From Myxococcales bacterium (GTDB lineage Bacteria > Myxococcota > B64-G9), in the NCBI GenBank assembly GCA_012798435.1, contig JAAZNF010000035.1, positions 1 to 59,984 of the forward strand: a stretch of 59,984 nucleotides of DNA, written 5' to 3'. The position numbers were made by a program, and so were the translations under genes. The notes under the pieces are model-generated. The model was given only the letters and a program-made list of their open reading frames with translations, ran no database searches and was not told where the DNA came from. This document shows positions 1 through 59,984 of the stretch, one piece after another; within the stretch, counting starts at the first letter, position 1, and every line of letters begins with the position of its first letter.

Positions 1-2343
1 GAAGGCGCGGGCGTAGGCCACCACGGCCCGGTACTGGCCCGCGGCGTCCAGGCCGGCCTCCTCCAGCACCTTGTGCGCCTGGCCCGAGCCCAGGTAGTGC
101 CCGCGCGAGAAGGCGTGCAGGCTCATGCGCCGCCCCGCCTCGGAGGTCACAAAGCGGTACAGGGTGGGCAGGGTGAAGCCGGTGATGCCCATGGCCTCGC
201 GGGCGTGCGTCTCGGGGAAGATCTTCTCCCGCTCGGCCGGGGGCAACAGATCGAAGAGCTCGGTCGAGGCGACGGAGTAGATGTTGAAGTTGAAGCCTTC
301 TTTGTCCAGCCGCGGCAGGACCTTCTGCAGGAACTCCAGCGTCTCGCCGCTCCCCAAGAGGACCAGGGTGCCGTGGCGCGGTTTCTTCGGATCGGCGCGG
401 CGCAAGGCGTACACGCCGCTGACCGCGGCCGCGGGCGGCGGCAGCCCCAGGGCGGCGCGGTCGAGCACGGTCTCGGGCGGCCTGGTCACGAAGGGCGCCA
501 CCAGGGCCGGGCGCTTCTGCAAGGCCGCGATCACCAGCGGCCACATCTCGTTGGGGTCCCACGGGGTGAGGGTGATGGCCAGGCCGCGGGGGAAGTTCTC
601 CTGGAGCAGTTGCAGGCACTGGGGATCGGCGTGGGTGGGCCCGTCCTCTCCGGTCTTGAGCCCGGCGTGGGCGCACACCATCACGTAGGGAGCGCACGGC
701 GTGCCGTCGTACTCGCGCCGGGCCTGCTGGCCGATGCAGTGCAGGCGCGCCGCCACGTGCTGCAAGGGCGCGATGAAGGCCCCGTAGGAGGCGCCGGCCC
801 CCAGGTGGTGTCCGGCCACCCCGGCCGCGGCCAGCAGGGCGCCCATGGCGTCCTCGCAGATGCCGCCGATCGAGAGCAGGCGCGAGCGGGGGTTGCGCGC
901 GGAGTGGTAGAACCCCTCGGGGAAGCCCTGGTTGACCTTGTTGATGCTGGTCGAGCCCAGCAGGTCCGCCGCCGCGGCGATCACGCCGCCGCCGCTCTGC
1001 TGGTTGATGTACGAGAGCACCGCGCCCAGCGCCTCGCGTAGCGTGATCTTGTCGCCAGGCTTGGTGACGACCGCTGCCGGCGGCGCTTCCGGGCGCATGC
1101 TCTTGCCGTCGTAGAGCTTTGCAAGATCCGGGGCGTCGGCGCGAAGCACCCGGCCGCGGCGCGAAAGGCGCGCGGCGGCCTCGGCCACGCGGTCACCGAG
1201 GATCTTCATGCGCCCCAGGTTGGCGCGCAGGCGCTCGCGGATGACCTGGAGCAGCTCCCAGTAGTAGTTCTCCATGGCCTGGTCGGTCGGCTCACCAGAG
1301 AAGCGCGGCAGCTTGGCGTCGAAGCACTGCTCGAACTCGGCCAGCGAATGGTAGAAGCCGTCCGAGCAGACCTTGTGGCCCGCCCCGTGCGAGGCCCGGC
1401 CCTCGATGCCGTACTTCCAGCCCTTGACGGTGCGGTACACGATGGCAGTGGGCTGGTGGTTCTGGTGGGAGAGCGCGTAGGCCTGGGCCGCCAGGATGTC
1501 CGCGTGCTCCAGACCCTGGTCCACCCGGATCACGTTGAAGTCGTGGAAGCGCGCCAGCTCCACGGGATCCCACTGGACGTAGTCACCGGGGTTCTGACCG
1601 TCGCGGCACACGCGGTTGGAATCGATGGAGGCCTGGTTCCAATCGATGTGCAGCACAAGGTTGGAGAGGCCCAGGGTGGCCGCCGCGGCCATGGCCTCCT
1701 GGACCCGGCCCGGGGTGAGCCCGCCCTCCCCCTCGACGATGTGGACGCGGGGCGGGTCCTGCGGGAAGAGATCCATGGCGGAGAAGGCCAGCCCGACCGA
1801 GGCCGCCACCCCGACGCCCGAGGCGCCGGTGGAGAGTTTCACGAACGGAGTGGCGGGGGTCGGGTGGCCGTCCAGGGCCTTGGCCTTGAACTTCTTGAAG
1901 AGCTCCGTGTGCTGGGTCGGGTTGCGCCGGAAGCCCAGCAGGTCCTCCAGCCGCAGGCGGCGGGCCGGATCGGGGAGCAGTTCAGGATGGGTCTGGGCCA
2001 TGATCTCGTCCCGCAGCGCCAGCATGGCGTAGAGCCCGAGCGCCTTGTGACCCGCGGCGTAGGAGATGATGTCGGACTCCGGTTTCTCCGGGTCCAGAAA
2101 GTCGTAGTCCATCGAGTGGTAGAGCAGCGCCTCCACGAAGCGGCTCGAGGAGATGCTACCGCCCGGGTGGCCCGAGGTCGGCACGCAGTTGAACATGATG
2201 CTGACCAGGGTGCGGTAGGCGAGGTTGAGGTCCGCGAGCGCGGCCAGAAAATCCGGATCGGCGTTGAACCGCTCGTTGGAAGGAATGGAAGCAGCGCTGG
2301 TGGCGTAGCCCTGGCGCGGCCCGAGTTGCAGCGTCTCGCTCAT
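1..2343 (-). CDS. Transketolase-like thiamine-diphosphate enzyme (C-terminus cut by window edge)
   Basis: The reading frame is open from an ATG at 2343 to base 1, giving 781 residues with the C-terminus missing. An early HPGGS motif, a later GHKALG, and a VEGEGGLTPGRVQEAM stretch followed by NLVLHIDWNQASID match the thiamine-diphosphate domain of transketolases. The pyrimidine-binding half shows GGICEDAM, with the family's catalytic Glu, and EDGPTHADP, a variant of the usual EDGPTHQP. It should transfer two-carbon ketol units in the pentose phosphate or a related sugar pathway in the cytoplasm. It is already longer than a usual 660-700 residue transketolase, so an atypical subfamily is likely. 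GGAGGT lies just upstream of the ATG. Confidence 0.85.
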   Translation of the reverse strand, partial: MSETLQLGPRQGYATSAASIPSNERFNADPDFLAALADLNLAYRTLVSIMFNCVPTSGHPGGSISSSRFVEALLYHSMDYDFLDPEKPESDIISYAAGHKALGLYAMLALRDEIMAQTHPELLPDPARRLRLEDLLGFRRNPTQHTELFKKFKAKALDGHPTPATPFVKLSTGASGVGVAASVGLAFSAMDLFPQDPPRVHIVEGEGGLTPGRVQEAMAAAATLGLSNLVLHIDWNQASIDSNRVCRDGQNPGDYVQWDPVELARFHDFNVIRVDQGLEHADILAAQAYALSHQNHQPTAIVYRTVKGWKYGIEGRASHGAGHKVCSDGFYHSLAEFEQCFDAKLPRFSGEPTDQAMENYYWELLQVIRERLRANLGRMKILGDRVAEAAARLSRRGRVLRADAPDLAKLYDGKSMRPEAPPAAVVTKPGDKITLREALGAVLSYINQQSGGGVIAAAADLLGSTSINKVNQGFPEGFYHSARNPRSRLLSIGGICEDAMGALLAAAGVAGHHLGAGASYGAFIAPLQHVAARLHCIGQQARREYDGTPCAPYVMVCAHAGLKTGEDGPTHADPQCLQLLQENFPRGLAITLTPWDPNEMWPLVIAALQKRPALVAPFVTRPPETVLDRAALGLPPPAAAVSGVYALRRADPKKPRHGTLVLLGSGETLEFLQKVLPRLDKEGFNFNIYSVASTELFDLLPPAEREKIFPETHAREAMGITGFTLPTLYRFVTSEAGRRMSLHAFSRGHYLGSGQAHKVLEEAGLDAAGQYRAVVAYARAF

Positions 2344-2438
2344 CGAATGACCTCCGGCGGTTGGTTGTCCGCCCGATCATCTCTTGGGTGTCGGCGCGAA
2401 AGTCAAGCCATTTCGGCTCGGACGCCGCGCCGCCGCGC

Positions 2439-2468
2439 TTGACACCCTCGGGCCGGCGGGGCTACCGT
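2439..2468 (+). promoter_or_regulatory. Candidate sigma70-like promoter of the zinc-ribbon gene
   Basis: A consensus TTGACA at 2439-2444 is followed after 18 nt by TACCGT at 2463-2468, a weak -10. The gene starts at 2499 with its own Shine-Dalgarno sequence, so the leader would be about 25 nt. Confidence 0.4.
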
Positions 2469-2498
2469 GCAGGCGCGCTCCCCCTCTGGAGGTGCCCC

Positions 2499-2849
2499 AT
2501 GCCGTTCTGCCCGAACTGCCATTACGAATACGAGGCCTCGGTCAAGGCTTGCCCCGAGTGCAAGATCGATCTGGTCGAGAAGCTCGACGACGTCGTTCCG
2601 ACCGACGAGGACTTCGTGGAGGTCTACGCCACCGGCACCCGCCTGGAGGCGGACGTCATCCGTGGCATCCTGGAGGAAGAGAAGCTGCCCGTGCTGGTGC
2701 GCGACACCCGCATCTTCCCGGTGCTCCCCGACTGGCGGGCGGAGTTCGTGATCGCCGTCCCCGCGGCGCAGGAGGCCGCCGCCAAGAAGCTCCTCGAGGA
2801 GGCCCGCGCCGACGGGGCGCTCGGGGGCGAAGGCAAGTTCCTGCGCTGA
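2499..2849 (+). CDS. Small zinc-ribbon protein with DUF2007-type domain
   Basis: This 116-residue cytoplasmic protein begins with a zinc ribbon, CPNC near residue 4 and CPEC about 14 residues later. It continues with a domain resembling DUF2007 (putative signal-transducing protein): VEVYATGTRLEADVIRGILE, then a V-rich strand and a helix with EAAAKKLLEEA. The family is found widely but its function is not established. The ATG at 2499 is chosen because CTGGAGG sits at 2486-2492 and the zinc ribbon begins immediately; the frame is open further upstream but there is no ribosome site there. It is divergent from the transketolase gene. Confidence 0.75.
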   Translation: MPFCPNCHYEYEASVKACPECKIDLVEKLDDVVPTDEDFVEVYATGTRLEADVIRGILEEEKLPVLVRDTRIFPVLPDWRAEFVIAVPAAQEAAAKKLLEEARADGALGGEGKFLR

Positions 2850-3141
2850 CCCGCCCCACCTCGGGGGCGAGGTGCAACAAGGAAAAATCCTTGCACGGGG
2901 GCTCTGTCCCCGTGAACCCCCGATACCCACCCCGAAATCTTCCTCTTTGGCTGTCATTCCCCCTCTCCGCTGGAGAGAGGGGGCCGGGGGGTGAGGTGCT
3001 GCGGAGAGGGGGGGCAGGGGGTAAGGCAAAAAAAGAAATCCCGAAAAAACCTACTAATAAGGAAAAGCTATGAGAACCCTCCCGAGAAAACCTTCTACTG
3101 AGGAAAATCGCAGAAAAAACCACATGCCCTCTTCATCGAAG

Positions 3142-3169
3142 ATGAAGGGAATGCCTGCATTCCCTTCAT
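3142..3169. repeat. Perfect 13-bp inverted repeat
   Basis: ATGAAGGGAATGC at 3142-3154 and its exact reverse complement at 3157-3169 are separated by only 2 nt. The left arm can also pair partly with CTTCATC at 3131-3137, so two alternative foldings exist. Function is unknown. Confidence 0.7.
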
Positions 3170-3244
3170 AGATGCCGGGACAGCCGAAGCCCGACCGCTG
3201 GTTATTGCATTCGCTCCGGCGCGGCGCATGTCCGCGCCTCGCTC

Positions 3245-3297
3245 CGGAAAACGAGAATGATTCGCTCGTTTTCCGATGCGGCACACGTTCGTGTGCC
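3245..3297 (-). terminator. Tandem hairpins downstream of the cyclophilin gene, possible terminators
   Basis: CGGAAAACGAG at 3245-3255 pairs perfectly with 3265-3275 (11 bp, 9-nt loop). GGCACACG at 3280-3287 pairs with CGTGTGCC at 3290-3297. Read on the minus strand they follow the cyclophilin stop at 3354. Neither has a clean T-run after it, so termination is only an inference; they could be mobile repeat units. Confidence 0.4.
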
Positions 3298-3353
3298 CTG
3301 GCGCGCGCAGCGGGTCGCGAAGAATCATCAGGGGGGTGAGTCGGGAGCGGGGC

Positions 3354-3935
3354 TTACTTCACCTTGATGGACTCGATGACGATGTCCTGGAGCGGAACGT
3401 CCTTCTGAAAGTCGCCCTTGGCCCCGGTGGGCTGCTTGGCGATCTTGTCCACCACCTCCATGCCCTTCGTCACCTTGCCGAATACCGCGTAGCCGAAGTC
3501 GCGCGCGCCGTGGTCCAGGAAGCCGTTGTCCTTGAGGTTGATGAAGAACTGGGCGGTGGCCGAGTTCACCTCGGAGGTGCGGGCCATGGCCAGCGTGCCG
3601 CGCTGGTTCTTCAGCCCGTTGTCGGCCTCGTTCTTGATCGGGGCACGGGTGGGCTTCTGCTTGAACTTGGCGTCGAAGCCGCCGCCTTGGATCATGAAGT
3701 TGGGGATGCAGCGGTGGAAGATGGTCCCGTCGTAGTGCTTGGCCTTGACGTAGGTCAGGAAGTTCTCCACCGTGATGGGGGCCTTGTCGGCGAACAGTTC
3801 GGCCTCGATCGTCCCCAGGTTGGTCTTGATCTCGATCACCGGATTCCCTCCTTTTTGCGCGGCCGGTTCGGCCGCCGTCAGTGTCCCCACCGCACCCACC
3901 AGCACAAGTGCCATCCCGGCCAGAAAGCTGCGCAT
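3354..3935 (-). CDS. Secreted cyclophilin-type peptidyl-prolyl cis-trans isomerase
   Basis: This 193-residue protein has an N-terminal signal peptide ending near AAEPAA and then one cyclophilin domain. The family signature is clear: [15 protein letters not shown], with the catalytic Arg in FHR, then ATAQFFINL and FGYAVFGKV. It should catalyse proline isomerisation in exported proteins in the periplasm. The start has AAGGAGG a few bases upstream. It lies 19 nt behind the S1-domain gene on the same strand, so the two are probably co-transcribed. Confidence 0.92.
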
Positions 3936-3954
3936 GCGCTCCTCCTTGCGGCCG

Positions 3955-5583
3955 TCACTGCCGCTTCTGGTTCTTGAACAGATCGGCGAAGGTCCCGAAG
4001 CCCTGGGAGCTCTTCTCCTGGCCCCGGTCCAGGTAGCCCTCGAAGTCGGCGCGCTCCTCGGCGTTGAGCACCGCCTGGCGGCTCAGGCGGATGCGCTTGC
4101 CGCCCTCGCTCACTTCCAACACCTGCACCTTGATGGGGGTGCCGGCCGGGAAGTCTTTGCGGTGATCGGTCCCCTTGGCGGTGCCCATCTCGGCGTTGGG
4201 GATCAGGCCCTTGCGGCCCGGCCCCAGCGACACGAACACCCCGAAGGGCTCCACCCGGTCGACCTTGCCTTCCATGATGTTGCCCACCACCGGCAGCGCC
4301 CCCCACTCGCCCTCGCCGGGGATGCGCATCAGCCCGATGCGCCGCGCCGAACGATCCACCGCTAGGATCTCGACCTCGATCTCCTGGCCCTCCTTCACCA
4401 CCTGGGAGGGGTGGTTGATGCGCTCGGGCGTGGAGAACTGCGAGATGTGGACGAGCCCCTCGATGCCGGGAGCCAGCTCCACGAAGGCCCCGAAGGGCTG
4501 CAGCCGGGTCACCTTGCCCTTGTGCCGCGTGCCCACCGGGTAGGCGTCCTCCACCTCGCCCCAGGGGTCCGCCTCGAGCTTCTTCAGCGACAGGGTGATG
4601 CGCTCCCCGCCCTGCTCGATGGCGATCACCTCCACGTGTACCTCCTCGCGCTCGTGGATGAAATCGCGCGGGTTGCCGATCCGCCCCCAGGACATCTCCG
4701 ACACCGGCAGGAACCCGTCCAGGCCGCCCAGGTCCACGAAGGCCCCGAACTCCTTGACGTTGCGCACCACGCCGTCCAGCACGTCGCCGACCTTGAGGGT
4801 CTTGCGAAGCTCGCTGGCCTTGGCCTCGGCCTCGGCCTGAAGCAGCGCCTTTCGCGACAGCACGATGTCCGGCCGGCGCCCGCTGTCGTCGAACTTGGTG
4901 ATCTGGAACATGTAACGCTGATTCAGGTGGGCGTCGGGGTCCTCGCAGAAGCGCAGCTCGATCTGGCCGATGGGGCAGAAGGCCCGCTCGCCGGCCAGCT
5001 CCACGTCGAAGCCGCCCTTGTTGCGCCCTACCACCCGGCCCTCCACCGGGATCTTCATGCGCGCGGCCTCCTCCAGGAACTCGCGCGAGCGGATGCCCTT
5101 GGCCAACTTGCGCGACAGCATCAAGCCGTCCGGGCCCTGCTGCAGCACGCAGGCCTCCACGGTGTCGCCGATCTGCGGGGTCTTGCCGTCCTCGCTGAGC
5201 TCCTGGATGGAGATGACGCCCTCGCTCTTGCCGCCCAGATCCACGAAGGCGTACTCGGCGCCCAGGGAGACGATGGTGCCCTTGACCATCTCGCCGCGCT
5301 CGGCGCGCTTGGCCTTGACCGGCTGCTCCAGCGCCGCCAAGAACTCCGCCCGATCGGCGTCGTTGTCGGCCTTCTCGCGCTGGGCCCAGCCCGGCCGCTT
5401 GAAGGGATCCGGCGGCCGCGGGATGTCGAGGCGCGGCGCCTGGACCGGCGGGGCGGCCTTGCGCGCGGACTCGCCCTCGGAGCGCTCCGGGCGGCGCTCA
5501 CGGGGCGGGCGGTTGCGGGGCGCGTTGCGGGGTTGGTTGCGGCGCTCGGGCCGCGGGGGGCGTTCGTTGGGCGTATCGGGCAT
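3955..5583 (-). CDS. S1 RNA-binding protein with five S1 domains (ribosomal protein S1-like)
   Basis: The 542-residue protein opens with about 75 residues rich in Pro and Arg, then five S1-type OB folds at roughly 98-165, 180-250, 275-345, 360-430 and 445-515. The typical [15 protein letters not shown] and [19 protein letters not shown] strands are clear in repeats 3 and 4. Members bind mRNA, either on the ribosome as S1 or in RNA turnover. The basic, disordered N-terminus and five rather than six domains set it apart from canonical RpsA, so it may be a paralogue. CGGAGG precedes the ATG. Confidence 0.85.
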
Positions 5584-5710
5584 GAATTCCTCCGAAGACC
5601 CCGGTCCGTTCCGGGGGAGCGCTATCTACCACGAAGAACACGGCGCGGCAAGCTTGCCGCGGGCCTCCCAGGTCCAGGCAGCATGGATACCGTCCCTCCT
5701 CGTCCGCCAC

Positions 5711-6427
5711 CTAGCGCGACACCAGGATGCCGGTGTCCCCGTCGAGCGAGCCGCCGAAACAGAAGATGTGGGCCCCCTGGGCATAGGCGGCGGTTTCCCA
5801 GATGGTCCAGTACATCACCCCGTTCACCTGGGTGTAGTAGGTGTACTGGAGGAAGAACATCCCCACTCGCAGGCGCGCCCCCAGCTCCCAGGTGCGGGTG
5901 CGGTTGTCGCGCTCCTCGTTCGTGTAGCGGAAGGGCCAGAAGATGCGCCCGTACACGCCCAGGGCCGGCATCCAGGTGCGCGGTCCCCAGGGCTGGATCT
6001 CGCCCCCGGCCAGGATGGCCCAGCCCGTGCCCCCGATCTCCGGCCCGACGCCGATCGAGAGGTAGGCGTTCTGGGCGGTGAAGAACGACCAGGCGCCGAA
6101 GGTGTTGTACCAGTCGCCCTCCTTGAGGTTCTCCCAGGCGGGGAAGTACAGGCCGCCCATGACCCCGATCCAGCCGTCGAGCACCTTGCCATAGCCGCCG
6201 GAGAGCTGGAACAGGTTGATGCCGAAGGTGTGGAAGTCCCCCGCCCCGCTGTCCTTGCATCCCTGGAAGTTGTCGCAGCTCCCCTCGCGGCCGGCACCGC
6301 CCTGGAAGCTGATGGAGGCCTCGGCCACCCATCCGTCCGCGACGCGCAGGGGATGGTTGAGCGGCACCGCGCAGGCGACAAGCGAAAGGAAGATCAGCAG
6401 GCTCAGAAAGCGCGCACGTGTCTTCAT
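5711..6427 (-). CDS. Putative outer-membrane beta-barrel lipoprotein of unknown function
   Basis: The preferred ATG at 6427 gives 238 residues beginning with a lipoprotein signal peptide (lipobox LVAC). The mature part is Gly/aromatic-rich with alternating strands such as AYLSIGVGPEIGGTGWAIL and RLRVGMFFLQYTYYTQV, and ends close to a barrel-like edge, so an outer-membrane porin-like fold is inferred. No family was recognised. The frame extends upstream to a TTG at 6472, but the promoter at 6438-6465 lies between the two, which argues for 6427. Confidence 0.65.
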   Translation of the reverse strand: MKTRARFLSLLIFLSLVACAVPLNHPLRVADGWVAEASISFQGGAGREGSCDNFQGCKDSGAGDFHTFGINLFQLSGGYGKVLDGWIGVMGGLYFPAWENLKEGDWYNTFGAWSFFTAQNAYLSIGVGPEIGGTGWAILAGGEIQPWGPRTWMPALGVYGRIFWPFRYTNEERDNRTRTWELGARLRVGMFFLQYTYYTQVNGVMYWTIWETAAYAQGAHIFCFGGSLDGDTGILVSR

Positions 6428-6437
6428 TGGCAGTGGC

Positions 6438-6465
6438 AGACTAGCGCACGCGAGGATTTCTTCAA
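6438..6465 (-). promoter_or_regulatory. Promoter with very short leader for the barrel lipoprotein
   Basis: On the minus strand TTGAAG (6465-6460), a 16-nt spacer and TAGTCT (6443-6438) are followed by 10 nt and the ATG at 6427. Transcription would begin only a few bases before the start codon. No Shine-Dalgarno sequence is visible. Confidence 0.45.
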
Positions 6466-6559
6466 CCCCCAAGCGGCCCCAGACCTCCGAGTCAACCCCG
6501 GCGTCTGTACCTTGCGCGGAAGATCCGTATGATAAAGATGTTCACCGAAAGGAGCCGCC

Positions 6560-7279
6560 GTGAAAACGCTCGCCGCCTTCCTGTCGATGCTGTGCCTTGC
6601 GGGGATGGCCCGCGCCACCACCTGGTCGAAAACCGAGCTCATCGACCCGCTGACCGGGGAGAAGGTCCCGGCCCAGGAGATCATGAGCTACGGGGGCTAC
6701 ATCTACAACTGGCCCTCGAAGTTCGACCTGGTGTTCTGGCCGCTCACCGATGAGAACTTCATCTGCCTCAACGGAAAGACCGGCTACGCCGCCTTCAACC
6801 CCGACTTCGAAAAACTCCCCGAGGCGGAGAAGGACGCGCTCAAGAAGTGGCTGGCCGCCCACTGGGACCCCAAGGCGCCACCGCGCACCCACCTCGAAAA
6901 ACTGCTGTGGCTCGAGAAGGTCTACGCGCAGCGCAAGATGGACGACGGCTTCTGGTCGCGCTTCTACCGCCTGATGGCCTACATCTGCCAGGCCGACCCG
7001 GAAAAGAGCCTGTCCTACGTCCGGCGCGCCATGCCGCTGCTCGAGAAGAAGTTCGCCGCCAATCCCAAGGACGCGGAACTCCTGGAGACGCTGTACCTCA
7101 TCGGCGAGTACTCACGGCGGCTCGGCGACGAGACGCGGGCGCGGGAGTTCTTCGGCAAGGTGAAAGCTGCCAAGTACAAGGATCGCGACGGAACGGAGAA
7201 GGTCGGACATCCGTACTTTCTGGAGCTGCTGGCCGACCGCGAGAAGTTGCTCGCTCCCGCGAAGACCGAACCGAAATGA
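6560..7279 (+). CDS. Secreted protein with TPR-like helices, unknown function
   Basis: A GTG at 6560 preceded by AAAGGAG gives 239 residues with a cleavable signal peptide of about 19 residues. The N-terminal third (EKVPAQEIMSYGGY, then FWPLTDENFICLNGKTGYAA) loosely recalls DUF2225-type proteins but lacks their cysteine pairs. The C-terminal part is helical with paired repeats typical of TPR-like solenoids (LLETLYLIGEYSRRLGDETR). No enzymatic motif is seen. It is divergent from the barrel lipoprotein, so the two may share a regulatory region. Confidence 0.65.
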   Translation: MKTLAAFLSMLCLAGMARATTWSKTELIDPLTGEKVPAQEIMSYGGYIYNWPSKFDLVFWPLTDENFICLNGKTGYAAFNPDFEKLPEAEKDALKKWLAAHWDPKAPPRTHLEKLLWLEKVYAQRKMDDGFWSRFYRLMAYICQADPEKSLSYVRRAMPLLEKKFAANPKDAELLETLYLIGEYSRRLGDETRAREFFGKVKAAKYKDRDGTEKVGHPYFLELLADREKLLAPAKTEPK

Positions 7280-7322
7280 ATCAGGAAGCGTCGGCGGGCA
7301 GAAGAGGCCCGGCGCCGCAGGG

Positions 7323-8588
7323 TCAGGGGAGGGGATGCCGATACACGGACAGGCTCGCGACCTGCTTTCCCGGGTAGGAGTGTTTGGTGCGGTACACCAG
7401 GTACAGGTTCTGGTCGTCGGCGGCCAGGATGTTGTCGATGAAAATCGAGTCCACGTCGTCGTAAAAATCGGGCTCGCCCAGGTTCTGCCATTGCTGCCCG
7501 TCGAAGCGTTTCACAAACAGGCCACCGTCCCAGCAGGCGAGGAATGCGCGGTCGGGCCAGCGAGCCACATTCAACGGAAGAATCTGGTTCGGGCTGCCAC
7601 GGACCCCGGGAGAGGGGAGTTCGGTCCACTGGCTCGCGGCGTGGGTGAACACGTGGGCCCGGTTGTCGAGACCACCGATGGCAGCGACCACTCGTTCCCC
7701 TTCTCCGTCCTGCGTGACGGCGAGAGAGAATTCCGTGGTTGCCGCACCGGTGACCGGGGCGAACGCATCGTCGGTCAGGCGGGTCCAACCCGCCGCATCC
7801 TTCCGGTACACGTTGGATGCGTTCTCACCGCTGTCCCAGTCGTACAGGAACGAGCCGACGTAGAGTGCGCCGCTCGGGGACGGCACCACCGTCACCTCGG
7901 AATGGTGCTTCTGGTAACCGAACCCCACCGCCGGGTAGCACATGCGTTGCGGCGCGAGGCCCCAGCTCGTGCCATCGTGGACGAAGACCGAAAGGCAAGT
8001 GTTGTCGTCCGGGGAGGGGCCTTCCTCGCTGTTGGTGACGGCATAGATGTGGCCGTCGCGGGCCGTGAAGGTGAAGTTTTGCTCCGCCAAAGAGGTGAAG
8101 CCGGCGGTGAAGCCGGGCAACCGTTGCAGCGGCACCGAGGGCAGCCGCTGCCACGCCCCTCCGTCACAGACAAACATGACCAGCTCTTCCGGAGGGAGTA
8201 GCGAAGCGTTGAACCCGATCACCGAGCGCGTCTGGTCCTGCCGGAACAAAAAGGAAGCGTTCGCGGACTCGTCGGCATTCACGCCGTCGAGTGGCACCGG
8301 CCCGCCGCAGGCATATTCCCATTCGCCTCCCGAGACATCGTGCCGCATGACTGCCGGGCGGTTCTGATCGATGTCCCAGAAGCCGACGTACACCACTCCT
8401 TCGTTGATTCCGATGGAATAGTTGTTCTGGACCCGGTTGGTGAAATATTTCTCGCCGACCGGGGCCCAACCGCTCGTGCCTCCGTCGTTGCCTCCGTCGC
8501 TGCCGCCTCCGCCAGATCCGCACGCTGCCCACGCGAGCGAGCATAGTACCGCTCCGCTCAACTTGGTCCCAGTGCTCAGACGAAACAT
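7323..8588 (-). CDS. Surface lipoprotein with beta-propeller-like body
   Basis: The 421-residue protein has a lipoprotein signal (WAAC), then a Gly/Ser/Asp linker. The body alternates WAPVGEKYF-like, SVFVHDGTSWGLAP-like and QWTELPSPG-like units about 50 residues apart, each with a Trp and short strands, as in beta-propeller proteins. It carries no catalytic motif that I recognise. A strong AGGAGGTGA site precedes the ATG. The style of linker matches the other surface lipoproteins in this window. Confidence 0.7.
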   Translation of the reverse strand: MFRLSTGTKLSGAVLCSLAWAACGSGGGGSDGGNDGGTSGWAPVGEKYFTNRVQNNYSIGINEGVVYVGFWDIDQNRPAVMRHDVSGGEWEYACGGPVPLDGVNADESANASFLFRQDQTRSVIGFNASLLPPEELVMFVCDGGAWQRLPSVPLQRLPGFTAGFTSLAEQNFTFTARDGHIYAVTNSEEGPSPDDNTCLSVFVHDGTSWGLAPQRMCYPAVGFGYQKHHSEVTVVPSPSGALYVGSFLYDWDSGENASNVYRKDAAGWTRLTDDAFAPVTGAATTEFSLAVTQDGEGERVVAAIGGLDNRAHVFTHAASQWTELPSPGVRGSPNQILPLNVARWPDRAFLACWDGGLFVKRFDGQQWQNLGEPDFYDDVDSIFIDNILAADDQNLYLVYRTKHSYPGKQVASLSVYRHPLP

Positions 8589-8839
8589 CCTTCGTCACCT
8601 CCTGAAAAGCTCCGCCACATATGCCAGACTTTCGCTGAAAATCAATACCAGGCATTCAGACACGGGAAATCTGATCTTTTTTTATCTCGCGATTACAATC
8701 TGTTATGCGGGCGCCTGGGGCGAAGGTGATGCGATTCCTCAAGGGGAATCCGGGGCGAATCCGGGGTGGCTGGCACCGGGGGCCTGCCGGAGGCCTGGCG
8801 GATTGGCGGCATACCGACTAGTATGGTTATAGGTCGAGC
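8589..8839. promoter_or_regulatory. Divergent promoter region
   Basis: For the minus-strand lipoprotein, TTGATT (8645-8640), an 18-nt spacer and TATGTG (8621-8616) make a modest promoter. For the plus-strand metallopeptidase, TTGGCG at 8803-8808 and TATAGG at 8828-8833 (19-nt spacer) end 6 nt before the ATG at 8840, which would give a leaderless mRNA. The centre is locally AT-rich. Confidence 0.35.
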
Positions 8840-9790
8840 ATGCAACACAATACATTGATTAGAATGTTCTTTTTCCCGTTGGTCTGGCTCTCGCCGGCCG
8901 ACCTGTTCGCCGCGCCCATCGATCCGGCCAGCGCCCGGGAGATCCTGTTCGCGGCCACGCCGGGCGAGCTTGCCGAGGGCGCCTGCCCCGTCGGGGAGGA
9001 GCCGGCGGCCGAGATCGAGTGCCTGATCCGGCTCCGCTACCAGACCGACCCCGAGGCCCAGGCGCTGGCCCTCGATCTCTACCGGCGCACTGGCTGCGTG
9101 CCCGGCCTCTTGCCCGAGGAGGACTTCGACGGGGGATATCGCGGCGTCATCCACCTTGCGCCCCAGCTTCCCGCGGGCAAGGAGCGGCGTCACCTCAAGT
9201 TCGTGGCCGAGTCTATCTTCTCCTACCAGGAGCTGTTCGCCGAGCTCGAGAAGCGCTCGGGTAAGAAGATCGCCTACCGTGCACGCGATCTGGCGTTCTT
9301 CTTCTTCCGCTCACAGAAAAAACGCACCCCGGCGGCCTTCGCCCACGGCTGGTCGGTGGGTTACAACACCAACGGTTCGCTCAACCACTCGACAGACGTG
9401 GTGCGCGAGCTCTTGTTCCACGAGATCTTCCACCTCAACGACCACGCCCACGACGACTGGTCGCACACCGCGCTCGTTGACATCTACTCGCGCATCCAGA
9501 AGAAGTGCGGCACCAAGATCCCGTGCCTCGCGCCCTACGCCCAGGGCTTCGTCAAGGTGGTGGGCGGGACGTACTACGCCTTCGTGCCGGGCAATGGGGT
9601 TTGGGAGTACGCCGCCGAGCTCTCCATCCAGTACCTGCGCGAGCAGCGCGAGGTGCTGGCCGGGCGCAAGCTCAAGAAGCCCTTCAAGTGCGGTCCCGAG
9701 GAGAACGCGCGCGCCTGGAAGCTCATCGTCGACGAGTTCTTCGCCGGCGTGGACCTGTTGCCGGAGTGCCCCGGCGTCGCCCCCCGCTGA
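8840..9790 (+). CDS. Secreted zincin-type metallopeptidase, uncharacterised
   Basis: This 316-residue protein has an N-terminal signal peptide and an HEIFH motif at residues 194-198, followed by LNDHAHDDW with further possible zinc ligands. The HExxH motif indicates a zinc-dependent hydrolase. Downstream residues YAAELSIQYL may supply the third ligand (Glu), but that is inference. Four cysteines in the mature part could form disulfides. No named peptidase family was recognised. No Shine-Dalgarno sequence is evident; the start rests on the signal peptide and the nearby -10-like element. Confidence 0.7.
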   Translation: MQHNTLIRMFFFPLVWLSPADLFAAPIDPASAREILFAATPGELAEGACPVGEEPAAEIECLIRLRYQTDPEAQALALDLYRRTGCVPGLLPEEDFDGGYRGVIHLAPQLPAGKERRHLKFVAESIFSYQELFAELEKRSGKKIAYRARDLAFFFFRSQKKRTPAAFAHGWSVGYNTNGSLNHSTDVVRELLFHEIFHLNDHAHDDWSHTALVDIYSRIQKKCGTKIPCLAPYAQGFVKVVGGTYYAFVPGNGVWEYAAELSIQYLREQREVLAGRKLKKPFKCGPEENARAWKLIVDEFFAGVDLLPECPGVAPR

Positions 9791-9861
9791 AATTGTTGTG
9801 TGGCGCCCGCCGGCCAGTGTGGTATCATGCGCTGCCTCGCGTTCTTCCCAAGGAGACGCTC

Positions 9862-11139
9862 ATGCGATACGCGGCGCTGTGGCTCTCACTGATGACGCTT
9901 CCGTTGCTGGCCCCGGCGGCGGTGGGAGCCGAGCCGGACCCGACCTACGAGAAGCTCGACGTGTTCGCCCAGGTGCTGCAGTACGTCCAGAACGGCTACG
10001 TCGAGAAGGTGGACGGCAAGCGGCTGGTGTACGGCGCCATCCGCGGCATGCTGCGCTCGCTCGACCCCCACACCTCGTTCATGACGCCGGAGGAGTTCAA
10101 GTCGCTGCAGGAGGACACCTCGGGCAACTTCGGCGGGGTGGGCGTCGAGCTGGAGATGAAGGACGGGCAGCTGACGGTGGTGGCGCCGCTGGACGGCTCG
10201 CCGGCGGCAGTGGCCGGCATCCGCGCCGGCGATCGCGTGACGCGTATCGACGGCGCCGCGGTCGAGGACATGGACTTCGGCGAGGCCAGCCGCCGCATCA
10301 AGGGCACCCCGGGCACCAAGGTGGTGCTGACCATCGACCGGGACGGCTTCGACGAGCCCAAGGACTTCGTGCTCATCCGCCAGCGCCTGCACATGAACCC
10401 GGTGGAGATGCTGCTGCCGCTGCCGGGGTACGCCGTGATCCGCATCCGCTCCTTCCAGGAGCGCACCGAGCGTTTCATGATGGACGCCATCACTGCCCTC
10501 AAGGCCCAGAGCGGCGGGCAGCTCAAGGGCCTCATCCTCGACCTGCGCAACAACCCGGGCGGCCTGCTGCAACAGGCGGTGCGGGTGGCGGATCGCTTCC
10601 TGGCTGACGGGCTCATCGTGGAAACCCGCGGGCGCTCGGCCCGGCCCGACCGGGAGTTCGCCCACGAGCGGGGCACCGAGCCGGCCTACCCCATGATCTG
10701 CCTCATCAACGGCGGCTCGGCCTCGGCCGCCGAGATCGTGGCCGGGGCGCTGCAGGACCACGGCCGGGCCCTGGTGCTGGGCACGCGCTCGTTCGGCAAG
10801 GGCTCGGTGCAGACCGTGCTGCCGCTGAAGGACGGCTCGGGGCTCAAGATGACCATCGCCCGCTACTACACCCCCAAGCTGCGCTCCATCCAGGAGCAGG
10901 GGATCATCCCCGACGTGGTGGTGCCCGAGGAGGCCCCGCCGCAGGGCGACGGCCACTTCACCCGCGAGGAGGACCTGGCCCGCCATCTCAAGGCGGAGAC
11001 GGCGCCCGATCCCGACCGGGAGCGCCTTGAGCGCATCCAGGACCACCAGCTCAAGACCGCCCTGACCTACCTCAAAGCCTGGGAGCGCTTCGGCAAGATG
11101 GCGCGAGCGGCGTCTCCCGCGCCGGAGAAAAAACCGTAG
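9862..11139 (+). CDS. S41-family C-terminal processing peptidase
   Basis: The 425-residue exported serine protease has a signal peptide, a helical N-terminal part with the LDPHTSFM motif, a PDZ domain (about 90-165, GGVGVELEMK onward) and the S41 catalytic domain. The family Ser/Lys dyad can be placed at Ser288 in GGSASAAE and Lys313 in SFGKGSVQ, with Gln317 at the expected distance. Such periplasmic CtpA/Prc proteases cleave C-termini of envelope proteins. The frame is open upstream, but AAGGAGA at 9850-9856 fixes the ATG at 9862. It heads an operon with queH and two hypotheticals. Confidence 0.93.
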   Translation: MRYAALWLSLMTLPLLAPAAVGAEPDPTYEKLDVFAQVLQYVQNGYVEKVDGKRLVYGAIRGMLRSLDPHTSFMTPEEFKSLQEDTSGNFGGVGVELEMKDGQLTVVAPLDGSPAAVAGIRAGDRVTRIDGAAVEDMDFGEASRRIKGTPGTKVVLTIDRDGFDEPKDFVLIRQRLHMNPVEMLLPLPGYAVIRIRSFQERTERFMMDAITALKAQSGGQLKGLILDLRNNPGGLLQQAVRVADRFLADGLIVETRGRSARPDREFAHERGTEPAYPMICLINGGSASAAEIVAGALQDHGRALVLGTRSFGKGSVQTVLPLKDGSGLKMTIARYYTPKLRSIQEQGIIPDVVVPEEAPPQGDGHFTREEDLARHLKAETAPDPDRERLERIQDHQLKTALTYLKAWERFGKMARAASPAPEKKP

Positions 11140-11143
11140 CCCC

Positions 11144-11701
11144 ATGCCCGAGGTCCTGCTCTACGCCTGCTGCGCCCCCTGCGCCATCGTCCCGCTGGCC
11201 CGGCTGCGGGAACGGTTCTCGGTCCAGGTCTTCTTCTTCGCGCCCAACATCCACCCCGCCGGCGAGTACCGCCGGCGGCGCGACGAGGTGGCGCGCCTGT
11301 GCCGGGAGGAGGGCGTGGAGTTCAGCGAGGGCCCCTACCGCCCCGCCGAGTGGGGGCGCGCGGTGCGGCCGTATCGGCACCTGCCCGAGGGCAGCGAGCG
11401 CTGCCAGGCCTGTTTCCGGCTGCGCCTCGGCGAGGCGGCCCGCCGGGCCCGCCAGCTCGGATTCGCGGCCTTTGCCGCCACCCTGAGCGTGGCCCGGCAG
11501 AAGAATTCGCGCCTGGTGAATCAGATCGGCCACGCCTGCGCCGAGCTGGCGGGCGTGCGCTTCGTCGACGATGACTGGAAGAAAGGCGGCGGGGCGGACC
11601 TGGCCGTGGCCCGCTCGCGTGAGCGGGGCTTCTACCGCCAGAACTACTGCGGCTGCGCGCTCAGCCGCAGCGAGCGGATCCGCAAAGAGAGCGCGGCATG
11701 A
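11144..11701 (+). CDS. queH: Epoxyqueuosine reductase QueH
   Basis: QueH (formerly DUF208) reduces epoxyqueuosine to queuosine in tRNA, replacing the cobalamin-dependent QueG. The 185 residues carry its signature cysteines: C9, C10 and C13 in ACCAPC, C87 and C90 in CQACF, and C169 and C171 in NYCGC. The FAPNIHPAGEY and DDDWKKGGG motifs also fit. The protein should bind an Fe-S cluster and a second metal through these residues. It begins 4 nt after the protease stop and overlaps the next gene by ATGA, so translation is coupled. Confidence 0.9.
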   Translation: MPEVLLYACCAPCAIVPLARLRERFSVQVFFFAPNIHPAGEYRRRRDEVARLCREEGVEFSEGPYRPAEWGRAVRPYRHLPEGSERCQACFRLRLGEAARRARQLGFAAFAATLSVARQKNSRLVNQIGHACAELAGVRFVDDDWKKGGGADLAVARSRERGFYRQNYCGCALSRSERIRKESAA

Positions 11702-12726
11702 ACGGCTCTTCCTCCCCAATCGTCCCCTGGCCCGCCTTTGTGGCGCTGCGCGCGCTGGCCGGGCGCGTGCTGACCGACCACCCCGGCGTGGGGTTGCTCG
11801 TCGAGATCCCGGTGGAGGGCGGCGTGCTGTTGCACCCGGTGACCCGCGCGCCCATCGCCGCCGTGACCGCTTACGGGGCCTTCGGCGAGCGCGTCAAGAT
11901 CCTCACGCCGCGAATCCTGGCCTCGCTCCCGCCGCTGGAGATCTCCGGGGCGCGCACGCGCTCGGACTTCTTCGCCCTGCTGGCCCGCTCGTTGGGCCTG
12001 GCGCTCCAGGAGCTGGGCCGGATCCGCGACGCGGTGCTGCCCTTGGGGATCCCCCTGGACCTCGAGACCGACGTGCTGCGGCTGCGCTGCCGAGTGCTGC
12101 TGGGCGAGAGGGAGCTGGACCTCGCCACCGCGCATGCCGGCGAGCTCCAGGTGGTGGCGATCGGCGATAGCCCGCTGTGGGGCCGGATCCCGCGCGGGGA
12201 ACGGACCTTGCACCTGTGCGGCTCGGTGGCCGACGACCTGCAGGCCCTGGCCTCGCTGGCCGAGTCTTTGGCCGGATCGCTCGATCGGCCGGCGCCCGCC
12301 CCCTTGCCGCCTCCCCCCCCACCTGCCGCCGAGGAGGTGGTGGAACTGGTCGAGACCGTGGAGGAGCCCGCCCGCATCGAGTCCCCGCCCACGGCTCTCC
12401 AGGCGGCCACGCACTCCGCTCCTTCCCCGGCGGCAGGCGCCGCCCCAGCGGCCCCGGTGGAGTCGGCGGGTGCCTTGAAACTCCAGGAGATCGTCGAGCG
12501 CCTGGGGCTGGAGGCCGAGATCTCCGCGCAGGGCGGCCGGCTGCGCCTGGTCATCCCCATGAAGTCGATGCAGGGCTCGTACACCTTCTACGTGGAACAG
12601 CGCACGGGAACGGTGTTCTCCGGCACGCTGGTCTCGGCCAAGGGTAGCCGCATCCCGGTATCCTTCGATCTACGCACCATCCTCGATCTCAAGCAGGTGT
12701 TCGACCAGGCGGTGTTGGGCCGATGA
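11698..12726 (+). CDS. Hypothetical protein with Pro/Ala-rich central linker
   Basis: The start codon overlaps the queH stop (ATGA), arguing for co-translation. The 342 residues divide into an N-terminal mixed alpha/beta domain (1-195), a low-complexity Pro/Ala/Glu linker (about 200-255) and a C-terminal strand-rich domain (about 258-342) with RLRLVIPMKSMQGSYTFYVE. There is no signal peptide or membrane segment. No family or catalytic motif was recognised. It also overlaps the next gene by ATGA. Confidence 0.7.
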   Translation: MNGSSSPIVPWPAFVALRALAGRVLTDHPGVGLLVEIPVEGGVLLHPVTRAPIAAVTAYGAFGERVKILTPRILASLPPLEISGARTRSDFFALLARSLGLALQELGRIRDAVLPLGIPLDLETDVLRLRCRVLLGERELDLATAHAGELQVVAIGDSPLWGRIPRGERTLHLCGSVADDLQALASLAESLAGSLDRPAPAPLPPPPPPAAEEVVELVETVEEPARIESPPTALQAATHSAPSPAAGAAPAAPVESAGALKLQEIVERLGLEAEISAQGGRLRLVIPMKSMQGSYTFYVEQRTGTVFSGTLVSAKGSRIPVSFDLRTILDLKQVFDQAVLGR

Positions 12727-13598
12727 AGGCGGCGTGTTCATCACGCGGTCCCGCCTGGCTGTTGGGCACCCTGTTGGCGCTGACCGCGGCCCCGCCCGCC
12801 CTCCCGGCGGAACCGTTGCCTCTCCGCTACCGGTTCGCCGCGGGCGCCGCCGAATCCTTCTGGGTGTCGAGCAGCGAGGAGCTGGAGATGTCCAGCAACA
12901 TCTTCCCGAACGCGAGCCACCGCGTCCGCCTGCGCAGCCGGATGGCGCTGCTGCGCCGAATCACCGCGGTCGATGCAGCCGGCGCCACCATCGAGCTCTC
13001 TTTTCCGGAGGCGGAGGGCACGCTGGAATCGGACGGGCGGGAGCGGCCCGTGCCGCAGCTCGCCGCGCTGACCGCGGCCCGTCTCGTGCTGCGCCAGGAC
13101 GAGCGGGGCGAGTTCGCCGAGGCGCGGCTGCTCGAGCCCGAGACCCTGGAGCCCGCCGCCCGGTTCCTGGCGCAGGAGTTCGCAAACTCGCTTTCGCGTC
13201 CGGCCCTGGTGTTCCCCGAGCGGGCCCTGGCCCCGGGCGATACCTGGAGCGTCCAGCGGGAGGTGCCGCTCTCGTTTCCCGGCGGATCCGATCTGCGGGT
13301 CGAGATGGATATCACCTTCCGCCTGGAAGAGCTCCCCGCGGGGGGACGGGCCGAGGCGAGAATCAGCGCCCAGGCCCGCGCCTCCCTGGACGAACGGCGC
13401 GGCAAGGAGGGCTCGCTGCTGTCGGCGAAGATCCAGGCCGCGGGGACGGGTGAGTTCCGTTTCCGCCCCGACACCGGGCGCCTCGTTTCGAGCCGCACCG
13501 AGCTCTCCCTCTCCGGCGAGCTCGGCACCAGCGACGCCGGCCGGGACATCGTCCACCGCATCTCCATGAAGCTCGCCAGCGAAACACGGGCTCGCTAG
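12723..13598 (+). CDS. Exported hypothetical protein
   Basis: The 291-residue product begins with a signal peptide (hydrophobic LLGTLLALTAAPPALP). The mature part is rich in beta strands with a repeated pattern of long amphipathic strands (TIELSFPEAEG, RLVLRQDERGEFAEA, DLRVEMDITFRLEE), as in DUF6263-like envelope proteins, though I cannot assign it firmly. It ends the S41 protease-queH operon and runs convergently into the anti-sigma gene, the two ends overlapping by 4 nt. Confidence 0.65.
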   Translation: MKAACSSRGPAWLLGTLLALTAAPPALPAEPLPLRYRFAAGAAESFWVSSSEELEMSSNIFPNASHRVRLRSRMALLRRITAVDAAGATIELSFPEAEGTLESDGRERPVPQLAALTAARLVLRQDERGEFAEARLLEPETLEPAARFLAQEFANSLSRPALVFPERALAPGDTWSVQREVPLSFPGGSDLRVEMDITFRLEELPAGGRAEARISAQARASLDERRGKEGSLLSAKIQAAGTGEFRFRPDTGRLVSSRTELSLSGELGTSDAGRDIVHRISMKLASETRAR

Positions 13599-14242
13599 TC
13601 GACGCCGCCGTCCGGGCGCGCCGCAACGGCGCGGGGCTTCACCTCGATGACGAAGAGCCCCTCCCCCGCCGGCCGCGGCGGCAACGGGTGGCCCAGGGGG
13701 AGAAGCCGCTCGCGCAGGCGCTCCCAGGCGGGCCCGTCCAGCAGGATCTCCAGCTCGGTGGCCGAGAGGAAGCTGTCCGGCGGGACGCGCCGGCCCAGCA
13801 GGCGCACCTCGGCGCCCGCCTCCCAGGCGGCCCGCGCCACGGCGCGCAACCCCTCCCCGTCCTGCACCCACAACACCGGCGCCGCCCGCTCCACCGGCCG
13901 GATCTGGTGGGTGAGCAACTGGAACACGCACAGCCCCCCCACCGCCACCAGCAGCACGACCAGCGCGGCCTCCCAGGGCACCATGAGGCGAATCCAACGG
14001 GTGATGGACGCTCGCGCCAGCGCGCCCTTGCGGGCCCGGCGCCGCAGCGCCTGCGAAAAGTTCGCTGGAGCGGACGGCCGCGGCATCCCCCGCACCAGAG
14101 ACAGGGTACGCCGCAGCAGCTCCACGTCGCGGCGGCACTCGACGCAGGATGCGAGGTGCGTCTCGATCTCCTGCCGCTCCTGGGCGGCCAGCGTTCCCTC
14201 CACGAACTCCGACAGACGCTCCGACATCCGCTCGTGCTCCAT
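13595..14242 (-). CDS. Anti-sigma factor with zinc-finger domain and one membrane helix
   Basis: The 215-residue protein starts with an anti-sigma zinc-finger domain (zf-HC2), with the HLASCVEC motif near residues 29-36. A single transmembrane helix follows (about 90-110: AALVVLLVAVGGLCVFQLL). The C-terminal part is a periplasmic domain with a predicted-trans-sialidase-like RLLGRRV/FLSATELEILL region of unknown role. It should hold the adjacent ECF sigma factor at the membrane. The ATG at 14242 lies just after the sigma gene stop with TGAGGA upstream, so the two are coupled. Confidence 0.85.
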   Translation of the reverse strand: MEHERMSERLSEFVEGTLAAQERQEIETHLASCVECRRDVELLRRTLSLVRGMPRPSAPANFSQALRRRARKGALARASITRWIRLMVPWEAALVVLLVAVGGLCVFQLLTHQIRPVERAAPVLWVQDGEGLRAVARAAWEAGAEVRLLGRRVPPDSFLSATELEILLDGPAWERLRERLLPLGHPLPPRPAGEGLFVIEVKPRAVAARPDGGVD

Positions 14243-14253
14243 GGCGGCGTTCC

Positions 14254-14835
14254 TCACAGGTACGGTGACAACTTCCGGGCCAGCTCCATGCGGGCGCGGT
14301 GCAGCCGGCTCTTCACCGTCCCTTCGGCCAGCCCGGTGATGACTTCGATCTCCTCGTAGCTCAGGTTTTCGAGGTCGCGCAGCACCACCAGTTCCCGGTG
14401 CTCGTCGGAGAGCTCTCCGATGGCTCGCTCCAGCAGGACCTCCATCTGCCGACCCTCGGCCATCTGGTCGGGGCGCGGAGAGGCCGAGGCCAGCACGGTG
14501 CCGACCGGGCTCGGCTCGCCCTCCTCGGCCAGCGGCTTCTGCCGATCGAAGGCCCGCCTCTTTAAAAACTTCAGTCGGTTGAGGCAGTGGTTGCGGGTGA
14601 TGCGGTACAGCCAGGTGGACAGCAGCGACTCCCCGCGGAAGGTGCGGATGGACACGAAGACCGACAGAAACACCTCCTGCGCCACGTCCTCGGCCTCGGC
14701 CCGGTCGCCGAGCAGCCGCACGCACAGCCCGAACACCTTGTGCTGGTGGAGGCGGACCAGCTCGTCGAAGGCCGCCTCGTCGCCGCGCTGGAGGGCGCGC
14801 ACCAGCCGTCGCTCGGAGGTCGCCTGGGAGAGCAT
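14254..14835 (-). CDS. ECF (RpoE-like) RNA polymerase sigma factor
   Basis: The 193-residue protein has sigma region 2 (DEAAFDELVRLHQHKVFGLC, then DVAQEVFLSVF and TWLYRITRNHCLNRL) and region 4 (LSYEEIEVITGLAEGTVKSR). A linker of about 35 residues is in between. It should direct an envelope-stress type regulon, released from the anti-sigma factor encoded just behind it. A possible earlier ATG exists at 14901, but a leaderless promoter (TTGACC-17 nt-TATCCT) ends exactly 7 nt before 14835, which supports this start. Confidence 0.93.
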   Translation of the reverse strand: MLSQATSERRLVRALQRGDEAAFDELVRLHQHKVFGLCVRLLGDRAEAEDVAQEVFLSVFVSIRTFRGESLLSTWLYRITRNHCLNRLKFLKRRAFDRQKPLAEEGEPSPVGTVLASASPRPDQMAEGRQMEVLLERAIGELSDEHRELVVLRDLENLSYEEIEVITGLAEGTVKSRLHRARMELARKLSPYL

Positions 14836-14842
14836 CGAGAAC

Positions 14843-14871
14843 AGGATAGGCGCAGGACCCGCCCAGGTCAA
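14843..14871 (-). promoter_or_regulatory. Leaderless promoter of the ECF sigma gene
   Basis: On the minus strand TTGACC (14871-14866), a 17-nt spacer and TATCCT (14848-14843) are followed by 7 nt and the ATG at 14835. No Shine-Dalgarno sequence is present. This is a near-ideal sigma70-type arrangement, so the gene is probably not only autoregulated. Confidence 0.6.
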
Positions 14872-14883
14872 CGCGCGCAAGCA

Positions 14884-14912
14884 TTGCTCGAAGCAGTTCA
14901 TCCGGCTACAAT
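14884..14912 (+). promoter_or_regulatory. Leaderless promoter of the parvulin-like lipoprotein
   Basis: TTGCTC at 14884-14889, a 17-nt spacer and TACAAT at 14907-14912 are followed by 7 nt and a GTG start at 14920. No ribosome-binding sequence precedes the GTG. Confidence 0.6.
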
Positions 14913-14919
14913 CCGCGGC

Positions 14920-15936
14920 GTGATTCGCTCCCGCCCACACACCCTGCGTGCCGGCGTGCTGTGCCTCGTCGTGCTGGCCGCTCCGGCCGCCTGCCGCCCC
15001 GGCGTCGGGACCGTTTCGACGAACGAGATCCTTCACGCGGCGGAGCCCGACGGCCCGATCGTGGCCCGGATCGGCGCGCGCGAGATTCATGCCGACGAGA
15101 TCGGGCCGCTCGCCGCCGTGGCGCTCGAGCTGCGCCGGGAACTCGGTCTGTCCGCCAACGCGCCGACGTCGGCCGGGGAGGCGCTGGCGCTGGCGCTCGA
15201 GCCGGTGGTCCTCGCGGCGACGGGCGCGGACCTCGTTGACGATCCAGCGGTGCGAGAACAGGCCCGCCGTCTGCTGGCGCGGTTGTTTCTGACGCGAGTG
15301 ATCGAACCCCGCGCCGACCGGCCCGCGACGCCGGAGGACCTGGCCGGCGTGCTGGACGCCGAGATCCGGCGCTACGCGGCGAGCGCGTCCTCGGATTTCT
15401 TCGAACCCAGCCTGGTCTGCGCGGCCGTGCTGTTCGTGGGGCTGCGCCCCGACCTTTTGGCGCCGTCGGGCAAACGCGCGGCCCGCCTGACGCCCGAGGA
15501 CGCCCGGGCCGTGGCCGAGGACTTCCGCAGGCGCTGTGGCGAGCGCGTTCTCGACCTGGATCGGTTCCTTTCGCTGGCGCGCGCGGCCGCCTCCGACCAC
15601 CCCACCGTGCGCCTGGAGGAGTTCCCCCTGATCGGCGTGGACCCGCTTCTGGCGGGCAAGCTGCATCCGGAGCTGCACCGCGTCCTGATCGGCCTGGATG
15701 GGAACGGCGCGGTGAGCCCGGTGGTCGCCTTCGAGGGCGGTTTCGCGGTAATCCGCCGCGGAGCCTTCCGCGCCGGCCACCACGAGACGGTGGAGACGGC
15801 CCGAGAACATTTGCTACAAAAACTCCGCCACCAGCGGCGCGCCGCCGCGCTGCGGCAGGCGCTGGACGAACTCCGCGCGGCGCGCGGGGTGGCGACGTAC
15901 CCGGAGCGGCTGCCGAAGGGTGAGGCGTCGCCGTGA
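14920..15936 (+). CDS. Parvulin/SurA-like lipoprotein (putative peptidyl-prolyl isomerase)
   Basis: A GTG at 14920 gives 338 residues with a lipoprotein signal peptide (lipobox PAAC). An N-terminal helical region begins VARIGAREIHADEIGPLA, as in SurA-like chaperones. The C-terminal region (about 205-310) resembles a PpiC rotamase domain with LIGLDGNGAVSPVVAFEGGFAVIR, then a helical tail. Role inferred: folding of exported or outer-membrane proteins. The frame overlaps the next gene (GTGA), so it is co-transcribed with the SpoIID protein and divergent from the ECF sigma gene, perhaps within its regulon. Confidence 0.6.
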   Translation: MIRSRPHTLRAGVLCLVVLAAPAACRPGVGTVSTNEILHAAEPDGPIVARIGAREIHADEIGPLAAVALELRRELGLSANAPTSAGEALALALEPVVLAATGADLVDDPAVREQARRLLARLFLTRVIEPRADRPATPEDLAGVLDAEIRRYAASASSDFFEPSLVCAAVLFVGLRPDLLAPSGKRAARLTPEDARAVAEDFRRRCGERVLDLDRFLSLARAAASDHPTVRLEEFPLIGVDPLLAGKLHPELHRVLIGLDGNGAVSPVVAFEGGFAVIRRGAFRAGHHETVETAREHLLQKLRHQRRAAALRQALDELRAARGVATYPERLPKGEASP

Positions 15937-17642
15937 TCGGCCTGTGGCTGTTCGCTCTTTCGCCGCTGCTGGTGGCCGCCCCCGTGGTCGAGGACGAGGT
16001 GGGGCTGCTGTACTCCTCGCAGCTCCAGTTCGATCCGGAGGGCGGCCCGGTGGTCAGCGTGGGGTTGATGGAGGGGCAGGCGTCCGTCACCGTCTCTGGA
16101 GAGCGCGGCCTCGAGGTCACCTTGCGCGCGCCGGGCGGCGAGCGCCACATCATCACCCGCCCCGGCGAAAGGATTCAAATCACCGCGGGTTCGATCGTCC
16201 CCGCCGTGCTGGCCTACTGGTGCGCGGTGGAGAACATCCCCTTTGCGCGGCGCGATCTCCTGGAAGCGGCCACGGCCCGCTGGCGCGAGCGTGGCGAGAG
16301 CGTCCAGGTCTTCGAGATGGGCTCCGTGTTTGGCATCCAGGGCCACGTCATCGACAACCGCAGCTACATCCTGGGCATCCGCGCCTTCCCGGGCGAGGCC
16401 GAGGCCGAGGTCTTCGCGCAACAGGTGTTCGCGCGCTACGGCAGCCGCACCTTCGTCCATCCTCAGCTGGTGCGTCGCCCCGCCGGGACGCTGCACATCG
16501 AGGGGCCCCGCGGCCTGGGCGGGGAGAGCCAGGACCTGGTGCGCCTGCGCGGGCTGGCCAATGAGCCGGTGACCGTGCACCGGGTCGAGTTCGGCCAGGG
16601 CTACGGCTGGCACGGTTTCGAGGACCGCCGCTTCCCGGATCAGGTGCTCGTCACCATCGATCGAGGCGGCCGGCTGGTGGTGGTCAACCGTCTCCCCGTG
16701 GATCGGCTGCTCCAGGGCCTGCTCCCGGCGGAGATGTTCCCCTCGGCGCCCATGGAGGCCCTGAAGGCGCAGGCGGTGGTGGCCCGGGGCGAGGTGCTGG
16801 CCAAGATCGGCTCGCGCCACTTCCTGGATCCCTACCAGCTGTGCGCCCAGACCCACTGCCAGGTGTACGCCGGGGTACAGGCGGAGAACGTCCGCGCCAG
16901 CCGGGCCGTGGCGGCCACCCGCGGCGAGCTTCTGTTCCTCGGCGCCGACTTGGTCGACTCGGTGTACAGCGCCTGCTGCGGCGGCCACACCGAGGACAAC
17001 GACGCGGTGTGGGCGCAGCCGCCGGCGAAGGCCCTGCGTGGCCGGCCGGACATGGACGCGCCTCGCGCCGCCGACATCCCCCTGCCCTCCCGCCAACTCG
17101 GCGCCTGGTTGGCCGAACGGCCGCCGGCCTACTGCGCGCTCTCCACCTTCAACCGCCCGGGGATCTTCCGCTGGGAGAAACGGCTAACCTCCGCCGAGCT
17201 GGACAAGCTGGTGGCGCGAACGAAACCCATCGGCCGGGTGGTCTCCATCCAGGTGCTGGAGCGCGGCGTCTCGGGCCGGGTCAAGGTGGTGCGCATCGTC
17301 GGCACCGCGGGCGAGCTCATCGTCCAGCGGGAGTGGCCGATCCGCCAGATCTTCGGAAACCTCAAGAGCGGCATGTTCGAGGTACGCAGCGAGCTCGACG
17401 CCGAGCAACTGCCGGCGGCGTTCGTGTTCACGGGCGGCGGCTGGGGCCACGGCAGCGGCATGTGTCAGCTCGGCGCCATCGGTATGGCCGAGAGCGGGCA
17501 CACCTACCGCGAGATCCTGGCCCACTACTACAACGGCGCCGCGGTGGTGCGGCTGTACGCCGGCGCCGCGGCCTCGCCCCGGGAAGAACCCACCGCGCCC
17601 CCGCCGGCCGTGGAGTCCGGCACGCCGCTGACCAGCGAGTGA
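15933..17642 (+). CDS. SpoIID/LytB domain protein
   Basis: The 569-residue exported protein starts at a GTG overlapping the previous stop. After a signal peptide and about 230 residues of unknown N-terminal domain, it shows the SpoIID/LytB core: NRLPVDRLLQGLLPAEM, LKAQAVVARGEVLAK, TRGELLFLGADLVDS and near the end GGGWGHGSGMCQLGA. SpoIID proteins are lytic transglycosylase-like enzymes acting on peptidoglycan. Outside spore-formers the role is envelope remodelling, here unproven. A Pro-rich tail ends the protein. Confidence 0.85.
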   Translation: MIGLWLFALSPLLVAAPVVEDEVGLLYSSQLQFDPEGGPVVSVGLMEGQASVTVSGERGLEVTLRAPGGERHIITRPGERIQITAGSIVPAVLAYWCAVENIPFARRDLLEAATARWRERGESVQVFEMGSVFGIQGHVIDNRSYILGIRAFPGEAEAEVFAQQVFARYGSRTFVHPQLVRRPAGTLHIEGPRGLGGESQDLVRLRGLANEPVTVHRVEFGQGYGWHGFEDRRFPDQVLVTIDRGGRLVVVNRLPVDRLLQGLLPAEMFPSAPMEALKAQAVVARGEVLAKIGSRHFLDPYQLCAQTHCQVYAGVQAENVRASRAVAATRGELLFLGADLVDSVYSACCGGHTEDNDAVWAQPPAKALRGRPDMDAPRAADIPLPSRQLGAWLAERPPAYCALSTFNRPGIFRWEKRLTSAELDKLVARTKPIGRVVSIQVLERGVSGRVKVVRIVGTAGELIVQREWPIRQIFGNLKSGMFEVRSELDAEQLPAAFVFTGGGWGHGSGMCQLGAIGMAESGHTYREILAHYYNGAAVVRLYAGAAASPREEPTAPPPAVESGTPLTSE

Positions 17643-17882
17643 GCCCGCCCATTGTCGAGGATGAGCGGCGAAAATCCCAAAGCGAGCGTAGATTCTATGA
17701 GCGTACGACGCACGCATTGGAGACAGATGTTTCTGAGCGCGGCCGGCCGCGGGGCCCACACAGCCAGCGCGGGAGCGCAGATCAGCAGACGGATGCAGCG
17801 ATGAGAAAGATGCGGCCCGCCGTTTTCAACCGAGCGGGTTTGGTAGGGAGCGGGAGGACTCAGAAACCTGGTGAGATCTTCG
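17643..17882. other. Convergent intergenic region without recognised features
   Basis: These 240 nt lie between two converging stop codons (SpoIID protein and L28). I see no good hairpin with a T-run and no supported gene in either direction. Confidence 0.6.
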
Positions 17883-18074
17883 TCAGGCCACCTTGGTCAC
17901 CCGGCCGGCCTTGATGCACTGAGTGCATACCCGGCGGGTGAGCCGGCGGCCGTTCTCCACGATGTGCACCCGTTGCAGGTTGGGACGCTGCCGGGTGCGG
18001 GTTCGGTTGTTGGCGTGGGACACGATGTTGCCGCTCTTGGGGCCCTTGCCGCAGATTTCGCATCGCTGGGACAT
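17883..18074 (-). CDS. rpmB: 50S ribosomal protein L28
   Basis: The 63-residue protein is bL28 of the large ribosomal subunit. [24 protein letters not shown] and [15 protein letters not shown] match the family. The four cysteines in two CxxC pairs (CEIC and CTQC) make this the zinc-binding form. AAGGAG lies a few bases before the ATG, which fixes the start over longer in-frame options. It stands alone, without rpmG. Confidence 0.95.
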
Positions 18075-18118
18075 GGTACGACTCCTTGGCGGCTCTGGCC
18101 GCCGCATGCGAGGGGAGC

Positions 18119-18147
18119 TTCCTAGCACCGCTGCCCCGGAGTTTCAA
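18119..18147 (-). promoter_or_regulatory. Candidate promoter of rpmB
   Basis: On the minus strand TTGAAA (18147-18142) is followed by a 17-nt spacer and TAGGAA (18124-18119). The leader to the ATG at 18074 would be about 40 nt and contains AAGGAG. Confidence 0.45.
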
Positions 18148-18192
18148 GCTTTTTTCGAGCGACCGTGGCGCAGGGGGCGAGACACGCCGGGG

Positions 18193-18222
18193 TTGTCGGT
18201 AGCGGGTATTCCATCTCATAAT
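18193..18222 (+). promoter_or_regulatory. Candidate promoter of the GH71/99-like gene
   Basis: TTGTCG at 18193-18198 and CATAAT at 18217-18222 are 18 nt apart. The mRNA would have a short leader containing GGAGG before the ATG at 18256. Confidence 0.4.
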
Positions 18223-18255
18223 GACCTCGTTTCAGGTCGGAGCCGAGGAGGTCTC

Positions 18256-20805
18256 ATGAAGCATGCGTTTCCGGTGTGCGGTCTTATGCTCTGTCTCTTC
18301 TACGGTTGTTCCTCGGGCGATGGCGGGGAGAGGCCCTGTCTCACCGACACCGACTGCCCGGATGGAAAGCGCTGCCTCTCGAACCGCTGCACGACCGTCG
18401 AGCCCTGCGCCGGCGTCGAATGCATCCACCCCGACGGAGACGCGGCCTGCTACGACCTCCCGGCGCCCTGCCTCCAGGGGGCGTGCCAGTACGCTCCAAA
18501 GATCGGCGCACGCTGCGACGACCGGGACGGTTGCACCGAAAACGATGCCTGCCAAGACACCGGCCTGTGCCGGGGGCAGCCGAAGACCTGCGACGCGCCA
18601 CCCCCGGATGAATGCCTGGATCCGGATCACCTGCGGCGCTACCGCAGCGCCGGCACCTGCCAGGGCGGGGAGTGCCGCTACGGGTTCGACGACTACCTGT
18701 GCGAGCAGGGCTGCCGCGACGGCGCCTGCCTCGGCTGCCAGCCGGAGTGGAAGGACCTTTCGGTCTGCGACTGCACGCCCGGGCCGTGCCTCGGCTGCGA
18801 CGGACAGAAGCTCCAGGACGACGGCTGCGGCAACCAGCGGCAGGCCGCTTGCAGCCTGCCGCCCACGGGATGCGCGGAAGGCGAGATCTGCCACCAGGGC
18901 ACCTGCTGCCGGCCCAGCTGCCAGGGCCGCCAGTGCGGTACCGACGGGTGCGGCGGTTCGTGCGGCGACTGCGCCGGCAACGAGACCTGCCAGGACGGCC
19001 GCTGCGTCGGGGGCTGCGCCGGCTGCAGCGCCGGCGAGGCCTGCGTGCTCGGCGCCTGCGCCCCGGTGGCGCTGCTGCTGGCGGCGGAAGGCGACGCTCC
19101 GTCCGGATACTGTCCGCCGGGGTACGCCCTGGCCGGCCGCTGGCGCACCGGCCCGTTCGCGGCCGACGGCGGCATGGAGGGCATCGACTTCCACCGCTAC
19201 CGCGTCGACGCCGGCTGGATGTGGCTGTGCTCCGCCGATCCCCAACGGGTCAAGACGGTGGCCGGGGTGAACGACTGCGGCGGCGCCGTCGGCGCCTGCG
19301 CGGGAGCGGCGCGCGGCGCCTGGCACGTCGGCGCGGGCTGCGGCGCCCAGACGGCGGTGGACGGGGACGGGGTGGCGCTCATGGCCGGCTGGCTGCGGCT
19401 GTGCGTGGCGCCGGGAACCGAGGCCTTCGCCGAAATCGCCGGCAACGACTGCGGCGCGGCGGGACCGGGTTGCGGCGCGCGGCGCAGCGTCGGAGCCTTC
19501 CACACCTCGCCCGCCGCCTGCGGGCAGGGCGCCACCGGGGTGGGCGACTCGGGCGCGTCCTTCGAAACCGGCTGGATGAATCTGTGTGTGGACTCGGCGC
19601 GCTTCCCGCCCGTGGAGGCCTCCACGCTGGAGGGCAAGACCCTGGCCGGCTACCAGGGCTGGTTCGCCACCCCCGGCGACGGCTCGGCCTGGAACGCCTG
19701 GGTGCACTGGTTCCGCTCCCAGACCCCGGAGGCCGGCAACGCCACCTTCGATCTGTGGCCGGACCTTTCGGAGTACGACGCCGACGAGCTCTGTCCCAGC
19801 GCCATGAGCTATCCCGGCGGGGAGACGGCGGGGCTGTTCTCGGCCTACCGCGAGAAGACCGTGCGCCGGCACTTCCGTTGGATGGCCGAGTACGGCATCG
19901 ACGGGGTGTTTCTGCAGCGCTTCCTGCACGAGGCGCTGCTGCCGGCGCCGGGGGCCTTCCGCGACCAGGTGGCGCGAAACGTCATGGCCGCCGCCGAGGC
20001 CTACCAGCGCGTGTTCGCCATCGAGTACGACATCTCCGGCGCCAGCGAGGACATGATCCCGGAGCGGCTCATCGACGACTGGAAGCACCTGGTGGACGAC
20101 CTCGGCCTCACCCGCAGCGGCCGCTACCTGCGCCACCGCGGCCGGCCGCTGGTGGGCATCTGGGGCATCGGCTTCTCCGACCGCGCCGGCACGGCCGCGG
20201 ACATCGCCGACCTTCTGGACTTCTTCCACAACGCGCCCGAGGAGCGCTACCGGGCCACCGTGCTGGGCGGCGTGCCCGAGGGGTGGCGCACCTCGAGCGG
20301 CAGTTCGCGCCCCGGCTTCGCCGACGCCTACCGGCTGTACGACGTCATCAACCCCTGGCTGGTGGGGCGCTACGCCGACGAGGCGGGCGTGGCGGCGTTC
20401 GATCGCGACTTCATCGAACCGGACCTGGCCGAGTGCCAGCGCCTCGGCCGGGATTACCTGCCGGTGTTGTTCCCGGGGTTCTCCTGGGCCAACCTCACCG
20501 GCGACGCCGGCACCTTCAACCTGATCCCGCGCCGGGGCGGGAGTTTCTACTGGAAACAGTTCTACGAGTTCTTGGGCTCGGGGTGCCGCATGCTGTTTCT
20601 GGCCATGTTCGACGAGGTGGACGAGGGCACGGCCATCCTCAAGGCGGCCGCCTCCCAGGCCGATCTCCCGGCGCAGGGGCGCTTCCTGGCGCTCGATCAG
20701 GACGGCGTCGAAGTCCCGAACGACTGGTACCTGCGGCTGGCCGGGGCCGGCGCGAAAACGCTGGCCGGCCAGCTCCCCCGCCAACCCACCCTGCCGCTCA
20801 AGTGA
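18256..20805 (+). CDS. Cys-rich lipoprotein with GH71/99-like glycoside hydrolase domain
   Basis: The 849-residue protein starts at an ATG with GGAGG upstream. A lipobox (FYGC) is followed by about 250 residues very rich in cysteine (EGF-like or disulfide-knot repeats with CxxxxCxxG spacing), then two repeats of a SHOCK-like domain with GWLRLCVAPGT/GWMNLCVDSAR. The C-terminal part from about residue 450 (GKTLAGYQGWFATPGDGS, WMAEYGIDGVFLQRFLHE, RPLVGIWGIGFSD) matches the GH71/99-like group annotated as putative alpha-mannan or xylan-related hydrolases. Surface-anchored glycan degradation is inferred. Confidence 0.75.
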   Translation: MKHAFPVCGLMLCLFYGCSSGDGGERPCLTDTDCPDGKRCLSNRCTTVEPCAGVECIHPDGDAACYDLPAPCLQGACQYAPKIGARCDDRDGCTENDACQDTGLCRGQPKTCDAPPPDECLDPDHLRRYRSAGTCQGGECRYGFDDYLCEQGCRDGACLGCQPEWKDLSVCDCTPGPCLGCDGQKLQDDGCGNQRQAACSLPPTGCAEGEICHQGTCCRPSCQGRQCGTDGCGGSCGDCAGNETCQDGRCVGGCAGCSAGEACVLGACAPVALLLAAEGDAPSGYCPPGYALAGRWRTGPFAADGGMEGIDFHRYRVDAGWMWLCSADPQRVKTVAGVNDCGGAVGACAGAARGAWHVGAGCGAQTAVDGDGVALMAGWLRLCVAPGTEAFAEIAGNDCGAAGPGCGARRSVGAFHTSPAACGQGATGVGDSGASFETGWMNLCVDSARFPPVEASTLEGKTLAGYQGWFATPGDGSAWNAWVHWFRSQTPEAGNATFDLWPDLSEYDADELCPSAMSYPGGETAGLFSAYREKTVRRHFRWMAEYGIDGVFLQRFLHEALLPAPGAFRDQVARNVMAAAEAYQRVFAIEYDISGASEDMIPERLIDDWKHLVDDLGLTRSGRYLRHRGRPLVGIWGIGFSDRAGTAADIADLLDFFHNAPEERYRATVLGGVPEGWRTSSGSSRPGFADAYRLYDVINPWLVGRYADEAGVAAFDRDFIEPDLAECQRLGRDYLPVLFPGFSWANLTGDAGTFNLIPRRGGSFYWKQFYEFLGSGCRMLFLAMFDEVDEGTAILKAAASQADLPAQGRFLALDQDGVEVPNDWYLRLAGAGAKTLAGQLPRQPTLPLK

Positions 20806-20841
20806 ACCGGCCCGCCCCGCCGGACTCGCCCGGACAAAAAA

Positions 20842-20870
20842 TTGTGAAGTCGCGGCGGCTGAAATAATAT
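20842..20870 (+). promoter_or_regulatory. Leaderless promoter overlapping the nominal ATG of the giant membrane protein
   Basis: TTGTGA at 20842-20847 and TAATAT at 20865-20870 are 17 nt apart. The nominal ATG at 20869 lies inside the -10, while an in-frame TTG at 20878 lies 7 nt after it, as in other leaderless genes here. Confidence 0.5.
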
Positions 20871-23800
20871 GTCCCTGTTGCGCCCAGGCGCAGCCGAGCC
20901 CATGCGCCCACCGATCGAAATGCCGGAACCAGAACGCAGCGAAAACGGCGCGGGGCCCATCCGCCGCCGGGGCCTGATCTTCGACGAGCGGGACTTCGAG
21001 CTCGTCTCTCTGGTCAACGAGTTTCGGCAGAGCGGCCGGCAGCAGAACCCCCACCGCGTGCGCAGCCTGTTCAACCCCAACCTGCACCCGCGCGGCATCA
21101 AGGAGCTGTCCGCCTCGCCGGCCCGGCGCATCGCCTACGCCATGATCCGGCTGCTGGATTCGCTCGACAGCGGCGACGCCCGGGACCGGCTCATCTCGCT
21201 GCGGGCGCTGCACGACGAGCTGTTCTTCGGCGCGCGCGGCTGGCTACCGCTGAACACCGCGCGGGTGCTGCTGTCCATCCTCAAGGACCTGGTGCGCGAG
21301 CAGGGCAACATGCGGCGCCAGCTCGAGCTGGCGCACGACTTCTTCACTGCCACCTCGGCGCGACCTCGCTTCATCCGCCGCATGTTGCGCCGCTACTTCT
21401 TGGCCGAGATGCCCGAGGATTGGAGCCAGGTGGCCTTCGATCACCACGTGCACGACGCCAACACCAAGGGGCGCAAGGCGCCCACCCACCTGATCATGGA
21501 CGCCTGGATCAAGGGCATCCGCGAGCTCACGGTGGTGTACTACAACTTCTTCACCATCGAGGCCCTGGAGGAGCTCATCGAGGCGGCCGACATCATGGGC
21601 ATCCGGGTGCGCCCCACCGTCGAGTTCGCGGCTTGTTTCCGCGGCAAGTACGTGCAGTTCTTGTGGTCGCCGGAGGGGCTGCGCACGGTGCGGGATTATG
21701 CGGCCTTCTTGCAGGAGAAGCCGGTGGCCGAGTTCTTCCAACGCGGGCGCGAGGTGTCCCGCTACCAGCAACGCTACGTGCTGGACCTGCTCGCCTGCGT
21801 GAACAAGAAGCAGCTGCCGCTGCTCAACCAGCGCTTCGGACTGGACCTGCCCCCGTTGACCGAGAAGGACTTTCTGGAGTTCGTCGGGGTGGGCCAGCCC
21901 TCGGTGACCCACCTGGCGGACTTTCTGCATCATCGCATCATGGAACGGGCACGCGAGCTGCTACCGGAGCTTCGCCGCAGGCACCAGACCGCCTCCGGCG
22001 ACGAGCGCCGGGCCATCGAGCTCATCGTGCGCAAGCTCGACGATCTGGGCTCCGAGGATCTGGTGGACATGTGCCTGCGGCACGAGCTGCACCCCGAACT
22101 CCCCGACCCCAAATTGCCGCGCGACGATTCCGCGGCGCCGGAGCTTCTGCGCCTTGCGCCCGGCGAGCTGCTCGAGCGCCTGCACTCGCTGCGCGCCGGC
22201 TCGCGGGTGACGCTCAACCTGAGCAACCTGCTGCCCGCCGACGTGCTGGAAATCCTCTACCTGGCCCGCGGGGCGGTCACCCACCTAGAGCTGTTCAACC
22301 TGAAGGACTACCGCCTCAAGAAGAACCCTCACCTGCGGGAGGTCGACCGCATCCGCACGGTGCTCAACCAGCGCAGCCCCATCCTGCTCAAGCACCTGAT
22401 CCGCGACACCCTGGAGCAGCTCTCGAGGTCCGAATTGCCCGACCGGGAGGAACGGGCCGTGGTGCTGCGCCGGGCCCTCACCGAGGTCGCCGACTTCGCC
22501 AACCTGTACGCCCGTTCACCGCTGGAATCCCTCATCGGCAGCGACTCCATCGGACGGGCTCACCCCCTGTTCGGCATGGGGCTGGCGGTGGAGGACACGC
22601 TGCCGATACGCGCCCGCCGGGAGTTCCACCGCCACCGCGGGACGCGGGAGGCGCTGCCGCTGCGCATGGACACGGTGGCGCTCTCGCGCTGGGAGCGTCG
22701 CGAGAGCCCCATGCGCTCGCTCAACGCCGTGTTCTCCGCGCTGCGCTGGATCCCCGGCCTGCACCGGCTGGGGTACGTTCGCCGCGACAGCGTCGAGATC
22801 CGCCCCGATTCGGTGCGCCTCTCCAGCCCGGGCAACGTCATCACGTTGGGGGGCATCGAGGAACGACCCAGCAACCACCTCCGCCTCGAACCACAATCGC
22901 CGCACACATCGCGGTCGACCCTGCGCCTATTGCGCGCGGGACCGCGCATCCTGGCCAAGGTGATGATCGGCTTCGTCCCCGCCTTCCTCACCTTCTTCCT
23001 CACCCAGGATTGGTGGCTGCTGGCCTGGCTAGGCGCGCCCATCTGGTTCGGCATCACCGGGCTGCGCAACGTGCTGCAGGCCGTGGTGGGCGGCGGCGGT
23101 CTGCGCCGCTCCAAGCTCATCGGCTGGCGCGAGCTGGTGAGCTGGGAGCGGGTGGCCGACTCGCTGCTGTTCACCGGTTTTTCGGTACCGTTGCTCGACT
23201 GGCTGATGAAGGGACAGATCCTCGACGGCGCGCTGGGCGTCAACACCGCCAGCGCCCCGCTGTTGATGTACACCGTGATGGCCCTGACCAACGGCGTCTA
23301 CCTCTACACCCACAACACCCTGCGCGGGCTGCCGCGAGCGGCGGCGGTGGCCAACCTGTTCCGCTCGGTGTTCGCCATCCCGCTGGCCTTCGGCCTCAAC
23401 CTGGGCCTGCACTGGCTGCTGGTGGCGGCGGGGATGCCCCACGCCGAGGCCGACCTCTGGTTGCAGAAGTGGGCCGCGGTCATCGTCAAGGCGTCCTCCG
23501 ATCTGGTGGCGGGGTTCATCGAAGGCACCGCCGATCGCAACCTCAACGTGCGCACCCGGCTGCGCGACTACCGGGCCAAACTGGACCAGCTCATCGACGG
23601 GCACGGTCGGCTGGAGGCGCTCTACCCCGATCAGGACGTGCTGGCGCTGCTGGATCACCCCAAGACCTTCATCCAGACCGTGGGGCGCGAGGCGGGCGAC
23701 CTGGCCAAGAACCAGGTGATCCACCTGCTCGACCTGATGTACTTCTGGATGCTTCAGCCGCGCGCCCGGCCGGTGCTGGCGCGGATGCTCTCGGAGATGT

Positions 23801-24018
23801 CGCCCGAGGAGCGTCGCATCGTGTTGCACAGCCAGCGGCTGCTCGAGCGCCGGCGGGCGGTGAGCGAGATGATCCTCTCCGATCTGGTGGGGAAGAACTT
23901 CGCCGCGCCGCTGGCATTCTACCTCGACCGCAACGAGTCGTACCTGCGCGACATGCGACGGCTGGCGCGGCGGCTCGGCGATCCGCTGCCGGAGCGCAGC
24001 GGGCGTACCGCCATCTGA
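20869..24018 (+). CDS. Large PHP-like membrane protein of unknown function
   Basis: The product is 1049 residues if it starts at the ATG at 20869. That ATG lies within a promoter -10, so the in-frame TTG at 20878 may be the true start. Residues 188-255 contain AFDHHVHDANTKG and MGIRVRPTVEF, resembling the metal-binding HxH and the strand-E pattern of PHP phosphoesterases. Residues about 695-850 hold four or five hydrophobic segments (VMIGFVPAFLTFFLT, YTVMALTNGVYLY, AIPLAFGLNLGLHWLLVAAG). The rest is helical. No named family was recognised. It precedes acyltransferase, gpsA and App1-like genes, so a role in membrane lipid handling is inferred. Confidence 0.7.
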   Translation: MSLLRPGAAEPMRPPIEMPEPERSENGAGPIRRRGLIFDERDFELVSLVNEFRQSGRQQNPHRVRSLFNPNLHPRGIKELSASPARRIAYAMIRLLDSLDSGDARDRLISLRALHDELFFGARGWLPLNTARVLLSILKDLVREQGNMRRQLELAHDFFTATSARPRFIRRMLRRYFLAEMPEDWSQVAFDHHVHDANTKGRKAPTHLIMDAWIKGIRELTVVYYNFFTIEALEELIEAADIMGIRVRPTVEFAACFRGKYVQFLWSPEGLRTVRDYAAFLQEKPVAEFFQRGREVSRYQQRYVLDLLACVNKKQLPLLNQRFGLDLPPLTEKDFLEFVGVGQPSVTHLADFLHHRIMERARELLPELRRRHQTASGDERRAIELIVRKLDDLGSEDLVDMCLRHELHPELPDPKLPRDDSAAPELLRLAPGELLERLHSLRAGSRVTLNLSNLLPADVLEILYLARGAVTHLELFNLKDYRLKKNPHLREVDRIRTVLNQRSPILLKHLIRDTLEQLSRSELPDREERAVVLRRALTEVADFANLYARSPLESLIGSDSIGRAHPLFGMGLAVEDTLPIRARREFHRHRGTREALPLRMDTVALSRWERRESPMRSLNAVFSALRWIPGLHRLGYVRRDSVEIRPDSVRLSSPGNVITLGGIEERPSNHLRLEPQSPHTSRSTLRLLRAGPRILAKVMIGFVPAFLTFFLTQDWWLLAWLGAPIWFGITGLRNVLQAVVGGGGLRRSKLIGWRELVSWERVADSLLFTGFSVPLLDWLMKGQILDGALGVNTASAPLLMYTVMALTNGVYLYTHNTLRGLPRAAAVANLFRSVFAIPLAFGLNLGLHWLLVAAGMPHAEADLWLQKWAAVIVKASSDLVAGFIEGTADRNLNVRTRLRDYRAKLDQLIDGHGRLEALYPDQDVLALLDHPKTFIQTVGREAGDLAKNQVIHLLDLMYFWMLQPRARPVLARMLSEMSPEERRIVLHSQRLLERRRAVSEMILSDLVGKNFAAPLAFYLDRNESYLRDMRRLARRLGDPLPERSGRTAI

Positions 24019-24026
24019 TGCGGGTT

Positions 24027-24056
24027 TTGACAACGCCCGGCGCCTGGTTCTATCTT
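24027..24056 (+). promoter_or_regulatory. Promoter of the selenocysteine tRNA gene
   Basis: A perfect TTGACA at 24027-24032 and TATCTT at 24051-24056 (18-nt spacer) end 6 nt before the tRNA at 24063. The gene therefore has its own promoter, starting right behind the giant protein stop at 24018. Confidence 0.65.
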
Positions 24057-24062
24057 GCCGAC

Positions 24063-24160
24063 GGAAGTGCCAGGGCCACTGGTGGGCCTCCCGGGCTTCA
24101 AACCCGGAGCGGCTTGCGAACAGCGGGCCGGGTGGGTTCGATTCCCATGCACTTCCGCCA
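24063..24160 (+). tRNA. selC: Selenocysteine tRNA (anticodon UCA)
   Basis: This 98-nt gene has an 8-bp acceptor stem (GGAAGTGC with GCACTTCC), longer than the usual 7 bp. A perfect 5-bp anticodon stem, CCGGG with CCCGG, surrounds the loop CTTCAAA with anticodon TCA at 24098-24100. A long variable region and a T-arm with TTCGATT loop follow. The CCA end is encoded at 24158-24160. These features together identify tRNA-Sec, which decodes UGA in selenoprotein mRNAs. The D-stem contains one G-G mismatch in my reading. The organism should also carry selA, selB and selD elsewhere. Confidence 0.95.
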
Positions 24161-24168
24161 AAAACTCC

Positions 24169-24197
24169 GGGCGCCCGCCGGGCCGGGCGCCCTTTTT
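24169..24197 (+). terminator. Rho-independent terminator of selC
   Basis: A 9-bp GC-only stem (GGGCGCCCG at 24169-24177 with CGGGCGCCC at 24184-24192) and a 6-nt loop are followed by TTTTT. It separates the tRNA from the acyltransferase gene. Confidence 0.85.
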
Positions 24198-24214
24198 CGT
24201 ACCGGGAGCCTGTC

Positions 24215-25804
24215 ATGCGGCCACAGGATCGAGAGCGGGTTCTGGCGGAGTGTGCCCAGCGAGTGTTCGAGCGGCACGCCCACGATCCGCAGCGGCTCGA
24301 GCGTGCCATCTTCGACACCCTCTACGAGGAACGGCGCCGCCTGGAAACGGAGCGCAAGAGCAAGCACGCCGCCGCGCAGAGCGCCTACTATGACCGTGTA
24401 TACGCCGAGGCCGCGGCCGCCGCGCCAGAGCGGAGGCGAGAGCTGCTGCGCGAACTCATCGGGCGATTCGCCGACGAGGTGGTGGGACATTTCGATCCGC
24501 GGGTGTACGCCCTGGCCACCCGCGTGGTGCCGGTGGGGCTCAACGTGCTGCTCAACTCGCTCAGCCCGCTGCGCCTGGCCGGCCTGCTGCCCGGCGGCGT
24601 GTCCCGCCTCGAGGACCAGCTCACCATCGCCGGCGAGACCGAGGCCTTCCGGCGCATGGTGGAGCGCGGCACCACCATCCTGGTTTCCACCCACGCCAGC
24701 AACCTGGACTCGGTGTTGCTCGGCTACGCGCTGCACCGCCTGGGCCTGCCGCCCTACGTCTACGGGGCCGGTCTCAACCTGTTCTCCAATCCCCTGATCG
24801 GATTCTTCATGCACCACCTGGGAGCGTACCGGGTGGATCGACGCAAGAAGGCCTGGCTGTACAAGGAGGTGCTGAAGACCTACGCCGGTTGCACCATCGA
24901 GGCCGGGTACCACAACATGTTCTTCCCCGGCGGCACGCGTAGCCGTAGCGGCGCGGTCGAGAGCCGGCTCAAGCTGGGCCTGCTGGGCATGGGGCTCGAC
25001 GCCTACATCCGCAACCTCCAGGCGAACCGGTCCCGGCCCGACGTGTTCATCGTGCCGGCCACGCTCAACTACCAGCTGGTGCTGGAGGCCGAGACCCTGA
25101 TCGAGGACCACCTCAAGGAGGCCGGCAAGAGCCGCTTCATCATCGAGGACGACGAGTTCTCCAAGCCACGCCGCGTGCTGGACTTCGTGCAGCGCCTGTT
25201 CTCGCTCAACAGCCGCATCACCATGGTGGTGGGTCGCCCGCTGGACGTCTTCGGAAACGTCGTGGACGACGAGGGCCTCTCGCACGACCGGCGCGGGCGG
25301 GTGGTGGATCGGCGTCGCTACGTGCAGCGCGACGGCGCGGTGACCTTCGACGCCCAGCGCGACGAGGAATACACCCGCGAGCTGGCCAGCACCCTGGTGG
25401 AGTCCTTCCGTCGTCACACCGTGCTGCAGAGCACCCAGGTGGTGTCGCGGGTGGTGTTCGACTGGTTGCGCGAGACGAACCCCGAGCTGGACTTGTACCG
25501 CCTGCTACGCACCGGCGGCAAGGAGAGCAGCCTGGCGCTGCCGCAGGCCTACGCCCGCCTGGAGCACACCTTGAAGACCCTGCGCCACATGGAGGCCGAG
25601 GGCCGACTCCGGCTGGAGCACACCCTCAAGGAGCGCGACGTGGTGGCGGTGATGAGCGATGCGCTGGCCCACCTGGGCGGCTACCACCGCCGGGCGGCCC
25701 TGGTGCGCCGCGGAGATCGGCTGTTCCACGAGGACCGCAACCTGATTTTGTACTACCAGAACCGGCTGGAGGGCATCTTCTGGGCGCGGGAGGCGAGCGC
25801 ATGA
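24215..25804 (+). CDS. Glycerol-3-phosphate/lysophosphatidate acyltransferase (PlsB-like)
   Basis: The 529-residue protein carries the acyltransferase signatures: motif I as HASNLD at residues 160-165 (HX4D catalytic pair) and FFPGGTRSRSG at 236-245, a variant of FPEGTRSRTG. It should transfer an acyl chain to glycerol 3-phosphate or its monoacyl form at the membrane, starting phospholipid synthesis. GGGAG precedes the ATG. It ends with an ATGA overlap into gpsA, whose product supplies the substrate. The extended C-terminus (about 400-529) resembles PlsB rather than short PlsC, but PlsB identity is not certain. Confidence 0.85.
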   Translation: MRPQDRERVLAECAQRVFERHAHDPQRLERAIFDTLYEERRRLETERKSKHAAAQSAYYDRVYAEAAAAAPERRRELLRELIGRFADEVVGHFDPRVYALATRVVPVGLNVLLNSLSPLRLAGLLPGGVSRLEDQLTIAGETEAFRRMVERGTTILVSTHASNLDSVLLGYALHRLGLPPYVYGAGLNLFSNPLIGFFMHHLGAYRVDRRKKAWLYKEVLKTYAGCTIEAGYHNMFFPGGTRSRSGAVESRLKLGLLGMGLDAYIRNLQANRSRPDVFIVPATLNYQLVLEAETLIEDHLKEAGKSRFIIEDDEFSKPRRVLDFVQRLFSLNSRITMVVGRPLDVFGNVVDDEGLSHDRRGRVVDRRRYVQRDGAVTFDAQRDEEYTRELASTLVESFRRHTVLQSTQVVSRVVFDWLRETNPELDLYRLLRTGGKESSLALPQAYARLEHTLKTLRHMEAEGRLRLEHTLKERDVVAVMSDALAHLGGYHRRAALVRRGDRLFHEDRNLILYYQNRLEGIFWAREASA

Positions 25805-26826
25805 ACTCCCTGCGCGATCTGGACGTGCTGGTGCTCGGCGGCGGAAACTTCGGCACCGCCCTGTGCACCATCCTGCTGGAGAACGGAAAGAGGGTCTTGC
25901 TGTGGGTGCGCCGGCCGGACCAGGCCGAGGAGATCAACACCCGCCACCAGAACAGCCGTTACCTCCCCGGGGTCCAGCTCCGGCCGGATCTGGTGGCCAC
26001 CGCCGACCTGGCGGGGGCGGTGGTGCGCGCCCCGGTGCTGCTCATGGTGGTCCCCACCAAGGCCTTCCGCGAGGCGGCCCGCGCCCTGGGCGATCACCTC
26101 ACCGGCGACCAGATCCTCATCCACGCCACCAAGGGGCTGGAGAAGGGCACCCACCTGCGAATGTCGCAGATCCTGCGCGAGGAGACCTGCGCCCTCAAGA
26201 TCGGCGTGCTGTCGGGGCCCAACCTGGCCGGCGAGCTCATGGCCGGGCATCCGGCGGGGGCGCTGCTGGCCTCGCATTTCCAGGAGTGCGTCAACGCGGC
26301 CCAGGCGCTCTTCTCCGGCAGCCGGCTGCGGCTCTACGGCGGGCGCGACGTCATCGGCACCGAGATCGCCGGGGCCTTCAAGAACATCATCGCGCTGGCG
26401 GCCGGGGTGGCGAGTGGCCTGGGCCTGGGCGACAACGCCAAGTCGCTGCTGGTCACCCGCGGTCTGTCGGAGATGGCCCGCTTCGGGGTGGCCCACGGGG
26501 CCGACGTGTTCACCTTCGGCGGCCTGGCCGGCATCGGCGACCTCATGGCCACCTGTGCCTCGCCGCTGTCGCGCAACCATCAGGTGGGGGTGAAACTCGC
26601 CCGCGGCGAGAAGCTCCCGGCCATCCTGGCGGGCATGACCCAGGTGGCCGAGGGCGTCCCCACCACGGCCGCGGTGCACACCCGGGCGCGCGATCTCCGG
26701 CTCGACCTCCCCATCGTGCGCGCGGTCCACGGCATGCTGTACGAGGGATGGAGCGCGCAGCAAGCGCTGGCGGAGCTGCTGCGCCTGCCGGTGGGCGAGG
26801 AGCTGGCCGCGCTGCGCTACCGCTGA
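25801..26826 (+). CDS. gpsA: NAD(P)+-dependent glycerol-3-phosphate dehydrogenase
   Basis: GpsA reduces dihydroxyacetone phosphate to sn-glycerol 3-phosphate for phospholipid synthesis. The 341-residue protein shows the dinucleotide-binding GGGNFGTAL near residue 14, HATKGLE, LSGPNLAGE and the catalytic GAFKNIIALAAG region with conserved Lys. NHQVGVKLARGE and AEGVPTTAAV complete the C-terminal domain. Length is that of the family. It overlaps the acyltransferase gene by 4 nt and is followed after 8 nt by the App1-like gene. Confidence 0.97.
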   Translation: MNSLRDLDVLVLGGGNFGTALCTILLENGKRVLLWVRRPDQAEEINTRHQNSRYLPGVQLRPDLVATADLAGAVVRAPVLLMVVPTKAFREAARALGDHLTGDQILIHATKGLEKGTHLRMSQILREETCALKIGVLSGPNLAGELMAGHPAGALLASHFQECVNAAQALFSGSRLRLYGGRDVIGTEIAGAFKNIIALAAGVASGLGLGDNAKSLLVTRGLSEMARFGVAHGADVFTFGGLAGIGDLMATCASPLSRNHQVGVKLARGEKLPAILAGMTQVAEGVPTTAAVHTRARDLRLDLPIVRAVHGMLYEGWSAQQALAELLRLPVGEELAALRYR

Positions 26827-26834
26827 GGTGCCGC

Positions 26835-27734
26835 ATGAAGAAAAGCTACCCGCTCAGCATGAGCGACGAACGCACCCTGCCACAGGACTTCGCCGGCTGG
26901 GTGTACGTGTGGGACATCGACAAGACCTACCTGGCCACCGCCTTCTCCTCGCTGCGCGGCCTGCTGCGCGTGCCACTGGAGTTCGCGGTGGACAAGCGGG
27001 CCATTCCCGGCATGCCCGAGGTGCTGCGCGGCCTGCGCCGCGGCCCGGGGCCGGAGTTCTTGTGCGCGCCGCTGTACTTCGTGTCGGCCAGCCCGCCGCA
27101 GCTGCGCGGCGTGGTGGCCCAGAAGATGCTGCTGGACGGGGTGGAGTTCGACGGCATCATCTTCAAGGACTGGTTGGGCACCCTGCTGCAGCTCTCCCCC
27201 TACCGGCTGCGCGAGCAGGTGGGCTTCAAGCTGGCAGCCTTGCTGCACGGCCGCCGCCGCCGCCGCCACGCCCGCGAGGCGCTGTTCGGCGACGACGTGG
27301 AGCGCGACGTCGAGGCCTTCGACCTGTACGCCCGCATGCTCTCGGGGGAGATCGGAGCCGGCGAGGCCGAGGCCGAGATGAAGCGCCACGGGGTGCGGCG
27401 CGCCGACCGGCGTTTCGTGCGGGCGGCGCTGGACGAGATCCCCTCCCCGCGCGGGACGGTCGAGCGCATCTACATCCACCTGGAGCGCGACACCCCGCCG
27501 GAACGCTACGCGCGCTTCGGCCCGCGGGTGCGCGCGGTGCGCGGGGCCTGCCAGCTCGCGCTGGCCCTCTTCGCCGAAAGCCGGGTGGACGGCGAGTGTG
27601 TGCGGGCCGCCTGCCGTGCGGTGCGACAGTCGCGCCATCGGTACAATGACGTGCCCCGCCTGGTCGAGGACGCGCTGGCGCGCGGCCTGATCGAGCGGGA
27701 CCGGCTGGCCGCCCTGGAGCTGGATCGCGTCTGA
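26835..27734 (+). CDS. App1-like phosphatidate phosphatase (DUF2183) family protein
   Basis: The 299-residue protein has a haloacid-dehalogenase type motif WDIDKTYL (Asp27 and Asp29, with Thr31), then FVSASPPQL and IIFKDWLG, matching the App1/DUF2183 family. Yeast App1 is a magnesium-dependent phosphatidate phosphatase. Position after acyltransferase and gpsA fits the family, dephosphorylating a phosphatidate-like lipid. The ATG at 26835 follows a GAGGTG 8 nt after gpsA; a second Met at residue 9 has no ribosome site. The C-terminal 120 residues are helical and without match. Confidence 0.75.
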   Translation: MKKSYPLSMSDERTLPQDFAGWVYVWDIDKTYLATAFSSLRGLLRVPLEFAVDKRAIPGMPEVLRGLRRGPGPEFLCAPLYFVSASPPQLRGVVAQKMLLDGVEFDGIIFKDWLGTLLQLSPYRLREQVGFKLAALLHGRRRRRHAREALFGDDVERDVEAFDLYARMLSGEIGAGEAEAEMKRHGVRRADRRFVRAALDEIPSPRGTVERIYIHLERDTPPERYARFGPRVRAVRGACQLALALFAESRVDGECVRAACRAVRQSRHRYNDVPRLVEDALARGLIERDRLAALELDRV

Positions 27735-27804
27735 CGGCAGCCGGGCTTGCGAAGTAGCTTATCGAGAACGATGAATTCGCTCTCGACCGATCGCCAGCCG
27801 TCGA

Positions 27805-29079
27805 TCACTTCTGCGGCGGCTCGGGGAGAGGGTTCTTCACCTTGTCGGTGGTCTCGCCGTCGAGCGACTTCTCCAACGGCCGGGGCGGCGGGGTGCGGTG
27901 GGCCTCGAGGCCCAGCGGCTCGAAGAGCGCCTGGAGCGCCTTCGGCAGGGCGCGGATGCGGTCGGCCAGCGGGCGCTTCTGGATGTAAATCTCCTCGCGC
28001 CGCCCGCCCTCATGCTCGACCTTGAGGTTCCACTCGGCGTCGGAGCTGCTGCGCCGGTCGATCTCGCGGATGGTAGGCGTCCAGAAACGCACCAGGCGCA
28101 ACACCACCTCGCTCAACATCCGCTCGGCGACCACGTCGCGCCCCTCCAGACGCAGCTCGTCCAACTCCCCGCGCAGCTGGTACAGCTCGCGCAGATGCGG
28201 GGTGAGCTGGGAGAAGAACTGGGAGATCAGCTCGTGCTCGGCCGGCCCCAGCAGCTCCTCGGGGATGGGGGTCGGCTCGCTCCCCGGGGAGAGGCGAAAG
28301 AACCCCAGGGCCGGCGGCTGGGAGTGGGCCAGGGACAGGAGCAGCCCGTCCTCCCCGGCCTTGCGCGAAAGTTGCACCCGGGTGCCGACCTCGCCGTCCT
28401 CGACGCGGGTGATAGTGGCGTCGTCGAGGCGCATCTTCTCGGGCACTGGCTCGCGCTTGAGCCAGCCGCGCCGCGTCCCCACCGGAAACTCCTGCTTGCC
28501 CGGGACGAGATCGCCGAAGCGCCGGACGGCGTTGAAGAAGGGCGAGGCGGCGGTGTTCTGCCGGTAGCGGCACTCGAAGCCGACCAGGTCCACCACCTCG
28601 GCCCGGGCGCCGTAGCCGGACTCGGCCAGCTCCACCACCAGCGCGTGGCGCTGGAGCGGAAGGCCGCTCTGCGCGAAGAAGGCCTTGAGCCAGCCGAAGA
28701 TGTCCTTGCGCAGCTTGCCGATCTCGATCTGGGTGTCGCGGATGCGCGCCTCCACCCGGGCCACCACCCGGCGGCGCGCCTCGTCGATGAACTGCGCCTG
28801 GTTGGCGATGAGCCCCTCGGCCACCACCGCCACCACGTCGTCGGCCGGCCGGTCGGCGGAGGCGGCGCGGATGGCCTGCTCCACCTTGGCGGCGAAGGCG
28901 CCCACCTCGTCGAGCACCTCGCCCACCCAGGCCCGGTCCTCCTCGATGGCATAGATCTTTTTCCCCACCTCGTGATCCAGCCGCAGCACCTCCACCGCCA
29001 TGTCGAAGAAGCGCTGGAAGGTCTCCAGCACGTTCTCCTGCTGGGGGAACTCGGAGAGATCACCGTACAGAAAGCGCAT
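27805..29079 (-). CDS. Conserved hypothetical cytoplasmic protein
   Basis: The 424-residue protein has no signal peptide, no membrane segment and no motif I recognise. The first 130 residues are predicted helical and coiled-coil-like (FETFQRFFDMAVEVLRL, VEARIRDTQIEIGKLRK). The centre is strand-rich with charged loops, and the C-terminus is Pro-rich. The start ATG has no Shine-Dalgarno sequence; a TACAAT box ends 7 nt before it. It stands alone between the lipid block and the RCC1 gene. Confidence 0.65.
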   Translation of the reverse strand: MRFLYGDLSEFPQQENVLETFQRFFDMAVEVLRLDHEVGKKIYAIEEDRAWVGEVLDEVGAFAAKVEQAIRAASADRPADDVVAVVAEGLIANQAQFIDEARRRVVARVEARIRDTQIEIGKLRKDIFGWLKAFFAQSGLPLQRHALVVELAESGYGARAEVVDLVGFECRYRQNTAASPFFNAVRRFGDLVPGKQEFPVGTRRGWLKREPVPEKMRLDDATITRVEDGEVGTRVQLSRKAGEDGLLLSLAHSQPPALGFFRLSPGSEPTPIPEELLGPAEHELISQFFSQLTPHLRELYQLRGELDELRLEGRDVVAERMLSEVVLRLVRFWTPTIREIDRRSSSDAEWNLKVEHEGGRREEIYIQKRPLADRIRALPKALQALFEPLGLEAHRTPPPRPLEKSLDGETTDKVKNPLPEPPQK

Positions 29080-29086
29080 GGGTGGG

Positions 29087-29092
29087 ATTGTA
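29087..29092 (-). promoter_or_regulatory. Leaderless -10 element of the conserved hypothetical gene
   Basis: On the minus strand TACAAT (29092-29087) is followed by 7 nt and the ATG at 29079. The -35 region is weak (TTTCTC at 18-nt spacing). Confidence 0.45.
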
Positions 29093-29118
29093 CTACGGAC
29101 GGGCCAGAAAGAGAAAGT

Positions 29119-30657
29119 TCAGGGAAAGGTGACCGGGAGGGGCAGTGAGGTGTTTTCTGGCAAACTCAGGCCGTTCACCGCTCCCAGGTTGTTGTATCCC
29201 CAGCACTTCACGGTTTCGTCGTCCTCCAGGATGACGCAGTTGTGCTCCCAGCCCACGCCGAGCTTACGCACCGGGGGAAGGTTCAGCACGAGCTGCGGCC
29301 GAGCATATTTGGCCATCTCCCCCAACACCGAGGCGCCGACCTGGCCGTGCAGGCTGTAGCCCCAGCAGTAGATGCTCACCAGCCCGCCTCCCGCCTCGAC
29401 CTCGGCGCAGGCGTGACGCATGCCGCCCCGAATCGAGCGGACCGGTAGCGGATGGTCGAACTCGTCCCGCAGCAGCAGCGGGCCGGGGCTCTGTTGCTTG
29501 TAATCCTCCACCGAGGCGTTGCCGAGCACGCCGCCCGCGGAGTTGTTCCCCCACGAGTACGCGCCGGAAGGCCCCCAGGCGAACGTCGCCCCGTTGGAGC
29601 AACCCAACCCGCTCCAACCATCAGAGTTGTCCACCTTGACCGGGGTCTGGGAACTCTGCCAGTTGAGGGAGGCGTTCCCGAGCTGACCCTCGGCGTTCCG
29701 CCCGAAGCAGCGCACCTCGGTGCTGCCGTTGACGTCCACGAGACCGCAGGCGTGGTCTCCGCCCAGACACAGCGAGCGGAGGTTCTCTAGGCCAGGGATG
29801 GAGTGCGGTGAGGTGTAGTAATTCTGGTTGTCCCAACAGCTCTCTCCCAGCAACGCGCATCCCCAATAGGAGCCGTGCAGGTCCGCAGCGATGGCGCCCA
29901 TGGAAACCCAGGTCCCGCCCACCAACTCCTCCATCACCAGACCCGACACTTTCTGCGCGGAGAAGAGGATGCCGCCAGCCGGAGAGATGGCACACTCGCC
30001 CTTGACATTACTGCCCCAGCAGGACACGGAGTTGTCCTGGTGCAGGGCGCACGAGTTCTTGCTGGAGAGCGCCACGCGGCGCGCACCCGCGAGCGGCGCG
30101 CCCGCCAGGTTGAACACCTGCGCGGGCGGGATGGTGCCGTTGCCGAAGGTTCCGATCCCGAGCTGGCCCTCACCGTTATTGCCCCAGCACAGCACCCGGC
30201 CGTCGGAAATCACTGCGCAGGTGTGGGAGTGGCCGGCGGCGATGTCTACCACCTTGAGGCACTCGTTTTGCGCCGCGTTGCAACCGACATTGCAGCGGTG
30301 GTCGTCCTGCCATTCTCCCGGCTCGACGCAGCGCTGCAGCACCCGCTCCTGGCAGCGAGTCTCGCCGACGGCGCAAGCGGGGATGAACCCGTCGCCGTCC
30401 GGCTCGACCCCGGCGTCGCCAGGCCCGCCATCGTCACCCGCCGCCGCATCGCCATCGTCCGCTCCATCGCCCCCGTCCCCGCCGTCGGGCTCGAACCGCG
30501 CCCGGCACACCCCGTCGACACACATGAGGTCTTGCTTGCAGGTGAGGTTGTCGAAGCAGCTCTGCCCCTCGCCACCCACCGCCGGCAGGAACACCTCGCA
30601 CCCGGTGATTGCGGCGCAGTAGAGGATCAGCGCCAGCCCGGCGGCGGCACGCAGCAT
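29119..30657 (-). CDS. RCC1-repeat surface lipoprotein
   Basis: The 512-residue protein has a lipoprotein signal (lipobox ITGC), then cysteine-rich modules and an Asp/Gly linker of about 35 residues (positions about 57-95). The body holds RCC1-type propeller blades: CWGNNGEGQLG, CWGSNVKGE, CFGRNAEGQLG, SWGNNSAGG, CWGYSLHGQVG and CWGYNNLGAV. These predict a seven-blade-like beta-propeller for surface protein interaction, of unknown partner. It overlaps the LpoB/CsgG-like gene by ATGA and so is co-translated behind it. Confidence 0.85.
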   Translation of the reverse strand: MLRAAAGLALILYCAAITGCEVFLPAVGGEGQSCFDNLTCKQDLMCVDGVCRARFEPDGGDGGDGADDGDAAAGDDGGPGDAGVEPDGDGFIPACAVGETRCQERVLQRCVEPGEWQDDHRCNVGCNAAQNECLKVVDIAAGHSHTCAVISDGRVLCWGNNGEGQLGIGTFGNGTIPPAQVFNLAGAPLAGARRVALSSKNSCALHQDNSVSCWGSNVKGECAISPAGGILFSAQKVSGLVMEELVGGTWVSMGAIAADLHGSYWGCALLGESCWDNQNYYTSPHSIPGLENLRSLCLGGDHACGLVDVNGSTEVRCFGRNAEGQLGNASLNWQSSQTPVKVDNSDGWSGLGCSNGATFAWGPSGAYSWGNNSAGGVLGNASVEDYKQQSPGPLLLRDEFDHPLPVRSIRGGMRHACAEVEAGGGLVSIYCWGYSLHGQVGASVLGEMAKYARPQLVLNLPPVRKLGVGWEHNCVILEDDETVKCWGYNNLGAVNGLSLPENTSLPLPVTFP

Positions 30658-31541
30658 CAGAACCGTCCTCCCCACAGGAGCAGCGCGCCTCCGTCCGTCG
30701 GCCCGACGATCACCCCGGTGGGCTCGGACTTCTCTTTGGGTTCGAGCAGCCACAGCACGACCCCGGTGCCCATGAGCGCCGCCCCGCCCGCGAAACCGCC
30801 CCACATCACCCCGGCCCAGGTCCGACTGCGACTCTCCGCCCCCAGATCACCACCCCGGTAATCCTCGGCCGCGGCATGGGAGACGAACGCCGCTACCGCA
30901 CCCAACACCGTCAGGCCCGCGCCGCTCCAGAAGGCCATGTGCCCCCAGGCGGCGGGCTCGGTTCCCGCGCGGGGAACACTGACCTCCATCTGGCTGAACG
31001 TCTCGCCGTCCTTGACGAAGTCGATCCCCTCCGGCGGCAGCGGCACGTCCCCGGTGAGCACCGACTTGCCCGGCAGCACCTTGGCGAAGACCTTGCGGCT
31101 GCCCAGGATCACCGCGTCCACCAGCTTTTCCTCGCCGCCCTGGACCTTGAGCGACACGCCGTGCACCGCCTGGGCCCGTCCCGCGTCCAGCACCGTGAGC
31201 GAGACCACCAGGAGCGAGCCGATCCGCCCCACCCTCCCGGTGGCCAGGTAGCGCGCGCCCATGGCCCCGGCCATCTCCTGCAAGCACTCGGTATCGTCGC
31301 AACCCAATAGTTGCTTTTGCTCCTGGAAGTTGAGCAGGTTGCGGATGTCCTCGCGGGTGATCACCCGGAAGCCCCCGTAGGAGCGGATCTCGTTGGCCAT
31401 CACGTCGGCGAGCAGGCCGGCCTGCTTTCCGCTCACACCGGTCTGCACCGAGAAGTCCAGCACCGCCACCGCCACCATGTCCTCCGCCCGCGCGGACAGC
31501 GCGGCCAGCAGGACGCCGCACAAGACCAGCCTGGGCACCAT
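30657..31541 (-). CDS. Exported LpoB/CsgG-like protein with C-terminal membrane helices
   Basis: The 294-residue product has a signal peptide (LVLCGVLLAALSARA) then an ABC-type domain found in CsgG/LpoB and penicillin-binding-protein activators: VAVLDFSVQTG, IRSYGGFRVITREDIRNLL, GARYLATGRVGRIGSLLVV. A Cys pair (CDDTEC) interrupts it. Two hydrophobic segments near 205-260 suggest membrane insertion. A role in envelope assembly together with the RCC1 lipoprotein is inferred. The ATG at 31541 is preceded by GGGAGG. Confidence 0.65.
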   Translation of the reverse strand: MVPRLVLCGVLLAALSARAEDMVAVAVLDFSVQTGVSGKQAGLLADVMANEIRSYGGFRVITREDIRNLLNFQEQKQLLGCDDTECLQEMAGAMGARYLATGRVGRIGSLLVVSLTVLDAGRAQAVHGVSLKVQGGEEKLVDAVILGSRKVFAKVLPGKSVLTGDVPLPPEGIDFVKDGETFSQMEVSVPRAGTEPAAWGHMAFWSGAGLTVLGAVAAFVSHAAAEDYRGGDLGAESRSRTWAGVMWGGFAGGAALMGTGVVLWLLEPKEKSEPTGVIVGPTDGGALLLWGGRF

Positions 31542-31628
31542 GGGGAGCCTCCCGGGGGAATACCCGCGCAGGATAGCACGGGTCTGTTCCGCAAGGAAGA
31601 AACGCCTCGAGCGCCGGTGGGGATTTTC

Positions 31629-31656
31629 TTGCAATTGGGCGGCACTTTGAGATGAT
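31629..31656 (+). promoter_or_regulatory. Candidate promoter of the THX gene
   Basis: TTGCAA at 31629-31634 and GATGAT at 31651-31656 are 16 nt apart. The leader to the ATG at 31687 would be about 25 nt, with CCGGAGG upstream of the start. Confidence 0.35.
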
Positions 31657-31686
31657 CCGGCGAACCTTTGGGAACCGGAGGCAATC

Positions 31687-31827
31687 ATGGGAAAAGGCGA
31701 TCGCAAGACGGCCAAGGGAAAGCGTTTCCGGCACTCGTTCGGAAAGAGCCGCCCCAAGAGCAAGCTCCGCAAGCGCAAGCGCGCGGAGAAGCTATCCAAG
31801 AAGATCATTCGCGACAAGAACGCCTGA
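31687..31827 (+). CDS. 30S ribosomal protein THX
   Basis: This 46-residue, strongly basic protein begins [19 protein letters not shown], matching the small THX family (chloroplast relative PSRP-4). THX binds 16S rRNA at the head of the small subunit. GGAGG at 31677-31681 gives good spacing to the [20 protein letters not shown] tail follows the conserved part. It stands between divergent envelope genes and precedes the HEAT lipoprotein by about 100 nt. Confidence 0.85.
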
Positions 31828-31928
31828 GAGGCGGCCGCGCCGCGGGTGCAAGAAGCGACCTCGCCGGGGAACGAAGCGCGCCGGGACGTCGCGGCTTGCG
31901 CGTAAGATCCCGGGAGGAAGGAGACCCG

Positions 31929-33056
31929 ATGATTCGCAAGGCTTTCTTTGCCGCCTTGGTGCTGCTCTGTGCCTGCAACAAGGAGCCGGAGCTCGACGGC
32001 CGCCCGGTGTCCGAGTGGATCTCCTTGCTGCGGCACGACGACTGGTCGGTGCAGGGCCAGGCCATCTCGGTGCTGGTGCGCCTGGACAGTGCGGCCGTGC
32101 CCTTCCTGGTGGAGGCGCTGCAGAGCCGCGATCCCTCGGTACGGCGCGGGGCGGTGACCGCCCTGGGCCGCATCGGCCCGCACGCCGCCCCCGCGCGCGA
32201 TCCGCTGCTGCGGCGCATCGCCCGCGAGGAGGTGGCGCCGATCCGGGCCCGCATCCTGGAGGCGCTCTCCGCCATCGATCCCGGCGCCGCCGAAGTGCGC
32301 CAGGAGTTCAACAAGCGGCTGCGGGATCGCGAGGAGGAGGTGCGCGAGGCGGCCCGGCGCGCGCTGGAGTCGCTCGAGCCCCCCAAGAAGCCCGAAGCGG
32401 CGGCGGCGCGGGCGGCGGCCGGAGAGGAGGCGCTGCTGCTGCGCCAGGCGGCGGCGGCCGAGTTGGAGAAGCTCGCCCCGGGCACAGCCTTCGGAGTCGT
32501 GGCCGAGGTGGCGCGCGAGGATCGGCGCGCCGTCATCGTGTGGCCGGCCATCCGGGACCAGAAGATCCTGGACGACGACCTGGTGGCCTTCGTGTTCTCG
32601 CGGCAGGGTGACGGGCCCTGGACGCTCCAGGCGGGGAACTTACTGATGTCCGGAAAGGACGGTCCGGCCAGGCTGGCCGAGGCCCTCGGCGGCGCCGACA
32701 AGCAGCGCCTGATCCGGCCCTGCGGCGTCCCGCGCGCCGAGCTGTCGGCGCACCTGCGCACCCAGGGCTGCGCCTTCCGCGACGCCCTGCGCGCGGGAGA
32801 GGCCGCGCAGGCGGTGCAAGCCTACGAGAAGCTGACCCGGGCGTTCTCCTTCCCGCTGGCGGCCTACTCGGACTTTTTACCGGAGCTCCTTTCGAAGGGC
32901 GGCTTCTGCGAGACGGTCTACGAGGTGGACTCCGGCTGCGCCGGCGCTACCTGCCGCGTCGAGATGCGAAGCGGCGAGCAGGTGAAGGCGAGCCAGGTGG
33001 TGTTGCAGGCCTGTGGCGGCGGAGAGGTCATCGCGGAATTTCAGAAATTGCAGTGA
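31929..33056 (+). CDS. HEAT-repeat lipoprotein
   Basis: The 375-residue product has a lipoprotein signal peptide (LLCAC) and, from about residue 25 to 145, alpha-helical HEAT or PBS-lyase repeats (WSVQGQAISVLVRLDS, DPSVRRGAVTALGRIG, EEEVREAARRALESL). The central and C-terminal parts carry Cys-containing strands with no recognised fold. GGAAGGAG precedes the ATG. Its stop overlaps the GTG start of the Hsp70 fusion gene, so the two are co-translated, which is unusual for a lipoprotein and a cytoplasmic chaperone. Confidence 0.7.
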   Translation: MIRKAFFAALVLLCACNKEPELDGRPVSEWISLLRHDDWSVQGQAISVLVRLDSAAVPFLVEALQSRDPSVRRGAVTALGRIGPHAAPARDPLLRRIAREEVAPIRARILEALSAIDPGAAEVRQEFNKRLRDREEEVREAARRALESLEPPKKPEAAAARAAAGEEALLLRQAAAAELEKLAPGTAFGVVAEVAREDRRAVIVWPAIRDQKILDDDLVAFVFSRQGDGPWTLQAGNLLMSGKDGPARLAEALGGADKQRLIRPCGVPRAELSAHLRTQGCAFRDALRAGEAAQAVQAYEKLTRAFSFPLAAYSDFLPELLSKGGFCETVYEVDSGCAGATCRVEMRSGEQVKASQVVLQACGGGEVIAEFQKLQ

Positions 33057-35281
33057 GCGAGCCGAAAGAAAAAACCCCCGTCGGGACGATCGCCCCGCGC
33101 CAGGTGGTACTGCGCACCCGCTGCGCCACGCCGGAGGAGTTGGTGGAGCGCTATTACCGGCGCGCGCTCGAACGCGGTTTCTTGTTCGAGAACCCGAAGG
33201 ACTACCCGCCCGGCACCGAGGTACGGCTGTTCGTCCAGCTCGCCGACGGCCAGACCGCCATCAGCGGGCGCGGCGTCGTGGCCTCGGCCCCGGAGGGCTC
33301 GGAGCTCGGTTTCGCGGTCCGTTTCCGCTCCATGAGCGCGAAGACCCGGACCCTGCTGGAGGCCATGCTGGCCCGGCACAAGTCGGCCGGCACGGAATCC
33401 AACGCCGTCGCGGACGCGGGTCTGGAACGCAGCCTGCGCCGCATGGTGCTGGTGGCCGGCGACAGCGCCATCCGGCCGCCGATGGCCCGTCGCGGCAAGG
33501 GCCACGCCGGCCCCATCATCGGCATCGATCTCGGCACCACCAACACCTGCTGCGCCGTGGTGAAGAACGGCCGCCCGCTGGTCATCCCCTCGCGGCGGGG
33601 CCACAACACCGTGCCCTCGGTGGTGGCGGTGAACCCGGTGGGCGAGGTGCTGGTGGGCCACGCCGCCCGCTCCCAGATGGAGATCAACCCCGAGCGCACC
33701 ATCTACGGCTCCAAGCGCCTGATCGGCCGGCCCTTCGCCTCGCCGGTGGTGCGCCAGGTACGGGACCGTTTCCACTACCGCATTGTGGAGGGGCCCCGGC
33801 GCGAGGCCGCGGTCCAGATCGGCGAGCGGCAGTTCAGCCTGGAGGAGGTGGCCTCCAAGATCCTGGAAGAGATCCGCGCCATCGCCCAGGACTACCTGGG
33901 GACCCTGGTGCAACGGGCGGTGATCACCGTCCCGGCCAACTACAACGAGAACCAGCGCCAGGCGGTGTGCCGCGCCGGAGAGCTGGCCGGTCTCCAGGTG
34001 GAGCGCATCATCAACGAGCCCACCGCCGCCGCCCTGGCCTACGGCTACAACCGGCAGATCGACCAGAAGGTTCTCATCTACGACCTGGGCGGCGGGACCT
34101 TCGACGCCTCGGTGCTCAACCTGTACGGCAACGTGTACGAGGTGGTGGCCACCGGCGGCGATACCTTCCTGGGCGGGCTCGACTTCGACACCCAACTGGC
34201 GGACCACGTGCTGATGGAGTTCCAGCGCTCGCTGGGGAAGCTCCCGCACATGGAGCGGGTGGCTTTCTTGCGGGTGCTCCAGGGCGCCGAGTTCGCCAAG
34301 ATCGCGCTCTCCGACGCCAGCACCGCCCGCATCAGCCTCCCCTTCATCGGCACCGTGGACGGAAAGCCGGTGTCTCTGGAACAGACGGTGAACCGGGAGA
34401 CGCTGGAGGAGCTGAGCCGGCCGCTCATCGCGCGCACGCTCAAGGTATGCGATCAGGTGCTGGCCCGGGCCCACCTGAACGCCGCCAGCATCGACCAGAT
34501 CCTGCTGGTGGGCGCCCAGACCCGCATGCCCCTGGTGTGGCGCATGATCCACGAGCACTTCGGCAAGGAGCCGCTCAAGGGCGTGCACCCGGACGAGTCG
34601 GTGGCGCTGGGCGCGGCGCTGCTGGCCGAGTCGCTCGACAAATTGGACGCGGTGGTGCTGATCGACGTGCTGCCCATGTCCATCGGCGTCGGGGTGCCGG
34701 GCGGCTCGTTCCGCCGCATCCTGGAGGCGGGCACGCCGCTGCCGGCCAGCCGGACCTTCGGCCTGTTCACCTACCAGGACGACCAGCGCGAGATGGTGCT
34801 GCCAGTGTTCCAGGGGGAGAACGCCAAGGTCGACGACAACGAGTTTCTGGGCGCGGTGCACATGACGGGCATCCCGCCCGGGCCGGCCGGCAAGCGCATG
34901 ATCGAGGTGACCTTCGGCCTCAGCCCGGAGTGCCTGCTCACCGTCGCGGCCCGCGATCGCGAGGGCGCGGCGTTGTGCGAGGTGATCATGTCGACGAAGG
35001 AGACCCCGACCGAGCTTCGCAGCCGGCTGGGTCTGATCGAACCACCCTCCGCGCCGAAGCCGCCCGCGTCGCCTCCGGAAGTGCCGGGGGCGGCGCCCGC
35101 GTGTGCGCCGGAGTGCCCGCCGCCACGCCCGTCTGCGGCGACGCCGGCGCGCGTGGCGACACCGTCCGCGCAACCGCACGCCAGCACGGCGTCCCCTCCC
35201 CGCCTGGTGGCGAAGCAAGACAAGAGCCAGTGCAAGGGGCTATTGCGCCGCCTCCTGGGGATCTTCAAACCGCGAGAGTAG
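33053..35281 (+). CDS. Hsp70-family chaperone with N-terminal PilZ-like domain
   Basis: The 742-residue protein starts at a GTG overlapping the preceding stop. Residues about 17-108 resemble the atypical PilZ-type domain of myxobacterial proteins (GFLFENPKDYPPGTEVRLFV, LGFAVRFRSMS). They lack the c-di-GMP RxxxR motif. Residues from 155 form a DnaK-like ATPase and substrate domain: IIGIDLGTTNT, AVITVPANYNENQRQA, NEPTAAALAYG, YDLGGGTFDASVL and LVGAQTRMPLV. The last about 70 residues are Pro/Ala-rich. A chaperone for a signalling-dependent client is inferred. Confidence 0.92.
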   Translation: MSEPKEKTPVGTIAPRQVVLRTRCATPEELVERYYRRALERGFLFENPKDYPPGTEVRLFVQLADGQTAISGRGVVASAPEGSELGFAVRFRSMSAKTRTLLEAMLARHKSAGTESNAVADAGLERSLRRMVLVAGDSAIRPPMARRGKGHAGPIIGIDLGTTNTCCAVVKNGRPLVIPSRRGHNTVPSVVAVNPVGEVLVGHAARSQMEINPERTIYGSKRLIGRPFASPVVRQVRDRFHYRIVEGPRREAAVQIGERQFSLEEVASKILEEIRAIAQDYLGTLVQRAVITVPANYNENQRQAVCRAGELAGLQVERIINEPTAAALAYGYNRQIDQKVLIYDLGGGTFDASVLNLYGNVYEVVATGGDTFLGGLDFDTQLADHVLMEFQRSLGKLPHMERVAFLRVLQGAEFAKIALSDASTARISLPFIGTVDGKPVSLEQTVNRETLEELSRPLIARTLKVCDQVLARAHLNAASIDQILLVGAQTRMPLVWRMIHEHFGKEPLKGVHPDESVALGAALLAESLDKLDAVVLIDVLPMSIGVGVPGGSFRRILEAGTPLPASRTFGLFTYQDDQREMVLPVFQGENAKVDDNEFLGAVHMTGIPPGPAGKRMIEVTFGLSPECLLTVAARDREGAALCEVIMSTKETPTELRSRLGLIEPPSAPKPPASPPEVPGAAPACAPECPPPRPSAATPARVATPSAQPHASTASPPRLVAKQDKSQCKGLLRRLLGIFKPRE

Positions 35282-35287
35282 GAAGGC

Positions 35288-36571
35288 TCAGCGGGCGCGC
35301 GCGCCGAAGCTGCGCTCGAAGAGCTCGCGGATGGCGCGTCGGCCGCTCTCCTCCAGGTGTCGGGTGCCCGTGCCCACGAAGCGCGTCCGGCCGATCCGCG
35401 GCGGGGCCTGGCGCTGCCAGCCGCCCGCGCCCCAGGAGAACCAGGCGTTCGCCTCCTGATCGAAGACGTGCAGCGGTTTCTTCCAGTGGCGGGCCAGCTC
35501 GGCCGCCCAGCCGGTACCGCCTCGCACCGTGCCGTCCGCCTGCAGGCGTCCCACCACGAACACCTCGGCGGCGGTGTGCACCTGGTGCCAGATGGACTGG
35601 AGCACCCGCCGCAGCTCGTCGCTCTCCGGATAGCTGCGCTGCATGCGGCGGGTGAGGTAGGTCCAGCTGATGTCCCCCTGGCGCAGCTCGGCCTCGGAGA
35701 GCAACACCCGACCGCGGTTGCGCTGGCAGCGGTGACCCTCGAAGGAGAAGTTGATCTCCTCGAGCCCGAAGGCCTCGGCGCACTCCCCGAAGGCCTCCTC
35801 GGCCCCGGAGGCCCCCCCGGAGAGCAGGCAGAAGGCGCTGGCCGGAAGGCGCAGCTGGCCCTCGCCCTCACTCTCGCCCTGCAGGAGCCGCAGGGTGTCC
35901 GCGTGCAACCGCAAGACGGGGAGCGGCCCGTCGCGCCGCCGACCGTGGGTAAGTCGCGCAGTGACAGCGTCCCCCTCGGGCTGCAGCAGCACCACCGCGG
36001 CGATGGCGTCGGCCACGGCGTCGAGCGGCGGCAGCAGCCGCGACTTCTGCGGCGCGGATTCGTCGCCGCTACACGGAGCGCTCAACCAACACTCCGCGCT
36101 CATGCCGGCGACCCCTTTTGAGAGCGCGGCCAGCTCGGCCCGCAACACCGGCGCCGGTCGGGACCAGTCCAGGCCATCCACCAGGATCAGCCGGGGCGAG
36201 AAGTCCAGGTGTTGACGCAGATCGCCCAGCACCCGTTCCAGGCTGCGCACGTCCAGCACGCGTCCCGGCAGGGCGTGGATGACGCGTTGCCGCCAGAGCT
36301 CGGCCAGCGCAGCGGGTGGCCGCTGCGGCAACAGATCCTGTAGCAGCGCGTCGTACCAGGACTGCAGGTGTTCCAGGGTGTGGCCCTCCAGTGAGAGGTG
36401 CAACACCGATCGGCCGTTCAGCAAGGCCTCCAGCGCCGCCTGGACCAGGAAGGCGCTCTTGCCCACGCCCACCCGCGCCTGCACCACCGCCAGCGCCCCC
36501 GTGAGCGCCTCGGGAATGAGCTGCTGGCGCAGCGCGGGCAGCGGCGAACGGGCGGGAGTCTCCGGCATCAT
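35288..36571 (-). CDS. P-loop ATPase fused to a YpsA-like SLOG domain
   Basis: The 427-residue protein has a RecA/DnaB-like P-loop ATPase N-terminus: Walker A VGVGKSA near 34-40 and Walker B LILVDGLD at 128-135. Residues 247-400 match the SLOG (YpsA-type) nucleotide- or nucleoside-binding Rossmann domain: LLSGGASGAEEAFG, VRGGTGWAAELA, KKPLHVFDQ, and FVGTGTRHLEESG. SLOG domains are linked to NAD- or nucleotide-derived ligands. The ATG has GGAGG upstream. It is 15 nt behind the EF-G gene, last of a five-gene operon, and ends 6 nt from the convergent Hsp70 gene. Confidence 0.7.
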   Translation of the reverse strand: MMPETPARSPLPALRQQLIPEALTGALAVVQARVGVGKSAFLVQAALEALLNGRSVLHLSLEGHTLEHLQSWYDALLQDLLPQRPPAALAELWRQRVIHALPGRVLDVRSLERVLGDLRQHLDFSPRLILVDGLDWSRPAPVLRAELAALSKGVAGMSAECWLSAPCSGDESAPQKSRLLPPLDAVADAIAAVVLLQPEGDAVTARLTHGRRRDGPLPVLRLHADTLRLLQGESEGEGQLRLPASAFCLLSGGASGAEEAFGECAEAFGLEEINFSFEGHRCQRNRGRVLLSEAELRQGDISWTYLTRRMQRSYPESDELRRVLQSIWHQVHTAAEVFVVGRLQADGTVRGGTGWAAELARHWKKPLHVFDQEANAWFSWGAGGWQRQAPPRIGRTRFVGTGTRHLEESGRRAIRELFERSFGARAR

Positions 36572-36586
36572 CGTCCCCTCCTCGCG

Positions 36587-38671
36587 TCAGGCGCCATCGT
36601 CTCCCCCCCGGCGCCGGCGGTAGCGCTCGATCAATTCCTCGGCCTTCTGGGCCGGCACCGGCAGGTAGCGGGCGAACTCCATGGTGAACTCGGCCTTCCC
36701 CTGGGTGGACGAGCGCAGCGCGCCCGCGTAGCCGAACATCTCCTCCAGCGGCACCTCGGCCTCCACCCGAGCGTTGCGGCCGTCCTCCTGGGCGCCCACC
36801 ACCGCGCCGCGGCGCTTCTGCAGGCCACCCATGATCACCCCGGCGTGCTCGGCCGGCCCTTCCACCACCACCCGCATGATCGGCTCCAGCACCTGGGGTT
36901 GGGCGGCCGGGTAGGCCTCGCGGAAGGCGCCGCGGGTGGCCTCCTGGAAGGCCAGGTCCGAGGAGTCCACCGCGTGGGCCGCGCCGTCGTTGAGCACGAG
37001 GCGCAGGTTGACCACCGGGAAGCCGATGCACGGGCCGCGCGCCAACATGGAGCGGAAGCCCTTCTCCACCGAGGGGATGAACTGGCGCGGTACGCTGCCA
37101 CCGCGCGTGGCGTCGACGAACTCCACCTCGGGGGCCGGCTCGAGGTAGCCGCACACCCGGGCGTACTGGCCGGCGCCGCCGGTCTGCTTCTTGTGAATGT
37201 AGTCGAAGTCGACGCGCCGGGTGATGGTCTCGCGGTAGGCTACCTGGGGCGCCGAGGTGACCACCTGGGCCCGATACTCGCGCCGGACCCGCTCCAGGTA
37301 CACCTCCAGGTGCAGCTCGCCCATGCCCCGTACCACGGTCTCGCCGGAGTCCGGATCGGTCTCCACCCGGAAGGTGGGGTCCTCCCGGGCGAACCGCCGC
37401 AACGCCTTGTGCAGGCCGGCCTCGGAGCCCGCGTCGGCCGGGCGCACCGATAGCGACACCACCGGCTCTGGGACGTGCATGGGCGTGAGCGCCGCCTGGA
37501 TGCGGCCGTCGGTGAAGGTGTCGCCGCTCCCGCATTCCACCCCGAACATGGCCACGATGTCGCCGCCCGCGGCCTCGGTGATTTCTTCCATCTCGTCGGC
37601 GTGCATGCGCACCAGTCGGCCCACCCGGTGCCTGTCACCGGTGCGCATGTTGACCAGGGTGTCGTCGCGTCGCAGCCGCCCCTGGTACAGGCGCAGGTAC
37701 GTCAGCTGTCCGTAACGCCCGTCCTCCAGCTTGAAGGCCAGGGCCACCGTGGGCGCCTCCGGATCCGGGCGCAGCAGGTGGCGCTGGTCCTCGTGTTCCA
37801 GGTCCAGGGCCTCGGGACAGAGGTCGCTGGGCGCGGGCAGGTAATGGACCACCGCGTCCAGCAAGGGCTGCACCCCGCGGTTGCGGTAGGCCGAGCCGAG
37901 CAGCACCGGGGTGAGCTGCAGGTCCAGGGTGCCGCGCCGCAGGGCGGCGCGGATGAGCGCCGGGGTGACCCGCTCCTCCAGGATGGCCTGGGTCAACTCC
38001 TCCGAGATCATGGAGACCGCGTCCAGCAGTCGCTCCCGGGCCTGCCGGGCCGCCTCCGCCAGCTCGGGCGGAATGGGCCCCGCAACCACCCGTTCGCCGT
38101 TCTCGCCCTCGAAGATCAGCGAGCGCATCTCCACCAGGTCGATCACGCCCTCGTGCCGATCCTCCAGCCCCACCGGGAGCTGCAACAGCACCGGGTTCAG
38201 CCCCAGGCGATCGTGAACCTCGTCACACACGCGGAGCGGGTTGGCCCCGATGCGGTCGCACTTGTTGATGAACACCACCCGCGGCACGCGGTAGCGGCGC
38301 ATCTGCCGATCCACGGTGAAGGACTGGGACTGCACTCCTCCCACCGCGCACAGCACCAGCACCGCCCCGTCCAGCACGCGCAGGCTGCGCTCCACCTCCA
38401 TGGTGAAGTCCACGTGTCCGGGGGTGTCGATGATGTTCAGGTGGTGGTCCAGCCAGCGGCAGTAGGTGGCGGCCGAGGCGATGGTGATGCCGCGCTCGCG
38501 CTCCAGCTCCATGGAGTCCATGGTGGCGCCCACCCCGTCGCTGCCCTTCACTTCGTGCATCTGGCGGATGCGCCGGGTGTAGAACAGCACCCTCTCGGTC
38601 AGCGTGGTCTTGCCGCTGTCGATGTGAGCGAAGATGCCGATGTTGCGAAGACGATGAGGGTCGACTTTCAC
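36587..38671 (-). CDS. fusA: Elongation factor G, mitochondrial/spdEFG-like type
   Basis: The 694-residue GTPase carries all EF-G domains. G1 is [13 protein letters not shown], switch regions include RERGITI, and DTPGHVDF is G3. INKCDRIG is NKxD. Domain II ([20 protein letters not shown]) and domain IV ([11 protein letters not shown]) follow. The Ser in [11 protein letters not shown] and the [13 protein letters not shown] stretch resemble the spdEFG1/mitochondrial EFG1 clade rather than the str-operon EF-G. It drives tRNA-mRNA translocation on the ribosome. A GTG start with GGGAGGATGGC upstream is used. It is not with rpsL/rpsG/tuf. Confidence 0.93.
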
Positions 38672-38731
38672 GCCATCCTCCCGCGAGGGCGCGCATTAGC
38701 TACAGAAAAGCGCCCGCGGGATCAAGGAAAA

Positions 38732-41311
38732 TCAGTGCGATTTCTTCGGTCCGGCCGTGGCGCCGGCCGCCCGGGGATCCTCGGGCCAGGCGTGGCGCGG
38801 GTAGCGGGCGCGCAGTTCCTTGCGCACCTCGCGGTATCCCTCGTTCCAGAACGACGCCAGATCGGTGGTGACCTGGGCCGGCCGGCCGTTCGGCGCCAGC
38901 AGGTGCAGCAGCACGGCGAGTTTCCCACCGGCGAGCCGGGGCGCGGCCGCCCAGCCGAAGACCTCCTGCAAGCGCACCGCCAGCACCGGCAGGCCGCCGG
39001 GTTCCAGGGCAGGCCGGTAGTCGAGGCGGGCGCTCTTGCCTGACGGCAGGGCGAGGCGCTCCGGCAGCTCGCGCTCCAACCGCGCCCGCAGGCGGGCCGG
39101 GATTTTCGAGTGCAGCGCCTTTCTCCAGTCGATCCGCCGCACCTCCTGGAAGCGCTGGAGACCCCGGCACAGCTCGGGAAGCCGCCGGCGCAGTCCTTCG
39201 ATAGAGGCGTCCGGCCAGTCCGCATCCGGAAGCCAGCGGCGCGCCAGTTCCAGTCGGGCCCGCAACTGCTGCGCCTCCGCGCTGGGGCAAAACACGCGTT
39301 CGAAGGCGGCGGCCGCCGCCTCCGCCAAGACCTCGGCCACCCGCTCCGGGTCCGTCGGCCGCCCTTCTCTCTCCCACAACACCAGGTCGAGGTAGGTGTG
39401 TTGCTGTACGCCGATCACCGCCTCCCGCGCATCGTCGAACCGGACCAGCTCCTGGGTGGAGAGGTGCGCCGGAAAGACCATTTCCAGATCGTCCGGAGAG
39501 AGCCGTTGTGCGCTCCGCACCCGGGCCACGGCGTGAGGGCCGGCCTCGGGGGCCTCGGCCTCGAGGGCCAAAAACAGCTCGCCCTGGCGCACCCCGGACT
39601 CCTCGCCAAGCTCGATGCCCTGCCCTCCCACGCGCAGCGCGGACCCGCTCCCCGGCGCTCGCCGCCGGCACACCCGGTCGGGATACGCCGCCAGCAGCAA
39701 GCGGGACAGGGCGCGCGTGTCGAGCCGCCCGGTCTGGCCGCGGCTTTTTGCGCCGTCCCAGCGGCGGCGCAGCTGATCGCGGGCGCGCAGCGCCCGACGG
39801 GCCGCCACCGGGTCCAGGCCCAGGGCCTCGGCGGCCTGCCGGTCCGCCCCCAGATCCTCAAAGCGAACCACGCGCTCCAGGCGTTCCCCCAAGTCGGAGT
39901 CGGTCTCCGCGGCGCGCCGGGGCGGATCGGTCAGCACCTCGCCCTCCTCGATGATGGCCGCGGCCAGGGCGGCCAGGTCGAGACAACCCCAGCGAGCGGC
40001 CTGGTGCATCATGCGTCCCAGCCGCGGGTGAACGGGAAGGCGCGCCAGACGGCGGCCCAGCGGCGTGAGCGCGAAGGTCCGCTTCTCGACGGCTTCCAGC
40101 CGGCGCAGAAGATCCAGCGCGGCTTCGCGCCACGGCGGCGAGGGAGGATCGAGGAAGGGAAAGCGCGCCGGATCCCCGGGGTGGAACTCGAGCACCGCAA
40201 GGAGCACCGCGGAGAGATCCAGCCGGCACATCTCGGGGATCTCGGCGGATGGGAGCCCGGCGTGTTCGGCGGCGGTCCACAAGCGCAGCGCTCGCCCCGG
40301 CCCCAGACGCGCCGCCCGGCCCGCGCGTTGCTCTGCGCTGGCGCGGCTGATCTTGCCCACAGACAGGCGATCCAGGCCCGAGCGCGGATCGTGGCGCAGC
40401 CTCTTCTCGTACCCGCTGTCCACCACCGCGCGCACGCCGGGCACGGTGAGCGAGGTCTCGGCCAGGTTGGTGGCCAGCACCACCCGCCGGCCCGCGCCTC
40501 CCCGCAACACCCGGTCTTGCTCATCGGCTGGCATGGCCCCGTACAACACGGCGATCTCCGGGTGGCCCGGCAGCGGGCGTTCCTGGAGCCGCCGGGCGCA
40601 GCGGTGGATGTCGCGGGCGCCGGGAAGAAACACCAGCGCGTCGCCCTGGGCGTCACCGGCGGCGGGCCACAGCCGGCGCACGCCGGCCTCGGCCCGCTCG
40701 GGCAGGGGGCGCGCATCGGGCTGCGGCAGGTACTCGATCTCGAGCGGATACGGCGCGGACCCGCCCCGCAGCAAGCCGGCGCCGCCGAAGAACCGGGCCA
40801 CCGCCTCCGGCTCGATGGTGGCCGACATGACGACCAGGCGCAGCTCGGGCCGGGCCTCCAGCGTCTCGCGCAGGAAGGCCGCCGCCAGGTCGGTGTGGAT
40901 GCTGCGCTCGTGGAACTCGTCGAGCACCACCGCCCCCACACCATCGAGCAGCGGGTCCTCCAGCATGCGCCGCGGCAGAATCCCCTCGGTGATGACCCAT
41001 ACCCGGGTGCTCGCGCCACCCACGCGGGTATAGCGGACCGCAAACCCCACCCGCTGGCCCAGGGGCTCTCCCAGCGCACGGGCCAGCTGGGCGGCGCAGG
41101 CCCGGGCCGCCAGGCGCCGCGGCTCGAGCACCAGGATGGAGCCGCGGACGGCGGGGGAGCGCAGCAGCCACAGCGGCACCCGGGTGGTCTTGCCCGAGCC
41201 GGGCGGGGCGCACAGGATCAGCACGCGCTCCCGCTCGATGCGCCGCGCAAACTCCGCCTCGAGCTCGTCGATGGGCAGCGCGCCCGCCGCCGAAAGAGAG
41301 TCGGGATTCAA
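38732..41311 (-). CDS. hrpB: ATP-dependent helicase HrpB
   Basis: HrpB is a DEAH-type RNA helicase-like ATPase. The 859 residues show Walker A PPGSGKTT near 36-43, the HrpB-typical motif II VLDEFHERS in place of DEAH, MSATI as motif III and LAETSLTVPGVRAVVDSG, then the RASAEQRAGRAARLGPG motif VI. The C-terminal DUF1605/HrpB region completes it. Length matches the family. The start is a TTG at 41311, 3 nt after the PilZ gene stop. It is in the FHA-PilZ-HrpB-EF-G-ATPase operon. Confidence 0.93.
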   Translation of the reverse strand: MNPDSLSAAGALPIDELEAEFARRIERERVLILCAPPGSGKTTRVPLWLLRSPAVRGSILVLEPRRLAARACAAQLARALGEPLGQRVGFAVRYTRVGGASTRVWVITEGILPRRMLEDPLLDGVGAVVLDEFHERSIHTDLAAAFLRETLEARPELRLVVMSATIEPEAVARFFGGAGLLRGGSAPYPLEIEYLPQPDARPLPERAEAGVRRLWPAAGDAQGDALVFLPGARDIHRCARRLQERPLPGHPEIAVLYGAMPADEQDRVLRGGAGRRVVLATNLAETSLTVPGVRAVVDSGYEKRLRHDPRSGLDRLSVGKISRASAEQRAGRAARLGPGRALRLWTAAEHAGLPSAEIPEMCRLDLSAVLLAVLEFHPGDPARFPFLDPPSPPWREAALDLLRRLEAVEKRTFALTPLGRRLARLPVHPRLGRMMHQAARWGCLDLAALAAAIIEEGEVLTDPPRRAAETDSDLGERLERVVRFEDLGADRQAAEALGLDPVAARRALRARDQLRRRWDGAKSRGQTGRLDTRALSRLLLAAYPDRVCRRRAPGSGSALRVGGQGIELGEESGVRQGELFLALEAEAPEAGPHAVARVRSAQRLSPDDLEMVFPAHLSTQELVRFDDAREAVIGVQQHTYLDLVLWEREGRPTDPERVAEVLAEAAAAAFERVFCPSAEAQQLRARLELARRWLPDADWPDASIEGLRRRLPELCRGLQRFQEVRRIDWRKALHSKIPARLRARLERELPERLALPSGKSARLDYRPALEPGGLPVLAVRLQEVFGWAAAPRLAGGKLAVLLHLLAPNGRPAQVTTDLASFWNEGYREVRKELRARYPRHAWPEDPRAAGATAGPKKSH

Positions 41312-41314
41312 CGC

Positions 41315-41962
41315 TCAGCCCCGCGCCCGGCGCCGGATCGACTCGACCAGGCGCCGCAGGCGCTGCAGGCTCTCCTCCGGGCCCAGGCACATGACGCCCA
41401 TGCCGCGCCGGCCCTCTACCGGGTCCACCCAGCGCACCTGCCCGTGGAGCTCGATGGCCGGCCGTAGGCGCGAGGACCACAGCTTGATGAAGATGGCCCG
41501 GGTCGGCTCCAGCAGCGGGGCGGCGGTCCGCAGGAAGACCCCCCGCACGCTCACGTCGGCGGTCTCGGCGGGGTGCTCCACGCCGTCGAGCACGAAGGCG
41601 GCGCGGTACTGGGCCGGGTAGCGGGGAACGCTGCGCCGGGCGGCTGGCTCCCAGGTGCGGTCGGCGAAGGCGCACATGAGGGCGAAGCGCTCCCTGTCCT
41701 CGGGGATGATCTGCAGCCACACCCCGCGGGGGCGCTGCTTTCCCTCCGGGCGCTCGTTGACTTCGACCACCCGCGCCTTGAGCGGGAAGAGCACGTTGCT
41801 CCCCTCCACCACCACCTGGATGTCGACGTTCTGGCCGGCTTGCATCCGACCCACCGCGGGGAACACCAGCACCCGCTGGTCGCGATCCCAGATGGCCTGA
41901 CGCAACAGATCGTGGCTGCCGTACTCGAGCAGGATCCAGCGGATGGCGGAATCGGCCCTCAT
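41315..41962 (-). CDS. YcgR-like double PilZ-domain protein
   Basis: The 215-residue cytoplasmic protein has an N-terminal domain (about 1-105) resembling the PilZN/YcgR half and a C-terminal PilZ domain (about 108-200). The PilZ domain has the c-di-GMP motif RRSVPRYPA and D-V-S-V-R-G-V (DxSxxG). It is expected to bind cyclic di-GMP and to act as an effector by protein contact. It lies 44 nt after the FHA gene and 3 nt before hrpB, so all are one transcript. Confidence 0.8.
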   Translation of the reverse strand: MRADSAIRWILLEYGSHDLLRQAIWDRDQRVLVFPAVGRMQAGQNVDIQVVVEGSNVLFPLKARVVEVNERPEGKQRPRGVWLQIIPEDRERFALMCAFADRTWEPAARRSVPRYPAQYRAAFVLDGVEHPAETADVSVRGVFLRTAAPLLEPTRAIFIKLWSSRLRPAIELHGQVRWVDPVEGRRGMGVMCLGPEESLQRLRRLVESIRRRARG

Positions 41963-42006
41963 GTCGTTTTCCGTGTGCCCCGCGTCGCTCTTCCCGGTGC
42001 GCCGGT

Positions 42007-42426
42007 TCAGCCCTTGCGATCGCGCCGATCGGGGATGGTGCTGCCCTCGGTGAACCCCCGGTGTTTGCTGCGCCGTCGGATCTCCTCTACCGAGGGGGCG
42101 GTCATCACCTCGGTGGTCTTCTTGATGGCCGCCACGTCGGCGACCGGCAGGGGCAAGAACCGCAGCCGGTAGTCGCCGATTTCCAGCACGTCCCCCGCCC
42201 GGAGTTCACGCTCCGTGACGCGCTCGCCGTTGACGAAGGTGCCGTTGGTGCTGCCCTCGTCCAGCACCACCCAGGCCTGACCGTTCCACTCCAGTCGGGC
42301 GTGGCGGCGCGAGACCTTGGAGTCGTCCGGCAGGCAGATGTCGCACTCGCTGGTGCGGCCGATCTCCTTGATGAGCCCGGTCAGGGAATGCCGGCGGTTG
42401 TTCTTCTCGTCGAATAGCTGAAACAT
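42007..42426 (-). CDS. FHA-domain protein
   Basis: The 139-residue protein holds one FHA domain: IGRTSECDICLPDDSKVSRRHARL, here abbreviated as GRTSECDI, KVSRRHARL and DEGSTNGTFVNG. These are the phosphothreonine-binding core residues (Arg, Ser, His, Asn). It should read a Ser/Thr-kinase signal. The frame is open 10 residues upstream (to 42456), but ATG 42426 starts the domain and follows a promoter at 42434-42463. It opens a five-gene operon. Confidence 0.8.
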   Translation of the reverse strand: MFQLFDEKNNRRHSLTGLIKEIGRTSECDICLPDDSKVSRRHARLEWNGQAWVVLDEGSTNGTFVNGERVTERELRAGDVLEIGDYRLRFLPLPVADVAAIKKTTEVMTAPSVEEIRRRSKHRGFTEGSTIPDRRDRKG

Positions 42427-42433
42427 GGAAAAA

Positions 42434-42463
42434 CAAATACCGGCAAACTCGAGCAACAGTCAA
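42434..42463 (-). promoter_or_regulatory. Candidate leaderless promoter of the FHA-PilZ-HrpB operon
   Basis: On the minus strand TTGACT (42463-42458), an 18-nt spacer and TATTTG (42439-42434) are followed by 7 nt and ATG 42426. The -10 lacks the usual final T, but no Shine-Dalgarno sequence is present. Confidence 0.4.
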
Positions 42464-42860
42464 GACGAAAATTCCCTCGATTCAATATCGGGCATCATTA
42501 ATATAACCAGATCAAAAAGCTCAGATGTAACCACATCGCAACACCAGCATCGCCTACACCGAGACAAATAGTCCCACATGCAACCATATGATATATATGA
42601 TTATATTAAAAAACCAGCAGGTATATTTACAAGAGCATGTAACCAGTTGTCTCATAAAATTGCCAAAATTCCAAAGTAATTTCAATGTAGATACAAAAAG
42701 ATGCCAAGAAATATGCGCGACAAAATGTCTCACTTTATCAATAACAGACAATTGAAAAAACGGCACATAGTCACAACTTATTGTTTAATATGCTAAAATC
42801 AATACAAGAAAAATATGACAGTATGGAACAATTTTTGCTAAATACGGCCGCGTGAAGATC
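42457..42860. other. AT-rich island without gene
   Basis: Bases 42481-42840 contain 118 G/C in 360 nt (33%), while the flanking genes are well over 60%. Only short frames occur, none with ribosome site or family resemblance. ATGACA at 42815-42820 and TAAATA at 42839-42844 could form a promoter for the papain-like gene, and TGCTAAAAT at 42791-42799 is another -10-like element. Confidence 0.7.
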
Positions 42861-42907
42861 GTTACCTTCCAATAGCCCACCTAAAAGCGAACACAGGAGA
42901 CGCTTCC

Positions 42908-45900
42908 ATGAAAATCAGAATCCGTATTTCCTTCGCGCAGAAGATTGGCCTGACGGCCCTTCTTTCATTCCTGCTCCTCGCAGGTTGCGACGCCGGATTC
43001 ATCGAAAACGACGACTTCACCACCGAACTTTCGCCGGAGAATCGCCTCTCGCTCGGCGAGCGCGACATCGGAAAGGTGGCCGACCTGGCTCCTTTCCAGG
43101 TGGCCGCCATCGAAGTCCCCGCCAACATCTCGACCGGGTTCTCCTGGGAAGTGGAAGAGATCGATCCGCGGCTCTCGGTAGTCGGATCCGAATACGTCCA
43201 GGACACCTCCGGCCTCCTGGGCGCCAGCGGCCGGCAGATCTTCTACGTGGTGGGCAACGAGCCCGGCAAGGCCGGCCTGCGGCTGACCTATGCCCGACCG
43301 CTGGAGCGACACAACTACCTGCGCTCCGCCCGCTTCGACTTCCAGGTGATGTCGAAATACACCGGCAACTTCCGTTACATTCCGCGCGAGGCGCCGGAGG
43401 TTCCGATCGACAACCCGACCGTGCTGCGCGCCAGCCTGCCGACTCACTTCTCGTGGTGCGAGCAGGGCGCCTGCCCGCCCGTGCGCGACCAGGGAGACTG
43501 CGGCGGCTGCTGGTCCTTCGGCACGGTGGGCGTGTTCGAGAGCGCGCTGATGCGGGCCGGAACGTCCTCCCCGAACCTCTCCGAGCAATACCTCATCTCC
43601 TGCAACAACGAAGGGTTCGGGTGCAACGGCGGCTGGTGGGCCCACGACTATCACATCTCCACGAAGGTCTCCGGAGAGACGGAAGCCGGCGGCGTGAACG
43701 AGAGCTCCTTCCCCTACACGGCCACCGACAGCAGCTGCAACCCGCCCCACGCCAAGGTGGCGAAGCTCCAGAGTTGGGCCTACGTCGGTAACGACAGCTC
43801 CGTCCCCTCCACCGATCAGCTCAAGACCGCCATCTACAACAACGGGCCCTTGGCGGTGGCGGTGTGCGTCAACACCTACTTCGAGAACTACAGCGGCGGC
43901 GTGTTCGCCGGCCCGAGCTGCACCGGCGTCAACCACGCCGTCATCCTGGTCGGCTGGGACGACGGTGACGGCGCCTGGATCATGCGCAACTCCTGGGGCC
44001 CGAGCTGGGGTGAGAACGGCTACATGCGCATCAAGTACGGTGTGTGCCAGATCGGCTATGCCGCTTCCTATGTCGTGTATCAGGGCGGGAGTGGGACGAC
44101 CCCCACCGCGAACTTCTCCGTCACCACGAGCGGCCTCTCCGCCTCCTTCACCGACACCTCGACCGCCGGCAGCGGGACCATCAACTCCTGGAGCTGGAAC
44201 TTCGGGGACGGCGGCACCTCGAGCGTGCAGAATCCGAGCCACACCTATGCCGCCGCCGGCACCTACAACGTGACGCTGACGGTGGGAGACAGCGCCGGCA
44301 AGACCAGCAGCGCCACCAAGGCCGTCACGGTGAGCCAGCCGGTGGCCGCCTACTGCGCCTCCAAGAGCAACAACTGCTCCGAGGAATGGATCGCCAAGGT
44401 GCAGGTGGACGGCTTCGCCAAGACCTCCTCGGGACAGACCTACAGCGATTTCACGAGCAGTGAAATCAACCTGGCACCGGGCACTCACACCCTCACCCTG
44501 ACGCCCGGATTCTCCGGGAGCGCCTACAAGGAGTACTGGGCGGTGTGGATCGACTGGAATGGCGACAAGGACTTCGCCGACAGCGGCGAGCAGGTGTTCG
44601 CGGCGAACGGCACCGCCGCGGTGACGGGAACCTTCACGGTTCCGACCTCGGCGCCCCAGGGCCAGACCCGCCTGCGCGTGGCCATGAAGTACAACGCCGC
44701 GCCGACAAACTGCGAGACCTTCTCCTACGGCGAGGTCGAGGACTACACCCTGAACGTCACCGCCGCCGCCGGCGAGCCCAGCGCGAGCTTCACCTACGCG
44801 GCCACCGGCCTCGCAGTCGCCTTTACCGACACCTCCACCCACAGCGGCGGTACCATCACCTCCTGGAGCTGGAGCTTCGGTGACGGCGGCACCTCGAGCG
44901 CGCAGAACCCGAGCCACACCTATGCCGCCGCGGGGACCTACAGCGTGACGCTCACGGTGGGCGACAGCGCCGGCAAGACGAGCAGCGCCAGCCAGAGCGT
45001 GACGGTCACCGCTCCCAGCGCGAGCTACTGCGCCGCCCAGGGTAACGACATCAGCGACGAGTGGATCGCCAAGGTGGCCGTCGGCTCCTTCACCAACACC
45101 TCGAGCGCGGCCGGGTACACCGACTTCACCTCCAAGGTGATCTCCCTGGTGCCGGGAACATTCTCCGTGGCGCTGACCCCCGGCTTCTCCGGCAGCGCCT
45201 ACAAGGAATACTGGGCTATCTGGATCGACTGGAACGGCGACAAGGACTTCACCGACAGCGGCGAGCAGGTGTTTGCGGCCAACGGCACCGCCGCGGTGAG
45301 CGGCACCCTCACCGTTCCCGCCTCGGCCCCCCAAGGTCAGACCCGCATGCGGGTGGCCATGCGCTACAACGTCGCGCCCTCCGCCTGCGGCAGCTTCGAC
45401 TACGGCGAAGTGGAGGACTACACCGTGGCCGTCGCCCCCGGCGGCGGGGCACCCACGGCGTCGTTCAGCTACGCGGCGCAGGGCCTGACGGTGTCCTTCA
45501 GCGACACCTCCACTCCCGGAGGCAGCGCCATCGCGGCCTGGAGCTGGAGCTTCGGCGACGGGACCACCTCCACCGCCCAGAACCCCAACCACAGCTACAG
45601 CCAGGGCGGCAGCTACACCGTGACCCTCACGGTCACGGACGGCGCCGGACAATCCGCCAGCGCCTCTCAGACCGTCACCGTATCCGAGCCGGTAACCAGC
45701 TACTGCGCTGCCCAGGGCAACAACGCGAGCTACGAGTGGCTCGCCAAGGTTCAGCTCGACACCTTCAGCAAGTCCTCGGGCGCGGCCGGCTATTCGGACT
45801 TCACTGGCACGGTCATTCCGCTGTCGACCGGCAGCCACACCATCCAGCTCACGCCGGCCTTCTCCGGCTCCTCCTACACCGAATACTACCGCGTGTGGAT

Positions 45901-46117
45901 CGACCTGGACGGCAACGGCGACTTCGCCGGCGTGGGCGAGCAGCTCTTCTCCAAGTCCGGCAAGTCCGCGGTGAGCGGGACCATCACCATCCCGACCACG
46001 GCCATCCCCGGCCCGACCCGCATGCGCATCGCCATGAAGTACAACTCGGTGCCGTCCTCGTGCGGGTCGTTCTCCTACGGCGAGGTGGAGGACTACACCG
46101 TGAACATCGCGCCCTGA
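42908..46117 (+). CDS. Papain-like (C1) lipoprotein protease with chagasin-like domain and PKD-GEVED modules
   Basis: The 1069-residue protein starts at an ATG after AGGAG. It has a lipoprotein signal (LLLAGC, Cys27). Residues about 49-148 resemble the chagasin/I42 inhibitor fold: N73-I-S-T-G77-F, GASG at 105-108 and RPLE at 130-133, mirroring NPTTG, GxGG and RPW. Residues about 178-390 form a C1 peptidase with Gln195, catalytic Cys201 in GGCW, His343 and Asn361 in NSWG. Three PKD plus GEVED units follow from about residue 399, each 225 residues. Secreted or surface protein degradation with built-in self-inhibition is inferred. Confidence 0.9.
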   Translation: MKIRIRISFAQKIGLTALLSFLLLAGCDAGFIENDDFTTELSPENRLSLGERDIGKVADLAPFQVAAIEVPANISTGFSWEVEEIDPRLSVVGSEYVQDTSGLLGASGRQIFYVVGNEPGKAGLRLTYARPLERHNYLRSARFDFQVMSKYTGNFRYIPREAPEVPIDNPTVLRASLPTHFSWCEQGACPPVRDQGDCGGCWSFGTVGVFESALMRAGTSSPNLSEQYLISCNNEGFGCNGGWWAHDYHISTKVSGETEAGGVNESSFPYTATDSSCNPPHAKVAKLQSWAYVGNDSSVPSTDQLKTAIYNNGPLAVAVCVNTYFENYSGGVFAGPSCTGVNHAVILVGWDDGDGAWIMRNSWGPSWGENGYMRIKYGVCQIGYAASYVVYQGGSGTTPTANFSVTTSGLSASFTDTSTAGSGTINSWSWNFGDGGTSSVQNPSHTYAAAGTYNVTLTVGDSAGKTSSATKAVTVSQPVAAYCASKSNNCSEEWIAKVQVDGFAKTSSGQTYSDFTSSEINLAPGTHTLTLTPGFSGSAYKEYWAVWIDWNGDKDFADSGEQVFAANGTAAVTGTFTVPTSAPQGQTRLRVAMKYNAAPTNCETFSYGEVEDYTLNVTAAAGEPSASFTYAATGLAVAFTDTSTHSGGTITSWSWSFGDGGTSSAQNPSHTYAAAGTYSVTLTVGDSAGKTSSASQSVTVTAPSASYCAAQGNDISDEWIAKVAVGSFTNTSSAAGYTDFTSKVISLVPGTFSVALTPGFSGSAYKEYWAIWIDWNGDKDFTDSGEQVFAANGTAAVSGTLTVPASAPQGQTRMRVAMRYNVAPSACGSFDYGEVEDYTVAVAPGGGAPTASFSYAAQGLTVSFSDTSTPGGSAIAAWSWSFGDGTTSTAQNPNHSYSQGGSYTVTLTVTDGAGQSASASQTVTVSEPVTSYCAAQGNNASYEWLAKVQLDTFSKSSGAAGYSDFTGTVIPLSTGSHTIQLTPAFSGSSYTEYYRVWIDLDGNGDFAGVGEQLFSKSGKSAVSGTITIPTTAIPGPTRMRIAMKYNSVPSSCGSFSYGEVEDYTVNIAP
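44102..46114 (+). repeat. Three tandem 675-nt PKD-GEVED modules
   Basis: The GACGGCGG-type codons of the PKD GDGG/GDG motif recur at 44207, 44882 and 45557, an exact 675-nt period. Modules 1 and 2 are also very similar at DNA level (GDGGTSS, YAAAGTY, AYKEYWA segments), while module 3 has diverged. This points to recent internal duplication. Confidence 0.85.
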
Positions 46118-46259
46118 CAGGCGCGGCTCGCCGACTCGAGCCCATCCCCACATCCTCTTTTCGCCTGAAGCGCATGCCTGCAAGCTCTTCGTGTCACCTC
46201 CGGCCCCGAACATTTTCATCTCTCGCCACGGCGCCGAGAACGCCGGAGGGGCCGGATGC

Positions 46260-46288
46260 TTGAAACGAGTTCTGGTACCGGCTAGCAT
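46260..46288 (+). promoter_or_regulatory. Leaderless promoter of the 46296 lipoprotein gene
   Basis: TTGAAA at 46260-46265, a 17-nt spacer and TAGCAT at 46283-46288 end 7 nt before the ATG at 46296. No Shine-Dalgarno sequence is present. Confidence 0.6.
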
Positions 46289-46295
46289 CTGGTTC

Positions 46296-46919
46296 ATGCG
46301 CCGTTCGCCGCTCCTGTTGCTGGCCCTGTCCTGGTTGGCTCCCGCCTGCTGCCACGTGAACCGTTTGCCCGGCCGGGCCGACCTCTTGCATAACGTCACC
46401 GTCGACGTGATGGTGGAGGCCTCCCCGCGGCCGGTGTTCACCCGCTCCCGCTCCCACTACCAGCGGCGCGCCCGCGGCGGGATCGCCGAGGCCAACATCT
46501 CGGCCTCGCGCTTCGACGACGCCATCCGCGGCATCTCGCCGGCCGATCTGACCCAGGGCGTGATCGAGGAGATGCCGCGGGCCATGACCGCCATCCTGGG
46601 GCGCGCACCGGTGACCGAGGGCGCGGCCCGCACCCGCCTCGACATCGTGGTGCGCGACGTGCAGATGGTGGCGCTGGACGCCATCTCCCCGGTGACCTGG
46701 GTGTGGACGGGACACGCGCGCCTGGAGGATGGCGACCGCGACGCTTGGCGGAACTGCTTCGAGTGGCGCCAGCCGGCGGACTTCGGCGGCGTCGAGGACT
46801 TCGCCCGCCTGCCGGAAGAACAGCGTCAGGCGCTGGTCCGCGAATCGGCCCGTCAGTTCGCCCGCTACCTGGTGCGGCACCTGGCCGAGGAAGCCGGTCT
46901 GGTCCGGGAGGGAACATGA
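46296..46919 (+). CDS. Small lipoprotein of unknown function
   Basis: The 207-residue protein has a lipoprotein signal peptide (LAPAC, then a second Cys) and a charged mature part. RTRLDIVVRDVQMVALDAI and TGHARLEDGDRDAWRNCF resemble lipoproteins of DUF4136-type or LptE-like fold, without a firm match. The frame opens far upstream, but the promoter at 46260-46288 and the signal peptide choose ATG 46296. Its stop overlaps the PilZ gene (ATGA). Confidence 0.65.
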   Translation: MRRSPLLLLALSWLAPACCHVNRLPGRADLLHNVTVDVMVEASPRPVFTRSRSHYQRRARGGIAEANISASRFDDAIRGISPADLTQGVIEEMPRAMTAILGRAPVTEGAARTRLDIVVRDVQMVALDAISPVTWVWTGHARLEDGDRDAWRNCFEWRQPADFGGVEDFARLPEEQRQALVRESARQFARYLVRHLAEEAGLVREGT

Positions 46920-47269
46920 TCCAGATTCCATCGCGCAAGAAGACCGAGCGTCGCCGCGCCCCACGGGCGCCGCTGTGCCTGAATGTCGCCGCCGAGTCCG
47001 ACGCCTGGATGGGCGCTTGTCTGTCGCGCGACATCAGCGAGAGCGGCGTCTTCCTCATCTGCCAGCGCCTGGCCACGGTGGGCTCGGGGCTGTCGATGAT
47101 CATCGATCTGCCGGGCCCGCTCGGCGTGCTGCGCTTGCGAGGCACCGTGGTCCGCATCCAGGCGGGCGACCTACGGGGCATGGGCGTCGAGTTCGTGCCC
47201 GGCAAGGGCGACGAGCCCCGGCGCCTCAGCGAAGTCTGGGAGCGGTACCAGAAGGCGTTTGGCCCCTGA
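46916..47269 (+). CDS. Single-domain PilZ protein
   Basis: The 117-residue protein is one PilZ domain with the c-di-GMP binding motif: ERRRAPRAP near the N-terminus (RxxxR) and RDISESGVF (D/NxSxxG). The typical GTVVRI and GMGVEFV strands follow. It is expected to be a small c-di-GMP effector, perhaps regulating envelope proteins next to it. It overlaps the lipoprotein stop by ATGA, with GGGAGGG as ribosome site inside that gene. Confidence 0.85.
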   Translation: MIQIPSRKKTERRRAPRAPLCLNVAAESDAWMGACLSRDISESGVFLICQRLATVGSGLSMIIDLPGPLGVLRLRGTVVRIQAGDLRGMGVEFVPGKGDEPRRLSEVWERYQKAFGP

Positions 47270-47329
47270 TCGACCGCGCCGCCGCTTCAGACTCGTGGAT
47301 TGAATGCGTCCCGGGAGTGCGGGATGGGC

Positions 47330-47357
47330 TTGACAGGCGGCCCGGCGCATGTAGTAT
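47330..47357 (+). promoter_or_regulatory. Promoter of infA
   Basis: A perfect TTGACA at 47330-47335 and TAGTAT at 47352-47357 are 16 nt apart. The leader to ATG 47411 would be about 47 nt and contains GAGGAGG. Confidence 0.6.
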
Positions 47358-47410
47358 CGGGTGCCTGTCGCGGCGGGGAAGATACCCCAGGGGTGGTGAT
47401 CGAGGAGGAT

Positions 47411-47674
47411 ATGCCAGAGGCCAACGATACCAAGGACGTCAAGGACGCCAAAGAAGCCAAAGAGTGCGAAGGGTTCGAAGTCGAGGGGATCGTCAAGGAG
47501 ATCCTGCCCGGGGGCATGTACCGGGTCGAGCTGGAAGGTGGGCCCTCGGTGATCGCCTACGTGTGCGGGCGTATGCGCAAGAACTACATCCGCATCGTGA
47601 TGGGAGACCGGGTGCGGGTGGCCTTCTCTCCCTACGGCCCGCAGCGGGGCCGCATCGTCTACCGCAGCCGCTGA
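47411..47674 (+). CDS. infA: Translation initiation factor IF-1 with charged N-terminal extension
   Basis: The 87-residue protein ends with a typical IF-1 OB fold: VEGIVKEILPGGMYRVELEGG, GRMRKNYIRIVMGDRV and FSPYGPQRGRIVYR, abbreviated here in parts. IF-1 binds the 30S A site during initiation. It is preceded by about 20 extra residues rich in Asp, Lys, Glu and Ala (DTKDVKDAKEAKE), absent from standard 72-residue IF-1. GAGGAGG lies 2-3 nt before the ATG; a GTG at 47393 in the same frame is an alternative start. A DUF362 gene follows 17 nt downstream. Confidence 0.9.
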   Translation: MPEANDTKDVKDAKEAKECEGFEVEGIVKEILPGGMYRVELEGGPSVIAYVCGRMRKNYIRIVMGDRVRVAFSPYGPQRGRIVYRSR

Positions 47675-47691
47675 TTCCGCGGGAGCTGTCC

Positions 47692-48783
47692 ATGGCCAAC
47701 CGGCCGGTGGTAGCGGTGGTGCGCACCGCCCCCGAGCGAGTGCTCGAGGACATCGAGAAACTCTTCGCCGCCGCCGGCGCGGCGCGCGCCTTCGATGCAG
47801 CCGCCACCACCATCCTCAAGGAGAACATCTCCTGGCACTACCCCTTCCCGGGGGCCAACACCACGCCCTGGCAACTGGACGGCGCCATCCGCGCCCTGCA
47901 AAAACTCGGATACCGCGATCTGGTGTGCGTGGGGAATAACACGGTGGTCACCGATCCGTTCAAAGGCGAACGGCTGAACCGCCTGCGCGGGGTGCTCGAA
48001 CGCCACCACATCCCGGTGCGCTACAACTTCCGGCCGCAGGACATCCGCTGGAGCGTCTACACGCCGCGCCGGCCGCTGCGGGTGCTGCACCGGGTGTACC
48101 CCGAGGGCATCCGCATCCCGGACTTCTTCCACGGCAAGAACATCCTGCACCTGCCCACCATGAAGACCCACATCTACACCACCACCACCGGCGCCATGAA
48201 GAACGCCTTCGGCGGGTTGCTCAACACCCGCCGCCACTACACCCACAGCGTGATCCACGAGACGCTGGTGGACCTGCTCTCCATCCAGCAGGAGATCCAC
48301 GCCGGCATCTTCGCCCTGATGGATGGGACCATCGCCGGATGCGGCCCCGGCCCGCGCACCATGACGCCGGTGCGCACCGACCTCATGCTGGCCTCCGCCG
48401 ACTCGGTGGCCATCGACGCCATCGCCGCGCGCATCATGGGCTTCGATCCCATGAGCATCCCCTACCTGCGCCTGGCCCACGAGGCCGGCCTGGGGGTGGC
48501 GCGGCCTCAGGAGATCGAGGTGGTGGGCGAGGACGTGCGCGGGATGGATTTGAAGTTCACCGTCGGCGACAACCTGGCCAGCCGGGGCGGGGACCTGTTC
48601 TGGTTCTCGCCGCTCAAGGCGGTCCAGCGCCTCTTGTTCCACACCCCGCTGGTGTACGCCTTCATCGGGGCATCGTACGTGTACCACGATCTGTACTGGT
48701 GGCCCACGCGCGGCAAGCGCATCGCCGCGCGCATCCGGCGCGAGGATCCCTGGGGGAAGCTGTTCGAGAGCTACCCGGAGTGA
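47692..48783 (+). CDS. DUF362 domain protein
   Basis: The 363-residue product matches DUF362 proteins: NISWHYPFPGANTTPWQLDG, LVCVGNNTVV, LHLPTMKTHIYTTTTGAMKNAFGGLLN and ADSVAIDAIAARIMGFDP, shortened here to their landmarks. No Fe-S cysteine clusters are seen, unlike ferredoxin-fused members. The family's function is uncertain. GGGAGCTGTCC is a usable ribosome site. It is 17 nt behind infA. Confidence 0.8.
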   Translation: MANRPVVAVVRTAPERVLEDIEKLFAAAGAARAFDAAATTILKENISWHYPFPGANTTPWQLDGAIRALQKLGYRDLVCVGNNTVVTDPFKGERLNRLRGVLERHHIPVRYNFRPQDIRWSVYTPRRPLRVLHRVYPEGIRIPDFFHGKNILHLPTMKTHIYTTTTGAMKNAFGGLLNTRRHYTHSVIHETLVDLLSIQQEIHAGIFALMDGTIAGCGPGPRTMTPVRTDLMLASADSVAIDAIAARIMGFDPMSIPYLRLAHEAGLGVARPQEIEVVGEDVRGMDLKFTVGDNLASRGGDLFWFSPLKAVQRLLFHTPLVYAFIGASYVYHDLYWWPTRGKRIAARIRREDPWGKLFESYPE

Positions 48784-48793
48784 GGCGCGGCGA

Positions 48794-49132
48794 CTAGAAA
48801 CCGCGCGAGCGGCGGTGGAAGGCCTCGAACACCAGGTCCTTGTTGAAGCGCCACTCCCCCTCCACCTTGACGCCGGGGATGCGGCCGGACTGGACCATCT
48901 GGCGCACCTGCAGCGGGCTGATGCGAAGCATCTTGGCCACGTCCTCCAGTCCCACCAGCGGGACCTCGGCGCCGACGGGCGATGGCTTGGGCGCCGGGGC
49001 TTGCGGGAGCGGCGCGGGCGGCTCGGCCTGTGGCGCGGCGGCCTTCTCCGGAGCGCTCTTCTGCTTTCTTGCGCGGGGGGCGGGCTTCTTGGCCGTTGTC
49101 TTGGAGGTCTTCCTGGTTTTTTCCGTTGCCAT
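48794..49132 (-). CDS. Small DNA-binding protein with excisionase-type HTH
   Basis: The 112-residue protein has an N-terminal tail of about 55 residues very rich in Lys, Pro and Ala (histone-like), followed by an excisionase/MerR-like winged HTH: VGLEDVAKMLRISPLQVRQM then SGRIPGVKVEGEWRFNK. A DNA-binding or nucleoid-associated role is inferred. AGGAG lies upstream of ATG 49132; an extra upstream Met (49153) has no ribosome site. No integrase is nearby, so it is probably not a phage excisionase. Confidence 0.75.
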   Translation of the reverse strand: MATEKTRKTSKTTAKKPAPRARKQKSAPEKAAAPQAEPPAPLPQAPAPKPSPVGAEVPLVGLEDVAKMLRISPLQVRQMVQSGRIPGVKVEGEWRFNKDLVFEAFHRRSRGF

Positions 49133-49177
49133 GTCGTCTCCTCTTTCTCTCACCCGCCGACCGGGCGGGTGCGCGAT

Positions 49178-50317
49178 TCATACCAGGCCGTCTAAAAGTT
49201 CGCGGGCGGCGGCGATGTTCTCCGGGCCACCCAGGTTGAGCAGCTCGTCGAGCTTGGGCAAAACCCGCTGCACCCGCTCCAGGATGGCCATCTCCTCGAC
49301 GTGTGGGCACTCCAGCGACGGCCGGGCGGCGGCGATGATGCGCAGCTCGCTCAGGGCGCCCGGCGCGTCTTGCTGCGCCAGCAGGGCCAGCGCCAGGTGG
49401 AAGCGGGGAATGGCGGTGGGATCCTTGGCCACCGCCTCGCGCAGATTGGCCAGGGCCTTCTCCAGGTCGCCCTTCTTGAGGTAGGCCACCCCCAGGGTGT
49501 CGCGGATGAAGCCGTTGGCTGCGGGGTTGGGGAAGATCTCCAGGGCGTGACGGGCCATCTGCACACAGCGCTCCAGGTGGTGGCCGATCTTGGCCTCCAC
49601 GTACGAGAGCTCGTTGAGCAGCATGGCCGCCACGAAGGGATCCTCGGTGGGGCGCAGGCCGCGCTCGAGCCAGGCCACCGCCTCCGGGTACAGGCCCATC
49701 ACGTTGCACACCGAGCCGATGGCCAGCAGCAAATAGGGCGCGTCCCCCACCTGCTCGTGCAGACGGGTGAGATCCTGCAAGGCCCGCTTCGGATCCAGCG
49801 CCGCCCCCACCGCCCAAACGTCGAGCAGCAAGAACCCCTGCGCCGGGGCCAGCAGGTAAGCCAGCCGGGCGAGCGAGTAGGCGCGCTCCAGCTCACCCAA
49901 CCGGAAGAAACTCATCGCCCGCTCCATGATCTTCTCGGGATCCACCGTCTGGGGCTCGCCCTCGGCCGCCAGCGGGATGCCGCCGGCTCCGGGACGAGCC
50001 GACTCGTGGATCGACTCGGAGATGATCAGGATCTCCAGGTTCCAGGGGTCCAGTGCCTCGGCCCGGCCGATGAAGGTCCGAGCCGCCTCCCGGTCACCGC
50101 GAAGCTGTGCCAGCTCGGCGAGCAGGCGTAGCGCCGGCACCGATTCCAGGTGCTCGCGATAGTACCCCTCCAGCCTCTTTTGCGCCGCCTCCAGCTCGGG
50201 ATCGAGCCCGCCGCTGCCCGGGGTGGCACGCCGCCGGAGCAGGAGATCCGCCACGCCGCGGAAGATCTCGGTGCCGTCGTCCAGCGCGTCCTCGGCTTCG
50301 TGTTCGTCTCGGGCCAC
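49178..50317 (-). CDS. TPR-repeat protein
   Basis: The 379-residue cytoplasmic protein is all-helical with several TPR units, such as PALRLLAELAQLRGDREAAR, PNPAANGFIRDTLGVAYLKKGDLEKALANL and PTAIPRFHLALALLAQQDAPGAL, cited here partly. These form a protein-interaction scaffold. No catalytic motif is seen. It starts at a GTG with GGAGG upstream and lies 45 nt ahead of the HTH gene on the same strand. Confidence 0.8.
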   Translation of the reverse strand: MARDEHEAEDALDDGTEIFRGVADLLLRRRATPGSGGLDPELEAAQKRLEGYYREHLESVPALRLLAELAQLRGDREAARTFIGRAEALDPWNLEILIISESIHESARPGAGGIPLAAEGEPQTVDPEKIMERAMSFFRLGELERAYSLARLAYLLAPAQGFLLLDVWAVGAALDPKRALQDLTRLHEQVGDAPYLLLAIGSVCNVMGLYPEAVAWLERGLRPTEDPFVAAMLLNELSYVEAKIGHHLERCVQMARHALEIFPNPAANGFIRDTLGVAYLKKGDLEKALANLREAVAKDPTAIPRFHLALALLAQQDAPGALSELRIIAAARPSLECPHVEEMAILERVQRVLPKLDELLNLGGPENIAAARELLDGLV

Positions 50318-50412
50318 TCGCGCCTCCGCCGGATGCGCTCGCCAGCCGCGCCGCCGGCTTTTGGAGATGGCCTATCACACGCCCCGCCGAGCCGCAACCA
50401 CCACCGAGGCCT

Positions 50413-51504
50413 TCACTCCTCGCGGTCCGGGGAAGCCAGGTGCGCCTCGAGCAGGACCGGGTGGTGATCGCTATGGCGAAATCCGAGGTCCAGCGTGCGC
50501 ACCTCCCCCGCCTCCACCCCCGGCCCCAGCAAGAAGCCGTCGATCACGGTAGTGAAGTTGACCCCCGGCTGCCAGGGACGGTTCACCGCCCGCAGCGACG
50601 GGCGCGCGCCGTCGAAGGCCCAGCGGAAGCCCGGCGGCAACCAGCCGGGTTCGACGTCCATGCGCCAGTCCGGAACGGGATCGCTGTGACCGAAGCTCGC
50701 CTCCTCCACGCCCGGAAACACCTGGTTGAAGTCGCCGCCGGCGATCACGTGCGCGCCTTCTTGCGCCAGGTGGGTAAGGTGCTCGCGCAGAAAGGCCATC
50801 TCCGGGCGACGCAGCCGGCCGTCCCGGTCGAACGTGGAAAGATGCAAGTTGATGACGACCCAGTCACGGCCGTCGCTCCCGGGAAACCTCAGCTCGTGCA
50901 GGCAGCGCTTGAGGTGGAACACCCGCACCGGCCAGGGGAAGGCTCCCGGCAGTTGCAGCCGGCGCGCCGTGTGCGGCCGGTGACGGGAGAGCGACACCAG
51001 ACCGCTCTCCACCCGGCCGATGGGGTCGAGGAGCGGCCACGGCACCCAGCGGGACCGGTAGTTGGGCGCGAAGCTCCAGGCGTAGCCGGGGAGGTCGGCA
51101 ACGATCTCCTGCGCCTCATCGATGCCGAAGGTGCGCGACGAGTCTCGATCCACCTCCTGAAGCAGCAAGAGGTCGGCGTCCTCGTGCTGGCGCAGGACCT
51201 CCCGGATGCCGGCCAGGTTCTGACGCACCCGCTCCGGGCTCGGAGCGCGCACCATGCGCCCGCCGTCCATGAAGAAGTCCGCATCGGCGTCCAGGCCGGC
51301 GTAGCCGATGTTCCAGGTGAGCAGGCGCAGCGACGAGGGACGCTCGCGCTTCCGGGCTTGCCCAAAGAGCGGCGTGTTCTCGACCTGGGCGGGACGCCAT
51401 TCGATGGCGAGGAGCAAGAGGACACCTCCCAGGAGCAACGCCAGTAGCGAAAGAGAGATCCAAAAGAGCGCCCGCAGCGTTCTCGTACGGATCGGAGCCC
51501 TCAT
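50413..51504 (-). CDS. Membrane-anchored endonuclease/exonuclease/phosphatase family protein
   Basis: The 363-residue protein has an N-terminal membrane anchor (ALFWISLSLLALLLGGVLLLL). The EEP fold follows: LLTWNIGYAG, LLLLQEVDRD (metal-binding Glu), NLHLSTFDRDGRLRR, AGGDFNQV and HSDHHPVL at the end with the catalytic His. EEP enzymes cleave phosphoester bonds in nucleic acids, inositol phosphates or sphingolipids; the substrate here is unknown. It is divergent from a second EEP gene. Confidence 0.85.
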   Translation of the reverse strand: MRAPIRTRTLRALFWISLSLLALLLGGVLLLLAIEWRPAQVENTPLFGQARKRERPSSLRLLTWNIGYAGLDADADFFMDGGRMVRAPSPERVRQNLAGIREVLRQHEDADLLLLQEVDRDSSRTFGIDEAQEIVADLPGYAWSFAPNYRSRWVPWPLLDPIGRVESGLVSLSRHRPHTARRLQLPGAFPWPVRVFHLKRCLHELRFPGSDGRDWVVINLHLSTFDRDGRLRRPEMAFLREHLTHLAQEGAHVIAGGDFNQVFPGVEEASFGHSDPVPDWRMDVEPGWLPPGFRWAFDGARPSLRAVNRPWQPGVNFTTVIDGFLLGPGVEAGEVRTLDLGFRHSDHHPVLLEAHLASPDREE

Positions 51505-51528
51505 CGGCGGCGAGCCTAGCAGGCGGCC

Positions 51529-51558
51529 TTGCGCAAGGGAAGGGGTCTTGCCTAGTAT
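51529..51558 (+). promoter_or_regulatory. Leaderless promoter of the EEP lipoprotein gene
   Basis: TTGCGC at 51529-51534, an 18-nt spacer and TAGTAT at 51553-51558 end 5 nt before the ATG at 51564. No Shine-Dalgarno sequence is seen. Confidence 0.5.
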
Positions 51559-51563
51559 GGGTC

Positions 51564-52580
51564 ATGCGCTTGTCGACCTGCACGCTGCTTTTCACCCTGC
51601 TCTTTGCCTGCACCACCACCTACCAGGAGCCGGACGCCGGCCCGGACGTCCGCGACGGCCCGCCGCCCGCCGACGACGGCGGCCCGGGGGCAGACGATGG
51701 CGCGGACCTGGACGACGGCGGCGATCCGGGCGCGGACCCTGGGCCCGCCTGCGACTACCCACCGCGGACACCGGACCCGAAGCCATGGACGGTCGGCACG
51801 GCGGACACCTTCGAATCGCTCACCTGGAACCTGCTCAACTTCCCGGTGAACGCCCAGACCTACCAGCGCGTCGCTGACCTCGTCTGGCAGGTCGACGCCG
51901 ATCTCGTCACGGTCCAGGAGATCGGGGACGTGACTGAATTTCAGCGCCTGCTGTGCCTGCTGCCGGGCTATCGCGGAGAGCTCTCGCCGCACGCCTACTC
52001 CGACGGGACCTACCAGAAGGTGGGGTTCGTGTGGCGCGAGGACGTTCTGCGGCTCCTCTCGAGCAAGATGATCTTCACCTGGGACAACGACTTTCCGCGG
52101 CCCGCCTTCCAGGGGGAGTTCGAGCTCACCCTGCCCGGGAAACCCGCCCGGACCCTCATCGCCATCGCGGTCCACCTCAAGGCCGGCGCCGCCAGCGAGG
52201 ACGCGGCGCGGCGCAAGAACGCCATCGACAAGCTGAAGGCCGAGATGGACCGGCTGTGCGCGCTTTCTCCGGCGACAGGTGTCTTGCTGCTCGGGGACAT
52301 GAACGACGATCCGGCCGATCCGCTGGTGGACAACGTCTTTCCGGCCCTGCTGGACGACCCGGAGCACTATACGGTGCTGACGCTCCCGCTGGCCGAGAAC
52401 GGAGAATACTCCTACATCCCCTCCCGATCTCTGCTCGACCACATCGTGAGCGGCTGCGCCCTGCGCTCCACCTCGACCGAGATCGACATCCTGGAACTCG
52501 ACCAGCAGTCGCTGGGCTACGACTACCGAAGCAACATCTCGGACCACCGGCCGGTAGCGGCCACCTTCACCTACCCTTGA
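51564..52580 (+). CDS. EEP-family lipoprotein (endonuclease/exonuclease/phosphatase)
   Basis: The 338-residue product has a lipoprotein signal (LLFAC), an Asp/Gly/Pro-rich linker of about 40 residues, then an EEP domain: SLTWNLLNFPV, LVTVQEIGD (Glu for metal), IAVHLKAG, LLGDMNDDPADP and SDHRPVAATF with catalytic His. It resembles surface nucleases or phosphatases of predatory or surface-living bacteria. Substrate is not predicted. The linker is of the type seen in other lipoproteins of this window. Confidence 0.85.
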   Translation: MRLSTCTLLFTLLFACTTTYQEPDAGPDVRDGPPPADDGGPGADDGADLDDGGDPGADPGPACDYPPRTPDPKPWTVGTADTFESLTWNLLNFPVNAQTYQRVADLVWQVDADLVTVQEIGDVTEFQRLLCLLPGYRGELSPHAYSDGTYQKVGFVWREDVLRLLSSKMIFTWDNDFPRPAFQGEFELTLPGKPARTLIAIAVHLKAGAASEDAARRKNAIDKLKAEMDRLCALSPATGVLLLGDMNDDPADPLVDNVFPALLDDPEHYTVLTLPLAENGEYSYIPSRSLLDHIVSGCALRSTSTEIDILELDQQSLGYDYRSNISDHRPVAATFTYP

Positions 52581-52583
52581 CAA

Positions 52584-52615
52584 GAAAAAACCCGGCGCCC
52601 TCTCGAGCGCCGGGT
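52584..52615 (-). terminator. Rho-independent terminator of the barrel-protein gene
   Basis: A 9-bp stem (52590-52598 with 52607-52615, ACCCGGCGC and GCGCCGGGT) and an 8-nt loop are followed on the minus strand by a T-tract at 52590-52584. It ends the minus-strand gene at 52639 and may also end the plus-strand EEP gene. Confidence 0.8.
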
Positions 52616-52638
52616 CACTGTCGTGACAATCGGTCGGT

Positions 52639-53193
52639 CTAGAAGAACGCCTGGACGCCGAAGTAGCCGATGGGGATGGTCATGAAGCTGCCCTGATCGT
52701 CGAGGCCCATGTTGTAGATGAAACGCAGGCCGAGGTCGAGGGCCACGTTGGCGTTCATGGCATACACGATGCCCGCCGGGACCATGATGGCGAGGGTCTT
52801 CGTCGTGTCACCCTCGTCGGGCATGGTGAAGTTCATGCCGATGTCGGCGCCCACGTAGACCGCCATGCGGCCCATCGGGATGTAGTACTTGGCGCCCACG
52901 CCGAAGCCGAGATCCTTGCCGGCGTTCTCATAGAGATCTCCGAACCCCATGGCGAACAGCAGGCCGCCCTCGAGTTCCAGGTTGTCCATCAGGAAGTAGC
53001 CGACGGTGGGGGCGACATTCAACTTGAAGCCGGTGGTGCTGTCACCCTCCTCCGGGATGGCCATGTCGATGCTGAAGGCCAGCGTCCCACCGAGCTGCAT
53101 CGTCCCGGCCTTGAGGTTGAGCTGCGGTTCCTGGGCCAGGCCGATCGCCGGGACCATCATCAAGCACAGAGCAACGAGGATGAGCTTCTTCAT
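52639..53193 (-). CDS. Small outer-membrane beta-barrel protein
   Basis: The 184-residue product starts with a signal peptide (LILVALCLMMVPAIGLAQ). The mature part has about eight amphipathic strands, such as GTMQLGGTLAFSIDM, VGYFLMDNLELEGGLLFAMG and LGVGAKYYIPMGRMAVYVGAD, cited partly, and ends with FGVQAFF whose final Phe suits BAM recognition. It resembles OmpA/OmpW-size barrels. AAAGGAG precedes ATG 53193. The intergenic region upstream is AT-rich and holds a palindrome at 53342-53359. Confidence 0.75.
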   Translation of the reverse strand: MKKLILVALCLMMVPAIGLAQEPQLNLKAGTMQLGGTLAFSIDMAIPEEGDSTTGFKLNVAPTVGYFLMDNLELEGGLLFAMGFGDLYENAGKDLGFGVGAKYYIPMGRMAVYVGADIGMNFTMPDEGDTTKTLAIMVPAGIVYAMNANVALDLGLRFIYNMGLDDQGSFMTIPIGYFGVQAFF

Positions 53194-53341
53194 GATTCTG
53201 TCTCCTTTGGAAAGAAGGTTTGCCAACGCCGCCACAGACGGCGGCGTTTGGCACGGTATTCAAGCAAATTGCAGGCCAAAACAAGACAATTACAGATTTG
53301 TATTGATTGAACAAAAAATCAAATAAATTCAATAGTCACGC

Positions 53342-53359
53342 TGACCAACCGGTTAGTCA
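53342..53359. promoter_or_regulatory. TetR-type operator-like palindrome
   Basis: TGACCAACCGGTTAGTCA is palindromic at 8 of 9 positions per arm. TetR-family regulators commonly bind such CCGG-centred sequences. No TetR gene is in this window. Confidence 0.45.
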
Positions 53360-53459
53360 GATAGCGAAAAAAACCGTGCACATTCGCACCCTGTGTGCGA
53401 AAACAACCTTCGGCTCTGGCCATGTGCGCGAAGCCAGCTTCACGCCCGAGAAAGAAAGT

Positions 53460-53487
53460 TTGCGAATCCTCGGGCCATCATTAATAT
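53460..53487 (+). promoter_or_regulatory. Leaderless promoter of the adenosine deaminase gene
   Basis: TTGCGA at 53460-53465, a 16-nt spacer and TAATAT at 53482-53487 end 7 nt before the ATG at 53495. No ribosome site is visible. Confidence 0.5.
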
Positions 53488-53494
53488 AGCCGGC

Positions 53495-54715
53495 ATGACT
53501 CCCACACTCTCCCGCGACGTGATCCGGGCGCTGCCCAAGACCGACCTCCACCTCCACCTCGACGGCTCCATCCGCATCCCCACGCTCATCGAACTGGCCC
53601 GCGACGCCAACGTTCCCCTCCCCTCCCAGACCGAGCAGGGCCTGCTGGAGACGGTCTTTCGCGAAAGCTACCAGAGCCTGCCTGACTACCTGCGCGGCTT
53701 CGGGCTCACCTGCGCCGTGCTCCAGGGCCGCGAGGCCATCGAGCGCGTCTCCTACGAACTCGCGCTCGACAACCAGGCGGAGGGGGTGCGCTACATCGAG
53801 GTGCGCTTCGCCCCACAGCTCCACGCCCGGCCCGGCTTCGACGCCCTGGACGCCCTGCGGGCGGTGAGCGCCGGTCTAGAGCGCGCCAAGCTGGAGTTCA
53901 ACCGCCGCCCCGAGGTCCAGTCCGGCGCCGAGCCACCCTTCGAGTTCGGCATCATCGCCTGCGCCATGCGCTACTTCGACGAGCACTTCTCGGACTACCA
54001 CAAGGCATTCCTGGAGCTGCACCGCTACTCCGAGCCCGACCAGGTGTACGCGCTGGCCTCGCTGGAGATGGCGCGCGCCGCCGCCCGGGCGCGCCAGGAG
54101 CACGGCCTGCCGGTGGTGGGCTTCGACCTGGCCGGCCCCGAGAAGGGCTACCCACCCATGGACCACCGCGAGGCCTACGACTTCGCCCACCGGCACTTCC
54201 TCAAAAAGACGGTCCACGCTGGCGAGGACTACGGCCCGGAGAGCATCTTCCAGGCCATCACCGAGCTGCACGCCGATCGCATCGGCCACGGCACCTCGCT
54301 GCTCAACCCGGCGGCCATCCAGGATCCGGCCATCCGCGATCGCGAGCGGTACGTGCGCGAGCTCACCCAGTTCATCGCCGACCGGCGCATCACCCTGGAG
54401 GTGTGCCTCACCTCGAACCAGCAGACGAACCCCGCCTACCGCAACCTGGCCCGTCATCCGCTCGGCGAGATGCTGGCCCGGCGGCTGTCGGTCACGCTGT
54501 GCACCGACAACCGCACCGTCTCCCGCACCACGGTCACCGACGAGATCGCCAAGGCCGTCCAGACCTTCGGCATCGGCATGAAGGATCTCAAGAACATCAT
54601 CGTGTACGGCTTCAAGCGCAGCTTCTTCCCCGGCGCCTACGCGCAGAAGCGCGAGTACGTGCGAAGGTGCATGGAGTACTTCGAGAAGGTCGTCGCACAA
54701 GCCGGGCTCGCCTGA
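53495..54715 (+). CDS. add: Adenosine deaminase family protein
   Basis: The 406-residue enzyme matches the adenosine/AMP deaminase barrel. It has KTDLHLHLDGS with zinc-binding His19 and His21, VHAGEDYG with the catalytic Glu, RIGHGTSL, and CTDNRTVSRTTVTDE carrying the Asp pair region. It should deaminate adenosine or a related purine in salvage. It is longer than the usual about 335-350 residues through an insertion near 150-230. The start has no Shine-Dalgarno sequence; see the promoter entry. Confidence 0.88.
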   Translation: MTPTLSRDVIRALPKTDLHLHLDGSIRIPTLIELARDANVPLPSQTEQGLLETVFRESYQSLPDYLRGFGLTCAVLQGREAIERVSYELALDNQAEGVRYIEVRFAPQLHARPGFDALDALRAVSAGLERAKLEFNRRPEVQSGAEPPFEFGIIACAMRYFDEHFSDYHKAFLELHRYSEPDQVYALASLEMARAAARARQEHGLPVVGFDLAGPEKGYPPMDHREAYDFAHRHFLKKTVHAGEDYGPESIFQAITELHADRIGHGTSLLNPAAIQDPAIRDRERYVRELTQFIADRRITLEVCLTSNQQTNPAYRNLARHPLGEMLARRLSVTLCTDNRTVSRTTVTDEIAKAVQTFGIGMKDLKNIIVYGFKRSFFPGAYAQKREYVRRCMEYFEKVVAQAGLA

Positions 54716-54738
54716 ACCCAAACGCTGGAGGTCTTTCC

Positions 54739-55461
54739 ATGATGAAGCGGTCCCCACTGGACTCTTTTCCCACGACCTGTTCGGGTAGCGAATCCCATTC
54801 CTGGCGCGGGCGGCCGCGACCTGCGCCTATTGCATGCGCGAACGCATGGCCGCCAGGGCCAAGGCCTTCGCGCGTGGCCGGCCGTGCCTTGCTCCTCGCA
54901 ACCGCCGCGAGTGCGCTACTGGCCGCCCTGCTGGCTTTCGCCGCCTGCTCGAAGTCCAGCGACGAGGCCCAGGCCCCTGCGACGCCGCAGGGCCCGGCCG
55001 CGGCCCCGAGCCCGGCCGGCCCCTCGCCCGAGGCACCTGCCGCGCCCGCGCGCAAGGCGCCCCAGTGCGAGCGCGTGGCACCCAAGACGGTCATGGACAA
55101 GCACTGCGCCGGCTGCGCCCTGCGCGAAAAACCAGCCCCGGACGGCCGCGGCGTCTCCTGCCGCTACAAGGGCGACAGCATCGGCGGCGAGTTCGAGATC
55201 ATGCTGGTGTGCGACAAGAACCTGGCGAAGAAGGAGATCATCGACGAGACGCTGCGCCAGTTCGAGAGCATGAAGACCATGAAGTACGAGCGCGTCGAGG
55301 GCCTCGGCCGCGCCGCGGTGAAGAACGGCGACCTGCAAATCGTGTTCTGGGACGACGACACCCCATGCCAGGGCACCATCACCGGGGTCATGGTCAAGGT
55401 GGACTTCGCGGCGCTGGCACAGGAGTTGGTCAAGTCCATCACTCCGACGGCCATCGAGTGA
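54739..55461 (+). CDS. Lipoprotein with unusually long N-region
   Basis: TGGAGG at 54726-54731 selects ATG 54739 (240 residues). A lipobox FAAC appears only after about 70 residues, because 45 residues rich in Pro, Arg and Trp precede the hydrophobic ALLLATAASALLAALLAF. An in-frame GTG near 54874 would give a normal signal peptide. The mature part has a Pro/Ala linker, paired cysteines, CAGCAL and a strand-rich C-terminus (GGEFEIMLVCDKN). Function is unknown. It follows adenosine deaminase by 23 nt. Confidence 0.6.
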   Translation: MMKRSPLDSFPTTCSGSESHSWRGRPRPAPIACANAWPPGPRPSRVAGRALLLATAASALLAALLAFAACSKSSDEAQAPATPQGPAAAPSPAGPSPEAPAAPARKAPQCERVAPKTVMDKHCAGCALREKPAPDGRGVSCRYKGDSIGGEFEIMLVCDKNLAKKEIIDETLRQFESMKTMKYERVEGLGRAAVKNGDLQIVFWDDDTPCQGTITGVMVKVDFAALAQELVKSITPTAIE

Positions 55462-55540
55462 ATCGCCTCGTTGGCTCACCCCCCCCACCGCGCGCGAACG
55501 CGCGGGCACTGACGGCCCTGCGTTCGCGTGACGAGAAGAC

Positions 55541-57136
55541 CTAGCCGTCCTGGTTGAGCCAGGCGATGAGCGCATCGGCAGCGCCGATCCCGTCCACCGC
55601 CGACGAGGTGATGCCGCCGGCGTAACCCGCCCCCTCCCCAGCCGGAAACAACCCCCGGGCCGTAGGACAGGAGCCGGAACCGTCGCGCACGATCCGTACC
55701 GGGCTCGAGGTGCGGGTCTCGAGCCCGAAGACCAGCGCCTCCGGCGAGAGGAAGCCCCGCAGGCGCTTGCCGAAAGCCCGCAGACCCTGGCGCAGGGGTT
55801 CGAGCAAAAACGGTGGGAGCAGCGCGTCCACCCGCGCTGGGGTCACGCTCGGCCGGTACCGGCTTTGTATCTCGCCGTTGGAGGCGCGCCCTTCCAAAAA
55901 GTCGAGCAGCCGCTGCGCCGGAGCGCGATAGCCGCCGCCGCCGGCCCGGAACGCCTCCCGCTCCAGCCGCCGCTGGAACTCGAGCACCGAGAGCGGATGA
56001 GAGCCGCAGTCTCCGGGCATGACCGCCACCACGAAGGCGGCGTTGGCCTCGGGCGAATCTCGCAACGCGTTGCTCATGCCGTTCGTGCACAGCAGCTCCG
56101 GCTCGGTCGGGGTGGGCAGCACCTGGCCGCCGGGACACATGCAGAAGCTGTACACTCCGCGGCCGCCGAAGGTTCCCGTCAGGCGGTAGCTGGCAGGGGG
56201 CAAGCGCGGATCGCCGGCGAAGCGGCCGTACTGGATGCGGTCGATGAGCGCCTGGGGATGCGTGACGCGCACGCCCACCGCGATGGGCTTGGCCTGGACG
56301 GTCACGCCACCCTCCAGCAAGGAGGCGAACAGCTCGCGCGCGCTGTTGCCAGGCGCGATGACCGCCGCGGCGCACTCGATCTCCCCGTTGCTGAGGCTCA
56401 GCGACCGCAGGCGGCCGTTCTCGAGGCGCGCTCCGATCACCCGGGCGCCGAAATGGATCTCACAGCCGCGGGACAAAAGCTCGTCGCGAAAGCGCTCAAG
56501 CACCGCCGGCCAGCGATCGGTGCCGACGTGGGGCTGGGCCGAGACCAGGATCTCCGAACGCGACCCCGCACCCAATGCTTGCAAGCGCGCGAGCACCGCG
56601 CGCACCCGGGCGTGATCGAGGCGGGTGAACAGCTTTCCGTCCGAGTAGGCCCCCGCCCCGCCCAGACCGAAGTGCAGGTTGCTCTCGGGATCGAGCCGGC
56701 CCGCGGCCAGCAGTTCGGCCACCGCCCGACTACGCCCCGAAAGGTCCTGCCCGCGCTCGAGCAGGGTCACGCGCAAGCCGGATTCGAGCAGGCGCTCGGC
56801 GGCGAACAGGCCCGCCGGCCCCGCGCCGACCACGGCCACCCTGGCGGGCTTGCGCGCGGGCGCAGGGGGCGGCAGCTCCGTCTCCCTGGAAGCCGGCACG
56901 GCGTTCCGAGGCAGCGCCGGTACCGGACGCCGCAAGCACACGCGCAGGGTGACGATCCAGCGCGGCTTTCCCCGTCTGGCATCGAGGGAACGGCGCTCCT
57001 CCGTGACCGACAGCACGTCTGCCCGAGGGATGCCAAGGAGGCGGGCCGCGGCGTGGCGCGGGTCTTCTTCCTGGTCGAAAGGCCAGGCCAGGTCCCGCAA
57101 CAGAAGCGCCTGCTCGCGGCCGGGAGAGGAATCCAT
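55541..57136 (-). CDS. FAD-dependent oxidoreductase (COG2509-like)
   Basis: The 531-residue protein has a short N-terminal domain, then a Rossmann FAD site VAVVGAGPAGLFAAERLLESG, then LHFGLGGAGAYSDGKLFTR, SCMCPGG-like YSFCMCPGG and at the end GLFPAGEGAGYAGGITSSA, all typical of the uncharacterised FAD-dependent dehydrogenase group. Related proteins act on unknown organic substrates. It starts at an ATG 17 nt after the M50 protease gene and is probably co-transcribed with it. Confidence 0.88.
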   Translation of the reverse strand: MDSSPGREQALLLRDLAWPFDQEEDPRHAAARLLGIPRADVLSVTEERRSLDARRGKPRWIVTLRVCLRRPVPALPRNAVPASRETELPPPAPARKPARVAVVGAGPAGLFAAERLLESGLRVTLLERGQDLSGRSRAVAELLAAGRLDPESNLHFGLGGAGAYSDGKLFTRLDHARVRAVLARLQALGAGSRSEILVSAQPHVGTDRWPAVLERFRDELLSRGCEIHFGARVIGARLENGRLRSLSLSNGEIECAAAVIAPGNSARELFASLLEGGVTVQAKPIAVGVRVTHPQALIDRIQYGRFAGDPRLPPASYRLTGTFGGRGVYSFCMCPGGQVLPTPTEPELLCTNGMSNALRDSPEANAAFVVAVMPGDCGSHPLSVLEFQRRLEREAFRAGGGGYRAPAQRLLDFLEGRASNGEIQSRYRPSVTPARVDALLPPFLLEPLRQGLRAFGKRLRGFLSPEALVFGLETRTSSPVRIVRDGSGSCPTARGLFPAGEGAGYAGGITSSAVDGIGAADALIAWLNQDG

Positions 57137-57153
57137 GACGACCACCGCCGGGA

Positions 57154-57894
57154 TCAAGGCGAGGCGACAGGACCGGCAGCCGGGCCAGTGTCCGACGATG
57201 GGCCGCGCCTCGCCGAGCGCCACAACGCCCAGATGGCGCCGGCCAGCGCCAGGAGCCCCCACAAGACCCCGAACACCACGCCCGGGATCCCGGTCAGCTT
57301 TCCCAGGGCGTTGGCGTCCGACTGCGGAATGTCGCGGGCGATGAGATCGCTCCAGATGTCGAGCGGCGCGTAGGCCAGCGAGGTGAGCCCGATCAGCTTG
57401 AGCAGGCCGTCGGACACCGCGCCCGGCAAGAAGCGGGCGGTGAGCAGCATGGCTGCCCCCGTCGCCAGGCCGAAGAAGAACCCGAAAGGGTTGGCGAACG
57501 GGACCCACACCAGGGTGATGCACAGCAGCGCACCGCCCAGCACCGCCACCACCAATCGGTCGCGCCGGCTGCGCGAGGCGACAACGAGAAGCAGGGCACC
57601 GAGCAGCATGCTGCCCAGGTAACCGGCCGAGAGCACCAGGAAGGGCCAGCCGCCGCGGGTGAGGCACAGCCCGCCCTCGTCGGCCGAGAGCTGGATGGCC
57701 TCGACCGAGCCACCGGAGAGCCAGGTGGCGAGCGCATGAGAGAATTCATGGAAGAACACCACCATGATCTTGAGCGGCCACACCACCGGGGTGTTCCACA
57801 GGGCGAACACGCCAGAGAATATGAGCAGCAACCACAGCAGGGACTTCCCATCCAGGCGTCCAGCCGGCGGTCGGATGGCGCTCTCTTGCGGCAT
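57154..57894 (-). CDS. M50-type (site-2-like) membrane metalloprotease
   Basis: The 246-residue integral membrane protein has an HEFSH zinc motif within the sequence MVVFFHEFSHALATWL. Several hydrophobic segments surround it (SLLWLLLIFSGVFALW, LVLSAGYLGSMLLGALLLV, CITLVWVPF). It fits the M50B-like family of intramembrane or membrane-associated peptidases. There is no PDZ domain. GGGAGG is at a usable distance from the ATG. It precedes the FAD oxidoreductase gene in one unit. Confidence 0.85.
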   Translation of the reverse strand: MPQESAIRPPAGRLDGKSLLWLLLIFSGVFALWNTPVVWPLKIMVVFFHEFSHALATWLSGGSVEAIQLSADEGGLCLTRGGWPFLVLSAGYLGSMLLGALLLVVASRSRRDRLVVAVLGGALLCITLVWVPFANPFGFFFGLATGAAMLLTARFLPGAVSDGLLKLIGLTSLAYAPLDIWSDLIARDIPQSDANALGKLTGIPGVVFGVLWGLLALAGAIWALWRSARRGPSSDTGPAAGPVASP

Positions 57895-58119
57895 AGCGTC
57901 CGGCCTCCCGCGCCGGGCGGAGCCAGCCTACACCTGCGCAGTCGCTCCCGCAAGCCGCCGTCAGAAGGCCGGACGTCAGCCAGTGGAACATTCCCGAAGT
58001 TTGCCGGCACGGCCACGAGCGCGAGCCCCCCGGCGTGCTGCTCGAGCGATCCTGTGCCATACTTCCCCCTCGACAACCTGTCCGTCCGAAGCTCCATCCC
58101 GCAAACGACACCGAGTATC

Positions 58120-58148
58120 TTGAACGCTTCTTCCGATGCACCTATATT
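58120..58148 (+). promoter_or_regulatory. Leaderless promoter of the HDOD gene
   Basis: TTGAAC at 58120-58125, a 17-nt spacer and TATATT at 58143-58148 end 6 nt before the ATG at 58155. This selects 58155 over longer in-frame starts back to 58035. Confidence 0.6.
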
Positions 58149-58154
58149 GAAAGA

Positions 58155-59039
58155 ATGCCTTCTGTTTCGATGACGCGTTCCAGCAACGGCCCCCTGCCTG
58201 AGCACCAGATCATCGAGAAGATCGACGAGATCCCACCGCTGCCCACGAGCGCCCTGCAACTCGTCGAGCTCATCGAAGATCCCAGCGCTACGCCACTCGC
58301 GCTGGCCCGGCTCATCGAACAGGACGTGGCGCTCGCGGCCCGGGTGCTCCATCTGGCCAACAGCGCCTTCTATGGGGTTGCGGGTGGAGTGGACAGCCTG
58401 GAGCGCGCCGTCTGCTTTCTCGGGTTCACGACCATCCAACAGATCGCTCTCTATTTTCACTCGCGCCAGATCCTGGACGAAGCGGGCGCCCGTCCGCCAG
58501 CGCCATTGTGGCATCACGCCCACCGGGTGGCCAAGGCGTCTCGCACCCTGGCCGCCCGGCTCGGCCTGCCCATGACCGGACGATTCTTCACTGCCGGGCT
58601 GCTCCACGACCTGGGCCGGGTGGCGCTGTTTGTCTTGTTTCCCGAGCACGCCGGCGCCTGGAGGCCCGCCAGCCGGAGTCCCCTGGAGCGTCTCGTGGAG
58701 GAACACGCGTTGTTCGGCATGGACCACCAGCAGGCCGCCCTGCACCTGGCCCAGCGCTGGCGATATCCATCTCCGTTGGCACAGGTCATCAGCGGCCTCC
58801 ATGCGTCTCCCGGCACCGGTCCCACGGTATCCCCGGAGGAAGACGCCATGCGCTTGGTCGTCGCCTTCAGCGATGGCTGCGCGCATGCGACGAACGAGCA
58901 GGAAATTCCTGGAGTGGCTGTAGGCCCGGAGCGTTCCTGGCTCCACGGGCTCGGGCTGCCCGAGGACCAGTTGGACGCCCTTCAAGACTTGGTCCAGCGG
59001 GAACTCAGCGCAGACGAACAGGAAGAGGGAAACGACTAG
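58155..59039 (+). CDS. HDOD-domain signalling protein
   Basis: The 294-residue protein has an HDOD domain: IPPLPTSALQLVELIEDP, VLHLANSAFYG, AVCFLGFTTIQQIAL and LLHDLGRVALFVLF, each abbreviated. The domain occurs in two-component and c-di-GMP related regulators but carries no catalytic HD pair of its own. A role in signalling with the histidine kinase next to it is inferred. The start is decided by the promoter at 58120-58148. Confidence 0.85.
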   Translation: MPSVSMTRSSNGPLPEHQIIEKIDEIPPLPTSALQLVELIEDPSATPLALARLIEQDVALAARVLHLANSAFYGVAGGVDSLERAVCFLGFTTIQQIALYFHSRQILDEAGARPPAPLWHHAHRVAKASRTLAARLGLPMTGRFFTAGLLHDLGRVALFVLFPEHAGAWRPASRSPLERLVEEHALFGMDHQQAALHLAQRWRYPSPLAQVISGLHASPGTGPTVSPEEDAMRLVVAFSDGCAHATNEQEIPGVAVGPERSWLHGLGLPEDQLDALQDLVQRELSADEQEEGND

Positions 59040-59040
59040 C

Positions 59041-59984
59041 ATGAGCGACGAGTTCGACCATCTCGCGCAACAACTGGCGCCGCTGCTGCTGGACCGCTCG
59101 CCAGATGTCTACTTGCTGGTGGATCCGACCCGCCTGGCCATCCTCGCGGCGCGCGGCCCGACGGAGCGCCTCCTGGGGCGACCGGCCTGCCACATGGTCG
59201 GCCTGCCGCTCCAGGCCTTGCGTCCGCGTCAGCCTCCCGCCCGGCTGGCCGTGCTGGGCCCGGCGCACCTCGTCCAACCCGGTCAATGGGCGGAGATGGC
59301 CGTCGCCAACGCTGAGGGGACGACGCGGGTGTGCGCGGCGTGGATCACTCGCATCGGCGCGACCGAACACGATCCGGTCTTGGTACGCCTGACCGACGTG
59401 AGCGAACGGTTCGAGCTGGCGCAAAGGCTGCGCGAGGTGCAGCAACAGGCGCGCAAGGCGGCGGCCGAGCGCATCCAGGACCGCCTGGCGTCCGAGGAGC
59501 AAAAGCGTAGCAACCTCTTGTACATCTTCACCGCCGGCCTGTCGCACGAGCTCAACAACCCTCTGTCGGCCGCTCTGGCCAATTTCTCGGCGGCGCAAGA
59601 CATCTGCCGGGAAGCATCCGAGCGACCCAGCCCACAGAATTCCGCCGAGATGCACGAGCTCATGCGGGACGCGCAGTCCGCGCTCCGGCGCATGGAGACG
59701 GTGGTGAAAAAGCTGCGCCAGCTGGAGTACTTGCCGCGGGTGCAACCGCTGGAGGTGGCCACCTGGATCCGGCAACGCCCGGATCTCCGAGACATCGAGG
59801 TCGTCGCGCCGCAGACCCTCTCGGCGCTGAGCGACCCCATCCTGCTGGAGCGCATCCTCGACCCCTTGCTCGACAACGCTCGCCGCGCCATGAACGACCG
59901 GCCCGGAATCCGGCTCTCCACAGGAAAGAACGGAGACGAATTCTTCCTCCAGGTCGAAGACCAGGGCCCGGGCATCCCACCGGA
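59041..59984 (+). CDS. Sensor histidine kinase (C-terminus cut by window edge)
   Basis: The open frame runs from ATG 59041 to the right end, 314 complete codons. Residues about 15-125 form a PAS-like sensor. Helical linker and dimerisation domain follow with the H-box AGLSHELNNPLS, His169 being the phosphorylation site. The ATPase N-box (LLDNARRAM) and G-box start (DQGPGIP) are present at the end. It is cytoplasmic, with no transmembrane segment seen. It begins 1 nt after the HDOD stop, so the two are one operon. Confidence 0.9.
   Translation, partial: MSDEFDHLAQQLAPLLLDRSPDVYLLVDPTRLAILAARGPTERLLGRPACHMVGLPLQALRPRQPPARLAVLGPAHLVQPGQWAEMAVANAEGTTRVCAAWITRIGATEHDPVLVRLTDVSERFELAQRLREVQQQARKAAAERIQDRLASEEQKRSNLLYIFTAGLSHELNNPLSAALANFSAAQDICREASERPSPQNSAEMHELMRDAQSALRRMETVVKKLRQLEYLPRVQPLEVATWIRQRPDLRDIEVVAPQTLSALSDPILLERILDPLLDNARRAMNDRPGIRLSTGKNGDEFFLQVEDQGPGIPP

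Follow-up and report, generated by a model that had tools for sequence, protein, structure and literature searches.

The zymogens of papain and cathepsin L carry an N-terminal inhibitory segment, the I29 propeptide, which is removed by cleavage. A secreted papain-like protease may also be co-encoded with its own inhibitor, as in the staphopain/staphostatin systems, although there the two are separate chains and the inhibitor is cytosolic and of another fold. Inhibitors of the chagasin or ICP family (MEROPS I42, including T. cruzi chagasin, P. syringae Cip1 and amoebiasin) target C1A peptidases and have been described as separate proteins acting in trans (PMC5014320, PMC2607524, PMC2845656). 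Work on them has centered on parasites and plant pathogens; what the bacterial ones do is largely open (PMC5014320). Human procathepsin F bears a cystatin-like domain N-terminal to its C1 enzyme (PMC11171618, citing Naegler 1999). Prokaryotic multidomain C1A proteins are a largely unread group, since they were set aside, and not analysed in detail, by a 2023 survey of the papain family (PMC10380794).

The window (the whole 59,984-nucleotide stretch of DNA that was analysed) encodes a 1069-aa protein in which a chagasin-type I42 domain precedes a papain-type C1 peptidase (Table 1). As in procathepsin F, an inhibitor-type domain thus lies N-terminal to a papain-type enzyme, but the fold is that of chagasin and not cystatin, and the ERFNAQ-type propeptide that cathepsin F also keeps was not recognised in the window protein. 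Removal of the N-terminal segment by cleavage, as in papain and cathepsin L zymogens, is proposed here as well, but an Ig-like I42 domain occupies the place of I29. With the chagasin family the window domain has in common the fold, the L2 motif N-x-[ST]-T-G and the L4 Gly motif, and the target class of that family, C1A, is the class of the enzyme on the window chain; known members are separate trans-acting proteins, whereas this I42 domain sits on the chain of the C1 enzyme itself.

Table 1. Features of the I42-C1 gene in the window.
Feature	Position (nt)	Strand	Basis
Whole gene, 1069-aa signal/lipobox - I42 - C1 - (PKD-GEVED)x3 protein	42908..46117	+	ORF and Pfam
Signal peptide with terminal lipobox LAGC; lipidation probably at Cys27	42908..42988	+	Sequence, strict lipobox pattern
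Inhibitor_I42 (chagasin-type) domain, residues 58-148	43079..43351	+	PF09394 and AF2 fold
Loop L2, NISTGFSW, residues 73-80	43124..43147	+	Chagasin loop as defined in PMC2607524
Loop L4, LLGASG, residues 103-108	43214..43231	+	Chagasin loop as defined in PMC2607524
Loop L6, YARPLE, residues 128-133	43289..43306	+	Chagasin loop as defined in PMC2607524
I42-C1 linker, residues 149-176, disordered 164-174, proposed cleavage region	43352..43435	+	pLDDT, spacing
Papain-type peptidase C1 domain, residues 177-389, Gln195/Cys201/His343/Asn361	43436..44074	+	PF00112, Foldseek
Alternating PKD and GEVED domains, three of each; best matches at 631-701 and 768-840	44090..46114	+	PF18911, PF20009, three stretches each
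Sigma-70-like promoter match in AT-rich upstream gap, weak	42770..42799	+	Consensus match only

The open reading frame was recovered on the strand and at the positions given by an earlier sequence-only reading. A long antisense ORF (42965-46441, minus strand) is read as a by-product of the high G+C content of the coding gene. Upstream lies an AT-rich gap of ~430 bp (window 42460-42890) in an otherwise G+C-rich stretch. The LAGC at residues 24-27 fits the strict lipobox pattern and follows a signal peptide, and Cys27 was invariant in five of five close relatives, whose lipoboxes are looser than that of the window protein. Judged from these sequence features, the protease is secreted and probably lipid-anchored.

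A profile match and a chagasin-type fold had been named as the checks on the inhibitor domain, and both came out in its favor. PF09394 matched residues 66-146 with E 5e-14 and 52.8 bits, against a curated cut-off of 27.2, and a profile built from 30 I42 domains (28 fused, 2 free) matched PDB structures of ICP, amoebiasin and chagasin with E down to 2.7e-23. The AlphaFold2 (AF2) model of residues 40-155 had a pLDDT of 93.1; Foldseek ranked amoebiasin-2, amoebiasin-1 and chagasin first (TM 0.71-0.82), with TM of 0.75-0.82 to 2nnr, 3m88 and 6cjz. The model thus places the region in the Ig-like chagasin fold. The landmarks NISTGF (Asn73-Phe78), GASG (to Gly108, within L4) and RPLE (Arg130-Glu133) stand where chagasin needs them, although the domain spans about residues 58-148 and not 49-148 as first proposed. 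NISTG fits the chagasin NPTTG, and GASG, with Gly105, is close to GxGG, but RPL, which follows Tyr128-Ala in L6, departs from the chagasin RPW/F, and the L6 motif is lost in the nearest relatives of the window protein.

The C1 domain begins about 30 residues after I42 (PF00112, E 3.3e-49), and its Gln/Cys/His/Asn set was complete, as the sequence-only reading had it, and invariant among the five close relatives. The I29 propeptide model PF08246 had no match in the window protein; a weak search of its own genome, in which the control was silent too, gave none either. The best Foldseek match of a model containing both domains was ervatamin C (E 1.3e-17), and the best 50 matches covered the C1 part only.

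The pairing was found well beyond this gene. Its own genome holds exactly two I42 matches, each fused to C1, and the I42 search found no free I42 inhibitor there; the second match belongs to a 798-aa paralogue on another contig (C94), with I42, C1, PKD, GEVED and lamin-tail domains. The fusion was also present in three of eight family relatives searched. A scan across genomes, with the C1 region of the window protein as its seed, gave at least 79 loci. Among the matches listed, a home-built I42 profile placed I42 before C1 at 32 of the 79, distributed over Chloroflexota (16), Myxococcota (10), Thermodesulfobacteriota (3), Bacteroidota (2) and Pseudomonadota (1), which makes at least five bacterial phyla with the pairing. 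Carriers in culture are Levilinea saccharolytica, Leptolinea tardivitalis and Desulfogranum japonicum. In an alignment of the window protein with 28 of these loci, each of the 29 sequences matched both Pfam models with E up to 0.01, one of them (L115) below the curated cut-off. In 30 of the 32 fused loci among the matches listed, the catalytic Gln followed 45-72 residues after I42 ended. What comes behind C1 differs freely from protein to protein (PKD/GEVED, dockerin, clostripain C11, Bacteroidetes sorting tail), and the constant element is the I42-C1 core only. About 200 extra residues separate I42 from C1 in L048:5671-7992 and L051:996-3587, which lie in a C1 clade that otherwise bears a short prodomain; this spacing, which speaks against the prodomain reading, may reflect an inserted domain or an independent fusion.

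The inhibitor loops were conserved above the rest of the domain, with a mean of 2.69 bits at loop positions vs 1.63 elsewhere in I42 over the 29 fused proteins (Mann-Whitney p 2e-6). In L2, Gly77 and Trp80 were invariant and Thr76 was present in 24 of 29; Gly105 of L4 was kept in 27 of 28; in L6, Arg130 was found in 24 of 29, Pro131 in 17 and Trp/Phe at 132 in 23, where the window has Leu. Some of this conservation is structural, as in free chagasins. These counts bear on the possibility that I42 is no longer inhibitory and acts as a folding aid, an exosite or a spacer. Protease prodomains often do help folding, and in the window's own subfamily L6 does not hold; yet L2 and L4 hold in the same subfamily, and the conservation of the loops extends over all fused proteins. 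A mere spacer should drift at the loops, as has the C-terminal I42-like domain of a conserved protein of the same phylum (family f13, below), so that the kept loops argue against it, and a non-inhibitory role is considered unlikely. The RPL of the window and the loss of L6 in its nearest relatives suggest that the contact in cis at L6 may be weak or different. In chagasin, the L6 mutation W93A has a cost of about 100-fold for cathepsin L and only about 4-fold for cruzipain (PMC2607524), indicating that inhibition survives a weakened L6. A strong inhibitor in cis would be hard to activate unless cleaved or weakened, which counts against a cis-acting prodomain; a weaker one may be enough in cis and easier to activate.

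Relatives that are not fused have a short prodomain before C1, with the consensus GWTFTVGENPATxYSLDQLCGL. A profile built from 19 of them detected it, among the matches listed, in 42 of the 48 I42-less sequences and 0 of the 34 with I42, and had no match in the window protein up to E 10. Three of the six I42-less sequences without the short prodomain begin at a contig end. On the C1 tree the I42 label must change 3-4 times, so that the exclusion goes back to 2-3 independent events; these agree in direction, but their number does not allow a claim of significance, and a Fisher p value for the swap overstates the evidence. In two other loci, a secreted I42 gene lies directly upstream of a C1 gene, 65 bp apart in L101 (5836-6282 and 6348-7307) and 39 bp apart in L111 (279-686 and 726-1673). 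As in the window, I42 and a C1 of related type are encoded together, but on separate chains, and the separate C1 keeps its own short prodomain. Genes that stand apart in one genome and are joined in another usually mark functional partners, and the occurrence of I42 and C1 both as neighbor genes and as fusions points to such a partnership.

Fusion for delivery only, with I42 acting in trans against proteases from competitors, prey or neighbors, or against other C1 peptidases of the organism, is likewise improbable. In its favor, every I42 protein that has been studied well acts in trans (PMC5014320, PMC2607524), the genome encodes a third strong C1 peptidase without I42, and Levilinea has two free I42 genes besides four fusions. 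Delivery alone, however, predicts other positions and partners, whereas I42 keeps nearly the same position and distance before C1 from one phylum to the next, and replaces a prodomain. An artefact, by a false profile match or a chimeric assembly of this draft genome (129 contigs), can be dismissed given the paralogue on another contig and the same architecture in independent assemblies and in the three cultured species.

Taken together, the fold, the conserved loops, the near-constant spacing, the absence of the short prodomain from fused proteins, the spread over several phyla and the two-gene loci make it probable that I42 inhibits in cis, as the prodomain of a secreted papain-type zymogen from which it is cut off in the linker. 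The sequence-only reading had suggested an intramolecular propeptide; conserved position and spacing, the prodomain swap and the loop conservation speak for that role, while inhibition and activation by cleavage are inferred. The AF2 model of residues 40-398 had a pLDDT of 90.3 and a pTM of 0.86, with a pLDDT below 50 in the linker at 164-174. A pTM of 0.86 needs a mean I42-to-C1 error near 3 Å, and a freely moving I42 would give about 0.65, so that the model places the two domains with confidence relative to one another, which bears only indirectly on docking. By homology, the L2, L4 and L6 loops would enter the C1 cleft of the same chain. The protease would accordingly be made as a zymogen with a chagasin prodomain, probably lipid-anchored after secretion, in which I42 docks on its own C1 domain and inhibits it. 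A cut in the disordered linker (~164-174), by the enzyme itself or by another protease, would then part inhibitor from enzyme; in the window's subfamily this would free C1-PKD-GEVED and leave the inhibitor on its lipid anchor at the surface of the producer.

An inhibitor-type domain before a papain-type enzyme has a precedent in procathepsin F, while for the chagasin version no description was found: no published I42-C1 fusion was found in the open-access literature, and the architecture may well stand uncommented in Pfam. As a papain-type prodomain, a chagasin would give the family a natural cognate target and would be a new way of making a papain-type zymogen. More tentatively, and with slightly less than even confidence, free chagasins and chagasin prodomains might be interchangeable forms of one module, present as a trans pair or a cis fusion, with the short C1 prodomain swapped for a chagasin. 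If so, zymogen prodomains would include chagasins as one of their classes, and the free forms may derive from prodomains or vice versa. Matched cis and trans forms of one module are available for comparison.

Several other I42 proteins were encountered. In an Anaeromyxobacter MAG (L010), a free I42 gene with RPWE (1291-1779, plus strand) lies tail to tail with a fused I42-C1 gene (1865-3265, minus strand), ~85 bp apart. In Levilinea saccharolytica, a single 1684-aa chain (L074:5464-10515, plus strand) unites I42 with papain-type C1 and clostripain C11, and a second copy is found on the same contig in opposite orientation. The ~480-aa frames of family f13 were considered as further fusions and rejected, as those read on the plus strand have a C-terminal I42-like domain, no C1 and a broken L2. 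These loci (L022, L024, L027, L030-L032) encode a conserved protein with a Lys/Ala-rich start and a weak C-terminal I42-like domain, with QPGYTW in L2 vs NPTTGYxW, and similar matches occur in most genomes of this family. A secreted protein (L017:811-1791, plus strand) has two Kazal-like cysteine-rich repeats, one just above the Kazal_2 cut-off, followed by I42, and is from its sequence a possible double-headed serine/cysteine protease inhibitor. An M78 (ImmA/IrrE-type) metallopeptidase with a C-terminal I42 (L019:832-1818, plus strand) represents a protease-I42 fusion of a different class.
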